This document shows, piece by piece, positions 1 to 44,530 of a stretch of 44,530 nt of DNA. Source of the DNA: Anaerolineales bacterium (GTDB taxonomy: Bacteria; Chloroflexota; Anaerolineae; E26-bin7). How positions within the stretch are numbered: position 1 is the first letter of the stretch; each line of letters opens with the position of its first letter. A program made the position numbers and the translations under genes. Under the pieces are notes generated by a model. It was not told the origin of the DNA and ran no database searches. It saw only the letters and a program-made list of their open reading frames with translations. The stretch is from contig SOHZ01000615.1 of the NCBI GenBank assembly GCA_004377365.1, positions 1-44,530 of the forward strand, given 5' to 3'.

Positions 1-1
1 C

Positions 2-2143
2 GACTTTGAGGACAAGGTGCCGGAGGAGATCAAGGCCGACCTGGAGCAGATCCAGAAGGACATCATGGCCAAGAAGCTGTGGACTGGCTGGGGCGAGCCG
101 CCCGAGGCCGAGGCCGCACCTGCAGAAAAGCTCAAGGTGGCCTTTGTCTATGTGGCTCCTATCGGAGACCTGGGTTGGACCTGGGCCCACGAACAGGGCC
201 GCCTCATGGTGGAAGAGGAACTGGGCGTGGAGACAGCCTACATTGAGAACGTGCCCGAAGGCCCTGATGCTGAACGCGTCATCCGCGACTTTGCCCAGAA
301 AGAGTACGACCTGGTCTTTGCCACCTCATTCGGGTTCATGGATCCCATGGTAACCGTGGCTAGCGAGTTCTCCGACAAGTACTTTGAGCACTGCTCCGGC
401 TACAAGACGGCCGATAACATGGCCACCTACTTCGGGCGGATGTACCAACCGCGCTTCCTGTCGGGCCTGGTAGCGGGCAAGGCCACCCAGGCCAACAAGA
501 TCGGCTATGTGGCCGCCTTCCCCATTCCCGAGGTGCTGCGGGGCATCAACGCCTTCACCTTGGGAGTACGAGAGGCTAACCCCGAGGCCACCGTCCACGT
601 GGTGTGGACCAACACCTGGTTCGACCCTGTCCTGGAGAAGGAGGCAGCCGAGGCCCTGCTGGATCAAGGCTGTGACGTCATCGCCCAGCACCAGGACACC
701 ACCGAGCCCCAGAAGGCAGCCCAGGAGCGAGAAATGGTCAGTATCGGCTACGATTCGGACATGAGCCAGTTCGTGGGCGACACCGTGCTGACCAGTCCGA
801 TCTGGAACTGGGGGCCGTACTACGTGGAACGAACCAAGGCAGTCATGGACGGCACCTGGGAGACCCACCAGTACTGGGGTGGGATGAAGGACGGCATCGT
901 GGATCTGGCCCCCATGAGCGCCAGGGTGCCCGACGACGTGAAGGCCCTGGTGGAGGAGTGGAAGCAAAAGATCCTCAGCGGAGAGTGGGATGTCTTCGTT
1001 GGCCCCATCAAGGGCCAGAACGGTGAGCTCTCCGTGCCGGCTGGCGTGAGCATGACCGACGAGGAGATGCTCAGCATGGACTGGTTCGTGGAGGGCGTGG
1101 TGGGCGAGGCGCCGGGCGAGCCACCTGTGGCCGAGGCCGTACCTGCGGAAAAGCCCAAGGTAGCTTTCGTCTACGTTGGCCCCGTGGGCGATATGGGCTG
1201 GACCTATGCCCATGACCAGGGGCGGCTCTATCTGGAGAAGGAACTGGGCGTGGAGACGGCCTACAGCGAGTTGGTTGCAGAGGGTCCCGACTCAACCCGC
1301 GTCATCCATGACTACGCCGAGAAAGGCTACGATGTGATCTTTGCCACCAGCTTTGGCTACATGGACTCGGTCATCGAGGTAGCTGTCGAATACCCCGACG
1401 CTGTCTTCGAGCACTGCACCGGTTACAAGATAGCTGACAACGCCGGCATCTACGATGGCCGGGGCTATCAAGGTTGGTATCTGTCAGGCATCGTGGCCGG
1501 TAAGATGACCAAGAACAACGTCCTGGGCTACATCGCTCCTTATCCCATCCCCGAGGTAGTGCGCAACATGAACGCCTTCACCTTGGGGGCGCGTTCGGTG
1601 AACCCTGACGTAGAAACGCACATCGTCTGGATCAATACCTGGGTTGACCCGCCCAAGGAACGGGAGGCCGCCCAGGCTCTGGCCGACCTGGGTGCGGACG
1701 TCATCGCCCGCGAGAGCGATTCCACCGAGCCTGATAAACTGGCCCAGGAACTGGGTCTCTACTCTATCGGCTACAATGCTTACGTGCCCGATGCCGCTCC
1801 CGACGCTCTCCTCACCGCGCCTATCTGGAACTGGGGCGTCTTCTACAAGAAGGCGGTGGAGGACGTTATGAACGGCACCTGGACGCCTGAGCCAGTGTGG
1901 TGGGGTCTGAAAGAAGGTCTGCTGGAACTGGCCCCCATTGCTGACTTTGTGCCAGATGACGTCAATGCTCTGGTAGAGGAGAAGAAAGCAGAGATCGTCG
2001 CCGGCGAGTTTGACGTCTTTGTGGGTCCCATCAAGGACAACACCGGCGAACTGCGAGTGCCCGAAGGTGACACCATGACCGACGAGGAAAAGCTGGCCTT
2101 CGATTGGCTGGTCGAAGGCGTGGTGGGCACCATCCCCAAATAG
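2..2143 (+). CDS. BMP-family ABC substrate-binding protein with tandem domains (5' end cut off)
   Basis: Binding protein of a BMP/PnrA-type importer (nucleosides or related ligands), expected outside the membrane. The frame is open from base 2, so the signal peptide and start lie upstream of the window. Two BMP domains of about 340 residues follow each other, starting near bases 131 (KVAFVYVAPIGDLGWTWAH) and 1151 (KVAFVYVGPVGDMGWTYAH). Each has the matching FATSFG, FEHCxGYK, PIPEV, NAFTLG, SPIWNWG or APIWNWG and DVFVGPIK blocks. Near-identical linkers (GEPPEAEAAPAEK, GEPPVAEAVPAEK) precede both. The first 40 codons (VPEEIKADLEQIQKDI) align with the C-terminal helix VPDDVNALVEEKKAEI of the later domains, so a third copy probably lies upstream. 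The gene ends in TAG at 2141-2143 and is followed by a strong hairpin and the ATPase gene. Family assignment is firm; the ligand is unknown. Confidence 0.9.
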   Translation, partial: DFEDKVPEEIKADLEQIQKDIMAKKLWTGWGEPPEAEAAPAEKLKVAFVYVAPIGDLGWTWAHEQGRLMVEEELGVETAYIENVPEGPDAERVIRDFAQKEYDLVFATSFGFMDPMVTVASEFSDKYFEHCSGYKTADNMATYFGRMYQPRFLSGLVAGKATQANKIGYVAAFPIPEVLRGINAFTLGVREANPEATVHVVWTNTWFDPVLEKEAAEALLDQGCDVIAQHQDTTEPQKAAQEREMVSIGYDSDMSQFVGDTVLTSPIWNWGPYYVERTKAVMDGTWETHQYWGGMKDGIVDLAPMSARVPDDVKALVEEWKQKILSGEWDVFVGPIKGQNGELSVPAGVSMTDEEMLSMDWFVEGVVGEAPGEPPVAEAVPAEKPKVAFVYVGPVGDMGWTYAHDQGRLYLEKELGVETAYSELVAEGPDSTRVIHDYAEKGYDVIFATSFGYMDSVIEVAVEYPDAVFEHCTGYKIADNAGIYDGRGYQGWYLSGIVAGKMTKNNVLGYIAPYPIPEVVRNMNAFTLGARSVNPDVETHIVWINTWVDPPKEREAAQALADLGADVIARESDSTEPDKLAQELGLYSIGYNAYVPDAAPDALLTAPIWNWGVFYKKAVEDVMNGTWTPEPVWWGLKEGLLELAPIADFVPDDVNALVEEKKAEIVAGEFDVFVGPIKDNTGELRVPEGDTMTDEEKLAFDWLVEGVVGTIPK

Positions 2144-2204
2144 GGTAGATAAGTAGGAAGCACGAGTGGGTTGCTCGTTGACTTGCGCTTTCCTGAAATC
2201 CGAT

Positions 2205-2253
2205 GGGCCTGATGGATCCTGAGATAGCCTGTCTTCTCAGGGCCATCAGGCCC
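2205..2253 (+). terminator. Stem-loop terminator or attenuator after the binding-protein gene
   Basis: The arms GGGCCTGATGG + CCTGAG (2205-2223) and CTCAGG + CCATCAGGCCC (2236-2253) form a 17-bp stem with one small internal mismatch and a 12-nt loop, followed by TTT. It lies between the binding-protein gene and the ATPase gene of the same importer. That is where partial terminators often keep the binding protein in excess over the membrane parts. The short T run suggests incomplete termination (inference). Confidence 0.65.
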
Positions 2254-2256
2254 TTT

Positions 2257-2287
2257 ACCACTGTTGCACCACTATTGCGGTACAGGC
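2257..2287 (+). repeat. Dispersed repeat, copy A (two 11-bp units plus tail)
   Basis: This stretch contains two tandem 11-bp units, ACCACTGTTGC and ACCACTATTGC, followed by GGTACAGGC. The same 31 bases occur inverted at 37198-37228, and a one-unit version lies at 12871-12892. It sits between the hairpin and the ATPase gene. No coding role is seen. Confidence 0.7.
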
Positions 2288-2376
2288 AGTACCTTCGCTT
2301 CACGTCATTGATTCCTCCGACAATCTGAGAAAAATATCCTCCGATTTAACCGCTTCGATGCAGAAAGGTTAGGAGA

Positions 2377-3894
2377 GTGACAGCAGATTCTATCCTTGTA
2401 CAGATGGTCAGCATCGCCAAGCGTTTTCCGGGTGTGCTGGCCAATGACCACATTGACTTTGATGTGAAAGCTGGTGAGATACACGCCCTCCTGGGCGAGA
2501 ACGGTGCCGGCAAAACTACCCTGATGAGCGTCCTCTCGGGCCTGTACCGGGCCGACGAAGGGGAAATTTATATCAAGGGTCAGAAAGTCAACATGCGCTC
2601 GCCTCGCGACGCCATTGACCTGGGCATCGGCATGGTCCACCAGAACTTTATGCTGGTCGAACCGCACACTGTGGCTGAGAACATTACCCTTGGCCTCAAG
2701 ACGCCGCGCTTCTTCCTGGACACGGCCGGCACTGAGCGCCGCATCACAGGACTGTCAAAGCAATATGGCCTGCAAGTAGACCCCCGCGCCCGCATCTGGC
2801 AGCTCTCGGTGGGCGAGCAGCAACGGGTTGAGATCCTGAAGATGCTCTATCGGGGGGCGGACATCTTGGTTCTGGACGAGCCGACAGCAGTGCTGACCCC
2901 ACAAGAGGTAGAGGAACTGTTCGCCACGCTGCGACGCATGGCTGGGGAAGGACAGGCTGTCATTTTCATCAGCCACAAGCTCAATGAAGTGATGGACATC
3001 TCCAACCGGGTGACTGTGCTCCGGCACGGCAAAGTAGTCGCATCAGTAAACACCACCGAAACCAGCAAACAGGAACTGGCCCGCATGATGGTCGGCCGGG
3101 AGGTGCTCTTCCGGGTGGAGAAGAAACCAGTCGAACTGGGCCAGGCTGTTCTAAAAGTCGAGGGGCTGCGAGCGCTGAACGATAAGGGACTTCCGGCCTT
3201 GAAGGACATCTCCTTCACCATTCGAGAGGGAGAGATCCTGGGAGTGGCCGGGGTGGCTGGCAACGGACAGCGGGAATTGGCCGAGGTCATCACCGGCTTG
3301 CGCAAGGCCACCGGCGGCTGTGTATCCATATCCGAATGTGATACGACCCACTGCTCGCCGAGGGAGATCATCCGGCAACAAGTCAGCCACGTGCCGGAGG
3401 ACCGTCTGGGCATGGGCCTGGTTCCCAACCTGGCCGTCAGCGACAACATCATTCTCAAGGGCTATCGCGAGCCCCCCTTGGCCAAAGGCCCGTTCTTGGA
3501 TCGCCTCTCTATCAGGAACTTTGTGGCCAAGCTGATTGAGGCTTTTAACATCGCCACTCCGACTCAGGAAACCCCTGTCCGACTTCTTTCCGGAGGCAAT
3601 CTGCAACGCACCATCTTGGCCCGTGAGATCAGCATCGGGCCTCGTCTGATGGTGGCGGTACATCCTACACGGGGGTTGGACATTGGGGCTACCGAATCGG
3701 TCCGCAACCTCCTCCTGGAACAAAGGGAAAATGGGGCGGCCATTCTGCTGATCGCTGAGGACCTGGACGAGTTACTGGCCCTCAGCGATCGGATCGCCGT
3801 CATGTACGAAGGTAAAATCATGGGCATCGTCCCCGCTGAGGGAGCGGACATCGAACAGATTGGCTTGATGATGGCCGGTTCTAAAAGGACTTGA
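2377..3894 (+). CDS. ABC transporter ATP-binding protein, double-domain (BMP/nucleoside type)
   Basis: Cytoplasmic energy subunit of the importer whose binding protein lies upstream and whose permeases lie downstream. It has 505 residues, usual for RbsA/NupO-like proteins with two fused ABC domains. Domain 1 has Walker A GENGAGKT (residues ~40-47), signature LSVGEQQR (~143) and Walker B DILVLDEPTA (~162). Domain 2 has a degenerate Walker A (GVAGNGQRE, ~292), signature LSGGNLQR (~404) and PTRGLDIGA (~429), so only the first site is expected to have a canonical P-loop, as is normal in this family. The start is GTG at 2377, directly after AGGAGA; an in-frame ATG at 2404 has no good ribosome site. 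Confidence 0.92.
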   Translation: MTADSILVQMVSIAKRFPGVLANDHIDFDVKAGEIHALLGENGAGKTTLMSVLSGLYRADEGEIYIKGQKVNMRSPRDAIDLGIGMVHQNFMLVEPHTVAENITLGLKTPRFFLDTAGTERRITGLSKQYGLQVDPRARIWQLSVGEQQRVEILKMLYRGADILVLDEPTAVLTPQEVEELFATLRRMAGEGQAVIFISHKLNEVMDISNRVTVLRHGKVVASVNTTETSKQELARMMVGREVLFRVEKKPVELGQAVLKVEGLRALNDKGLPALKDISFTIREGEILGVAGVAGNGQRELAEVITGLRKATGGCVSISECDTTHCSPREIIRQQVSHVPEDRLGMGLVPNLAVSDNIILKGYREPPLAKGPFLDRLSIRNFVAKLIEAFNIATPTQETPVRLLSGGNLQRTILAREISIGPRLMVAVHPTRGLDIGATESVRNLLLEQRENGAAILLIAEDLDELLALSDRIAVMYEGKIMGIVPAEGADIEQIGLMMAGSKRT

Positions 3895-3975
3895 CGTGCC
3901 TCATAAGCTTTGCACCCTCGACCGCCTGAAGCCGGAATGAAAGTGGTTGAGCGCAAGGTATAAGGAGTAGCTAAC

Positions 3976-5082
3976 ATGCCTTACATACTGGTCGTTGAAG
4001 AAGGGAGATCTCGCCTGGTGAAGGAAAAGAAATACAAGGCGGAGAAAGGTGAGGCAACTCTCCAAGACCTTGTAGAGAAGTACCCACATTTGTTACCTCT
4101 GCCCGGCGTCGAGGCAGGTGATCTCGTGATACTGACGGTGCAGCGAGAATACCGTGCAACCGACCTGCTTTGTGTGGATAGCGACGGTGGAGTTATCATC
4201 GTTGAGTGCAAGTTACGAGAGAATCAAACGATGAGAGAGGTGGTAGCCCAACTCTTGGATTACACCTCTACATTGTGGAAAGTCACATACGCTGAATTCA
4301 ACGAGCATATCAAGAGCTATCTCGAAGGGGACATCGCAGAGAAAATGCTGAAGCGCCGTAGAGAAGAGGGCTTGCTCGAAGATGAGGATGAAGAAGAGTG
4401 GAAAGAGGACTTCAGAAACAAACTCATCAACAATTTGCAAACAGGTGCTTTCCGTCTGGTGGTGGTTGCAGATCGCATTCCTGAGGATATCAGAAATGTT
4501 GTCGAGTACTTGTCTTCTCTGTACTCAGTAGAGATCTATTGCGTTGAAGTAGGATACTTCCCCGATAAGAAAGGAGAGAAGTTGGAGATCACTGTCCCAC
4601 ATCTCATCGAATTTGGGAAGAGAAGCGCTTCTGCTCCATCTGCTCAGCCTAGAAGTTGGGATAGAGAATCATTTTTGGAGATTTGTCAACAGAGAGGCGG
4701 CACCAAAAGAAGAGAGAGCATTGAGAACTTGATTACCTTTGGAGAAGAACTGGAGAGAGAGGGAACAGGGATATGCACTTATGGAAGGAGCGTAAGTGGG
4801 AGCTTTATCTTCAGGAACATAGATGAACGCATGGTTTTCACCCTATACTCAAATGGATCCGTACATATGCACTTTCACAGAGTGCTTGGTGCGGATGACG
4901 TGGTCTTGGAAGAGTACATGGACAAATTAAATGCTTTACCCATTTTCCGCTATGCTCCTCAAAAGGATATAGATCACTCTCGCGGGAGTAAGAAGAAAGT
5001 GGAAGCCCTTGCCCCAGAGGAGATTGAGCAATTCAAAGAAATCGTCAGATGGTTTCTTCCCAAAACAACAACGCAGACATAG
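3976..5082 (+). CDS. PD-(D/E)XK nuclease-like protein
   Basis: This 368-residue protein has a restriction-endonuclease-fold core: ATDLLCVDSDGGVIIVECKL gives the D63...E77-x-K79 triad seen in NucS/DUF91-like and related PD-(D/E)XK proteins. It is followed by helical segments and FRLVVVADRIPEDIRNVVEYL, typical of a widespread uncharacterised nuclease-like family. The C-terminal ~140 residues (from SWDRESFLEICQQRGG) form a second domain that I cannot name. It starts at ATG 3976 after TAAGGAG. Its GC content is visibly lower than that of its neighbours, and it has no evident link to transport although it sits between the ATPase and permease genes, so an insertion is likely. The nuclease fold is well supported; activity and target are unknown. 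Confidence 0.7.
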   Translation: MPYILVVEEGRSRLVKEKKYKAEKGEATLQDLVEKYPHLLPLPGVEAGDLVILTVQREYRATDLLCVDSDGGVIIVECKLRENQTMREVVAQLLDYTSTLWKVTYAEFNEHIKSYLEGDIAEKMLKRRREEGLLEDEDEEEWKEDFRNKLINNLQTGAFRLVVVADRIPEDIRNVVEYLSSLYSVEIYCVEVGYFPDKKGEKLEITVPHLIEFGKRSASAPSAQPRSWDRESFLEICQQRGGTKRRESIENLITFGEELEREGTGICTYGRSVSGSFIFRNIDERMVFTLYSNGSVHMHFHRVLGADDVVLEEYMDKLNALPIFRYAPQKDIDHSRGSKKKVEALAPEEIEQFKEIVRWFLPKTTTQT

Positions 5083-5121
5083 AGAGATGCACGCGGTGTG
5101 CAAAAGCTAGGAGGTGGTGAG

Positions 5122-5355
5122 ATGCTGACGAGTGTGCGAGGGATCTACAAAGACAGAAAGATTGAGCTATATGAGAAGATCACCGGCATTGAGACCGCTG
5201 AGGTCATCGTGACATTCATCCCTTCGGAAGACCGGGGAGTTGACCTGAGAGCGCGTGGATTCACTACAGAACTGGCTTCTGAGCTCCGACAAAGGTTGCT
5301 GACCTTCGAAGAAGACTGGAATGCGCCGGGGATGGAAGCCTATAACAAGTTATAA
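5122..5355 (+). CDS. Small antitoxin-like protein
   Basis: A 77-residue protein starting MLTSVRGIYKDRKIELYEK, with the pattern 'xxxxRGIYKxGKIELxE...VIVTF...RGFxxxxAxELRxRLxTFxEDWxxPxMxxYxxL' of small antitoxin-like proteins (DUF104/VapB-like group) often found beside PIN or MazF-type toxins. The ATG at 5122 is chosen because AGGAGGTG lies 6-12 bases upstream; a GTG at 5098 would translate the ribosome site. No recognisable PIN or MazF toxin is adjacent. The partner could be the nuclease-like gene upstream (39 bases away), or this could be an orphan. The toxin-antitoxin role is an inference. Confidence 0.6.
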   Translation: MLTSVRGIYKDRKIELYEKITGIETAEVIVTFIPSEDRGVDLRARGFTTELASELRQRLLTFEEDWNAPGMEAYNKL

Positions 5356-5388
5356 GCGCGGCGATGTGGTAAGGAGTGAGGACTAACG

Positions 5389-6564
5389 ATGACGATACCA
5401 CTAAAGATAGAGAAACGTTTGACCCCCTCTCGCACGGCCAGTTTCCTGGTGCCTTTCATCTCCCTTCTCTTAGCGCTGATCTTTGGGGGTATCATCCTGT
5501 TAACGGCCGGAGCCAACCCGCTGACAACCTACAAAGCCATGTTCCTGGGAGCCTTCGGCAGCAAGTACAGTCTTTCGGAGACGATGGTTAAGGCTATCCC
5601 CCTGATGTTGTGCGGGCTGGGAGTCTCCATTGCCTTCCGCATGCTGTTCTGGAACATTGGGGCTGAAGGGCAACTAGCTGTGGGCGGGATCGCCGCTGCC
5701 GGGGTGGCCCTTTTTGGGGCCGAGTGGTTGCCGGCGGCTCTGCTCTTGCCGGCAATGTTTGTGGCTGGTTTCGTGGCCGGAGCGCTGTGGGGGCTGGTGC
5801 CAGCCCTGCTGAAAGCCTTCATCCGGGTCAACGAGATCATCACCACCCTGATGATGAACTACATCGCTATCCTCTGGGTGGAGTATCTCTTCTACGGCCC
5901 CTGGAAAGACCCGGCCGGCTATGGCTTCCCCGGCACGGCCCAGTTTCCCGAAGCAGGCTGGTTGCCGCGCTTGCCCGGCACCCGCCTTCACCTGGGGCTG
6001 GCCTTTGCCATCGTGGCTGCTATTTTTATCTGGCTCGTCCTGGGACGTACTAAATGGGGCTACGAGATTCGGGTCATCGGTGAAAACCCTCGGGCGGCTA
6101 CCTACGCTGGCATCAGCCTGATGCGGAACATCATTTTGGTGATGGTTCTCAGCGGCGGCCTGGCTGGATTGGCGGGCATGGCCGAGGTGTCCGGCATCGC
6201 CCACCGCTTGCAGAAGGGGTTGACAGTAGGCTACGGATACACAGCCATCATCGTAGCCTGGCTGGGCAAGCTGAACCCGTTGGGTGTGCTATTGGTGGCG
6301 ATCCTGCTGGCCGGCCTGCTGGTAGGGGGTGATCAGATTCAGATCACCATGCAGCTCCCGGCCGCTGTGGCCCCGATCTTGCAGGGTGCTATTCTCTTCT
6401 TCATGCTGGGGGGTGAGCTTTTCACCCGTTACCGTCTGCGATGGGAATGGAAGCCCACTGAAAGCAAAACCCTCGGCCCATCGCCGCTTAAACCAGGGCA
6501 GTGTCCTGAGCTCTGTCCTGAGCCTGTCGAAGGGCCTGTCGAAGGGAGGGAAGGTGGATCATGA
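5389..6564 (+). CDS. ABC transporter permease (BMP/nucleoside type), first subunit
   Basis: Integral membrane subunit of the importer, 391 residues, with many hydrophobic helices and family blocks such as FWNIGAEGQLAVGGIAAAGV, NEIITTLMMNYIAI and VIGENPRAATYAGI. It is a BmpC/NupP-like member of the branched-chain amino acid/ribose permease superfamily. The cytoplasmic C-terminal tail (about residues 372-391) contains PEPVEGPVEG, the translation of a REP-like element, and is probably not functional protein. Its TGA overlaps the ATG of the next permease by 4 bases (ATGA), so translation is coupled. Together with the downstream permease it forms the heterodimeric channel. Confidence 0.9.
   Translation: MTIPLKIEKRLTPSRTASFLVPFISLLLALIFGGIILLTAGANPLTTYKAMFLGAFGSKYSLSETMVKAIPLMLCGLGVSIAFRMLFWNIGAEGQLAVGGIAAAGVALFGAEWLPAALLLPAMFVAGFVAGALWGLVPALLKAFIRVNEIITTLMMNYIAILWVEYLFYGPWKDPAGYGFPGTAQFPEAGWLPRLPGTRLHLGLAFAIVAAIFIWLVLGRTKWGYEIRVIGENPRAATYAGISLMRNIILVMVLSGGLAGLAGMAEVSGIAHRLQKGLTVGYGYTAIIVAWLGKLNPLGVLLVAILLAGLLVGGDQIQITMQLPAAVAPILQGAILFFMLGGELFTRYRLRWEWKPTESKTLGPSPLKPGQCPELCPEPVEGPVEGREGGS
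6503..6546 (+). repeat. REP-like palindromic element in frame at the 3' end of the permease gene
   Basis: GTCCTGAGCTCTGTCCTGAG is followed by CCTGTCGAAGG and a second CCTGTCGAAGG. The core CCTGAGCCTGTCGAAGG (6517-6533) is the imperfect palindrome known from intergenic and in-frame REP-like repeats in many bacteria, which leave the peptide PVEG in proteins. Here the half-palindromes appear duplicated. Confidence 0.7.
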
Positions 6565-7538
6565 ATCTCATCTCTTCCATCTTGACTTTACTCTTCACCC
6601 CTTCCACCCTGGCTGCCACTGTCCGAGGCGGCACGTCGTTGCTATACGCCACCCTGGGCGAGATTTTCACCGAACGTTCGGGCATCCTGAACCTGGGAGT
6701 GGAGGGGCTGATGATCATGGGGGCCGTAACCGGCTTTGCAGCGGCTTTCAAAACAGGCAACGTTTGGGTCGGTGTTGTTACCGGCACAATAGCAGGCGGG
6801 TTGCTGGCCTTGATCCATGCCTTTCTGACCATCACCCTGCGCGCTGATCAGACGGTCAGCGGCTTGGCCCTGACCCTTTTCGGCAGTGGCCTGGCTAGCT
6901 TCCTCGGCCAACGGCTGGGTCCGGGGGGCACACCTCTGGTCGGTCAGATTGGCCCCAAGTTTGGGAAACTGCCCATACCTGGTCTCTCGGACATCCCTTT
7001 CTTTGGCCAGGCCCTCTTTCAACAGGACATCCTGGTTTATGCCGTATACCTGCTGGTGCCTCTGGCCTGGTATTTTCTCTACAAGACTCGACCAGGCCTA
7101 CACTTGCGAGCTGTGGGCGAGAATCCCCAGACGGCCGATGCGATGGGGGTCAGCGTAGCCAATACACGTTATCTGTACACTGTCGCCGGCGGGATGCTGG
7201 CGGGACTGGGGGGTGCTCACCTCTCCCTGGCCTATACTCCCGGGTGGACTGAGGGCATGACCGCTGGTCGTGGCTGGATCGCCATCGCCCTGGTCATTTT
7301 CGCCACCTGGGACCCGGTGCGAGCTGTGGTAGGAGCTGTCCTCTTCGGAGCGATCAATGCCATACAGCTCCGTCTGCAAGCGCAGGGGACAACCATCCCG
7401 GCCGCTTTCCTCAACATGATGCCTTATATTTTCACCATCCTGGTGTTGGTCGTCATCACCTGGTGGGAGGCTTTCAGCAGGCGGGTGGGCGCACCTGCTG
7501 CTCTGGGCCTGCCTTACGTGAGAGAGGAGAAAGGATAG
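6561..7538 (+). CDS. ABC transporter permease (BMP/nucleoside type), second subunit
   Basis: Second membrane subunit of the importer, 325 residues, BmpD/NupQ-like. Recognisable blocks are GGTSLLYATLGEIFTERSG, LNLGVEGLMIMGAVTGF, ADQTVSGLALTLFG, LRAVGENPQTADAMGVSV and GRGWIAIALVIFATWDPVRA, with about 8-9 hydrophobic segments. ATG at 6561 overlaps the stop of the upstream permease by 4 bases. It is the last gene of the transporter operon and is followed by a bidirectional stem-loop that separates it from the convergent fabF. Confidence 0.92.
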   Translation: MNLISSILTLLFTPSTLAATVRGGTSLLYATLGEIFTERSGILNLGVEGLMIMGAVTGFAAAFKTGNVWVGVVTGTIAGGLLALIHAFLTITLRADQTVSGLALTLFGSGLASFLGQRLGPGGTPLVGQIGPKFGKLPIPGLSDIPFFGQALFQQDILVYAVYLLVPLAWYFLYKTRPGLHLRAVGENPQTADAMGVSVANTRYLYTVAGGMLAGLGGAHLSLAYTPGWTEGMTAGRGWIAIALVIFATWDPVRAVVGAVLFGAINAIQLRLQAQGTTIPAAFLNMMPYIFTILVLVVITWWEAFSRRVGAPAALGLPYVREEKG

Positions 7539-7560
7539 GGGCAGTCTGCAGAATCTCAAA

Positions 7561-7608
7561 AAGAAGGGGCCAACCCCGTGCGCTTCTGTCCGGGCCGGCC
7601 CCCTTTTC
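7561..7608. terminator. Stem-loop between convergent genes
   Basis: AGAAGGGGCC (7562-7571) pairs with GGCCCCCTTTT (7597-7607), with a GC-rich loop and a T run on the plus strand. It closes the ABC operon (plus) and may also serve fabF (minus), whose stop is at 7688. Confidence 0.55.
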
Positions 7609-7687
7609 ATTCTGTGTGTCTGTCCCTTCCTAGCCTAACTGCTCAACCAATACCATTCAGTTAAGGACAGACCAGGCTGACGTCGGT

Positions 7688-8926
7688 TTACCCACTGTAC
7701 TTGCGGATGATGACGGCCACGTTCTGGCCGCCAAAGCCGAAACCGTTGATCATGGTCGCGTTGACCTTTTGCTGGCGGGCCACGTTGGGCACGTAATCCA
7801 GATCGCACTCTGGGTCCGGCGTTTCGTAGTTGGTGGTGGGCGGGATAACCCCGTCGCGGATGGCAAGCACCGCCGCCAGGGCAGAGACAGCGCCGGCTGC
7901 TCCCAGGGTATGGCCGACCATGGATTTGGTGGCACTGACTGCCAACTGGTAGGCGTGGTCGCCGAAGGCTTTCTTGATCGCCCTGGTCTCCACGGCATCG
8001 TTCAAGGGGGTTGCCGTGCCGTGGGCGAAGAGGCAATCAATCTCCTCGGGAGCCATCCTGGCGTTTTCCAGGGCCAGCCTCATGGCCCATGCTGCCCCAT
8101 CGCCACTGGGGTCGGGGGCAGTGATGTGGTAGGCGTCGCTGGTGATGGCCCCGCCGGCTACCTCGGCGTAGATGTGCGCTCCTCGCTGGCGGGCGTGTTC
8201 TTCCGTCTCCACCACCATGACAGCCGCCCCTTCGCCGAAGACGAAGCCATCGCGGTTCTTGTCAAAAGGACGGCAGGCGTGCTGAGGGTCGTCATTCTGA
8301 GAGGAGAGGGGGCCCATACGACCCAGGGCAGCGAGGATTAGAGGGAAAGTAAGTGACTCTGTCCCTCCGGCGATGACCACCCTGGCCTCCCCCAGACGCA
8401 GCAGGCGCAGGGCCTCCAGGAAGGCATAGTTGCCGCTAGCGCAGGCTATTGTGGAGGTGATGACCGGCCCCTTGGCCCCGCTGACCATAGAAACCAGGCA
8501 GGAGACGGCATTGGGCATGACGCTGGGGAGGAAGAAGGGGCTGATGCTGCGCGGCCCCTTGGCCAGCAGCGTCTTGGTTCCCCCCTCCATGTCGCCGATG
8601 CCCCCGCCGCCAGTGTTCATCACCACGCCCACTGAGGTCGCGTCGCTTCCATCAATCGTCAAGCCAGCGTCGGTCAGGGCCATCTGTGAGGCAGCTATAG
8701 CAAACTGGGTGGCCTGGTGGGTGCGTTTGACCAGCTTAAAGTCCATGTAGGCCTTGGGATCAAAGTCCTTGACTTCACAGGCGATGCGCACCGGGAAACC
8801 GGTGGTGTCAAAGGCGGTGATGGGCCCTGCTCCGGAGACGCCAGCCCTCAGGTTGGCCCAGAACTCTTCCACTGTGAGGCCAATAGGGGTTATGGCCCCC
8901 AGGCCAGTGATGACTGCACGCTGCAT
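7688..8926 (-). CDS. fabF: 3-oxoacyl-ACP synthase II (KAS II)
   Basis: Condensing enzyme of fatty-acid elongation: malonyl-ACP plus acyl-ACP gives 3-oxoacyl-ACP. The 412-residue length is the usual FabF size. The Cys-His-His triad is complete: Cys162 (STIACASG), His302 (FAHGTATPLND) and His339 (KSMVGHTLGAAGA). The start MQRAVITGLG at 8926 is chosen because AGGAGG lies 9 bases upstream; a longer reading would translate the ribosome site. It lies 35 bases downstream of plsX on the same strand and is the last gene of the lipid module. A second copy is at 12962-14224. Confidence 0.95.
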   Translation of the reverse strand: MQRAVITGLGAITPIGLTVEEFWANLRAGVSGAGPITAFDTTGFPVRIACEVKDFDPKAYMDFKLVKRTHQATQFAIAASQMALTDAGLTIDGSDATSVGVVMNTGGGGIGDMEGGTKTLLAKGPRSISPFFLPSVMPNAVSCLVSMVSGAKGPVITSTIACASGNYAFLEALRLLRLGEARVVIAGGTESLTFPLILAALGRMGPLSSQNDDPQHACRPFDKNRDGFVFGEGAAVMVVETEEHARQRGAHIYAEVAGGAITSDAYHITAPDPSGDGAAWAMRLALENARMAPEEIDCLFAHGTATPLNDAVETRAIKKAFGDHAYQLAVSATKSMVGHTLGAAGAVSALAAVLAIRDGVIPPTTNYETPDPECDLDYVPNVARQQKVNATMINGFGFGGQNVAVIIRKYSG

Positions 8927-8961
8927 GATGAATTCCTCCTTATCAAGAGTTTTCACATCCG

Positions 8962-9969
8962 CTACCGAATTTTGGCCAGCTCTTTCTCTATGGTTTCGAT
9001 GAGGTGGCTTTCCACTGCCAGCTTTGCCTGGCCGATGGCTTTCTCGACGCCCGAGGCCCGGGATCGTCCATGCCCCACGACCATCACCCCTTTCACGCCC
9101 AGGAGCGGCACCCCGCCGAGCCTCTTCTCGAACTCCATCATCTCTTGTAGTTCATCGGTCAGATGTTGTATTTCTGTCGGGGGCAGCAAGCTAGCCAGCC
9201 TTTCCCGCAACCAGCGAGCCAGAGCCGCGCTCAGCCCCTCGCCGAACTTGAGGAGGATGTTTCCCACAAAGCCATCGCAAACGATCACGTTGGCCCGGCC
9301 GCTCAAAAGGTCCCATCCCTCCACGTTGCCGATGAAATTCAGGCCACTTTTTTTGAGCAACTGATAGGCTTCCCGGCTTTGGTGGTTGCCTTTCCCTTCT
9401 TCGCTTCCATTGGCGAGAAGAGCCACCGTGGGGTTATCGAGGCCCAGCAGACAGCGGGCGTAGGCGGTGCCCAGGACAGCGAACTGCACAAACTGACGGG
9501 GCTTGCAATCTACGTTGGGACCCATGTCGAGAACCACTGTCCGAGGAGCCAGGGCAAAGGGGATACCTCCTCCTACAGGCCGGTCAATGCCCTTGATGCC
9601 GCCCAGAATCCAATTAGCAGCGATCATGGCCGCCCCAGTATGGCCCATGCTCACTGCCGCCTCAGCCCGGCCCTCTTTGACCAACTGGGCGGCCACAGAC
9701 ACCGAGGCCCGGCGCTTTTTCCGCAGAGCGGCCGCCGGAGGCTCCCCATCGGCGATGAGCTGATCGGTGTGGTGGATGCGCAAGGGGAGGTTGGCTGCGT
9801 CGTGAGAGGCCAGTTCCGCCCGCAACTGCTCCTCTGACCCCACTAGGACAATCTCCACCCCCGTCTTTCGGGCAGCTTGCACTGTCCCTCTGACCACTTC
9901 GGCCGGGGCATAGTCCCCGCCCATGGCGTCCACGGCCACCCGCACCCGCTTATGCTCGTGTGTGTCCAT
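8962..9969 (-). CDS. plsX: Phosphate acyltransferase PlsX
   Basis: Converts acyl-ACP and phosphate into acyl-phosphate, the acyl donor for PlsY in phospholipid synthesis; a peripheral cytoplasmic enzyme. The 335-residue length is typical. Diagnostic blocks are VAVDAMGGDYAPAEVVRG at the N-terminus, HTDQLIADGEPPAAALRKK, SMGHTGAAMIAANWILG, VLDMGPNVDCKP, NGSEEGKGN and VCDGFVGNILLKFGEG. The start ATG at 9969 has GGAGGGG just upstream. It is followed closely by fabF. The DegV and HAD genes upstream on the same strand fit acyl-phosphate metabolism. Confidence 0.96.
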   Translation of the reverse strand: MDTHEHKRVRVAVDAMGGDYAPAEVVRGTVQAARKTGVEIVLVGSEEQLRAELASHDAANLPLRIHHTDQLIADGEPPAAALRKKRRASVSVAAQLVKEGRAEAAVSMGHTGAAMIAANWILGGIKGIDRPVGGGIPFALAPRTVVLDMGPNVDCKPRQFVQFAVLGTAYARCLLGLDNPTVALLANGSEEGKGNHQSREAYQLLKKSGLNFIGNVEGWDLLSGRANVIVCDGFVGNILLKFGEGLSAALARWLRERLASLLPPTEIQHLTDELQEMMEFEKRLGGVPLLGVKGVMVVGHGRSRASGVEKAIGQAKLAVESHLIETIEKELAKIR

Positions 9970-9979
9970 TTCCCCTCCA

Positions 9980-10066
9980 TCAATCCGGCACTGCTTTCTC
10001 GCTCCACCACGCCACTCCCAACACGCCGGGACCGGCGTGGGTGCCCATCAGATAGCTCAGAACAAT
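9980..10066 (-). pseudogene. Decayed 3' end of a second DegV-family gene
   Basis: A short minus-strand reading frame (up to 10183) ends in LVIVLSYLMGTHAGPGVLGVAWW. This matches the C-terminal block of DegV proteins; the intact DegV at 11041-11898 ends GPIIGTHCGPGTLGVAFY. The ~40 codons before it show no DegV similarity, so only the last ~25 codons survive. It sits immediately upstream of plsX, which suggests a degV once lay directly beside plsX. Confidence 0.5.
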
Positions 10067-10188
10067 GACCAATATCCCTATCTCTTTCCGCCTCCCAGTG
10101 CCCTGCAAACTACTCTTAATATACAACCCCATTTTCCCTATCAAGATGCGCTCTGCTTCCCATAAATCAACCAGGGAGGCCATAAGAA

Positions 10189-10222
10189 AAAGCCACCCTA
10201 TCTTTGCGGATATGGTGGCTTT
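10189..10222 (-). terminator. Rho-independent terminator after the HAD hydrolase gene
   Basis: AAAGCCACC (10189-10197) pairs with GGTGGCTTT (10214-10222), a 9-bp perfect stem with a 16-nt loop. On the minus strand the stem is followed by CTTTTTCTT, so it probably ends the degV-HAD transcript. Confidence 0.65.
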
Positions 10223-10305
10223 AATTTAGTGCCGCAGGCTGGAGTGTAGAGAGCTTTTTTAAGCCAATGAGTTCTGATAGTGCTTGGCCATGCTGTAGCT
10301 GGGAG

Positions 10306-11010
10306 TCAGAACTGTCGGGCAACGGAGATTTCTTCCCCCAGGATTTCCCATCCCTGGCTCTGGGCGTGGGCAGCCAGTTGAGAGTCTGGGTAGACGGCCA
10401 CCGGCTGCCCCACCCGCTCCAGCAGGGGAAGATCAGTATAACTGTCGGCGTAGGCGTAGCTCTGGGGCCAGAGGACACTGTCACTACCGTGCAGGTAAAC
10501 CTCCAGTCGTAATACCTTATTCGGCCCCTGGCAGACGGGGAGCTCACAGGCTCCGGTGTAGCGTCCTGCCCGGAGTACCAGCGGCGTGCCCACCGTCTCC
10601 TCCACCCCTAACTGACGACCGATCTCGGCCAACAGGGGAGCGGGGGTGCCGGAAACCATGATGGCCCGGTGGCCGGCTGCCTGATGATCCCGCAACCGTG
10701 CCAGGTCAGGGCGCACCAGGGGCTGCACGTACTGCTCGGCAATCCAGGCAAAAGCCGCAGCCGCCTCCTGGGGTGTCCAACCGCGCACCGTCCAACCCAT
10801 GTGACGGGCCCATAGCTCACGCGCTTTGAACTCAGACAGCAGACCTGACCGCCACAGCGGCCACAGCGCCATGTGGGTGCTCATAAACATGTAGAAGGGT
10901 AGCCGTTTCACGCGGTGTGTCCGGTGGTGACGGGCAATGCCTTTTATGATGTGCCCGGTATAAAGGGTACCGTCAAGGTCGAAAATAGCTGCGATCATTG
11001 GCTCTTTCAC
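10306..11010 (-). CDS. HAD-superfamily phosphatase (SerB-like, subfamily IB)
   Basis: A 234-residue cytoplasmic phosphohydrolase. All HAD motifs are present: I, FDLDGTL with nucleophile Asp11 and acid Asp13; II, VSGTP with Ser120; III, Lys165 in GPNKVLRLE; IV, AYADSYTDLPLL with Asp189 and Asp193. The helical cap after motif I and the overall layout resemble the IB group (phosphoserine phosphatase, CicA-like). The natural substrate is not evident. It lies 30 bases downstream of degV on the same strand, so it is probably co-transcribed, and it is followed by a terminator. A role in lipid-phosphate metabolism is suggested only by context. Confidence 0.85.
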   Translation of the reverse strand: MKEPMIAAIFDLDGTLYTGHIIKGIARHHRTHRVKRLPFYMFMSTHMALWPLWRSGLLSEFKARELWARHMGWTVRGWTPQEAAAAFAWIAEQYVQPLVRPDLARLRDHQAAGHRAIMVSGTPAPLLAEIGRQLGVEETVGTPLVLRAGRYTGACELPVCQGPNKVLRLEVYLHGSDSVLWPQSYAYADSYTDLPLLERVGQPVAVYPDSQLAAHAQSQGWEILGEEISVARQF

Positions 11011-11040
11011 CGCTGTCTGCCGAAATCAAGCAGCAAAGTA

Positions 11041-11898
11041 TCAGGCAGTGTAGAACGCCACTCCGAGCGTCCCCGGACCGCAATGGGTGCCGATGATCGG
11101 GCCGGCTTCGGTCGTGAGCAGTTCCACGCAGTGGAATCGCGCCGCCACCTGCTCGGCCAGAGCCTGCGCCTCGTCGGGCACATCGCATTGCAGCACCGCC
11201 GCGTGCACGGCCTCGGACGCCCCCACCTGTTCGGCCATCAGGTCCAGCAAGCGCCCTATGGCTCGCTTCCTGGTGCGTGGCTTCTCCAGCGGTTCAACCT
11301 GCCCATCCCTCACGTGCAGGACCGGCTTGATGCTCAGCGCGGAGCCCAGCAGTGCTGTGGCCCCGCCGATGCGCCCGCCTTTATGCAGGTATTCCAAGGT
11401 CTCCACCGTGAAAAAGATATTCGTCTTTGGGACCAGTTCCTCAACGAGCCGAACGACATCGGTCGCGTCCTGCCCGGCGGCCGCAGCGCGAGCGGCCGCG
11501 ATGGCTATCAGACCCAGGTCCATCGAGGTCGAGCGAGAATCAATCACGTGAATCGGCACGTCCGGCAGTTCCTTGCTGGCAGACCGGGCCGAATCGAGCG
11601 TCGCGCTCATCTTATGTGACAGATGGATGGAAACGATGGCCTCAGCCTGGTGAGAGAGCTCGGTGTACATCTGCACAAAGTCTGCCACTGTTGGCTGGGA
11701 GGTGGTGGGTAATCGCTTGTTGCCGCGCAGCAGACGATAGAACAACTCGGCGTCGAGATCAACCCCATCGCGATACGTTTGGGTTCCAAACATGACGTAC
11801 ATGGGCATCACGTGGACGCCGTACTCCTGCCCCATAGCCTGCGTCAGAGACGAGGTGCTATCGGTTACTACGGCTACTTTGCGCTTGGGTTCAGACAT
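11041..11898 (-). CDS. DegV-family fatty-acid-binding protein (FakB-like)
   Basis: A 285-residue protein of the DegV family, whose characterised members (FakB) present a bound fatty acid to the kinase FakA, giving acyl-phosphate. Family blocks are VTDSTSSLTQ (residues 11-20), the TSQPTVADF segment, SIHLSHKMSATLDSAR, VIDSRSTSMDLG and the C-terminal GTHCGPGTLGVAFY. The start at 11898 is supported by AAGGAG about 8 bases upstream. No FakA kinase is in the window. The position upstream of a HAD phosphatase and plsX fits a fatty-acid recycling role. Confidence 0.9.
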   Translation of the reverse strand: MSEPKRKVAVVTDSTSSLTQAMGQEYGVHVMPMYVMFGTQTYRDGVDLDAELFYRLLRGNKRLPTTSQPTVADFVQMYTELSHQAEAIVSIHLSHKMSATLDSARSASKELPDVPIHVIDSRSTSMDLGLIAIAAARAAAAGQDATDVVRLVEELVPKTNIFFTVETLEYLHKGGRIGGATALLGSALSIKPVLHVRDGQVEPLEKPRTRKRAIGRLLDLMAEQVGASEAVHAAVLQCDVPDEAQALAEQVAARFHCVELLTTEAGPIIGTHCGPGTLGVAFYTA

Positions 11899-11976
11899 GG
11901 TTTCTTCTCCTTTTCTTGAGTATGTGATCTTTTTGCTGGATTTCCCAAAAAACCAAATAATACGCTAAATAAAAAG

Positions 11977-12019
11977 CCAGATCTGACAGGTTTGCAATTA
12001 CTAAACCTGCCAGATCTGG
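11977..12019 (-). terminator. Palindrome acting as terminator of the regulator gene; repeat-family copy 1
   Basis: CCAGATCTGACAGGTTT (11977-11993) and AAACCTGCCAGATCTGG (12003-12019) form a 17-bp stem with one mismatch and a 9-nt loop. On the minus strand it follows the regulator's stop by six bases and runs into CTTTTTATTT, a good terminator shape. The core CTGACAGGTTT recurs in the palindrome at 12762-12798 on the other side of the same gene. Confidence 0.7.
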
Positions 12020-12025
12020 GAGAAG

Positions 12026-12739
12026 TCAAGTGGTCCGATCAAAGATGACCAGCGCTTCCTGGAGGAACTCAGATAGGCTAGCCTTGGCCTCCTCGCTCAG
12101 GTTGAGCAGATGAGCGTGGTAGTGTTTTGTGCATGAAAGCAATTTGTCGCTCAAAGACACGTCGGCCTTCTCTGTAAGAGTAGAGCCCAGGCTGAGGCCG
12201 GCCAGGGCCCCCAACCCGGCCTCTCCAGTCGAACCCAGAGATGCCAGTGCCCTGAAGGGATTCATGCCACTGGCTTTTTCCTTCGCCCGGTTCAAATTCA
12301 AGAGCAAAGCAGTGATCATCTCTGTGCAGTAGATCAAGGGGGATCTATGTTCAGGCATCCTGGCCAGGAGCTCGTTCAGCAACTCCCGATAGTTGGCACT
12401 CTTGGTCTCTCGTAGTCTCTGCAGTATCCGCTCTTTGACCTGTCGCCATTCTTCGTTGATTTTGATGTCGCCTGTCAATTGAGACAGCAGACTGGCCGCC
12501 TGTTTGGTTGGGTAAAAGACAATCATAGACCGCCCTGGTCCAGCGTGCTCTGCCGCCAGGACATAGTCTGAACGGGCCACGCCCTTCTTTTCCAGGAGCT
12601 TTAACATGTCATAGGCCGAGAATCTGTTGACGCCCAACTTTTCGGCCACGAGGGAGTAGTGCACTGGCCCCTGGTGCTCATGGTATAGATCAAACAACTT
12701 GTTCAAGAAGGCTCGTTGCCTGGGTGTTAGCTTTATCAT
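12026..12739 (-). CDS. Winged-helix transcriptional regulator-like protein
   Basis: A 237-residue protein. The N-terminal ~65 residues form a helix-turn-helix (LTPRQRAFLNKLFDLYHEHQ, then YSLVAEKLGVNRFSAYDMLK, then LLEKKGVA), similar to LexA/MarR-type winged helices. The middle part is helical and charged. The C-terminal region contains a glycine-rich stretch (about residues 168-186) and a possible ligand or membrane-associated helix. I cannot name the effector. It is divergent from fabF2, with overlapping -35 boxes, and is flanked by two related palindromes. This suggests control of the two flanking lipid gene sets and perhaps of itself (inference). Confidence 0.65.
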   Translation of the reverse strand: MIKLTPRQRAFLNKLFDLYHEHQGPVHYSLVAEKLGVNRFSAYDMLKLLEKKGVARSDYVLAAEHAGPGRSMIVFYPTKQAASLLSQLTGDIKINEEWRQVKERILQRLRETKSANYRELLNELLARMPEHRSPLIYCTEMITALLLNLNRAKEKASGMNPFRALASLGSTGEAGLGALAGLSLGSTLTEKADVSLSDKLLSCTKHYHAHLLNLSEEAKASLSEFLQEALVIFDRTT

Positions 12740-12761
12740 ATCTGGCCTCCTGTTGACAACC

Positions 12762-12798
12762 AGACCTGACAGGTTTTGGCAACAAACCTGTCAGGTCT
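12762..12798. repeat. Perfect palindrome in the regulator's leader; repeat-family copy 2
   Basis: AGACCTGACAGGTTT (12762-12776) and AAACCTGTCAGGTCT (12784-12798) form a perfect 15-bp inverted repeat with a 7-nt loop. It lies between the regulator's predicted promoter (12809-12837) and its start codon, so it would be the 5' leader hairpin or an operator. It shares its core with the palindrome at 11977-12019. Confidence 0.75.
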
Positions 12799-12808
12799 TG
12801 CCCCTCCT

Positions 12809-12837
12809 ATTTTACAACGTATAGCTGGTTTTGTCAA
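12809..12837 (-). promoter_or_regulatory. Promoter of the winged-helix regulator gene
   Basis: On the minus strand TTGACA (12837-12832) is followed after 17 bases by TAAAAT (12814-12809), a near-consensus sigma-70 promoter. It overlaps the -35 box of the divergent fabF2 promoter. Confidence 0.65.
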
Positions 12838-12859
12838 TAGAGGCAACATGTGGTAAACT
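12831..12859 (+). promoter_or_regulatory. Promoter of the second fabF gene
   Basis: TTGTCA (12831-12836) is followed after 17 bases by TAAACT (12854-12859). It shares five bases of the -35 box with the divergent regulator promoter, so binding of RNA polymerase at the two is likely mutually exclusive. Confidence 0.55.
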
Positions 12860-12870
12860 AGGACACATCT

Positions 12871-12892
12871 TTTACCACTGTTGCGGTACAGG
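12871..12892 (+). repeat. Dispersed repeat, copy B (one 11-bp unit)
   Basis: TTTACCACTGTTGC followed by GGTACAGG matches the repeat at 2254-2286 with one 11-bp unit removed. It lies in the fabF2 leader, upstream of its ribosome site. Confidence 0.6.
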
Positions 12893-12961
12893 TGGCTATC
12901 GCCGGTGTTCTTTATGGAACTGGCAATAACGGACAAGACTTATAGGAGGGAAGGTAATCCG

Positions 12962-14224
12962 ATGGTGGACTCCAAAGGGAAAGACGGTAGAGTGGTGATC
13001 ACCGGCATGGGGGCCATAACCCCCGTGGGCCTTAACGTGGCTGATTTCTGGCAGGGGATCACGGCTGGTCGGTCGGGGGTCGGGCCCATCACCCAGTTTG
13101 ACGCCAGCCAGCATCCCACCCAAATCGCAGCTAGCGTGGCGGGCTTTGACCCCACCGATTACGTGGATAAACGTGAAGCCAGACGGATGGCCCGTTTCAC
13201 CCATTTTGCTCTGGCCGCCACGCAGCAGGCTTTGCAGGATGCCGAATTGGACCTGACCAGGGAAGACCGGACTCGGGTTGGCCTGGAGATTGGCAGCTCT
13301 GTGGGGGGCATAGGGGTGATTGAGGAGCAGAGCCTGAGGTTGCGAAATGGAGGCCCCAGGCGGATCAATCCGATCTTTGTACCTTCGGTCGTTATCAACA
13401 TAGCCTCTTGTCACATCGCTGTCCTCCTGGGGATCAAAGGCTCAGCTAACGCGCCTGTGGCGGCCTGTGCCACGGGGGCGGTAGCCATCGGTGAGGCCAC
13501 CCGGCGCTTGCAGCGCGGTGACGTGGACGTGATGATCGCCGGGGGCACAGAGTCGGCCATAACGCCTCTGGCGGTCGTTGCTTTCAGCCGTCTGGGAGCC
13601 CTTTCGACCCGCAACGATGAGCCGGAGAAGGCCTGCCGTCCTTTCGACGCCGACCGGGATGGCACAGTGATGGGCGAAGGAGCGGCCATAGTCGTCCTGG
13701 AGACCTTGGAGCACGCCCTGCGCCGGGGTGCGCCTATCCAGGCTGAGGTCGTCGGCTACGGCTTCACCGAGGACGCTTACCACATCGTTGCTCCAGAACC
13801 GGGCGGTGACGGCGCGGCGCGGGCCATGAGCCTGGCCCTGGCCGATGCTGGCCTGTCTCCGGGGGAGATCGGCTACATCTGCGCTCACGGAACGGGCACA
13901 GTGTTGAATGACCCCTCAGAGACCGCAGCCATCAAGACCGTTTTCGGCGAGGCGGCTTACAGAGTGCCTATCAGTGCCAACAAGTCCATGATCGGCCACT
14001 TGTTTGGGGCGGCCGGGTCCATCTCGGTGATCACCGTTGTCAAGGTCATCCAGGAGGGCCTCATCCCGCCCACCATCAACCTGGACAATCCTGACCCCGA
14101 GTGTGACCTGGATTACGTGCCCAACGTGGCCCGCCAAGCTACAGTGGACGTGGCTATCGCCAACGCCTTTGGGGTCGGTGGTCAGAACGCCACTGTGGCC
14201 GTCCAGAGGTTTGATGGGACCTAG
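12962..14224 (+). CDS. fabF: 3-oxoacyl-ACP synthase II, second copy
   Basis: A 420-residue condensing enzyme of fatty-acid synthesis, paralogous to the copy at 7688-8926. The triad is complete: Cys169 (PVAACATGA), His309 (ICAHGTGTVLND) and His346 (KSMIGHLFGAAG). ATG 12962 is chosen because GGAGGGAAGG lies upstream; earlier in-frame ATGs (12881, 12914) would translate that site and add unrelated residues. It is divergently transcribed from the winged-helix regulator. Two copies may have different chain-length or acceptor preferences; the sequence alone does not show which. Confidence 0.93.
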   Translation: MVDSKGKDGRVVITGMGAITPVGLNVADFWQGITAGRSGVGPITQFDASQHPTQIAASVAGFDPTDYVDKREARRMARFTHFALAATQQALQDAELDLTREDRTRVGLEIGSSVGGIGVIEEQSLRLRNGGPRRINPIFVPSVVINIASCHIAVLLGIKGSANAPVAACATGAVAIGEATRRLQRGDVDVMIAGGTESAITPLAVVAFSRLGALSTRNDEPEKACRPFDADRDGTVMGEGAAIVVLETLEHALRRGAPIQAEVVGYGFTEDAYHIVAPEPGGDGAARAMSLALADAGLSPGEIGYICAHGTGTVLNDPSETAAIKTVFGEAAYRVPISANKSMIGHLFGAAGSISVITVVKVIQEGLIPPTINLDNPDPECDLDYVPNVARQATVDVAIANAFGVGGQNATVAVQRFDGT

Positions 14225-14249
14225 CTTCCTGATTCGCGCACTGAAAGCC

Positions 14250-14282
14250 AGGGCGGGGGAGGTGCTTTACTTCCCTCGCCCT
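14250..14282 (+). terminator. Stem-loop after the second fabF gene
   Basis: AGGGCG plus GGGA (14250-14260) pairs with TCCC plus CGCCCT (14272-14282), about 11 bp with wobble pairs. It lacks a clear T run, so it is a weak candidate terminator. Confidence 0.4.
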
Positions 14283-14299
14283 CGTCTCTTGTTCCACTC

Positions 14300-14328
14300 T
14301 TGTCTTTATGCCCTTTTTATGCTAAACT
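14300..14328 (+). promoter_or_regulatory. Promoter of the anchored surface-protein gene
   Basis: TTGTCT (14300-14305) is followed after 17 bases by TAAACT (14323-14328), about 40 bases before the ATG at 14368. The -10 and spacing match the fabF2 promoter. Confidence 0.5.
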
Positions 14329-14367
14329 TAGGGATGTCAAACGAGATGCTGGAAGGAGTTCTCATCC

Positions 14368-15078
14368 ATGAGAAAAACGGTGGCTTTTTGTTTGCTTCTG
14401 TTGCTTCTTGGAACGTTCTTGGTCATGGTCATTGAGGCTGCCCCTGGTCGCAGCCCGCAGGAGCAGGGGCCTGGAGCGGTTATCACCTCGCCCCGCGACC
14501 GCGCTGTGGTGCGAGACAAGGTATCCATCCAAGGCACAGCCACGCACCCCCAATTTTGGAAATACGAGGTCGCCTACGGATCAGAACCCAACCCCGGCGA
14601 CCAGTGGATTCTGATAGGCGCAGTACACGAGACCCAGGTCGTTGACAACGTGTTAGAGACGTGGGACACAACCTTGCTGCCTGACGGGAACTATAGTTTG
14701 CGCCTCAGAGTCGTGCGCCGCGATGGAAACTATGATGAGTATTTCGTGCGCCAGATCTCAGTGGCCAATACTCAGCCCACGGACACGCCTACCCCTGAGG
14801 TCACGCCCACACCTACCGACACACCTACGCCGTTGCCACCGACTCCAACCATCGTCATCGAACTGCCGGTCTTGCCATCTCCTACCCCCCGCCCTCTGCC
14901 TACTGCCGCCCAGGTGATCGCACCCACACCGACGCCTGCGTCGTCATTCTTCAACATAGAATTACCCGATTTGGGGGGAGCTTTCTGCTGGGGAGCGGGA
15001 GCAGCGGCCTTTGCTTTTCTGCTGGTGGGCCTTCTGGTTCTGCTGCGGCGGTTGTTTTCGCTGTTATTCCGTCGCTAA
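14368..15078 (+). CDS. Membrane-anchored surface protein with Ig-like domain and Pro/Thr stalk
   Basis: A 236-residue exported protein. Residues 1-25 are a signal peptide (MRKTVAFCLLLLLLGTFLVM). Residues ~37-130 form a beta-rich domain of Ig/Big type (AVITSPRDRAVVRDKVSIQG, WETWDTTLLPDGNYSLRLR-like pattern). Residues ~134-195 are a TPTP-rich low-complexity stalk. Residues ~205-228 form a transmembrane helix followed by a positively charged tail (RRLFSLLFRR) that should lie inside. The layout suggests a cell-surface binding or adhesion module held on a stalk. The ligand is unknown. Such stalks are common in Chloroflexota surface proteins. Confidence 0.75.
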   Translation: MRKTVAFCLLLLLLGTFLVMVIEAAPGRSPQEQGPGAVITSPRDRAVVRDKVSIQGTATHPQFWKYEVAYGSEPNPGDQWILIGAVHETQVVDNVLETWDTTLLPDGNYSLRLRVVRRDGNYDEYFVRQISVANTQPTDTPTPEVTPTPTDTPTPLPPTPTIVIELPVLPSPTPRPLPTAAQVIAPTPTPASSFFNIELPDLGGAFCWGAGAAAFAFLLVGLLVLLRRLFSLLFRR

Positions 15079-15139
15079 AATACTTGGTACCTGCAGGTGC
15101 CTCGCACGCTTACCTCAACCTTCGATATGGATTTATCTC

Positions 15140-15166
15140 AGGGGCTGGTCAGTTTGATTAGCCCCT
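15140..15166 (+). terminator. Short hairpin between the surface-protein gene and pth
   Basis: AGGGGCT (15140-15146) and AGCCCCT (15160-15166) form a 7-bp perfect stem with a 13-nt loop, followed by AAAGG rather than T's. It may be a weak terminator or a leader hairpin of pth. Confidence 0.35.
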
Positions 15167-15241
15167 AAAGGTGTTGGAGTAAATGAGTGGGAAATGGTTA
15201 GTTGGCTACGGCTTCTGCGCCACAGAGCGCAGGATGAGCCA

Positions 15242-15799
15242 GTGAAAAAACTGATCGTCGGCTTGGGCAATCCGGGCCGCAAATATGCCCACAATCGGCA
15301 TAACGTTGGCTTCCAGTGTCTCGACCGACTGGCCAAGGCGCATGACCTTTCTTTCACTCGACGACGGGCCAAGGCATCCCTGACCCTGGAGAAGATAGCC
15401 GACGTTGGGGTTGTTTTGGCTAGGCCATTGACTTACATGAACCTCAGCGGCCAAGCGGTGAGACAATTGGTCAGCTTTTATAAGCTATCTCTTGAGGACA
15501 TCCTGGTCATCTACGACGATTTGGATTTGCCTCTGGGGACCATCCGGCTGCGCCCCGAGGGTGGCTCGGGCGGACACAAAGGAATACGCTCCATCATTGA
15601 GGCTTTGGGTAGCCAAGCCTTCCCTCGTCTGCGGGTGGGCATTGGCCGGCCACCGGGCAACGATGCAGTCAGCTACGTTTTGAGCGACTTTACCGCCGAT
15701 GAGCAAATCACGCTAGAGAGCGTCTACGAAAAGGTTGTGGCTGCCGTGGAACTCTTTCTGAGGGAAGGCATTGAGGCAGCCATGAATGTATACAATTAG
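15242..15799 (+). CDS. pth: Peptidyl-tRNA hydrolase
   Basis: Cleaves peptidyl-tRNA dropped by ribosomes and recycles tRNA. Blocks: LIVGLGNPG, catalytic His20 in NRHNVGF, Asn67 in TYMNLSGQ, Asp92/93 in IYDDLDLP, GGSGGHKGIRSII and VGIGRPPG. The GTG at 15242 is used because AGGA lies 7 bases upstream and because it gives 185 residues with His20 at the E. coli position; an ATG at 15194 would add 16 residues. Its end overlaps the start of mfd by 14 bases. This pth-mfd pairing is common in bacteria. Confidence 0.94.
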   Translation: MKKLIVGLGNPGRKYAHNRHNVGFQCLDRLAKAHDLSFTRRRAKASLTLEKIADVGVVLARPLTYMNLSGQAVRQLVSFYKLSLEDILVIYDDLDLPLGTIRLRPEGGSGGHKGIRSIIEALGSQAFPRLRVGIGRPPGNDAVSYVLSDFTADEQITLESVYEKVVAAVELFLREGIEAAMNVYN

Positions 15800-18700
15800 A
15801 GACTCAAGGAATACACCGTTGAACCTGTCCGGACTTCTCTCCCTCCTGAACGAATTACCTGCCTACCATCATCTGGTTGATACCCTTCAAAGGCCGAGAA
15901 GCGGCGGCCACTCCGATGGTCTTTTACCGAACCCTCAGACCACTCCCCTTAATTTGATTGCCCCTGCCCGGTCCTACCTCATCGCCGCCTTGCAGCAGGA
16001 TTTAGGCCGCCCCCTCCTGGTGGTGGCCGCCCAACCGGAGCGGGCACAGCAGATCTACGATGAACTGCGCGTCTGGTCGGCCACGCCAGAGGGCGTGCTG
16101 CGCTTCCCGGAGCCAGACGCTTTGCCCTACGAACGGGTGCCCTGGGCGATGGAAACTGTTGGAGAGCGCCTGGCAACTCTGGCTGCGTTATCCACTATCC
16201 CCTACCCCTTAGTTGTCACCTCGGCGCGAGCGCTGATGTACAAAACCATCCCTCTCGATGAGTTCAAAGCCAGTACCCACACCTTGCGTGCTGGCCAAAC
16301 CATCTCCTTGCAGAAGACGTTAGCCCATTGGTATGCCCTGGGCTATCGGCCGGAGAGCGTCGTTGAGGAGCCGGGCACTTTCAGCCATCGGGGGGGGATC
16401 ATTGACGTCTTCCCCCCGGGCAGCCCCTGGCCAGTGCGCATCGAGCTTTTCGGCGACCAAATCGAGTCGTTGCGTACTTTCGATCCCACCAGCCAGCGCT
16501 CGCAAGAGAGCATAACCTCTTTCACTCTGACACCAGCCAGCGAAGCTTTACCCCAATATGGCCAACGCGCGGCCGAGTTAGTGGCTAACCTGGAACTCAC
16601 TGGCTGCCACTTGCCAGCCCAAAGTGAGCTCAAACGCGACTGGGAAGCCCTTGCACGTGGGGAGGGCTTTCGAGGGCTCGAGTTCTATGTCCCCTATCTC
16701 TATCTTCAGCCAGGTATGCTGGCGGATTACCTCCCGGCCGAGGGACTTTTGCTCGTTGACGACTGGGTGGAACTGGAAGCTACCATAGAGGAGTTGGAAG
16801 CCCAGGCTATAAAGCTGCGAGAGGATCTGGCTGAGGCCGGGGATTTGCCTCGTGGGTTGAATGCTCCCTATTTCACCTGGCAGCAATTGGAACCCGTCTT
16901 GATGAGCCGCAGGACTCTGGTGTTGGGTTATGACTGGTCGGTCCTCGATGCTGACCTGGTTGATGCTCAAGCAAACGTGAGGGAAGCAAGGCCCCACGGC
17001 ACTGTTGCGCCGTTTCGTCCACGGTTGAGCCAGCATTTCACTCCTAGCCCTCGCTATGGCGGCCAACTCAAGCGGGTTTTAGAGGATTGCCGCTCCATGA
17101 CGGCTGAAGGGCAGAGGGTCGTCGTGGTCTCCCGGCAGGCGCGGCGGCTGTCCGAACTCCTGACCGAGCGAGGGCTACACGCAACTCCTGTGGCGGATGT
17201 CCCAGAGTCCCTCCCACCCCGCAGCCTTACCCTGGTGCAAGGGACGCTGGCCGAGGGCTGGAGATTGCGGCTTACAGGTGGCAAACTACAATCTATCGTC
17301 TGCAATTTGCTGACAGACGCCGAGATTTTCGGCTGGGCCAGACCATTGCCTCGTCGGGCCTCAAAGCCACGAGCCGTCACCCCAGAGACTTTCTTCTCCG
17401 ATGTGGCCCCTGGCGACTATGTGGTGCATATCGAGCACGGCATTGGCCTCTTCCAAGGCCTGACCAAGCTCACGGTAGATGAAATCGAGCGCGAGTATTT
17501 GCAAGTTGACTATGCGGCTGGCGACAAGTTGTATGTGCCTATCCATCAGGTAGACCGCCTCAGCCGCTACGTGGGGGTGGGTGATCGCCCTCCTGTCGTG
17601 CATCGCCTGGGCACGACCGATTGGGCGCGAGTCAAGGCCCGGGCCCAACGAGCGGTGGAGGACATCGCCAGGGACCTGCTGGAGCTTTACTCGGCGCGGG
17701 AGGTCATACCTGGTCATGCTTTTCCTCCCGATACCCCCTGGCAGGCTGAACTGGAAGCCGCTTTTCCCTACATAGAGACGAAAGATCAACTGGCGGCTGT
17801 CGAGGCGGTCAAAGCCGACATGGAGCAAGGCAAACCCATGGACCGGCTGGTTTGCGGTGACGTGGGCTATGGCAAAACCGAGGTCGCCCTGCGGGCTGCT
17901 TTCAAGGCCGTCATGGATGGCAAACAGGTGGCCCTTCTGGTGCCCACCACCATCCTGGCTCAACAGCACTACCAGACTTTTCTGAAACGCCTCAAGCCCT
18001 TTCCCGTCGAAGTGGAGATGCTCTCCCGCTTCCGTTCCCGTGGGGAGCAACAAAAGGTCCTGGAGAGGCTCAGGAAGGGACAGGTGGACATTGTCATCGG
18101 CACCCATCGCCTGTTGCAGAAGGACGTGGCTTTCAAGGATCTGGGCCTCCTGGTCATTGACGAGGAACAGCGATTTGGCGTAACCCACAAGGAAAAGCTC
18201 AAGCAGATGCGTAAGGAGGTGGACGTGCTGACCCTCACGGCCACCCCCATCCCGCGTACCCTGCACATGTCTCTGATAGGGGTGCGGGACATGTGCACCA
18301 TCGAGACTCCTCCAGAAGAGCGTCTGCCTATCATGAACCACGTGGGAGAATACGACGAAAGCCTCATCCGCAAGGCCATTTTGCGGGAGATGGCCAGGGG
18401 AGGGCAGGTCTACTTTGTGCACAACCGGGTGCAAGGCATCAACCAGATGGCCCAGCGGCTGGCCAAAATCGTGCCCGAGGCGAGCCTGGTCATCGGCCAC
18501 GGCCAGATGCCGGAGCGGGAACTGGAACGGACTATGCTAGATTTTGGGGCTGGCAAGGTAGATGTCCTGGTTTGCACCTCCATCATCCAAAACGGCCTGG
18601 ACATTCCCAATGTCAACACCATCATCGTCAACCGAGCCGACCGCTTTGGCTTGGCACAACTGTACCAGTTGCGGGGGCGGGTGGGACGCAGCGCGGTGCG

Positions 18701-19436
18701 AGCCTACGCTTACTTTCTGCACGCCCGGCACCAGCGGCTGAGCGAGACGGCCCGCAAGCGCTTGCAGACTATACTAGAAGCTAGCGAACTGGGGGCAGGG
18801 TTCCGCATTGCCATGCGGGACCTGGAGATCCGGGGGGCGGGGGAGCTCTTGGGCGCTCGCCAGCACGGTCATATCGCTGCCGTGGGCTTTGACCTCTACT
18901 GTCGTCTGCTGGCCCAGGCTGTGCGCGAGTTAAAGGGAGAGGAGCCCAGCCAACTGCTGGGTGAGGAAGCGGCACTGTTGCGCCGTGATACGGCCTATCT
19001 GCAACCCCTTCACAGCGGGGTGCAAATCAACCTGCCCCTGGCCGTCTCTCTGCCGGAGGACTATGTGCCCGATGAGAGGCTACGCCTGCAGTTGTACCGT
19101 CGCCTGGCGGGCTTGAGCACCTTGGCTGAGGTTGATGATATGGCCCAGGAGTTAGAGGATCGTTTTGGGGAACTCTCCCAGGCGGCGGTGAATCTGCTCT
19201 ACCAGTTGCGTCTGAAAATCCTGGCTGTGGTCGCTGGGGTGCAGGCCGTCTCCAATGAGGAGGGGCAGGTGGTCATCAAGGCCCAAGATTTGGGAAGAGC
19301 TGAGGAGAGGCGGTTGCAACGACGCCTGGGGAACAAGGCCCGCGTAGGCCGGCGGCAGGTCTGGCTGCCTCTGGATGCTCGAGACCGGTGGCGGGAGCTC
19401 CTGCCGGGCATCCTGCAAACAATGGCCGAAATGTAA
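15786..19436 (+). CDS. mfd: Transcription-repair coupling factor Mfd
   Basis: DNA translocase that removes stalled RNA polymerase and recruits UvrA for repair. It has 1216 residues (usual 1100-1200). Regions in order: UvrB-like N-terminal domains (~40-320, with FPEPDALPYERVPW and GTFSHRGGIIDVFPPG); RNA-polymerase-interacting CarD-like domain (~535-600, GDYVVHIEHGIGLFQGL); SF2 helicase with Walker A GDVGYGKTE (~693), DEEQRFGV (~791), TATPIPRTLHM and QLRGRVGR; and a C-terminal TRCF domain (~1060-1160, LPEDYVPDERLRLQLYRRL). It overlaps pth by 14 bases and is followed by a perfect terminator. Confidence 0.97.
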   Translation: MYTIRDSRNTPLNLSGLLSLLNELPAYHHLVDTLQRPRSGGHSDGLLPNPQTTPLNLIAPARSYLIAALQQDLGRPLLVVAAQPERAQQIYDELRVWSATPEGVLRFPEPDALPYERVPWAMETVGERLATLAALSTIPYPLVVTSARALMYKTIPLDEFKASTHTLRAGQTISLQKTLAHWYALGYRPESVVEEPGTFSHRGGIIDVFPPGSPWPVRIELFGDQIESLRTFDPTSQRSQESITSFTLTPASEALPQYGQRAAELVANLELTGCHLPAQSELKRDWEALARGEGFRGLEFYVPYLYLQPGMLADYLPAEGLLLVDDWVELEATIEELEAQAIKLREDLAEAGDLPRGLNAPYFTWQQLEPVLMSRRTLVLGYDWSVLDADLVDAQANVREARPHGTVAPFRPRLSQHFTPSPRYGGQLKRVLEDCRSMTAEGQRVVVVSRQARRLSELLTERGLHATPVADVPESLPPRSLTLVQGTLAEGWRLRLTGGKLQSIVCNLLTDAEIFGWARPLPRRASKPRAVTPETFFSDVAPGDYVVHIEHGIGLFQGLTKLTVDEIEREYLQVDYAAGDKLYVPIHQVDRLSRYVGVGDRPPVVHRLGTTDWARVKARAQRAVEDIARDLLELYSAREVIPGHAFPPDTPWQAELEAAFPYIETKDQLAAVEAVKADMEQGKPMDRLVCGDVGYGKTEVALRAAFKAVMDGKQVALLVPTTILAQQHYQTFLKRLKPFPVEVEMLSRFRSRGEQQKVLERLRKGQVDIVIGTHRLLQKDVAFKDLGLLVIDEEQRFGVTHKEKLKQMRKEVDVLTLTATPIPRTLHMSLIGVRDMCTIETPPEERLPIMNHVGEYDESLIRKAILREMARGGQVYFVHNRVQGINQMAQRLAKIVPEASLVIGHGQMPERELERTMLDFGAGKVDVLVCTSIIQNGLDIPNVNTIIVNRADRFGLAQLYQLRGRVGRSAVRAYAYFLHARHQRLSETARKRLQTILEASELGAGFRIAMRDLEIRGAGELLGARQHGHIAAVGFDLYCRLLAQAVRELKGEEPSQLLGEEAALLRRDTAYLQPLHSGVQINLPLAVSLPEDYVPDERLRLQLYRRLAGLSTLAEVDDMAQELEDRFGELSQAAVNLLYQLRLKILAVVAGVQAVSNEEGQVVIKAQDLGRAEERRLQRRLGNKARVGRRQVWLPLDARDRWRELLPGILQTMAEM

Positions 19437-19472
19437 AGACCCTTCGGGTTTCGGAAAACCCGAAGGGTCTTT
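19435..19472. terminator. Strong bidirectional terminator between mfd and hdrCB
   Basis: AAAGACCCTTCGGGTTT (19435-19451) and its exact complement (19456-19472) form a perfect 17-bp stem with a 4-nt loop. A T-rich end is present on both strands, as expected between convergent genes (mfd on plus, hdrCB on minus, stop at 19484). Confidence 0.9.
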
Positions 19473-19483
19473 TGCTTGAATCG

Positions 19484-20929
19484 TCAGGCACTCAGCAGGC
19501 CCTTTTCCCCCAGAAACCTCACAGGGTCCACAAAATGCTTGTCCAGGCCCAGGGTCTTGGCATCCAGCCCGAAGGCAACTCCCATCAGTTGAGTGAAGTA
19601 GATGATAGGCAGACCAAAGCTCTCTTCGTATTCTTTCTCGATCTGTCGCTGGCGGGAGTCGAGATTAACTTGACACAAAGGGCAGGCCACGATGACGGCT
19701 TCCGCTCCCACTGCTTTAGCGTCGTGCAGCACCTTGCGGCTCATTCCTAGAGCGATGGGGAGCTGGGTGATACCCAGCGAAACGCCACAGCAGTCGGTTT
19801 TGTAGGACCAGTCGAGGGATTCGGCGCCCAGTGTCTCCACCAGGCGGTCCATGTTGGTCGGGTACTCGTAATCTTTGACTTTGGTGAGCTGGGGCGGCCG
19901 GGTGAGGGCACAGCCATAGTAGCAGACCACTTTCAAGTTCTCCAAAGGTCTGGTCACTTTCTCGGCCACCGTTTCATATCCCACCCGCTCAGTGATGGTC
20001 GTCAGCAAGAGGTCCATTTTCAGGCCCCTGGAGGGCAGGTAGTCCGTCTGAGCCCGGACTTCTCTGGCCAGTTCCTCGTCCTCGGCTACATTCTGAGTAG
20101 CAGCTCGGAAGCGTTGAAAGCAGGAGGGGCAGGGGAAAGTCATGTAGGAATGACCTTCCCGTTCCATCTGGGCCAGAGTGCGCATGGGCAGCACTGTAGC
20201 ATAGACGTGATCTGTGGAGTGGGCCGGAGTGCTACCGCAGCAGCACCAGTCCTTTGGTTCCTGAAGAGTCCATTCCAGCGCCTTCGCCACCGCCAGGATG
20301 GACATGTGGTATTCTTTGGACGTGCCGTGCAAGCTGCAGCCTGGGTAGTAGGCGATGGTCCTGGGGTCCGTCACTGCTGGAGAGACGGGGCCTGCTCTTG
20401 GTTTGCCCCGGGTGCCCCGGCTGGGGATAGGATTCAGCTTGCCATCACGGAACATTTTGAGGGCCATGCCCACATCCTCGCCGAAGAGTTGCTTAAAGTC
20501 TAAATCTCCCCGCAGGAATTGGCGTATGTAAAGTTCGCCCATTAGCTGCAACTCGTACATCCTTCCGAAGTAGCGGATTCCCCGCAACATGGCCTCGTAG
20601 AAATCGGGTACATCCGGCACCTTGGGCTTGATCCCCTCCCGCCGGGCCATGATTCGGAAGACGTCCATGATGGCCGTAATGTTGATGCCCTGGGGGCAGC
20701 GGGTGGCGCAGGTCTCGCAGATGGCGCAAAGCCAGATGGTTTTGGAGTTGAGGATCAGGTCCTTCTGGCCGAACTGGGCTGCGCGCAAGAGTTGATTGGG
20801 CGTCAGGTCGAAATGCTCAGCCACAGGGCAGCCGGCCGTACACTTTTTGCATTGATAGCACAGGTAGACGTTTTCGCCACATTCTTCCTGGATGTAGTGC
20901 GCCAGGTCAGTTTTGAGTTCTATGGACAT
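19484..20929 (-). CDS. Heterodisulfide-reductase-like HdrC-HdrB fusion
   Basis: A 481-residue iron-sulfur protein joining HdrC and HdrB. The HdrC part has two [4Fe-4S] motifs: Cys24/27/30/34 (CYQCKKCTAGCP) and Cys68/71/74/78 (CAICETCATRCP). The HdrB part has two CCG domains: Cys198 (YYPGCS), Cys229-231 (WCCCG) with Cys267/270 (CPSC); and Cys340 (YYGC), Cys380/381 (DCCG) with Cys416/419 (CPLC). These motifs bind the unusual non-cubane clusters in methanogen HdrB. It lies 16 bases downstream of the MetF-like gene. By analogy with Moorella MetFV-HdrABC-MvhD it carries electrons within a methylene-H4folate reductase complex, not to CoM-S-S-CoB. Confidence 0.88.
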   Translation of the reverse strand: MSIELKTDLAHYIQEECGENVYLCYQCKKCTAGCPVAEHFDLTPNQLLRAAQFGQKDLILNSKTIWLCAICETCATRCPQGINITAIMDVFRIMARREGIKPKVPDVPDFYEAMLRGIRYFGRMYELQLMGELYIRQFLRGDLDFKQLFGEDVGMALKMFRDGKLNPIPSRGTRGKPRAGPVSPAVTDPRTIAYYPGCSLHGTSKEYHMSILAVAKALEWTLQEPKDWCCCGSTPAHSTDHVYATVLPMRTLAQMEREGHSYMTFPCPSCFQRFRAATQNVAEDEELAREVRAQTDYLPSRGLKMDLLLTTITERVGYETVAEKVTRPLENLKVVCYYGCALTRPPQLTKVKDYEYPTNMDRLVETLGAESLDWSYKTDCCGVSLGITQLPIALGMSRKVLHDAKAVGAEAVIVACPLCQVNLDSRQRQIEKEYEESFGLPIIYFTQLMGVAFGLDAKTLGLDKHFVDPVRFLGEKGLLSA

Positions 20930-20945
20930 AGGTTCATTCCTCCAG

Positions 20946-21920
20946 CTAATCCATCGTTGGTCGGGGCTGTAAGCCGGCCTGTTTGGTAATTTCGTCCACG
21001 GCCTCTTCCCATTCGATGGCCATGATGTGCACGCCGGCCACGCCCGGCATCTCCCTCACTTGTTGGATAACCTCGACGCATATCTGGACGCCTTCGCGTT
21101 CCGAGGCTTCGCGGCGGCGTGCTTTTTCTTCCTTGGGAATGCCCTCTACGGCGCTCTTCATGCGGTCTACGTATTCCTGGGGTACGTCCATACCCGGCAC
21201 GAAATTGGCCATATATCTGGCTGCACCAAAGGTCCTGATAGGGCTCACCCCGGCCAGGAGGTAGACCTCGTCCAGCAGCCCCATATCGCCGCAACGCTTG
21301 ACGAACTCGCGGAACTTGGGCACGTTGAAGACAATCTGAGTCTGGATAAAGTCGGCGCCAGCAGCGATCTTTTTGGCCAAGCGGTAGGGCCGAAAGTCGA
21401 AGGGATCGGCGAAGGGATTGGCTGCAGCCCCGATGAAAAAGCGAGGCTCGACGCCTTTGACCGGGTCACCGCACATGAATTTCTTCTCGTCGCGCAGGTC
21501 TTTGACCATGCGGAGGAGTTGCATGGAATCCAGGTCGAAAACGTTTTTGGCCGTGGGATGGTTGCCGAAAGTCTGGTGGTCGCCGGTCAGGCACAGCAGG
21601 TTTTTGATGCCCAGCGCCGACGCGCCCAGCAGGTCGCTCTGGATGGCGATACGGTTGCGGTCACGACAGGTCATCTGCATGTTGGGCTCAATCCCCATCT
21701 CCAGCAGCATGACAGCCACCGACATGCTAGACATACGTACCACCGCTGTCTGGTTGTCGGTGATATTGACCGAATCCACGTAGCCTTTGAGATAGTTCGC
21801 CTTTTCACGGATGACCTCCGGGTCGGCGCTCTGGGGTGGGCCTAACTCGCCTGTGGCAGCAAAGTGCCCAGCGGTGAGAATCTTTTCCAGATTGCTGCCT
21901 GCTTTCAGTGTGTTTGTCAT
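20946..21920 (-). CDS. metF: Methylenetetrahydrofolate reductase, MetF subunit
   Basis: Reduces 5,10-methylene-H4folate to methyl-H4folate with bound FAD, in the methyl branch of the Wood-Ljungdahl pathway. The 324-residue protein has the MetF TIM-barrel pattern: TGELGPPQSADPE, VDSVNITDNQ, QMTCRDRNRIAIQSDLLGA, NLLCLTGDHQ, FIGAAANPFADPF, AGADFIQTQIVFN and LLAGVSPIRT. ATG 21920 is chosen because GGGAGGA lies about 5 bases upstream; an adjacent ATG at 21923 is the alternative. It follows metV by 10 bases, and as in acetogens the two are expected to work together. Confidence 0.92.
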   Translation of the reverse strand: MTNTLKAGSNLEKILTAGHFAATGELGPPQSADPEVIREKANYLKGYVDSVNITDNQTAVVRMSSMSVAVMLLEMGIEPNMQMTCRDRNRIAIQSDLLGASALGIKNLLCLTGDHQTFGNHPTAKNVFDLDSMQLLRMVKDLRDEKKFMCGDPVKGVEPRFFIGAAANPFADPFDFRPYRLAKKIAAGADFIQTQIVFNVPKFREFVKRCGDMGLLDEVYLLAGVSPIRTFGAARYMANFVPGMDVPQEYVDRMKSAVEGIPKEEKARRREASEREGVQICVEVIQQVREMPGVAGVHIMAIEWEEAVDEITKQAGLQPRPTMD

Positions 21921-21930
21921 CATTCCTCCC

Positions 21931-22707
21931 TCACTTTGTCTCGAGCCGAAGGTCCTCGCGCACGATCTTGCGCGGGCCACCGTGGCGGCTGGAGGTCCAA
22001 TCCTTGACCGGCTGGATCTCGCTTGCAAGTATAAGGTCCAGCTTGCCCAGGGCCTCGAGACGCTCGTAGATGAGATGCCAGGCACATTCGATTTCCTCCA
22101 TGACCGGCACCTCTTTCCCTCTCTTGTTCACCGTCGTGACCGGTTTGCCACCCTCCATCTTGACCCGTTTCACCTCGCACAGGCCATTTTGCGAGCCGCC
22201 GCAGGGGCCGTTGAGCAGGCTCTTGGAGCAGCGGGCGACGGGGCAGATGCCGCCGGTCAGGGCCAGCACGCAGTTGCCGCAGGCCTGGCAGCGTTCCGCC
22301 CAAATGCCCTGCTCGGTGGGCTGACCCAGGAAGGTGGTATTGAGGCCAGGCAGGGTAATTTTCTCCGAGAACTGCTCGTTCATGGTCTGCACGCCGATGC
22401 CACAGGCCAGAGACAAGACGACATCGGCTTCTTTGATCTGCTCGGCCACCTCATCGTTGTACTCGTACTCGCACTGGCGCTGCACCGTGGCTTCGACGAT
22501 TTCTTTCCCTTCGGCTACGCTCAGGGCAGGGTTTTGGCCATCGAGCTTGGTGGCCATACGCAGCGAGGAGGCCAGGATGCCCACCTCCTTCTCCCCGCCA
22601 GCGAAACAGACGGTGACGCAGGTGCCGCAGCCGAGCACCAGAACTTTTTCATAGTCGGCAATCATTGCCTTGATCTCATCAAAGGGCTTTTGTTCGCCTA
22701 CAATCAT
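21931..22707 (-). CDS. metV: MetV-like iron-sulfur/zinc subunit of methylene-H4folate reductase
   Basis: A 258-residue partner of MetF (methylene-tetrahydrofolate reductase C-terminal domain family). An N-terminal cysteine set (GCGTCVTVC, Cys27/30/34) precedes a Rossmann-like middle. A second cysteine cluster (CQACGNC, GGICPVARCSKSLLNGPCGG) lies at about residues 138-170. Residues ~60-67 (PALSVAEG) are the translation of an in-frame REP-like palindrome in a loop. Start ATG 22707 has GGAGG 7 bases upstream. In Moorella thermoacetica MetV is required with MetF. It lies between mvhD and metF. Confidence 0.85.
   Translation of the reverse strand: MIVGEQKPFDEIKAMIADYEKVLVLGCGTCVTVCFAGGEKEVGILASSLRMATKLDGQNPALSVAEGKEIVEATVQRQCEYEYNDEVAEQIKEADVVLSLACGIGVQTMNEQFSEKITLPGLNTTFLGQPTEQGIWAERCQACGNCVLALTGGICPVARCSKSLLNGPCGGSQNGLCEVKRVKMEGGKPVTTVNKRGKEVPVMEEIECAWHLIYERLEALGKLDLILASEIQPVKDWTSSRHGGPRKIVREDLRLETK
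22507..22526 (-). repeat. REP-like palindrome inserted in frame within metV
   Basis: The minus strand reads CCCTGAGCGTAGCCGAAGGG, an imperfect 20-bp palindrome known as a REP-like repeat in diverse genomes. Inside genes it yields the peptide LSVAEG, exactly as seen here. The reading frame is kept. Confidence 0.8.
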
Positions 22708-22793
22708 GTTTAACCTCCATAATCGGGACGCTTGAAATAATGCTAAAAGTCGCCTTCTTCGGCGGTAATTTCCTATCTATAATAGCGGTTGCC

Positions 22794-23225
22794 CTATGCC
22801 ACCTCAGCAGAACTCCCATTTCCCAACGGATTCGGTCCCAGCGCCCGGATGCGCTCCGTCATCTCGGTGGCGATTTCGGCAAAGCGGACTCCTTCGGCTG
22901 ACGAGAGGAAGTACATCTCCAAGCGCTCGCCGCCCAGGCCGATCTCATCGAGCAGTCTCTTGACATAGTTCACCCGTCGCTCGGCGTTGACATTACCATC
23001 CAGGTAATGGCAGGTTCCCTTCAGTCAGCCGGCCACAAAAATGCCGTCAGCCCCCCGCTCGAAGGCTTTGAGCGCGTACAGGACATCGAACTTGCCGGTG
23101 CAGGGCAGCTTTACGATTTTGACGTTCGTTGGGTACGAGAGGCGCATCGAGCCTGTCAGGTCGGCGGCGGCGTAGGCGCAATAGTGACAGGCAAAGGCCA
23201 GGATTTGGGGTTCGAATTCGGTCAT
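22794..23225 (-). CDS. mvhD: MvhD/VhuD-type [2Fe-2S] subunit with predicted selenocysteine
   Basis: A 143-residue electron-transfer subunit linking HdrA to partner enzymes, read through an in-frame TGA at 23025-23027 (residue 67). Before it: MTEFEPQI, Cys13/16 (CHYC), Cys42 (KLPCTGK), GADGIFVAG. After it: LKGTCHYLDGNVNAERR, LLDEIGLGGERLEMYFLSS, FAEIATEMTERIRALGPNPL, stop TAG at 22794. The paralogue at 29095-29532 has Cys69 (VVACPLGNCHH) exactly where the TGA lies (VAG-U-LKGTCHY). A perfect 7-bp stem with loop TGGAT starts 15 nt after the TGA, fitting a bacterial SECIS. Selenocysteine forms of this family (VhuD) are known in methanogens. The ATG has AGGAG at good distance. A nonsense mutation is the alternative but explains less. 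Confidence 0.85.
22991..23009 (-). promoter_or_regulatory. Candidate bacterial SECIS stem-loop
   Basis: On the minus strand CATTACC (23009-23003), loop TGGAT, GGTAATG (22997-22991) form a perfect 7-bp stem. It begins 15 nt after the TGA, so the loop begins 22 nt after it. The second loop base is G, as the bacterial SECIS consensus requires a G in the first two loop positions. It lies within the coding region, as bacterial SECIS elements do. Confidence 0.75.
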
Positions 23226-23234
23226 CTTTGGCTC

Positions 23235-23606
23235 CTAGAGGTATCTCAATTGCGACTTGATCTCACTAGCCGTGACCTTGTTGAGCAAGTCAAGCAGCTT
23301 GGCGATCACAATTTCGTTGTCGCGGCGTCTCTTAGCGATAATGATGCCATAGTGTCCTCTTTCAGAATCAAGATACTGCTTATGCAACTCTTTGAAGTCA
23401 TCGCGGTTGTGAGTCACGACGGTTCGTCCTTGGCCAATGGCAAACTCCAGTTGCTCGTGATCCTCTTTCTCAAGCATCTCGGCTTCGCAGGCATGGAGAA
23501 CGTTGTAGCCTCGATTTCGCAGGTTCACCATAATCTTTCGCGAAACGTCCTCATCGAAGTATAGCTTGATATAGAGGGCAGTGAACTCGTGGTTGTCGCG
23601 GGTCAA
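23235..23606 (-). CDS. DUF5615 PIN-like toxin-type protein
   Basis: A 123-residue protein with the DUF5615 pattern: YIKLYFDEDVSRKI at the N-terminus, GYNVLHACEAEM, GRTVVTHNRDDF and YGIIIAKRR. The acidic residues in FDEDV and NRDDF correspond to PIN-like active-site positions, so an RNase toxin role is plausible. It starts at TTG 23606, overlapping the TGA of the upstream antitoxin-like gene by 4 bases (TTGA), with AGAGG upstream; no ATG or GTG is available before the domain. DUF5615 genes are typically paired with DUF433 genes, as here. It lies 9 bases before the selenoprotein mvhD. Confidence 0.8.
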   Translation of the reverse strand: MTRDNHEFTALYIKLYFDEDVSRKIMVNLRNRGYNVLHACEAEMLEKEDHEQLEFAIGQGRTVVTHNRDDFKELHKQYLDSERGHYGIIIAKRRRDNEIVIAKLLDLLNKVTASEIKSQLRYL

Positions 23607-24178
23607 TCTGCAACCTCTGTGACTTTGTTTCTCAGGATGTGGTACTCTATCTCGTCACGGTGGGTATCGTAGTAGCTCAAAGCATCGAAAATCTGACCTA
23701 GGCGCAAATGCGGTAGGTGTTCCAGGATTTCGTCTGGAGATGCGCCTAACTTCCACCACTCGACTATGGCTCGCACCGATGTGCGTGTGCCATAGATGAT
23801 CGGTTCGCCACCAACTACGCCCTCCACTTTGACGATGCAAGGATGCTCCGTACGCTCTACTTTCGATTTGTAGAAACGCTGATCTGCGGCATCCTCTGCC
23901 TCGAGGACGGTGTAGGGCTCCCTGCCCTCCCGAAGTCGCTGCAACTCCTTTTGGGGCAAAGTGAATTGAGCGTAGACAGGAGTGACCACCCTATCCGCCG
24001 CCCTCTGCGAAAAATCAATGACTGTGAATCCCACGATCTCGTCTGATTCCGGGTCAATTCTAACCAGAAAACCATTTTCTTGCTCTATACACAGGGCCGA
24101 ATCGGAATCTCCCAGAGTTACGTAGAGAATATCTTCTTCCCTATCGTAGTGATAATTTAAAGCTTTGGCTTTATCCAT
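23603..24178 (-). CDS. DUF2283-DUF433 fused antitoxin-like protein
   Basis: A 191-residue fusion of two families that normally occur separately. Residues ~8-60 (YHYDREEDILYVTLGDSDSA, then GFLVRIDPESDEIVGFTVID) match DUF2283. Residues ~117-180 (VVGGEPIIYGTRTSVRAIVE, WWKLGASPDEILEHLPHL, LGQIFDALSYYDTHRDEI) match DUF433. Both families are usually small antitoxin-like partners. It overlaps the downstream DUF5615 gene by 4 bases and the upstream gene by 22 bases, so the three are translationally coupled. AGGGGGTGA precedes the ATG. It may neutralise both neighbours (inference). Confidence 0.75.
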   Translation of the reverse strand: MDKAKALNYHYDREEDILYVTLGDSDSALCIEQENGFLVRIDPESDEIVGFTVIDFSQRAADRVVTPVYAQFTLPQKELQRLREGREPYTVLEAEDAADQRFYKSKVERTEHPCIVKVEGVVGGEPIIYGTRTSVRAIVEWWKLGASPDEILEHLPHLRLGQIFDALSYYDTHRDEIEYHILRNKVTEVAD

Positions 24179-24504
24179 ACTACTTCACCCCCTGCAATCG
24201 GCTTCAGCGCCAAATAAGCTGTTCTGACAAATCCTTCCGAAGCCGTATAGCGTATGACGACAACCCTATAGAGATTGGAATATTTCCCCTCTGTAACCCC
24301 AAGGCGATAGAACAAATTGGTATCGGCCCGCTTATCACTTTGCAGAATATCATCCAGGGCATTTATGGCCACTTTAATGGCTTCCAGATGTTTAGCCATA
24401 GCCGGGTGACCTACGAGAATATGGCTTTCCCATCGCTCTCTGGTTAGGGTGGTTGGAGTGCCATCTTTGTCCGGGATGGTGAACAAGATTTCTTTTGCTC
24501 TCAA
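24157..24504 (-). CDS. Putative toxin-like nuclease, possibly of the PBECR/RelE-like group
   Basis: A 115-residue protein: MRAKEILFTIPDKDGTPTTL, then RERWESHILVGHPAMAKHLE, a segment with periodic Asp/Ile and FYRLG, and a C-terminal beta pattern (LYRVVVIRYTASEGFVRTAY, GGEVVWIKP). The layout resembles small phage-Barnase-EndoU-RelE-like nucleases found beside DUF2283 genes, but the assignment is tentative. TTG start at 24504 overlaps the stop of the HdrA gene by 4 bases (TTGA), with GGAGGG upstream. The candidate antitoxin is the DUF2283 half of the next gene. Confidence 0.5.
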   Translation of the reverse strand: MRAKEILFTIPDKDGTPTTLTRERWESHILVGHPAMAKHLEAIKVAINALDDILQSDKRADTNLFYRLGVTEGKYSNLYRVVVIRYTASEGFVRTAYLALKPIAGGEVVWIKPKL

Positions 24505-27500
24505 GCCATCACGCCCTCCGCGAACAGCGCTTCTTCTTTGGCAATCATCTGCTCATCGCGATAGTGTTGCAGTTGGATGGCTTTGGCCGGACATTCGGCG
24601 GCACAGGAGCCGCAACCCTGGCAAGCAGCCGCCGCAATCTCGGCCGCACCCAGGATGCCTCCTGCTCCTACTTTACTGGGATTCATCTGGGGCACGTCGT
24701 AGGAACAGATGCGCACGCAAGTCAGGCAGCCGGTGCATTTCTCCTCATCCACCACGGCCACCACTCCACCCACCTGGAGCACATCTTTGGAGAGAATGGT
24801 CGTGGCCCGGGCAGCAGCAGCGTTGGCCTGAGCGATAGTCTCGTCAATGAACTTGGGGTAGTGGGCTGCGCCGCAGAGGAAAATGCCCTCTGCCGGAAAG
24901 TCCACCGGGCGCAGCTTGACGTGGGCTTCCAAGAAGAACCCCTCCAGTGTGCAGGAAAACTTGAGGAGTTCGGCCAACTCCTGACTGCCCTCGCTCGGCA
25001 CCATCGCTTCAGATAAGACCAGCAGGTCCGGCTTCAACGCGATAAAAGCTTGCAGGACTGGATCGTTGACGGTCACCTGCAACTGGCCGTTGTTTCTCTG
25101 CACCTTGGGCTTGTTCTCATCGTCGTAACGCAAGAAAATCACGCCCTCATCACGCGCCTGGGTGTAGAGAGCCTCCTTGAAGCCATAGGTGCGCATATCT
25201 TTGTAAAGGATGTAGACACTGGTTCCTGGGTTACGCTTCTTGATGGCCATCGCGTTTTTGATGGCCACTGTGCAGCAGACGCGGCTACAATAAAAGTCGG
25301 GGGCGTCGTCACCACCGTCGTCCCAGGGACCGACGCATTGTATCATCACCACGGAGCGGCAGGCGTCAAGGGTCATGGCAGCCCGCTCCCCTTCTGCTCC
25401 CTCTGACTGGTCTGCCTTCGCCAGAAGCTGCTCCAAATCGTCCTGGGTGACGACTTTGTCCTGGCCCAGCAGATACGCGCTGCCCCGGTACTCCCGCCCA
25501 CCGGTAGCTACGATGGTCACCCCATGCTCGATAAGGCGCCGGGTGGGGTCGTCCACGCTGGCTACAGTGGTCTTGAAATTGCCCACAAAGCCGCCGGATT
25601 TGGCCACCTCGTAGCCGGTCAGCACCTCGATGCGTAGGTTGGCCTGGACCTTGCCTATCAGTTCTCTCAAGTAGGCTTGCGGGTCGCCACCGTTGGCGGT
25701 GTAGTAAATGTGGCGCAATCGCCCGCCCAGCTCCCGCTTCCGCTCCACCAAATAGACTCCGAAGCCCTGCTCGGCCAGGTTCAGGGCCGCCGCCATACCA
25801 GCCACGCCACCGCCTATCACCAACGCCTCGTGGCTCAGGCTCTGGGGCTCGGTGTAGAGGGGCATCAGCAGACGCGAGCGTCCCACCGCCATGCGCGTCA
25901 GGTCTTTGGACTTGACCGTGGCCGCCTCAGGCTCACCGGAGTGTACCCAGGAGCATTGGTCACGGATATTGGCCATCTCGAACAGGTAAGGATTCAGCCC
26001 GGCCTCGCGGATGGTGTCGCGGAAGAGGGGCTCGTGGGTACGTGGCGTACACGATGAGACGATGACTCGGTTCAACTTGTGTTCGGCGATGCGTTCCTGG
26101 ATGAGCTTCAGCGAGTCGGCTGAGCAGGTGTAAATGGTGTTCTCGGCATGGACCACGTCGGGTAGGGTCCTGGCGTACTCGACGACTTGATTCACGTCTA
26201 CCACGCCGGCGATATTGGAGCCGCAACTGCAAACAAAGACCCCGATGCGTGGCTCCTCGTCTTCGAGCCAGGCCACCTCCGGCGGGTAGACCTTCTCCGT
26301 GACCAGCGTGCCGCGCGCATGGCCGATGGTGGTCAGCGCTGCTGCAGCCGCGCCCGAGGCCTCGATGACGCTCTCGGGGATGTCCTTGGGCTCGGCGAAG
26401 GTGCCGCACACGTAGACGCCCGGCCGAGTGGTTTCCACCGGGTGGAAGGGGTTCCGACGGCAAAAGCCCCGCTCGTCCCGTTCGATGCCTACCGTCTGGG
26501 CCAGCTTCCGGGCGTCGGGTGGGGGCTCCAGGCCCACGCTGAGCACCATCAGGTCGAACTTCTCCTCCCGTAAGGTTGAGCCCTGCTGGTACTCTTCAGG
26601 CTGGTAACGGACGATGATGTCCCTGGTTTTTGGGTCCTCTTTGAGCGACGAAATGCGGCAACGGATGTACTGGATGCCTAACTCCTTGCCCCGCTCGAAG
26701 TAGGCATCGAAGCCCTTGCTGAAGGCCCGCATGTCCATCTGGAAGATGTGGCACTGGACGCCTGGCATGTGCTCCAGGGCCAGCATGGCCTCCTTGGTGG
26801 CGTACATGCAGCACACGGAAGAGCAATAATCGTGCTCCTGATCACGGGAGCCGACGCATTGCAGGAAGGCGATACGCTTGGGCTCCTTCTGGTCCGACGG
26901 CCGGAGCACGTGGCCGTCGGTGGGCCCTGAGGCGCACGCGAGGCGCTCGAGCTGCAGGCTGGTCACCACGTTGGGGTAGCGCTCGAAGCCGTACTCCTCG
27001 GCCAGGCGGGCGTCGTAGGGCTTGTAGCCAGGGGCCAGGATGACCGCTCCGACCTTCAACTCCTCGAGGCGGTCAACGTCGTCGTAGTTGATGGCTCCTC
27101 GCTGGCAAGCGATGACGCACTCGCCGCACTCGGAGCACACCCCGCAGTTGAGGCAGCGGGCGGCCTCGGCCAGGGCCATTCTCTCGGTGTAGCCCATGTC
27201 CACTTCCAGGAAGCGTTCCACCCGCTCCTCCAGGGGCAGCAGAGGGCGGGGCACACGAGGCGTAGGGACGACCTCGCCGCGCTGCACCTTCTCCTGTGCT
27301 TCTTCCCTGGTCCACTCTACGACCGGTGGCTTTGGCTTGGGTGGTTGCTTCAACGGTTCGCCACGCAGGTAACGGTCAATGGAGGTGGCTGCCTGGTGGC
27401 CCATGGCGATGGCGTTGATGATAAGGCCTGCGCCGGGTACTCGACCGGGGCCGGCGAAGATGCCTGGCACGTGGGTGGCCAACGTTTCTGCGTCACCCAG

Positions 27501-29003
27501 GTAGGTATCTGGCGTGCAATCCATGTACCATCGGTCCGACGACTGGCCCAGGGCGCGGATGACGGTATCTACCTCCAAGATGAACTCCGTGCCAGGCACG
27601 GGCTTTGGCTCCTCCCGGCCGCGGGTCTTGGTCTCGGCGCACTCCAGGCTAGCCACGCGGCCGTTATCGCCCAGGATGCACAAGGGCATGGCCCACTGGA
27701 TGAGTCGCACCCCCTCGTTCTCTGCCTCAGCCAGTTCCCAGCCGTAGGCTGGTATCTCGCCCCGGCCACGACGGTAGATGAGGGACACCTCCTTGGCTCC
27801 CAGGCGCAGGGCAGTGGTGGCTGCATCCACAGCCGTGATGCCCCCGCCGACGACAGCCACCCTCTCACCTACCCCTTCCATCTTGCCCAGGCTAACATCG
27901 CGCAGCAGGGCAATGGCCGAGACCACGCCTTTCAGGTCTTCGCCCTCGATGTTCAGGCGGGGCTCTCCGTAGGTGCCAACAGCAAGGTAGACGGCCTGGT
28001 AACCCATGTCGAACAGCTCCATCGGGTCACGAATGGGGCTGTTGAGCTTGAGTTCCACGCCCAGGGCCAAGATGTCGGCGATGTCGCGGCGCAACACGTC
28101 TTTAGACAGCCGATACTCAGGGATGCCTACCCGCATCATGCCGCCCGGTTCGGGTAGGGCCTCGAAGACCGTCACCCCGTAGCCCATCTTGACCAGGTCC
28201 TGGGCGGCAGTCAACCCCGCTGGGCCAGCCCCGACGATGGCCACCCACTCGTCACGGGTGCGGGGCAGCTTCTCGGGAGGCGGTAGGTAGCCCAGGTAAA
28301 CGCGGTCGGTCACGAAGCGCTTGAGGGCCTGGATGGCCACTGGCTCGTCAATGTAGCGGCGGTTGCAACGCCCCTCGCAGGGGTGGTGGCAGGTGCGCCC
28401 GCAGACAGTGGCGAAGGGGATGCGCTCCCTGATCAGACGCAGGGCGTCGGCGTAGCGCCGCTGTTGGATAAGGGCGATATAACCCTGAGCGCTAACGCCG
28501 GCTGGGCAGGCGTTGGTGCAAGGGGCTCGCCCTTTCCTCTCAACGATGAAGGCGTTGGGCACTGCCTGAGCGTAAGGGCGATAGATGGCCTTGCGGGTCT
28601 GCAAGCCCTCGTTGAACTCGTCGGGTACTTCCACCGGACAGACGGCGGTGCACTCGTTACAACTGGTGCACTCGTTGATGTCCACATAGCGGGCCTTGCG
28701 CAGCACAGTGGCCGTGAAATCGCTGGCCTGGCCCTCAAGTCTGGTCAGCTCGGCGTTGGTGATGATCTCGATGTTACGATGGCGGCCGGCCTCCACCAGC
28801 TTGGGGGAGAGGATGCACATGGCACAGTCGTTGGTGGGGAAGGTCTTGTCCAACTGGGCCATCTTGCCCCCAATGGCCGGACTCTTCTCTACCAGGTAGA
28901 CCTTGATACCCGATTCGGCCAGGTCCAAAGCGGCCTGCACGCCAGCGATACCGCCGCCCACGACCAAAGCTGCACCGATCTTCTCTGTGTCTTCTGATAC
29001 CAT
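24501..29003 (-). CDS. Giant HdrA with an embedded GltD-like NAD(P)H-binding module
   Basis: A 1500-residue flavin/iron-sulfur protein. Residues ~1-150: HdrA FAD domain (VVGGGIAGVQAALDLAESG, PTNDCAMC) with CTSCNECTAVCP. Residues ~156-550: GltD-like unit with CTNACPAGV, CGRTCHHPCEGRCNRR, FAD motif GAGPAGLTAA and NAD(P)H motif VVGGGITAVDAA. Residues ~616-640: ferredoxin CGVCSECGECVIAC. Then the HdrA core (CVGSRDQEHDYCSSVCCMYA; FVCSCGSNIAG ~922; SSCTPRTHEPLF). Residues ~1058 on: second FAD domain (VIGGGVAGMAAALNLAEQG). C-terminus: CTGCLTCVRIC and CQGCGSCAAECP. It lies between mvhD copies. It probably brings in NAD(P)H electrons and could bifurcate through its flavins (inference). HdrA family is certain; partners are inferred. 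Confidence 0.9.
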   Translation of the reverse strand: MVSEDTEKIGAALVVGGGIAGVQAALDLAESGIKVYLVEKSPAIGGKMAQLDKTFPTNDCAMCILSPKLVEAGRHRNIEIITNAELTRLEGQASDFTATVLRKARYVDINECTSCNECTAVCPVEVPDEFNEGLQTRKAIYRPYAQAVPNAFIVERKGRAPCTNACPAGVSAQGYIALIQQRRYADALRLIRERIPFATVCGRTCHHPCEGRCNRRYIDEPVAIQALKRFVTDRVYLGYLPPPEKLPRTRDEWVAIVGAGPAGLTAAQDLVKMGYGVTVFEALPEPGGMMRVGIPEYRLSKDVLRRDIADILALGVELKLNSPIRDPMELFDMGYQAVYLAVGTYGEPRLNIEGEDLKGVVSAIALLRDVSLGKMEGVGERVAVVGGGITAVDAATTALRLGAKEVSLIYRRGRGEIPAYGWELAEAENEGVRLIQWAMPLCILGDNGRVASLECAETKTRGREEPKPVPGTEFILEVDTVIRALGQSSDRWYMDCTPDTYLGDAETLATHVPGIFAGPGRVPGAGLIINAIAMGHQAATSIDRYLRGEPLKQPPKPKPPVVEWTREEAQEKVQRGEVVPTPRVPRPLLPLEERVERFLEVDMGYTERMALAEAARCLNCGVCSECGECVIACQRGAINYDDVDRLEELKVGAVILAPGYKPYDARLAEEYGFERYPNVVTSLQLERLACASGPTDGHVLRPSDQKEPKRIAFLQCVGSRDQEHDYCSSVCCMYATKEAMLALEHMPGVQCHIFQMDMRAFSKGFDAYFERGKELGIQYIRCRISSLKEDPKTRDIIVRYQPEEYQQGSTLREEKFDLMVLSVGLEPPPDARKLAQTVGIERDERGFCRRNPFHPVETTRPGVYVCGTFAEPKDIPESVIEASGAAAAALTTIGHARGTLVTEKVYPPEVAWLEDEEPRIGVFVCSCGSNIAGVVDVNQVVEYARTLPDVVHAENTIYTCSADSLKLIQERIAEHKLNRVIVSSCTPRTHEPLFRDTIREAGLNPYLFEMANIRDQCSWVHSGEPEAATVKSKDLTRMAVGRSRLLMPLYTEPQSLSHEALVIGGGVAGMAAALNLAEQGFGVYLVERKRELGGRLRHIYYTANGGDPQAYLRELIGKVQANLRIEVLTGYEVAKSGGFVGNFKTTVASVDDPTRRLIEHGVTIVATGGREYRGSAYLLGQDKVVTQDDLEQLLAKADQSEGAEGERAAMTLDACRSVVMIQCVGPWDDGGDDAPDFYCSRVCCTVAIKNAMAIKKRNPGTSVYILYKDMRTYGFKEALYTQARDEGVIFLRYDDENKPKVQRNNGQLQVTVNDPVLQAFIALKPDLLVLSEAMVPSEGSQELAELLKFSCTLEGFFLEAHVKLRPVDFPAEGIFLCGAAHYPKFIDETIAQANAAAARATTILSKDVLQVGGVVAVVDEEKCTGCLTCVRICSYDVPQMNPSKVGAGGILGAAEIAAAACQGCGSCAAECPAKAIQLQHYRDEQMIAKEEALFAEGVMA

Positions 29004-29094
29004 TGACGCCTATCCTTTCCGAGTTCCCGCCTCTTGTCAATGGGGCCAGGGCGTCGTTGCCCATCGTCACTCCATTGTTGACAAATCCCCGCTT

Positions 29095-29532
29095 CTATCC
29101 GTGAGGATGCTGAGTGGGCTGTCTCAACGGGTTGGGACCCAACTTTTTGACTTTTTCCGTCATCTCTGTGGCCGCTTCAGCGAAGGCGTGGCCCTGCCCA
29201 CCGGACATGTAATAGATACCCAGCCGCCCACTACCCAGTCCGATCTCGTCGAGAAGCTTTTTGGTGAAAGCCACTCGCTTGGTAGCCCGCACGTTCCCTC
29301 CCACGTGGTGGCAGTTGCCAAGGGGGCAGGCCACCACACAAACGCCGTCAGCTCCTTGCTCAAAAGCCTCCAGGATATATTCAACGTCCACTTTGCCCGT
29401 GCAAGGCAATTTGACAATTTTGGTTCCGGCCGGGTAGGTGAGCCGGAGAGCCCCGGCTGTGTCGGCAGCCATATAGGCACAATAGATGCAAGTGAAGATA
29501 GTAATCTCAGGATCGAAACCATTATCAGACAT
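29095..29532 (-). CDS. mvhD: MvhD-type [2Fe-2S] subunit, cysteine form
   Basis: A 145-residue electron-transfer subunit paralogous to the selenoprotein form at 22794-23225. Cysteines: 15/18 (CIYC), 44 (LPCTGK), 65 (GVCVVA), 69 and 74 (ACPLGNCHH). Cys69 takes the place of the selenocysteine. The C-terminus FAEAATEMTEKVKKLGPNPL is close to that of the paralogue. ATG 29532 has AAGG 9 bases upstream. It is followed by the giant HdrA gene 91 bases later, as in mvhD-hdrA pairs, and lies 14 bases downstream of an unknown gene. Confidence 0.88.
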   Translation of the reverse strand: MSDNGFDPEITIFTCIYCAYMAADTAGALRLTYPAGTKIVKLPCTGKVDVEYILEAFEQGADGVCVVACPLGNCHHVGGNVRATKRVAFTKKLLDEIGLGSGRLGIYYMSGGQGHAFAEAATEMTEKVKKLGPNPLRQPTQHPHG

Positions 29533-29546
29533 ATGCCATAACCTTA

Positions 29547-30947
29547 TCACAGCATTCCTAACTCGAAGGGTGGTGCCAGAGATTCTGCAAACAGAGTATC
29601 TAACTCCTCCCATCCTCGCTCAATGGCCAGCGCGTTTCGCCTGGCTTTGCCAATGATCACATCCGTCACAGAGGCGAAGTGGAGTTTGAGATTGGCTGCC
29701 AGATACCCGAAGAAGGCCAACCATTGCGGGTAGTTAATGGCGAGGGGATTCCCCTGATAGATGAGGACCTTACCAGCATTACCTGCTGTAGCAACGGCAT
29801 GCCCCCAGAAGGCGAGCTTGCGATAGCGGGGATGCCGCCCCAACTTGTCCTCTCCCAACATATCTTGTTCTACCTGGCAGTCTGCTTTGTATTCTTCGTC
29901 CAGTGCACGACGGATGACAAAGTAGGCTCTGAGCAAGGCCTCAACAGCTGCAAAGCTTGTGGACATGGTCAGGAAATGACGACAATCGTAGCCTTCCAGA
30001 TACATCCAGCGCGCAAGATCTGCAATCGTCCTCTTTTTGGGACCGAAGGCACCGAGTTGCATCAATTGTGCAATTGAGAAACCAGGCGGTAGCAACCCCA
30101 TCTTGGTGTTTGCATCAGACAATAGGTGCCCCAGTTGTCTGATGATGGCCAACAATGGGTTATAGACAGGGGCATCCAGACGGCTGGTGATGATGACCTC
30201 ACCGTGTTTTGAAATGGCGGTCTGTCCTCCGCGTATAATATCAATGGTTCCAACCACTAATCCTACCAGAGGGTCGTGTCCGGGAGTCAGGATGCGGTGT
30301 GTCCTACCTCCCATGCCGGAAACTCGATCAGAGAGAACCTTGTCGTAAGAAACCTTGAAGCGTTGGGCAAGCGGGTTGTCGTGAGGAATGGACAAAGAGT
30401 GCAGCCATTTAGTAAGCGGGCTCCCCTCTTGGCCGAACTCGCCCATGTAGGTGATGTCCTTGGGAATCCTGACGAGCAGGAAATCAATCAGGACGCCGAT
30501 CAATCCTGCGACGCCTGCCAGACAATGGTCATAGGGGTCGAGGCGGATATTATAGCTGAGATCGAGGTCAAAGCGCTGTTCGATGCGTTGTCGCGTCTGC
30601 TCATCCAGCATGGAATCGAGATCCACACTGTCGGGGTCTTGCCCGGCTACGACCAAGGTGCGGCGCGACTCTGCGATGACTTGTTCCCAATTCGTTAGCG
30701 GGGCCTTCTCCGCTGGCTCAGGCTTCGGTACAGCGTGTAGGTCGGGGCGCGGCCTGGGCAATGTCACTCCCAGCTTATCCGCGACGGCTTGCACTTCTGA
30801 GTTCAGATCATCAAGAGCAGCGTCCCCTTGTGTACTCTCTTCCTTGAGATGCTCAATCTCGTCCCCGGCGGCTTTTTGCCGGTGCTCAGTAGCCTTTAGG
30901 ACTTGCGCTATCTCCTTGGATTTGTCTTTTCCTCTTCCATCATCCAT
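29547..30947 (-). CDS. Unknown protein with N-terminal coiled coil
   Basis: A 466-residue protein that I do not recognise. Residues ~10-60 are charged and helical (coiled coil). A Pro-rich linker follows (LPRPRPDLHAVPKPEPAEK). The remaining ~370 residues form a domain with hydrophobic helices, such as CLAGVAGLIGVLIDFLLVRI, and the motif GGRTHRILTPGHDPLVGLVV, whose His/Asp residues could be a metal or catalytic site (speculation). Further helices are WGHAVATAGNAGKVLIYQG and YPQWLAFFGYLAANLKLHF. It starts 3 bases after the stop of the upstream gene, so the two form a pair. Both interrupt the Hdr operon and have lower GC than their neighbours. No signal peptide is seen. Confidence 0.6.
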   Translation of the reverse strand: MDDGRGKDKSKEIAQVLKATEHRQKAAGDEIEHLKEESTQGDAALDDLNSEVQAVADKLGVTLPRPRPDLHAVPKPEPAEKAPLTNWEQVIAESRRTLVVAGQDPDSVDLDSMLDEQTRQRIEQRFDLDLSYNIRLDPYDHCLAGVAGLIGVLIDFLLVRIPKDITYMGEFGQEGSPLTKWLHSLSIPHDNPLAQRFKVSYDKVLSDRVSGMGGRTHRILTPGHDPLVGLVVGTIDIIRGGQTAISKHGEVIITSRLDAPVYNPLLAIIRQLGHLLSDANTKMGLLPPGFSIAQLMQLGAFGPKKRTIADLARWMYLEGYDCRHFLTMSTSFAAVEALLRAYFVIRRALDEEYKADCQVEQDMLGEDKLGRHPRYRKLAFWGHAVATAGNAGKVLIYQGNPLAINYPQWLAFFGYLAANLKLHFASVTDVIIGKARRNALAIERGWEELDTLFAESLAPPFELGML

Positions 30948-30950
30948 TGC

Positions 30951-31913
30951 TTATGCTCTTGCTAGTGCTGTCTGTTCTTTCTCCATCCACTCGATGCTTT
31001 GCTTGACGAACTTTATCATCTCTTTGAGTTCCTTGATGCGGTGGCTCCTTGCCTCGTTCAACTTTTGCTCTTCAGCGAGGCTCTCTTCAAGCTCCTTTTG
31101 TCGGTTCCTGAGTTCTATGATAACGTTCTGAGCCTTGAGCACATCCTGATCTTGTCGCAGAAGGACCTCCTTGAAGGTGACCTGTAGCTTCCAGACTTCC
31201 TGGGCCATGGTATGCCGGCCGAGGTTGTATAGCAACAAGCCACCTCCTCCCACGGTTGCACCGGCAGCAGCTCCGACACCTGTCACTAACCACGTACCAC
31301 CGGCCATGCCCGCACCGCCTGCAGCAATGGAGCCACCACCAAGTATCGCCAGGCCATGAAAAACAGCCGCCGCACCTGAAAGACCAGCTCCAGCGCCCAA
31401 CGCCCCTCCGATGACAGGAGCAAGTATCCAACCACCGGCAGCTAATACGACCGTGCCTACTGTACCGATGACCAATATCTTGCCCCAGGCATGCTTGGTA
31501 TGGGCTGTCCGGGCTTCTTTCACAGATTTCTCAGTGCTGACAATGTCTTCTGAAGAGAGCCCGAGATATGGCACAACGGACTCCAGAGCCTTCCTCTTGT
31601 CCTGCGCTTTGAACTTGAGTTCGTACGGAGCAAACGGGTTGGCCATGACCAGTTCGATCAGGACAAGACGTGCCTTATGCGATGGGTAATCTTTGGGTTT
31701 AGTACCCAGGAACTCCTCTGCTGAGTTACCAATAATATCAACTGTCTTGAAGGTATCCCGGAAGAGTTGCTTCTTTCTCTGAAGGACTGCTTCTTTCTTT
31801 GTGCGCCGTGTCGGGGCACTCTCCAAACTTGTTAACTCAGAAATGACGCCAATCTGAGCAGCAGAAAGAACGCGCACGTCCTTCTCTGTCATGTTAAGCG
31901 CCTCAAGTCCCAT
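30951..31913 (-). CDS. Glycine-zipper membrane protein with C-terminal coiled coil, unknown role
   Basis: A 320-residue protein in three parts: a charged helical N-terminus (1-140); a hydrophobic Gly/Ala-rich region (~146-229) with repeats such as GGALGAGAGLSGAA, LGGGSIAAGGAGMAGG and VGAAAGATVGGGG, typical of glycine-zipper membrane insertion; and a heptad-rich coiled coil (~258-315, RQKELEESLAEEQKLNEA). The architecture resembles membrane-acting effector proteins, but no family name is certain. GAAGGA precedes the ATG. It lies 22 bases downstream of an HdrA gene and is paired with the 466-residue gene downstream. Confidence 0.6.
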   Translation of the reverse strand: MGLEALNMTEKDVRVLSAAQIGVISELTSLESAPTRRTKKEAVLQRKKQLFRDTFKTVDIIGNSAEEFLGTKPKDYPSHKARLVLIELVMANPFAPYELKFKAQDKRKALESVVPYLGLSSEDIVSTEKSVKEARTAHTKHAWGKILVIGTVGTVVLAAGGWILAPVIGGALGAGAGLSGAAAVFHGLAILGGGSIAAGGAGMAGGTWLVTGVGAAAGATVGGGGLLLYNLGRHTMAQEVWKLQVTFKEVLLRQDQDVLKAQNVIIELRNRQKELEESLAEEQKLNEARSHRIKELKEMIKFVKQSIEWMEKEQTALARA

Positions 31914-31935
31914 AGTTTTGTTCCTTCTCTCACGA

Positions 31936-34900
31936 TCAAGTTGCCAGCCACTGGCCCAATGCTGCCTGATCTCTGATCATCACCTGGTCATCGTGATAGT
32001 GACGCAGTTGGATGGCATTGGCTGGGCACTCGCTGGTGCAGGTGCCGCAGCCGGTGCACTTGGCCGGCTCGATGTAGGCCGCTCCCACAATATCTCCCAC
32101 TCCAATAGCTCCTTGCTGAATGGCAGGGATTTGGGAGGGACAGGTCCGCACGCAGGTCAGGCAGCCTACGCATTTGCTCTGGTCCACCTCGGCGATGACA
32201 GCGCCTAGCTCCAGGATGTCCTTGCCGAGAATGGTCATGGCCCGGCCGGCCGTGGCCAGGGCGTGGGCGATGGTCTCCTCCATGAACTTGGGATAGTGGG
32301 CCAGGCCGCAGAGGAAAATCCCCTCCTCAACAAAGTCCATGGGCCTCAGCTTGAGGTGCGCTTCCATGAAAAAGCCTTCACGGGAGAGGGGCAGGTTCAT
32401 GATACGAGCCAGCTCGCGGTTGGTCTCGCCCGGGGCGGTGGCCATGCTCAAGGCCAGGAGGTTGGGGTGGAACACCAGTTTATCTCCCATGATGAGGTCT
32501 TCCACCGTTACTCGCAAACTCCCGTAGACGACGCGCACATCGGGCTTGCTCTCGTCGGTGTATCGCAGAAAGATGACCCCCCGCTGGCGGGCTTCGGTGT
32601 AGTATTGCTCGCGGAAGCCATAGGTGATGAGGTCTTTGTAGAGGACGTAGACCCGACAGTCGGGGTTCAGTTTCTTGATAGCGATGGCGTTCTTCATGGT
32701 GTTGGTGCAACAGGTACGGCTACAATAATCGGCTTCTTCACCATAGGGGCGCACGCACCCGATCATCACCACTTCGTCGAGTTTGGCGATCTCTTCAGGC
32801 TCCTCGACGATGCGCTTCTCCATCTCCAATTGGGTGAGCACACGCGGGTCCAGGCCATGCAGGTACTGCGTGCCCTGATACTCCTGGGCGCCAGTGGCTA
32901 CGATGGCCACGCCGTGCTCAAATTCCCGCTCCTGGGGCCCTCGGCCATTCCCATTGCTGCACAGGACCGATTTAAAGTTGCCCACGTGCCCGCTGAAATT
33001 CACCAATTGGGTGTTCTTGTAGATGTCTATGCGCTCGTGACACTCCACCTGCTTGACCAGAGAGCGGAGGAGGCGCTGCGGGTCAGGTCCCTCGGCGGTG
33101 TAGTGTATGTTGCGCAGATTCCCGCCCAACTGATCCCCTTTCTCTATCAAGCAGACGTCGAACCCCTCATCGGCGATGGTCAGGGCGGCCGTCATCCCAG
33201 CCAGGCCCCCACCGATGACCAGCGCCTTGTGATTGAAAATCCAGCTAGTCTTGTGCACTGGCTGCAGGAGCCGCGCCCGGGCTGCCCCTATCCTCACCAG
33301 TTCCTCGGCTTTGCGCGTGGCGCCCCTGGGGTCGTCGTAGTGTACCCAGGCGCAATGGTCCCGGATGCTGACGAATTCCAGCAGGTAGGGGTTGAGACTC
33401 AACTGGCGCAGGATGGCTTGAAAGAGGGCCTCGTGGGTGCGGGGAGTGCAGGCTGCCACCACCACCCGGTTGAGATTGTGCTCCTTGATGGCAGCCTTGA
33501 TCTCTTCCAGCCCTTCGGGCAGGCAGGCCCAGATCACGTTCTGGGCATGGACTACGTCCGGCAGACCCTTAGCATACTCCACCACGGCTGGCACATCCAC
33601 CACCTCGGTTATGTTGGTCCCACAGTGGCAGGCAAAGACGCCCACCCGTGGCGGTTCGTCACTGACGTCTCGCTCCAGCGGGTAGTTCAGTTCTGTCAGC
33701 CGGTTGCCCCGTATCCCCGTCAGATGTCGCACCTGCCGTTCCCCGGTCAAACGGATGGCCGTTGACATGGTGCCCTGAGCTCCTGAGAGGAGCCTCATAG
33801 CCCGTGCCGCAGCCCCACTGGCGTCAATCACTGTCTCGGCGATCTCTTTGGGCTGGGAAAAGGCACCCGCCACAAAAACGCCCGGCCGGCTGGTATCCAA
33901 GGGCTCAAATTTGTCCGTCAGGCAAAAGCCGTACTCGTTGAGCTCGATACCCAAATCCTGGGCCAGGGTCACGGCTTTGGGAGGTGGCTCACTGCCCACA
34001 GCCAGCACAACCATGTTGAAGCGATCTTCGCGCAGTTCGCCCTTTTCATCTTGATAATGGATGAAAAGGTCATGCGTAAGGGGCTCTTCCCTGATGCCTG
34101 AGATGCGGCAACGGGTGTACTGCACCCCCCACGTATCCCTGGCTTGCTCGTAGTAGGCGTTGTACTCCTTACTGAAGGCTCGCTCGTCCATCATAAAGAC
34201 CTGGCAATGTACCCCAGGGACGCGCTGTTTGGCCAGCACCGCCTCTTTGGTGGCGTACATGCAGCAGATGGACGAACAGTAGCTATGCTCCTGATCACGC
34301 GAGCCGACGCATTGAATCCAGGCGATGCGCTGGGGCAGAGCCCCATCAGAGGGACGCTGCATGATGCCCTCAGTGGGTCCCGAGCGGCTGGCCAGGCGCT
34401 CGTACTCCAGCCCGGTGACCACGTTGGGATAGCGTCCGTAGCCCAATTCCTCGGCCGGCCGGGGGTCGTACAGCTTGTATCCCACACTCAAGATGATGGC
34501 TCCTACCTGGATCTCCTCGTACCATGGCTCCTCGTCCAGGTTGATAGCTTTGGTAGGGCAGACCTCCTCACACTTGCGGCAGTCCAGGCAGTACTCGCCC
34601 TTCTCCACCAGATAGGCATTGGGGATAGCCCGTGGCGCTACTTTGTAGACTGCCTTGTGGGTGGCAAATCCCATCTGGAATTTGTCGGGCAAGTCCACCG
34701 GGCACATCTTGCTGCACTCGTCACAGGAGACACAGGTGCGAACGTTCACGTAACGGGGGTTATGGACGACGGTTGCCTTAAAGTCGCCCGGAATCCCTTC
34801 TACCCCCACGATTTCGGTAAGCGTCATCAACTCGATGTTGGGATGGGGACTAAAGTCCAGCAGCGCCGGACTGATGGAAGGCCGCGTGCAACCGTAGCCA

Positions 34901-35100
34901 TGATCAGGCGTGCCAGAGCACAGCACGCAGTCGTGGGTAGGGAACATGAAACCCAACTGGGCAACGACTCCACCAATAGCAGGCAAAATCTCAACCAGAT
35001 ATACTTTGTAGCCAGAGTCAGCCAAATCAACGGCGGCCCTCATGCCGCCGACGCCGCCTCCGACTACCATCACTGCTCCGATTTTCTGTCTTTGAACCAC
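31936..35100 (-). CDS. HdrA-type protein with two FAD domains and C-terminal ferredoxin clusters
   Basis: A 1054-residue flavin/iron-sulfur protein, first gene of the Hdr operon. N-terminal FAD site (VVGGGVGGMRAAVDLADSG) and PTHDCVLC with an extra segment GYGCTRPSISPALL. Ferredoxin motifs CVSCDECSKMCP and CLDCRKCEEVCP. HdrA core CVGSRDQEHSYCSSICCMYA, FACHCGTNITE and AACTPRTHEALF. Second FAD domain (VIGGGLAGMTAALTIADEG). C-terminal CVGCLTCVRTCP and CTGCGTCTSECP. GTG at 35100 is used because GAGGAG lies 7 bases upstream; a GTG at 35115 is the alternative. It has no GltD insert, unlike the HdrA at 24501-29003. It probably supplies the core of the MetFV-Hdr complex or a second one. Confidence 0.9.
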   Translation of the reverse strand: MVQRQKIGAVMVVGGGVGGMRAAVDLADSGYKVYLVEILPAIGGVVAQLGFMFPTHDCVLCSGTPDHGYGCTRPSISPALLDFSPHPNIELMTLTEIVGVEGIPGDFKATVVHNPRYVNVRTCVSCDECSKMCPVDLPDKFQMGFATHKAVYKVAPRAIPNAYLVEKGEYCLDCRKCEEVCPTKAINLDEEPWYEEIQVGAIILSVGYKLYDPRPAEELGYGRYPNVVTGLEYERLASRSGPTEGIMQRPSDGALPQRIAWIQCVGSRDQEHSYCSSICCMYATKEAVLAKQRVPGVHCQVFMMDERAFSKEYNAYYEQARDTWGVQYTRCRISGIREEPLTHDLFIHYQDEKGELREDRFNMVVLAVGSEPPPKAVTLAQDLGIELNEYGFCLTDKFEPLDTSRPGVFVAGAFSQPKEIAETVIDASGAAARAMRLLSGAQGTMSTAIRLTGERQVRHLTGIRGNRLTELNYPLERDVSDEPPRVGVFACHCGTNITEVVDVPAVVEYAKGLPDVVHAQNVIWACLPEGLEEIKAAIKEHNLNRVVVAACTPRTHEALFQAILRQLSLNPYLLEFVSIRDHCAWVHYDDPRGATRKAEELVRIGAARARLLQPVHKTSWIFNHKALVIGGGLAGMTAALTIADEGFDVCLIEKGDQLGGNLRNIHYTAEGPDPQRLLRSLVKQVECHERIDIYKNTQLVNFSGHVGNFKSVLCSNGNGRGPQEREFEHGVAIVATGAQEYQGTQYLHGLDPRVLTQLEMEKRIVEEPEEIAKLDEVVMIGCVRPYGEEADYCSRTCCTNTMKNAIAIKKLNPDCRVYVLYKDLITYGFREQYYTEARQRGVIFLRYTDESKPDVRVVYGSLRVTVEDLIMGDKLVFHPNLLALSMATAPGETNRELARIMNLPLSREGFFMEAHLKLRPMDFVEEGIFLCGLAHYPKFMEETIAHALATAGRAMTILGKDILELGAVIAEVDQSKCVGCLTCVRTCPSQIPAIQQGAIGVGDIVGAAYIEPAKCTGCGTCTSECPANAIQLRHYHDDQVMIRDQAALGQWLAT

Positions 35101-35147
35101 AGTGTTGCTCCTCACGCCAAAATTCTAGTCCGGTCTCCAAGTCAAAG

Positions 35148-35176
35148 ATTATACATCCTTTTCTTTCAAAAAGCAA
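35148..35176 (-). promoter_or_regulatory. Promoter P2 of the Hdr-MetFV operon
   Basis: On the minus strand TTGCTT (35176-35171), 17-base spacer, TATAAT (35153-35148). The transcript would start near 35141, about 40 bases before the GTG start of hdrA. Confidence 0.6.
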
Positions 35177-35197
35177 AAAGTTCAAGAAAGCACAAAC

Positions 35198-35220
35198 AAA
35201 GGGCAGTTGGCAAGCCCTTT
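35198..35220 (-). other. Leader hairpin between the two hdr promoters
   Basis: AAAGGGC (35198-35204) and GCCCTTT (35214-35220) form a 7-bp perfect stem with a 9-nt loop, followed on the minus strand by GTTTGTGCTTTC. It would lie in the leader of the longer (P1) transcript only and could attenuate it. Confidence 0.4.
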
Positions 35221-35264
35221 TCACAATCCGGAGCTCATTTCTTGATATGATTGTTGCCAATTAT

Positions 35265-35292
35265 ATTATACATATTTTTTCTCAAAATACAA
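35265..35292 (-). promoter_or_regulatory. Promoter P1 of the Hdr-MetFV operon
   Basis: On the minus strand TTGTAT (35292-35287), 16-base spacer, TATAAT (35270-35265), in an AT-rich island. It gives a leader of about 155 bases. Confidence 0.5.
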
Positions 35293-35318
35293 GTTAAGGG
35301 AGGAGCCTTGCCCCTTGC

Positions 35319-35347
35319 TTGCTTCAAAAGGATAAATATGGTACAAT
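35319..35347 (+). promoter_or_regulatory. Promoter of the PHP-domain gene
   Basis: TTGCTT (35319-35324), 17-base spacer, TACAAT (35342-35347), about 95 bases before the ATG at 35448. It is divergent from the hdr promoters. Confidence 0.55.
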
Positions 35348-35447
35348 AGATCCAGCGATATGAGAAGCTGATAAATGACTCGTGAGGCGGGTGGGATAGG
35401 GCTGGTTTTTCCTCCTCCATTTTGTCTGACGAGAGAGAGAGGATGAT

Positions 35448-37145
35448 ATGAAAAAAGGAAAACAATTACAGTGGGGGCGTGTTGACCTCCACATTCACAC
35501 TCCGGCCTCTGCCTGCTACGCGGAGCCAAACGTTACCTACCTGGACATCCTGCGCAGGGCGGGGGAAAAGGGGCTGGACATCATCGCCATCACCGACCAC
35601 AACACCGTGGCTGGCTGTGCTGCGATGTCCAAAGAGATGGAAGAACTAATGCTTTTGGAACGCTTGAACCGCCTGCGTGCCAAGGAGAAGCAACGCCTTG
35701 AGGAATATCGTCGCCTGGGAGATAAAATCCTCGTCCTGCCGGGCTTCGAGTTCACGGCCACCTTGGGGTTTCACATTTTGGGTATCTTCTCAGAAAAGAC
35801 CTCCACTCGCGAACTGGAGTACATTCTGCTCGACCTGAATATTCCCCCTGACAAGTTGGATGCTGGCTCTACTGAGGTGGGGGCTACCACCGATGTCCTG
35901 ACCGCTTACCGGATCATTGACGAGGCTGGGGGGTTGGTTATCGCCGCCCATGCCAATTCCAGCCATGGGGTGGCCCTGCAGGGCCTGGACTTCGGCGGGC
36001 AGACCAAGATTGCCTACACCCAGGACCCCCATCTCCATGCCCTGGAAGTGACTGACCTGGAGAAGAAAGGGCAGCGCACTACTGCCTCTTTCTACAGAGG
36101 CTCCAAGCCCGAATACCCCCGCCGTATGCACTGTATCCAGGGCTCCGACTCCCATCGTTTGAACCGGGACCCCCGTGACAGAAATGCTCTTGGCGTCGGC
36201 GATCGGGTCACTGAAGTGTTGCTGCCCGAGGTGAGCTTTGAGACTCTGAAGGCGGTTTTCCTGGGCGATGACTTTGCCCGCACCAGGCCTTATAGGCCAG
36301 CCAAGGCTCCCTTTGACCACGTGCGGGCGGCCCGGGAGCAGGGGCCCAATATTGTGTTATCGTTCCATGAAAGCATAGCCAAGAAGGGAGGTCGCCTTCA
36401 CGCCATCGTCTGTGACGTGGTAGCCTTTGCCAACGCCAACGGCGGCGTCATCTACGTCGGAGCCCGCGCTGATCCCAAAGTCGCTCCCGTTGGCATCAAT
36501 AATCCCGAGGAAACCATTGGCATCCTGAAGGCCGAGATTCAGCGCAGGGTCACCCCACCATTGGATGTGTCCATTGATTCTCTGGAGAGCGAGGGGAAAA
36601 AGATCATACGCCTGGTAGTACCCAAAGGGTCGGATGTGCCCTACGCGGTTGATGGGAGCAAGATCTATGTCCGTTCAGAATCGGAGACCAGCCTGGCTTT
36701 GCGCGACGAGGTTGTGCAATTAGTTCAGCAGAGATTGGCCCCGCCCCAGCCAGAAGCCATAGAGGTGGAGCCCGGTGAGGAAGAGGTTGCTCCCCAGGTT
36801 GAGCCGCCCAGAACAGGGGTCGAAATTGTTGACACTGTGGAACGCAAGGGCACCCTCTACCATACTGTGAAAGACCTGCGCAACGGCAACGTGGTGCAAA
36901 ATGTGACTCGCTCCTCAGCCCGTAAGCTGTGGCGCTATGCCATCACCCAGCGGGAGCAAACCCCTGTTAAAAGCGAGAAGATCACCTGGCATGGTGACAT
37001 TGGGTTCTGGAAAACCTACAAGCGAGGGGGCAAGGTGCGCTACAATCTGGCCCAGCGCGATCCCGACGGCAAAGTCCACATCTACTACGGCGTGACGGAA
37101 GAAGGGTTTCACGGGGAGTGGAGGAGGTTCCTGAAAGGGGAATAG
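35448..37145 (+). CDS. PHP phosphoesterase fused to an AlbA_2 (Schlafen-like) domain
   Basis: A 565-residue protein. The N-terminal PHP metal-phosphoesterase site is complete: His15/His17 (DLHIHTPAS), Asp50/His51 (AITDHNTV), Glu101 (PGFEF), His109, His168 (IAAHANSS) and Asp234/His236 (GSDSHRL). A charged helix (62-90) is inserted after motif II. Residues ~305-410 are an AlbA_2-type domain ([20 protein letters not shown], then [12 protein letters not shown], then [11 protein letters not shown]), found in Schlafen-like putative nucleic-acid-binding proteins. The last ~100 residues (from [20 protein letters not shown]) are unrecognised. The combination suggests a nucleic-acid or nucleotide phosphoesterase. 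ATG 35448 lies just after GAGAGAGAGGA. Confidence 0.8.
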
Positions 37146-37197
37146 TTTGGCGGGGGCTGGCTGCGGGACGTAGGACAAGATGCACCACTCCTGCACC

Positions 37198-37243
37198 GCC
37201 TGTACCGCAATAGTGGTGCAACAGTGGTGATTGCGGCACAGGC
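37198..37243. repeat. Dispersed repeat, copy C, within a palindrome
   Basis: Bases 37198-37228 are the exact reverse complement of 2257-2287. Together with the following ATTGCGGCACAGGC (37230-37243) they form an inverted repeat: GCCTGTACCGCAAT pairs with ATTGCGGCACAGGC with one mismatch. The loop holds the 11-bp units. It is the most complete copy of this element in the window. Confidence 0.7.
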
Positions 37244-37612
37244 CATCTTGCCCTACAATCTGCATCCATATTTGACGGATCATTCAGTTAATAGTATAAC
37301 TTCAGTAACACAAAGGGAAATGGTTCTGGCTTTGATGGCGGATGGCCAGAAGGTAACAAACGTTATGCTGAAGGGAGAGTTCGTCGTGCGTCAATCGTGC
37401 CGACAACTGTAGAGTTGTTTGGTGCATAGAAGCTGATTTCGCTGTCGGCTCTGCTTCACTTGCCAACGGACCCCGACGATGCTGCCGGCAAGCTGGAGCA
37501 ATAGCCTTGTTGAAAGGAGGTGATGGCTAGAGATCAACTTACAATCGTTTAGCAGTTTGGCCTTTGTGCAGGGTTCTGCACACCATGATCATTTCCTTAA
37601 AGGAGGGAAGAA
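37244..37612 (+). promoter_or_regulatory. Leader region of the carbohydrate ABC operon
   Basis: No convincing gene is seen here. Noted elements are a full-strength Shine-Dalgarno (AAAGGAGGTGAT, 37513-37524) that overlaps the ATG (37523) of a 9-codon open frame, so it is not a standard initiation site; a short hairpin GTGCAG-GGTT-CTGCAC (37566-37581); and the ribosome site AAAGGAGGG of the binding-protein gene. These could form a regulated leader, but no riboswitch class is recognised. Confidence 0.35.
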
Positions 37613-39094
37613 ATGCTTACCAAACGATGGATTGCGACCTTTGCAACTGTAGTGGCCATCCTGTCGCTGCTGGCCGCCTGTGGCCCTACGCCGACCCCGG
37701 AGGTCAAGGTGGTCAAGGAGACCGTGGTGGTCGAGAAGGAGGTCGAGGTCACCAAGGTCGTAGAGGTGGAGAAAGAGGTGCAGGTCACGGTGGAGGTGCC
37801 GGCCGAGGCGGAACTGGTCACTATCGTGGCCCGCTGCCGGGCCAAGCCGCCCATGGAGGACTGGCGCTGCAACAACCTGCTGGATGTAGTGGCCGACGTC
37901 AACGCCGACCTGGAAGCGGCCGGTGATACCCGCCGCGTGCAGGTCGAGACCATCCAGGACAACACCGAGTTTGGCGACATCATGCAAGAGTTCGCGCTGG
38001 CCTACGAGGACGGCAAGGCGCCGGACATCCTGCTGACCGCCCACGAGGTCATCGGCACCGAGGCCACCGCCGGCCGCATCATCCCGCTGGAGGACATGCT
38101 GGGGGACTATCCCGAGTTCGCCAACGTGATTGACAAGCTGTGGGATTCGGTCATGTACAAGGGCCAGCGCTGGGGCGTCCCTCAGGACACCGAGGCGCGA
38201 CCGGTCTACTGGGACAAGACGCTGCTGGCTCAGGTCCCGGGCTGGGACGAGGCCCGCATCGCGGGGCTGGCCGACGAGATCAAGGCCGGCAAGTTTACCC
38301 TGTCTGACATGCTGGACACAGCCGAAGCGGCCGTGGCGGCCGGCGTCGTGGAGCCGGGCATGGGCTTCTGGATGCGGCCCTCGAACGGCCCTGACTTCAC
38401 TTCCCTGTACTACGCTTACGGTGGAGAGACCATTGACGCCGAGACCGGCAATCTGGTCTTTGACAAGGAAGCTGGCCTGAAGTACTACCAGTTCTTCGAG
38501 CGCGGCTTGACCGGCGATGGCTCCCACAGCTTCCTGACCGGCGACTGGGACGGCAGTTTCCACCCCAGCGTCTCGGGCAGCCAGGTCGTGTTCTGGGCCG
38601 GGGGTTCCTGGCAGTGGGCCGAGTGGGCCACAAAGTGGACCGCGGACAAGGGCGGCCAGGACTACCAGTTCGAGAACTGGGGCTATGGCTTGTATCCGGC
38701 CGCCGCGGGTGGTGACCCGGTCACGCTGTCGCACCCGGTGGCTTACCTGATCAGCGCCCAGAGCGAGCATCCCGACCTGGCCCTGGCTCTGATCGCCAAG
38801 GTGACCACCGACGAGGCCAACACCCGGCACGCCATCAACAGCACCCACCTGGGCATCCTCAAGTCGCAGGCTGACTACGAGGCGTACAAGGCGGATGTGT
38901 TCCTGTCCGACGTGCTCTACATGCTGGACTATACCACCTTCCTGCCCAACAGCCCCAACTGGGGCCCGTACGCGACGATCACCTACGAGGCGCTGGCGGC
39001 GGTGCAAACGGGCGACCTGACCGCCCAGGAGGCCGTTGACTTTGTGGTAGAGGAACTCGAGAACGAGCTAGGCGAGGAGATCATCATCCGATGA
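37613..39094 (+). CDS. Carbohydrate ABC transporter substrate-binding lipoprotein
   Basis: A 493-residue family-1 extracellular binding protein. A signal peptide ends in lipobox LLAAC with Cys23 as the lipidated residue. It is followed by a Val/Glu/Lys-repeat tether (~31-64, for example VVVEKEVEVTKVVEVEKEV) seen in Chloroflexota lipoproteins. The mature domain carries DILLTAHEVIGTEATAGRII, WGVPQDTEARPVYWDKTLL, FWAGGSWQWAEWATKW and SHPVAYLISAQSEHPDLALA, typical of sugar-binding proteins of the MalE/UgpB group. Its TGA overlaps the ATG of the first permease (ATGA at 39091). The likely ligand is an oligosaccharide or similar; it cannot be specified. Confidence 0.9.
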   Translation: MLTKRWIATFATVVAILSLLAACGPTPTPEVKVVKETVVVEKEVEVTKVVEVEKEVQVTVEVPAEAELVTIVARCRAKPPMEDWRCNNLLDVVADVNADLEAAGDTRRVQVETIQDNTEFGDIMQEFALAYEDGKAPDILLTAHEVIGTEATAGRIIPLEDMLGDYPEFANVIDKLWDSVMYKGQRWGVPQDTEARPVYWDKTLLAQVPGWDEARIAGLADEIKAGKFTLSDMLDTAEAAVAAGVVEPGMGFWMRPSNGPDFTSLYYAYGGETIDAETGNLVFDKEAGLKYYQFFERGLTGDGSHSFLTGDWDGSFHPSVSGSQVVFWAGGSWQWAEWATKWTADKGGQDYQFENWGYGLYPAAAGGDPVTLSHPVAYLISAQSEHPDLALALIAKVTTDEANTRHAINSTHLGILKSQADYEAYKADVFLSDVLYMLDYTTFLPNSPNWGPYATITYEALAAVQTGDLTAQEAVDFVVEELENELGEEIIIR

Positions 39095-40107
39095 GTGTCG
39101 CCAACAGGCTGGAGAGGGGGGGGACGCCCCCCCTCTCCCCGGCCCACTCCGGGGGGGAGACGTCCTCCATCGGTGCCCGGATGCGTTCGAGGCTGGAGGC
39201 CTACGGCTTCCTATCTCCAGCCGTCCTGTTGGTCACCCTCTTCTTTTTCATCCCGGTGGTCATCATCTTTGTGCTCAGCTTTTCCAACCTGAAAGCGTCG
39301 AACTTTGGCACGTTGCAGTGGTGGCTGCCGGCCAACTGGAGTCTGGAGAACTATGCCAAGATCTTTGGCAACAAGTTCTTCCCCAAGATCCTGCGCAACA
39401 CGGCGCTCTACGTGGCGCTAACGTTGACCCTGTTCAATTTCAGCAGCGCGCTGCTGATCGCCGTGCTCACTACCCACATTGAACGCCGCACGGGCTTTTT
39501 CTTCCGCGTATTGTGGCTGTTGCCCCGCCTCACCCCTTCGGTCATCTATATCATGATGTGGCAGCGGATGGCCTCGCGCGCCCCTCACGGTATCCTCAAC
39601 CAGTTGCTCGTTCCTCTAGGAGTAGGAACGGGAGGTGACCTGATCCAGGCCTGGCCCTGGGCCTTTGTCATTGTCGCCAATGGGATGATCGGCGCCTCGT
39701 TCGGCATGGTGATCTTTACCTCGGCCATCGAGGCCATTCCCAGGGACTTTATGATGGCCTCCAAGGTGGACGGAGCCTCAACCTGGCAGACCATCCGCCA
39801 CGTCATCCTGCCCATGATCAAGTGGCCGATCCTGTTCGTGGTCACCTACCAGACGCTCTCGCTCCTCACCTCGTTCGAGCAGATCATGCTCCTCACCGAC
39901 GGCGGGCCGGGCCTGTATCGCACCGAGGTGTGGGCGCTGACGGCCTATCACCGGGCGCTGTCCAACTACTTTGGCAACAACCAGTGGGGCTACGGCGCGG
40001 CCTGGGCGGTGATCCTGGTGATCATCGGCGTGGCTGCGGCCAGCATCTACATGCGCGTGTTCAAGTTCGATGAGCTGGTGCAAGAGCCCAAGATTGATCT
40101 GCTGTAA
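39091..40107 (+). CDS. Carbohydrate ABC permease, MalF-like
   Basis: A 338-residue membrane subunit with six expected helices. The binding-protein-dependent transport motif EAIPRDFMMASKVDGASTWQ, followed by TIRHVILPMIKWPI, is the cytoplasmic EAA loop that contacts the ATPase. The first ~30 residues (GGTPPLSPAHSGGETSS) are unlike permeases and come from a repeat-like hairpin (39111-39138). ATG 39181 (MRSRLEAYGFLSPAVLL) could therefore be the real start, though the ATGA overlap at 39091 supports the longer form. Confidence 0.88.
   Translation: MSVANRLERGGTPPLSPAHSGGETSSIGARMRSRLEAYGFLSPAVLLVTLFFFIPVVIIFVLSFSNLKASNFGTLQWWLPANWSLENYAKIFGNKFFPKILRNTALYVALTLTLFNFSSALLIAVLTTHIERRTGFFFRVLWLLPRLTPSVIYIMMWQRMASRAPHGILNQLLVPLGVGTGGDLIQAWPWAFVIVANGMIGASFGMVIFTSAIEAIPRDFMMASKVDGASTWQTIRHVILPMIKWPILFVVTYQTLSLLTSFEQIMLLTDGGPGLYRTEVWALTAYHRALSNYFGNNQWGYGAAWAVILVIIGVAAASIYMRVFKFDELVQEPKIDLL
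39111..39138 (+). repeat. Perfect G7/C7 hairpin at the start of the MalF-like gene
   Basis: GGAGAGGGGGGG (39111-39122), loop GACG, CCCCCCCTCTCC (39127-39138): a perfect 12-bp stem. It is followed by another G-rich tract (GGGGGGG near 39150-39156). Translated, it gives GGTPPLSP, resembling REP-derived peptides. Confidence 0.7.
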
Positions 40108-40125
40108 CGCGAAAGGAGAGACGAG

Positions 40126-40971
40126 ATGACACTTAAGCAAAGAATCGGGGCGGCTATCCCATACGTGCTCCTGGTCATCACCGTCCTGCCCATCGTCGTG
40201 GGCTATTTCTGGCTGCTGCTCAGTTCCTTTTCGGCCCGCACGGAGGGGTTATTGCCGGTGGGCGGCCTGGCTCTGGAGAACTGGAGCTTCCTGCGAGAGC
40301 CGCCCTTCGGCCTCGGGTATCCCAGCATCTGGCGGGTGACCTTCAACACCTTCGTGGTCGCCATCTCGATGACCATCGCCGTGGTTCTGGTTTCGTCGCT
40401 GGCCGGCTATGCGCTTTCGCGCTTGAACTTTCCGGGGCGTAAGCAATTTCTCTCGCTGACGCTGATCCTGCACGCCTTCCCCAGCGTGACCCTGCTCATC
40501 GGCATCTACTTTGTGTTGCGCGCCCTCAAACTGTACAACACGCTCCTGGGCGTCGGCCTGGTGATGATCGGCTTCGAGTTGCCGTTCGGTATCTGGCTGA
40601 TGAAAGGCTTCTTCGACAACGTCTCCTGGGACATGGAACGGGCCGCGCTGATTGACGGCGCTTCGCGCCTCCGCGTGTGGGGAGAGATCATCCTGCCCAC
40701 CATCAAGCCGGGCCTTGCGGCGCTGGCCATCTTTGCCTTCATCTCTGGCTGGAACGCCTGGCTGATACCCAAAACCTTTACCATCGGCGCTGGACAACAG
40801 GCTACCCTCTCTGTCTACCTGAATAACTTTCTGGGCGAGACGGTGGCTGTCCAATGGGGGGCGGTCACGGCGGTGGGGCTGTTCCAGCTCATCCCGGTGG
40901 CCATCTTTTTCATCTTTACCCAGGACCTGCTGTTGAGCATCTACGCCGGCGGGGCCAAGGGTGGCACGTAA
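40126..40971 (+). CDS. Carbohydrate ABC permease, MalG-like
   Basis: A 281-residue membrane subunit pairing with the MalF-like protein. It has six predicted helices and the EAA-loop sequence MERAALIDGASRLRVWGEII, then LPTIKPGLAALAIFAFISGW. MalG-type features include LAGYALSRLNFPGRKQFLSL and PFGIWLMKGFFDN. ATG 40126 has AAAGGAGAG 7-8 bases upstream. It lies 18 bases after the MalF-like gene. Confidence 0.93.
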   Translation: MTLKQRIGAAIPYVLLVITVLPIVVGYFWLLLSSFSARTEGLLPVGGLALENWSFLREPPFGLGYPSIWRVTFNTFVVAISMTIAVVLVSSLAGYALSRLNFPGRKQFLSLTLILHAFPSVTLLIGIYFVLRALKLYNTLLGVGLVMIGFELPFGIWLMKGFFDNVSWDMERAALIDGASRLRVWGEIILPTIKPGLAALAIFAFISGWNAWLIPKTFTIGAGQQATLSVYLNNFLGETVAVQWGAVTAVGLFQLIPVAIFFIFTQDLLLSIYAGGAKGGT

Positions 40972-41034
40972 TTGGGATTGCGGATTGGGGCTCCCATAGC
41001 CCTGACGGAATACGCAATACACGAGGAGAGAATT

Positions 41035-42111
41035 ATGAAAGTGAAACTTGAAAGCCTGAGCAAGCGCTGGGGCAAAGTCGTCGGCGCCGACCACATCAAT
41101 CTGGACATCGGCGACGGCGAGTTCGTGGCCTTCCTGGGCCCCTCCGGCTGCGGGAAAACCACCACGCTGCTGATGGTGGCTGGAATCTACAAGCCCACCG
41201 AGGGCAATATCCGTTTCGACGAACGGATCGTCAACTATGTAGCGCCCAAAGATCGCAACATCGGCATGGTCTTTCAGAGCTACGCCCTCTATCCTCACAT
41301 GACCGTCTTCCAGAACATCAGCTACCCGCTCAAGCTCAAGAAAACCCCGAAAGGGGAGATGCAGGAGCGGGCGCAGCGGGTGGCCGACATGATGGGCATC
41401 GGCCACCTGATGGACCGCAAGCCGGCCCAACTCTCCGGCGGCCAGCAGCAGCGCGTGGCCCTGGGCCGGGCGCTGGTCAAAGAGCCCCAGTTGCTGCTGT
41501 TCGACGAGCCGCTCTCCAACCTGGACGCCCGCCTGCGCCTGAGCATGCGCGGTGAGATCAAACGCCTGCAAATGGAATTGGGCATCACCTCCATCTACGT
41601 CACCCACGACCAGGTGGAGGCCATGACCATGGCTGACCGCGTGGCCGTCATGAAAGAAGGCCAGCTCCAGGCCTACAGCCCGCCGGATGAGCTGTACGAC
41701 CAGCCGCGCACCTTCTTCGTCGCCAGCTTTGTGGGCAATCCACCCATGAACTTTGTGGACGTGGAAGTGGTCCGCGAGAACGGCGACTACCACGCCCGCC
41801 GCGAAGGCTTCGACGTGGTGGTGCCAGCCGACCGGGGCGAGAAGGCCGCCGGCAAAGGCAACATCATCCTGGGCATCCGTCCTGAAGACATAACCATCGC
41901 CGACACGGGCATCTCTGGCGAAATCTATGTCGTCGAGCCGCTGGGCCGCGATGATCTGATTGACGTGCGCATCGGTGAGGCCGGCGTCCACGTGCTGGCC
42001 GATCCCACGCTGGGCTTGAGAATGAGCCAAACCGTGAGGCTCAACTTTAACACCCACAAGGTGCAGTTCTTCGATCCACAGACGGAAAAGTCGCTGCTCT
42101 GGACGGACTGA
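41035..42111 (+). CDS. Carbohydrate ABC transporter ATP-binding protein (MsmX/UgpC-like)
   Basis: A 358-residue ATPase driving the upstream permease pair. Walker A GPSGCGKT (35-42), Q-loop [11 protein letters not shown] (~79-89), signature LSGGQ (133-137), Walker B LLLFDEP (153-159) and switch His191 ([13 protein letters not shown]). The C-terminal ~120 residues are the OB/TOBE regulatory domain ([18 protein letters not shown]). ATG 41035 is chosen because GAGGAGAG lies upstream; an earlier in-frame ATG at 40972 would read through that site. Such ATPases can serve several permeases. Confidence 0.94.
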
Positions 42112-42190
42112 ACCCATCCATCATACCCGTCCGGGCACTTCGGCAAAGCCCTGTCAAGCACCCAAAACATACTCGCTTTGCCGAGGTGTT

Positions 42191-43438
42191 GTGCTGTATC
42201 AGTCGAAGGAGGCAGAGCCAATAGGTCCACAGTGCAAGGGCCAGAGCAACTCCCAGAAAGGGAATATCCAGGTCCTGGCGGCTATCACCTTTCTGGGGGG
42301 CATACGGTTGAGCATGGTGCTGGCGGTCTGGCAGCCCTTCGCCCTGAGCCTGGGGGCATCAATGCCCGTTCTGGGCTTGCTGGAAAGCCTGGGAGGCAGG
42401 ATGGGGCTGGCGACCGGCCTTATCCAGCCTTTGGGAGGTCGGTTGTCGGATCATGTGGGGAGAAAGCCCCTCCTCGCTCTTGCCAGCTTGATGGCTGTGC
42501 TGGGTCTCTCCTTCTACGTCCTGGCAGCAATGTTTGGCGATTGGCGACTCTTGATCCCGGGGACGATCCTCATTGGACTGGCGGCCATCTCCATCCCGGC
42601 CAAGGATGCGATGACCGCCGAATCTGTGAAAAGCGACGAGAGGGGGATGGCCTACAGTGCCATCATGTTCTTCGTTGCCGTATCAGGCATCTTCGCCGCC
42701 ACTCTGGGAGGCTTCATCGCCGATAGGTGCGGTTATCCGGCAGTCTTCCTGCTCTGTATCGCTGGCGAAGTTCTGGCCCTGCTGTTGGTCATCTCTTTCC
42801 TGAGAGAGACCTTCAGCCGGGGACGCAGCTCGCTTCGTCCGGGAAGGTTCAGGAGGGGGTGGGCGAGGCTTGTTGTCCCCCCCAGAGGGCTGTGGGGCTT
42901 CTACGCAGCCATGGTGGCCGATGCCTTCGTGGGGGGACTGGGCTCTGCTATCCTCTTTGGGCTCTTGAGCAAGACCTATCACTTTACGACCTCCCAATTG
43001 GGGATTATGTCCAGTGCCTTCTTCACCTCGTGGGCCCTCTCGCAGTTGCCCATAGGCAAGCTCGTTGACAGGTATGGATGTAAGCGGTTTATCATCATCT
43101 CGAAGCTCATAGACATTGTTGTCATCGCCGGTTGGCTGACCTTCACCAGTTTCAAAGCCTTCATTCTCTTGTATCTCCTTTATGGTCTTATTCCCCCTAT
43201 CTGGACCCCGGCTACGCTCACCCTGCTCATGGGTAGCATCTCGGAGGAGGAGCGCGCCGAGGCCAGAGGCAGACTCTCCGCCCTCACCATGTTGGTAAGG
43301 TTTCCCGCCCCCTTTATCGGCGGATTGCTCTACGAGCGAGTGGGGTTTCGAGGGCCCATAGTGGCTAACCTGGTGGGGGCCACGGCCGCATTGATGCTCA
43401 TATTCTTACTGGTGCGAGAGCCCGCCGGAGGGGCGTGA
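42191..43438 (+). CDS. MFS transporter
   Basis: A 415-residue membrane protein with 12 expected helices in two halves. Motif A (GGRLSDHVGRKPLL, ~82-95) lies in the loop between helices 2 and 3, and a related motif (GKLVDRYGCKRFII) starts the second half. A central cytoplasmic loop is Arg-rich (RGRSSLRPGRFRRGWARL). It is similar to drug/metabolite exporters of the major facilitator superfamily. Start GTG 42191 follows CGAGGTG. It lies 79 bases downstream of the ABC ATPase and is perhaps in the same transcript. The substrate is unknown. Confidence 0.88.
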   Translation: MLYQSKEAEPIGPQCKGQSNSQKGNIQVLAAITFLGGIRLSMVLAVWQPFALSLGASMPVLGLLESLGGRMGLATGLIQPLGGRLSDHVGRKPLLALASLMAVLGLSFYVLAAMFGDWRLLIPGTILIGLAAISIPAKDAMTAESVKSDERGMAYSAIMFFVAVSGIFAATLGGFIADRCGYPAVFLLCIAGEVLALLLVISFLRETFSRGRSSLRPGRFRRGWARLVVPPRGLWGFYAAMVADAFVGGLGSAILFGLLSKTYHFTTSQLGIMSSAFFTSWALSQLPIGKLVDRYGCKRFIIISKLIDIVVIAGWLTFTSFKAFILLYLLYGLIPPIWTPATLTLLMGSISEEERAEARGRLSALTMLVRFPAPFIGGLLYERVGFRGPIVANLVGATAALMLIFLLVREPAGGA

Positions 43439-43550
43439 GCCCGTTTCTGCGTTACAACTTCTACCCCAAGTAGGAATAGCCTGGGGAGAAGCAGCGAATC
43501 GCTTCCTACATGTTGAGCTTGCCTACCCCCTCAGGTCGAAGCAGGCTTGG

Positions 43551-44429
43551 GTGTCCTTTTCATTTCAGAGGAGGCACACTATTTCACATCTCGACTCATT
43601 GCGCGACTTTGACCGCGCCCGGCGCAAAGCGTTCATCCAACAGATATTGAGCCTCATCACCGGCCAGTCTCAAGACTTGCTGTCCTTTGAGGAGGTGCAG
43701 AAGAGATTACGCTTGCGCAATCGTAACTATCGGGGATTGCAGCAAGTTCCCCTCGACCGGATCGTGGGCAGTGTGGGGCGCTACCGAGACTTCACGCGAA
43801 CTTTCCTGCCTCGTGGCGGCGGGCTGCGCGAGCGCTGGGCGGCCGTCGAGGACCGGGTGAAAGAGGGGGGACTGCCCCCGGTCGAACTCTTCCTGGTGGG
43901 CGACGTCTACTTCGTGCGCGACGGCAACCACCGCGTCTCCATCGCCCGCACTCAGGGCGCTCCCACTATCGAGGCCTACGTGTGGGAGTATCCAAGTCGG
44001 GTGCCCCTCGGCCCCGATGTAGACCCGGACGACCTGTTTATCAAGCAAGGCTACGTGGAATTCCTGGAGCAGACCCACCTCGACAAGCTCCGGCCCGCCC
44101 AGAATATCGAGCCCATCGCGCCGGGGGGCTACCGCGAGTTGCTGGAGCACATCGCCGTCCATCGCTACTTCATGGACCGGGAGCGGGGAGGAGAAATGTC
44201 CTACGAAGAGGCGGTCGTCAGTTGGTATGACAACGTCTACTGCCCGGTCGTCGAGGCTATACGTGCTCACTCCGTCCTGCAACGCTTCCCCGGCCGCACC
44301 GAAGCCGACCTTTACATCTGGGTATCACGCTATCAGTATGAGCTGAGCCGGCGCTACGGCCGGAGCGTCTCGGCCGAGGTGGCTGTGGACGCCTGGGCCG
44401 AGCGACGCCCACCGCTGGAGCAACTCTGA
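43551..44429 (+). CDS. ParB/Srx-fold protein of unknown role
   Basis: A 292-residue protein with a ParB-like core: VPLDRIVGSVGRYRDFTRTF, LPPVELFLVGDVYFVRDGNH and RVSIARTQGAPTIEAYVWEY. The GNHR motif corresponds to the phosphate-binding GxHR of ParB/sulfiredoxin folds. The C-terminal part (RYFMDRERGGEMSYEEAVVS, then WYDNVYCPVVEAIR) is helical. The start is uncertain: GTG 43551 gives a reading that translates a good ribosome site (AGAGGAGG, 43567-43574), which instead points to ATT at 43581 as a rare start. Neighbours give no clear function. Confidence 0.7.
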   Translation: MSFSFQRRHTISHLDSLRDFDRARRKAFIQQILSLITGQSQDLLSFEEVQKRLRLRNRNYRGLQQVPLDRIVGSVGRYRDFTRTFLPRGGGLRERWAAVEDRVKEGGLPPVELFLVGDVYFVRDGNHRVSIARTQGAPTIEAYVWEYPSRVPLGPDVDPDDLFIKQGYVEFLEQTHLDKLRPAQNIEPIAPGGYRELLEHIAVHRYFMDRERGGEMSYEEAVVSWYDNVYCPVVEAIRAHSVLQRFPGRTEADLYIWVSRYQYELSRRYGRSVSAEVAVDAWAERRPPLEQL

Positions 44430-44530
44430 CCGACGAAAAGAGCCTGAACTTGACTCCTGTTGACATCCTGATGATCGGTTCACTACCGGACACTTTTCTA
44501 AAGGGTTGACTCATGGTATACTCTAGCTCC
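44430..44530. other. Window end without a gene
   Basis: No gene is seen in the last 100 bases. TTGACT (44506-44511) and TATACT (44515-44520) are promoter-like boxes but too close to each other to form one promoter; either could belong to a promoter that continues beyond the window. Confidence 0.3.

Follow-up and report, generated by a model that had tools for sequence, protein, structure and literature searches.

Binding proteins of the BMP family (Bmp, PF02608) carry one head as a rule, and importers of the PF02653 type are the kind that goes with such heads. AtzT of Pseudomonas sp. ADP (6pi5), the Brucella melitensis protein 3s99, PnrA, BmpD and Lbp are all single-headed. AtzT binds guanine with a KD of 110 nM via Tyr45, Ser97, Phe98, Glu165, Trp194, Asn218 and Asn220, and Asn169 and Thr139 lie close to the ligand (PMC6834077). 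Linked heads are known from another binding-protein family: in GlnPQ of Lactococcus lactis, two tandem domains bind independently and compete to dock on one translocator (PMC8025302). For the Anaerolineae, no description of multi-headed binding proteins was found among the titles listed from the open-licence literature, of which those on GlnPQ and OpuA come nearest. We consider it fairly likely that a frame at the start of a contig of an Anaerolineales bacterium constitutes the 3′ portion of a longer gene whose product is a three-headed binding protein with a lipid anchor; each head would take its own ligand and dock in turn on the importer encoded downstream. The likeness to GlnPQ lies in two linked heads of different specificity that serve one importer (PMC8025302). 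In GlnPQ, however, the heads are fused to the permease, whereas here the binding-protein frame ends at position 2143 and would yield a separate lipoprotein, the permeases being encoded by separate genes. By analogy the protein may work like GlnPQ, yet it is no member of that type.

The window, i.e., the whole stretch of DNA analysed, is an entire contig of 44,530 nucleotides (C443 of genome G000). Its first frame (2..2143, + strand, 713 amino acids, stop codon at 2141-2143) is open from the first base of the contig. PF02608 occurs twice in the product (Pfam; 402.6 bits against a cut-off of 24.1, E 1.2e-120), and each of the two heads, scored singly, exceeds the curated cut-off. With limits taken from a profile built for the analysis, the first of them, D1, spans residues 42-371 (125..1114) and the second, D2, residues 383-712 (1148..2137), with a flexible linker of residues 372-382 (1115..1147) in between. 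An AlphaFold2 model based on 8 sequences (pLDDT 84.7, pTM 0.50) contains two confident heads, and pLDDT falls below 50 at residues 1-4, 25-40 and 371-382. Foldseek ranks AtzT (TM 0.92-0.94 on target) and 3s99 (0.94) at the top for the modelled heads; by sequence, the nearest solved chain is 3s99 for D1 and AtzT 6pi5 for D2. These two proteins share the fold of D1 and D2 at about 50% identity, but each has a single head. The first-pass annotation had predicted at least two tandem BMP domains here and had called BMP proteins normally single-domain, and both statements were borne out: two complete PF02608 heads are present, and among 78 loci two- or three-head frames occurred only in L038-L045, all of Chloroflexota. 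On the same distribution, the idea that two heads are the usual BMP form was rejected. Plasmid BMP matches (20 of 572 records) occupy places of about 1 kb and were taken as single-headed from that span.

Could the tandem be an assembly artefact of a single-head gene? The first-pass annotation had itself named a tandem-repeat misassembly as an outcome that would count against it, and most of the genomes concerned are drafts, many of them metagenomic, with some tandem copies elsewhere 100% identical. However, D1 and D2 have 59-60% protein identity, and 651 of 999 aligned bases (65%) are the same, so the pair is neither a collapsed nor a duplicated exact repeat. A match at 1e-90 was found in 84 of 396 genomes of the class, and in 24 of the 396 (the window's own included; 15 families) a single stop-free match holds both heads in one frame, for example at 50-52 kb of a 145 kb contig (C32) in G015. 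The artefact has practically no probability and is refuted for D1-D2; the two-head protein is not an artefact.

The pair takes several forms within the class. One of the 24 genomes, G209, lacks the beginning of D1; beyond the 24, both heads are spanned in G176 with a stop inside. The frames of G071 and G083 are D1-D1-D2 triples in which the doubled D1 is 97.6-100% identical, and in G153 a longer N-terminus that matches no family stands before the two heads. Separate genes for D1 and D2, lying next to each other, are found in the two genomes opened of genus g126 (family f38) and in the sister species of the window's (G001). In a quick tree of 93 domains, all 27 D2 rows fall into a single clade (SH-aLRT 100), in which separate forms sit among fused ones at two places; the D1 rows do not form a single clean clade, the first head of G002 being placed elsewhere, with long branches. 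The tree holds 93 of 148 rows, most of the omitted ones being single-headed and from other phyla; in it AtzT and 3s99 are marked as long branches that meet, and their placement was not used. The simplest reading is that D1-D2 would be an old fusion, of two binding proteins using one importer, which was split at least twice; repeated fusion of D1 and D2 is a possible, less simple alternative.

The pocket residues of the two heads are W59, S109, F110, R151, E177, G181, W206, H230 and D232 in D1, and W400, S450, F451, W492, E518, N522, W547, E571 and D573 in D2. Both keep S97, F98, E165 and W194 of AtzT, and in both Y45 is changed to W and N218 and N220 are replaced; at Y45, T139, N169, N218 and N220 of AtzT, D1 has W/R/G/H/D and D2 W/W/N/E/D. 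Across the D1-D2 tandems, all 25 distinct D1-type domains have R/G/H at sites 139/169/218 and all 24 D2-type domains have W/N/E, counting identical domains once and dropping those shorter than 280 residues, the incomplete first head of G209 among them. Three separate D2 genes have W/N/E as well. R/G/H is also the commonest combination in single-head proteins (61 of 93, several phyla), and the window's D1 agrees with 3s99 at 9 of 10 compared sites. The tandems of G080 and G104 (family f16) are of another make, with K/H/G followed by R/G/H. The comparison of units that the first-pass annotation had called for thus finds D1 and D2 consistently different at three sites, and the pair, as read from the sequences, combines two distinct conserved pockets. 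Since R/G/H stands against W/N/E at three variable pocket sites, the specificities of D1 and D2 probably differ. Their ligands are probably purine-like, although the residues that differ from AtzT could accommodate non-purine ligands in D1 and D2. Inspection by eye of the ORFs of five relatives gave no ligand clue from neighbouring genes.

These pockets bear on the choice, left open by the first-pass annotation, between more local capture and combined specificities, and for D1 and D2 they favour different specificities over more of the same. It is quite unlikely that the heads are redundant and that their sole effect is a higher local capture of a single ligand for a single permease pair. All three heads are of the BMP family, and identity is high both in the doubled D1 of G071 and G083, where more of the same fits too, and in other BMP tandems, where it reaches 100%; against this, D1 and D2 differ at the three sites in every D1-D2 tandem examined, and the separate D2 genes keep their own combination.

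What precedes D1? In 12 two-head relatives, the alignment begins only at query residues 31-37, and residues 1-33 (2..100), in which a helix is modelled at residues 8-26, are therefore extra; a flexible linker of residues 34-41 (101..124) follows. Window positions 1-107 are identical at 104 of 107 bases to positions 98-204 of contig C215 of the same genome, including all of the first 39, and beyond this stretch the two sequences part ways; the three differences, read by eye, are all synonymous. On C215, the tail is joined to a binding head that has no Pfam match and for which NCBIfam gives a weak likeness, far under the cut-off, to carbohydrate-binding proteins, and two BPD_transp_1 permeases follow this fusion gene. 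Residues 1-48 of the window's frame are 69% identical to a complete head on contig C113 of the sister species, where the tail ends a full head of the classical BMP type some 17 kb into the contig. The frame there is complete (762 residues, BMP and Peripla_BP_6), and its BMP part best matches Lbp 7x0r, the structure title of which includes guanosine, with PnrA and BmpD matching too. Because the same tail is found on C215 and on the BMP head of C113, the assignment of the N-terminus as the tail of a third BMP head, of the PnrA/Lbp-like subfamily, is strongly supported. Of the probable third domain of the first-pass annotation, the presence of a tail thus stands, but not its nature as a copy of the AtzT-like D1 or D2: a further AtzT-like unit was rejected on the match with C113. 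The full relative of the third head in the sister species is nearest to Lbp, and the window holds the tail only.

It is very unlikely, and disfavoured, that the protein has two heads only and owes its first 33 residues to a chimera at the contig end. In favour of this, ~100 bases at the very start of a contig encode these residues, the assembly is a draft (88.8% complete, 7.1% contaminated), the 39 initial bases are shared with C215, and complete two-head relatives (e.g., L118) have a signal peptide and a linker at that place. On the other hand, the frame is kept, the three synonymous differences from C215 mark a distinct copy, a matching 5′ end that leads into a head of this kind is present on contig C231 of the window's genome, and a fused head of this sort also occurs in another gene of the sister species. 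In the window's genome, the third-head type is seen with its 5′ end twice, at the end of C222 and at the start of C231, and with its 3′ end twice, at the start of C215 and at that of the window; all four lie at contig ends, which would be explained if two similar copies of this head had broken the assembly. No contig of the assembly was found to hold the body of the third head, and its junction to the window is thus unseen. A start with a signal peptide right before D1, which according to the first-pass annotation would speak against a third head, was not found in the window's genome; it is present in the sister species, which has no first head on its separate D1 and D2 genes. The extra first head would have been added at the linker in the window's species and not in its sister, although the direction of this change is inferred.

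Where would the three-headed gene begin? For C231, 240 bases of flank plus the signal peptide were compared with 13 gene starts from both species and two relatives, with 200 shuffles each. The score was 71 with the sister's D1 gene (best of 200 shuffles, 14) and 39 with the D1-D2 gene of G058 (shuffles, 14.5); the remaining 11 gene starts scored 12-22, close to shuffles, and for G007, which is the nearest relative by identity, the D1-D2 gene did no better than shuffles (14.0, shuffle maximum 17.0). The flank alone scored 24 with the sister's D1 gene and a weak 15 with G058, in both cases with 0 of 200 shuffles as high. An earlier comparison, which covered the linker and head start common to other genes and had shuffles on the flank only, gave 72.5 with C113 of the sister against 91.5 with the D1 gene. 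The putative lipoprotein signal peptide on C231 reads MNKKLWAILALVTIVAMVAVACGPK and, judged by eye, its end resembles a lipobox. Farther upstream, C231 carries a gene for a cNMP-binding/bPH_2 protein, relatives of which lie upstream of the tandem gene in only two genomes, G022 and G058 (33 loci, many with short flanks). The 5′ region on C222 is 75% identical over 301 nt to C113 of the sister, and the MFS gene on C222 is 86% identical to the one at that locus; by these sequences C222 is the start of the other, C113-like gene. With C222 so assigned and the flank and signal peptide matching the sister's D1 gene, C231 very probably carries the beginning of the window's gene. The upstream extension proposed in the first-pass annotation thus yields a likely 5′ end on C231 but not the join, as the head body that would lie between C231 and the window is in no contig found.

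Downstream of the frame on the + strand lie an ATPase subunit with two ABC_tran domains (2377..3894; PF00005 twice) and two BPD_transp_2 (PF02653) permease subunits (5389..6564 and 6561..7538) with homologues in relatives, i.e., an adjoining ATPase and permease pair of the BMP-type importer. Of 16 genomes compared (18 entries, as two genomes were entered twice), 14 have an ATPase homologue behind the tandem or paired gene; in the remaining two, G040 and G153, the sequence breaks off at the contig end 119 bases and ~1.5 kb past the gene, respectively. The window also contains, between its ATPase and first permease genes, frames of 368 and 85 amino acids (3976-5082 and 5098-5355, +) without a Pfam match and without a homologue in the 17 other entries of the comparison; by eye, the longer one has a nuclease-like ECK motif. 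Farther along, on the - strand, the starts of frames of 1500 and 1059 amino acids (24504-29003 and 31939-35115) resemble HdrA-type flavoproteins by eye.

A possible outline of how the protein works is as follows. A lipoprotein signal peptide and a proline-rich linker would be followed by a PnrA/Lbp-like nucleoside head, then D1, then D2. Each head would close on its own ligand, probably a purine base in D1 and D2 and probably a nucleoside in the first head, and, by analogy with GlnPQ, the heads would dock one after another on the single ATPase/two-permease importer encoded downstream. This would widen the range of substrates open to the importer and keep the local concentration of heads high. 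The single permease pair assumed in the first-pass annotation fits the window and its relatives, but related fusions of BMP with a sugar- or LivJ-type head lie beside the permeases that belong to the family of this other head. This touches on a reading we hold to be unlikely, namely that some of the heads do not feed this importer and act as a sensor, as a cell-wall spacer or for an importer encoded elsewhere. Heads of the first type occur in fusions with a LivJ-type head (G001) and with a carbohydrate-type head (C215), next to BPD_transp_2 and BPD_transp_1 permeases, and one relative combines a protein kinase with Peripla_BP_6 and BMP; against it, the importer in the window is of the PF02653 type and the ATPase follows the gene as described above. 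For mixed-family heads beside one importer, the second head is not explained by the outline, and sensing, spacing and feeding of a distant importer are options.

Multi-headed binding proteins appear to be a wider habit of the class. The search for further multi-BMP proteins suggested by the first-pass annotation was productive: 14 two-Bmp frames were found in 11 of 31 class genomes (1e-10). In 30 genomes of other phyla (1e-10), hand-picked from the 78 loci and of unstated completeness, there was none, though all 30 have an AtzT-like BMP gene (Fisher p = 2e-4, 11/31 versus 0/30), and one of 53 genomes of other Chloroflexota classes had such a frame at a cut-off (1e-40) stricter than the 1e-10 used elsewhere. 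The habit is uneven within the class, since seven other members (families f27 and f4; 1e-40) have no double-BMP frame. Domain scans of 26 long frames revealed BMP with another binding family (Phosphonate-bd, SBP_bac_8/1, SBP_bac_5) in 22, the remaining four being two triples, one BMP pair and one BMP with ~700 unassigned residues; as the frames were picked by length, they give no estimate of the frequency of mixed fusions. Among the 22 is a 968-residue frame (L185, G271:C43, 2667-5570) of protein kinase, Peripla_BP_6 and BMP, perhaps a kinase with extracellular binding heads. A scan of eight proteins added BMP with Peripla_BP_6, and SBP_bac_8 with two BMP. Taken together, the partners of BMP in these mixed proteins are heads of phosphonate, peptide, sugar or LivJ type.

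Other families are involved as well. The window's genome has Peripla_BP_6 with SBP_bac_5 (L248, C278, 937-3774), Peripla_BP_6 twice (L250, C431, 2271-4640), Peripla_BP_4 three times (L251, C337, 551-3373) and SBP_bac_1 twice (L252, C643, 340-3249); of the frames that match Peripla_BP_6, 1 of 13 here and 2 of 11 in the sister species are tandems. The BMP pairs measured have 54.6-100% protein identity, as if duplication were continuing. In two frames (L222, G001:C709, 1199-3559; L204, G228:C30, 2158-4245), the DNA of the tandem heads is 100% identical over 1017 and 930 bases, respectively, from very recent duplication, gene conversion or an assembly effect. At the end of its contig, another frame (L253, G001:C663, 3-1445) begins to repeat the first residues of its own head and is probably another tandem broken by assembly. 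As judged from the linker sequences, the added head of the window's protein lies between the signal-peptide linker and D1, which suggests recombination at proline-rich linkers. It can be proposed, as a tentative idea with somewhat less than an even chance, that the heads of Anaerolineae are cassettes: heads of the same or different ABC families would be joined, duplicated and split at proline-rich linkers, would combine specificities and may serve several importers.

The component parts are of known kinds; what looks new is the multi-headed form itself, free and often mixed, together with its bias to one class. In contrast to the permease-fused domains of GlnPQ, these are free multi-headed binding lipoproteins, often with heads of unrelated families. 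Two questions thereby become testable: how do unlike heads compete for one permease, and can one protein feed importers of different families? As separate adjacent genes, pairs, triples and mixed-family proteins form a graded series within the class, the gain and loss of fusions would be traceable in close relatives.

Follow-up and report, generated by a model that had tools for sequence, protein, structure and literature searches.

Electrons enter Hdr complexes through MvhD. In the solved complexes, MvhD or its homologue, which carries a [2Fe-2S] cluster, forms the link between the donor module and the bifurcating flavin of HdrA (PMC12350162). Bacterial selenocysteine (Sec) forms of FrhD/MvhD have been known since 2006 from Syntrophobacter, Syntrophus, Moorella and others, with Sec and Cys converted repeatedly (PMC1794560); Desulfobacterium autotrophicum has four mvhD genes of the Sec form (PMC2702500).

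A second group of described systems comprises the Hdr-type methylene-THF reductases (HdrABC-MvhD-MetVF) of Moorella thermoacetica and Sporomusa ovata. The Sporomusa MvhD has HdrA, HdrB and MetF as interaction partners, and the Moorella HdrA has about 1500 residues with a GltD insert (PMC9430772). For marine Chloroflexi, an HdrABC-MvhD-MetVF cluster in which hdrBC is fused was reported in 2017; the remarks on Sec in that article concern formate dehydrogenases and not MvhD (PMC5736913). The Moorella Sec FrhD (PMC1794560) may or may not be the metVF-linked MvhD of this bacterium.

In this work we analyzed a stretch of 44,530 nucleotides (the window) from a draft genome of an uncultured Anaerolineales bacterium (Chloroflexota), in which an mvhD gene is interrupted by an in-frame TGA at codon 67. 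Its likeness to the Sec MvhD/VhuD/FrhD family consists of a full-length FlpD domain, UGA at a conserved Cys, Cys homologues, a SECIS hairpin and SelA/SelB/SelD, while its gene set and the approximately 1500-residue HdrA with the GltD insert are those of the Moorella-type reductases. It differs from both: a single Sec is predicted here, at residue 67 only, whereas a recent review presents the family with a CxxU motif and two Sec residues (PMC13188914), and Sec in MvhD is not mentioned for the Moorella, Sporomusa and Chloroflexi clusters in the accessible parts of PMC9430772 and PMC5736913.

The closest solved relative is VhuD of a methanogen Hdr complex (PDB 9sfi/9t1s; E 4e-47). In chain 9sfi_K, the residues corresponding to Cys16 and to Cys67 are both non-standard (X), which fits a VhuD carrying two Sec residues (PMC13188914), in contrast to the one Sec predicted here. 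Judging by its chain names, the complex is of the archaeal Hdr type. It is not a MetVF complex, since a search of the PDB gave no match for MetV and only distant enzymes for MetF. A literature search for a paper on 9sfi/9t1s found none.

The mvhD gene and its neighbors

The main features of the region are listed in Table 1. The mvhD ATG is preceded by a Shine-Dalgarno-like AGGAG, the frame ends with TAG, and the TGA at codon 67 is its sole interruption. The read-through product matches Pfam FlpD (PF02662) over its full length (160 bits), as does the Cys paralogue; with the NCBI VhuD model NF045873 it scores 183 bits against the 215 required. The two proteins are 60% identical over residues 4–134 in a gap-free alignment, which places TGA67 opposite Cys69. 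Thus, two claims of the earlier note, made from the sequence alone, were borne out: that the TGA splits an otherwise intact mvhD, and that both halves match the paralogue without a gap, with the TGA on its Cys69. Other read-through frames were sought in the window, and none was convincing.

Table 1. Location of the features discussed in the text (positions in the window)
Feature	Position	Strand	Remarks
hdrBC fusion	19484..20929	-	HdrC-type 4Fe-4S domain and two CCG domains
metF, methylene-H4folate reductase	20946..21923	-	Pfam MTHFR; start codon inferred, just past the metV stop
metV, methylene-H4folate reductase iron-sulfur subunit	21931..22707	-	Pfam DUF5981, MTHFR C-terminal
mvhD (FlpD family)	22794..23225	-	143 residues if the TGA encodes Sec67
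SECIS hairpin	22991..23009	-	7-bp stem, loop TGGAT; folding, shuffles, comparative pairing
In-frame TGA, codon 67	23025..23027	-	predicted selenocysteine
DUF5615 and DUF433 (DUF433/DUF2283) genes between hdrA and mvhD	23235..24178	-	domain matches
hdrA, Moorella-type	24501..29003	-	1500 residues; inserted GltD-type NAD(P)H/FAD domain
Cys paralogue of MvhD	29095..29532	-	FlpD match; 2/7 stem pairs at the homologous place

The clustered hdrA, hdrBC, mvhD, metV and metF constitute the gene set of the Moorella-type Hdr-linked methylene-THF reductase, and the order hdrA-mvhD-metV-metF is kept in most close loci of both phyla, with TGA and with Cys alike. Residues 154–639 of HdrA match GltD-type proteins, the remainder being HdrA; the same HdrA-GltD fusion is named HdrL in Desulfobacterium. 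The DUF5615 and DUF433 genes may be a toxin-antitoxin-like pair and are not thought to be part of the Hdr-MetVF system. Whole or partial copies of them were observed at the same place in four relatives (loci L018–L021).

It should be mentioned that the window contains a second HdrA of 1059 residues at 31936–35115 on the minus strand, which accompanies the Cys paralogue of MvhD. Two genes with no assigned function (29547–30947 and 30951–31913) lie between them.

Codon 67 in homologous genes

The distribution of the TGA was studied in homologous genes, taking one genome per species, which gave 80 loci. Codon 67 is TGA in 30 genes, including the one analyzed here, and TGC or TGT in 63, and the TGA variants are carried by Chloroflexota and Desulfobacterota. 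The U/C exchange that the earlier note had proposed to look for is therefore present in the alignment. The second genome of the genus has the same TGA, in a gene with 94% identity, and the TGA recurs within the class, for which 60 genomes were compared.

The only other stop codon within the conserved part of these genes is TGA at Cys16, found in 18 genes (in one of them together with TGA67); TAA and TAG are confined to the region beyond residue 134, near the natural C terminus. Random stops elsewhere in the gene in close relatives were looked for as a sign of decay, and none came to light. For seven relatives dN was 0.01–0.18 and dS from 0.4 to >1, with similar values on either side of the TGA. 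A decaying gene is thereby excluded, because dN is far below dS both upstream and downstream of this codon.

These data bear directly on the possibility of a nonsense pseudogene or an assembly error, in which a chance TGA truncates the protein to 66 residues. Such a loss could be tolerated if the Cys paralogue 6 kb away made this copy dispensable, and the failure to find selC in the draft (see below) would agree with it. However, the identical TGA occurs in many independent assemblies, purifying selection persists downstream of it, the conserved part has no stops at other internal positions except TGA at Cys16, and the hairpin described below is conserved. The conservation of the TGA and the selection on both sides of it refute this explanation, to which we assign practically no probability.

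The hairpin downstream of the TGA

The hairpin CATTACC-TGGAT-GGTAATG begins 15 nt past the TGA and has G at the second loop position, in agreement with the earlier note; its apical loop lies 22 nt past the TGA. The 19-mer has a folding energy of -7.3 kcal/mol and beats 200 of 200 dinucleotide shuffles. A comparable hairpin (a suitably spaced 7-bp Watson-Crick stem with G at loop position 1 or 2) follows only 8 of the 1407 TGA trinucleotides of the window (0.6%). When 56–68 nt were folded, the excess stability was slight (z from -0.5 to -1.5), and the fold of the single sequence is therefore supportive only. A scan of positions 22700–23300 with Rfam gave chance matches only.

Comparison of the homologous genes revealed that: (i) all 30 TGA genes form six or seven of the seven stem pairs at the same distance; (ii) the 63 Cys genes form on average 3.5 pairs, which is what random synonymous recoding of their own proteins would give; and (iii) among genes sharing the peptide H-F/Y-L-x-G-N, 6–7 pairs are formed in the 29 with TGA versus 3–6 in the 18 with Cys. 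The difference between TGA and Cys genes has a Mann-Whitney p of 5e-15, a value that is indicative only, because the sequences are related. Thus, the hairpin is conserved with the TGA (at least six of seven pairs in each of the 30 genes) and not in the Cys genes as a group.

An alignment of 19 TGA genes shows six pairs formed throughout and the outermost C-G pair formed in only four genes. Pair 23-33 is A-U in 12 of these genes and U-A in seven, a double-sided exchange; the U-A state coincides with the Desulfobacterota sequences, and the exchange may therefore be a single event. The covariation of the stem was matched by none of 500 shuffles, and the pairing was lost when one partner was slid along the other. 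It is this comparative evidence, rather than the fold of a single sequence, that we regard as decisive for the predicted hairpin.

Probable decoding of the TGA and a second predicted selenocysteine position

The draft genome (5.87 Mb in 676 contigs, 88.8% complete, 7.1% contamination) contains selA (580 bits), selB (349 bits) and selD (374 bits), all exceeding the curated cut-offs. SelD is itself a predicted selenoprotein, with TGA in the catalytic motif AAG-U-AAK (contig C64, L016 2401–2403, minus strand). A GC-rich 7-bp hairpin was also noticed about 26 nt past the TGA of selD. The selB gene is not a contaminant, because it is 88–98% identical to selB of the other genome of the genus, where the gene is broken by Ns. 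In that second genome (G001) selA was found, and a clear selD was not. The co-occurrence of TGA-containing mvhD with selB among 60 relatives was considered as evidence and set aside as uninformative, selB being present in 51 of the 60.

Of the sel genes named in the earlier note, selA, selB and selD are thus present, and selC was not found in the fragmented draft. The gene for tRNA-Sec was sought in this draft (G000) with the Rfam model RF01852, an anticodon-loop/T-arm pattern, blastn with the selC of a relative and a model built from 11 relatives, and in G001 with the Rfam model and the relatives-built model, the best 150 first-look candidates per genome being scored in the model searches; neither draft yielded it. 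Eight RF01852 matches that were inspected are, or adjoin, ordinary tRNAs (Leu, Ser, Cys, Asp, Gly). Rfam search and ARAGORN detected tRNA-Sec or a close equivalent in 11 of 12 relatives, the exception being the genome of the same genus. The absence from both drafts of the genus is probably due to assembly gaps, and is the weak point of the Sec case.

Because of this absence one could suppose that UGA67 is read as another amino acid, for example by near-cognate Trp read-through or under a reassigned code. However, 14 of 31 long frames picked in the window, including the neighboring HdrBC, MetV and HdrA, end normally with TGA, and the code is therefore not globally reassigned. Moreover, the codon alternates with Cys only, a SECIS-like hairpin is present, and the genome encodes SelA, SelB and a TGA-containing SelD. 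Decoding other than by Sec thus appears highly improbable. On comparison of sequences, we consider it very probable that mvhD is an intact selenoprotein gene of an Hdr-linked methylene-THF reductase, with UGA67 decoded as Sec through the downstream hairpin.

As inferred from this comparison, SelB with Sec-tRNA(Sec) would decode UGA67, directed by the intra-coding hairpin 15 nt downstream. The product would be the delta subunit MvhD, passing electrons from its [2Fe-2S] cluster to HdrA as in the solved relatives, and its partners, predicted from the genes, would be HdrA with the NAD(P)H-binding insert, HdrBC, MetV and MetF. Sec67 would replace a conserved Cys that is probably a cluster ligand or its close neighbor, and its likely effect would be a tuned cluster potential or electron-transfer rate.

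It can also be hypothesized that UGA67 acts in addition as a selenium switch, so that at low selenium only 66 residues would be translated and the Cys paralogue would act instead, which is compatible with UGA67 being read as Sec. The proximity of the paralogue, with another hdrA beyond it, and the Vhu/Vhc precedent in Methanococcus voltae (cited in PMC2702500) fit such a switch. However, the paralogue belongs to a distinct clade and may therefore serve another complex, and we regard the switch as unlikely.

The TGA at codon 16 concerns the second Cys of the N-terminal CxxC motif (C-x-x-U), with Cys at position 67, and is mostly found in metV-linked genes (L026–L034, L036, L042, L055, L065, L066, L069 and L075; the second copy of L096 has both). 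Genes with TGA16 carry another hairpin, which is similarly spaced from their own TGA. Hence, metVF-linked MvhDs have Sec at residue 67 in some cases and at residue 16 in others. On a tree of 94 sequences the states Sec67, Sec16, both and none require 11 changes, as counted from a short alignment with many open forks. We give even chances to the proposal that Sec has moved between the two Cys positions within the metVF-linked MvhDs (Chloroflexota and the Desulfosarcina type have it at 67, Syntrophaceae and others at 16, and one divergent copy at both), a separate hairpin serving each position; one selenolate at the cluster site, and not at a particular residue, would then be selected.

The earlier note had considered Sec MvhD as established in methanogens and little described in a bacterial methylene-H4folate reductase setting. 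The first part is too narrow, since Sec MvhD has long been known in bacteria too (PMC1794560, PMC2702500), and the MetVF cluster is known as well (PMC5736913, PMC9430772); only the combination seems undescribed in the literature searched. A search for papers on selenoproteins or SECIS elements of Chloroflexota found none, most subscription journals being outside its coverage. What seems to be new is Sec MvhD in a metVF-linked Hdr cluster and the two alternative Sec positions.

Such genes are easily overlooked: standard annotation likely truncates mvhD here to a 66-residue fragment, and the cut-off of NF045873 is missed. The delta subunit would therefore seem to be missing from the Hdr-linked methylene-THF reductase of uncultured acetogen-like Chloroflexota. 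With two alternative Sec positions, the role of selenium in the MvhD subunit becomes testable. In such Chloroflexota, a core step of the Wood-Ljungdahl pathway could be affected by selenium supply.
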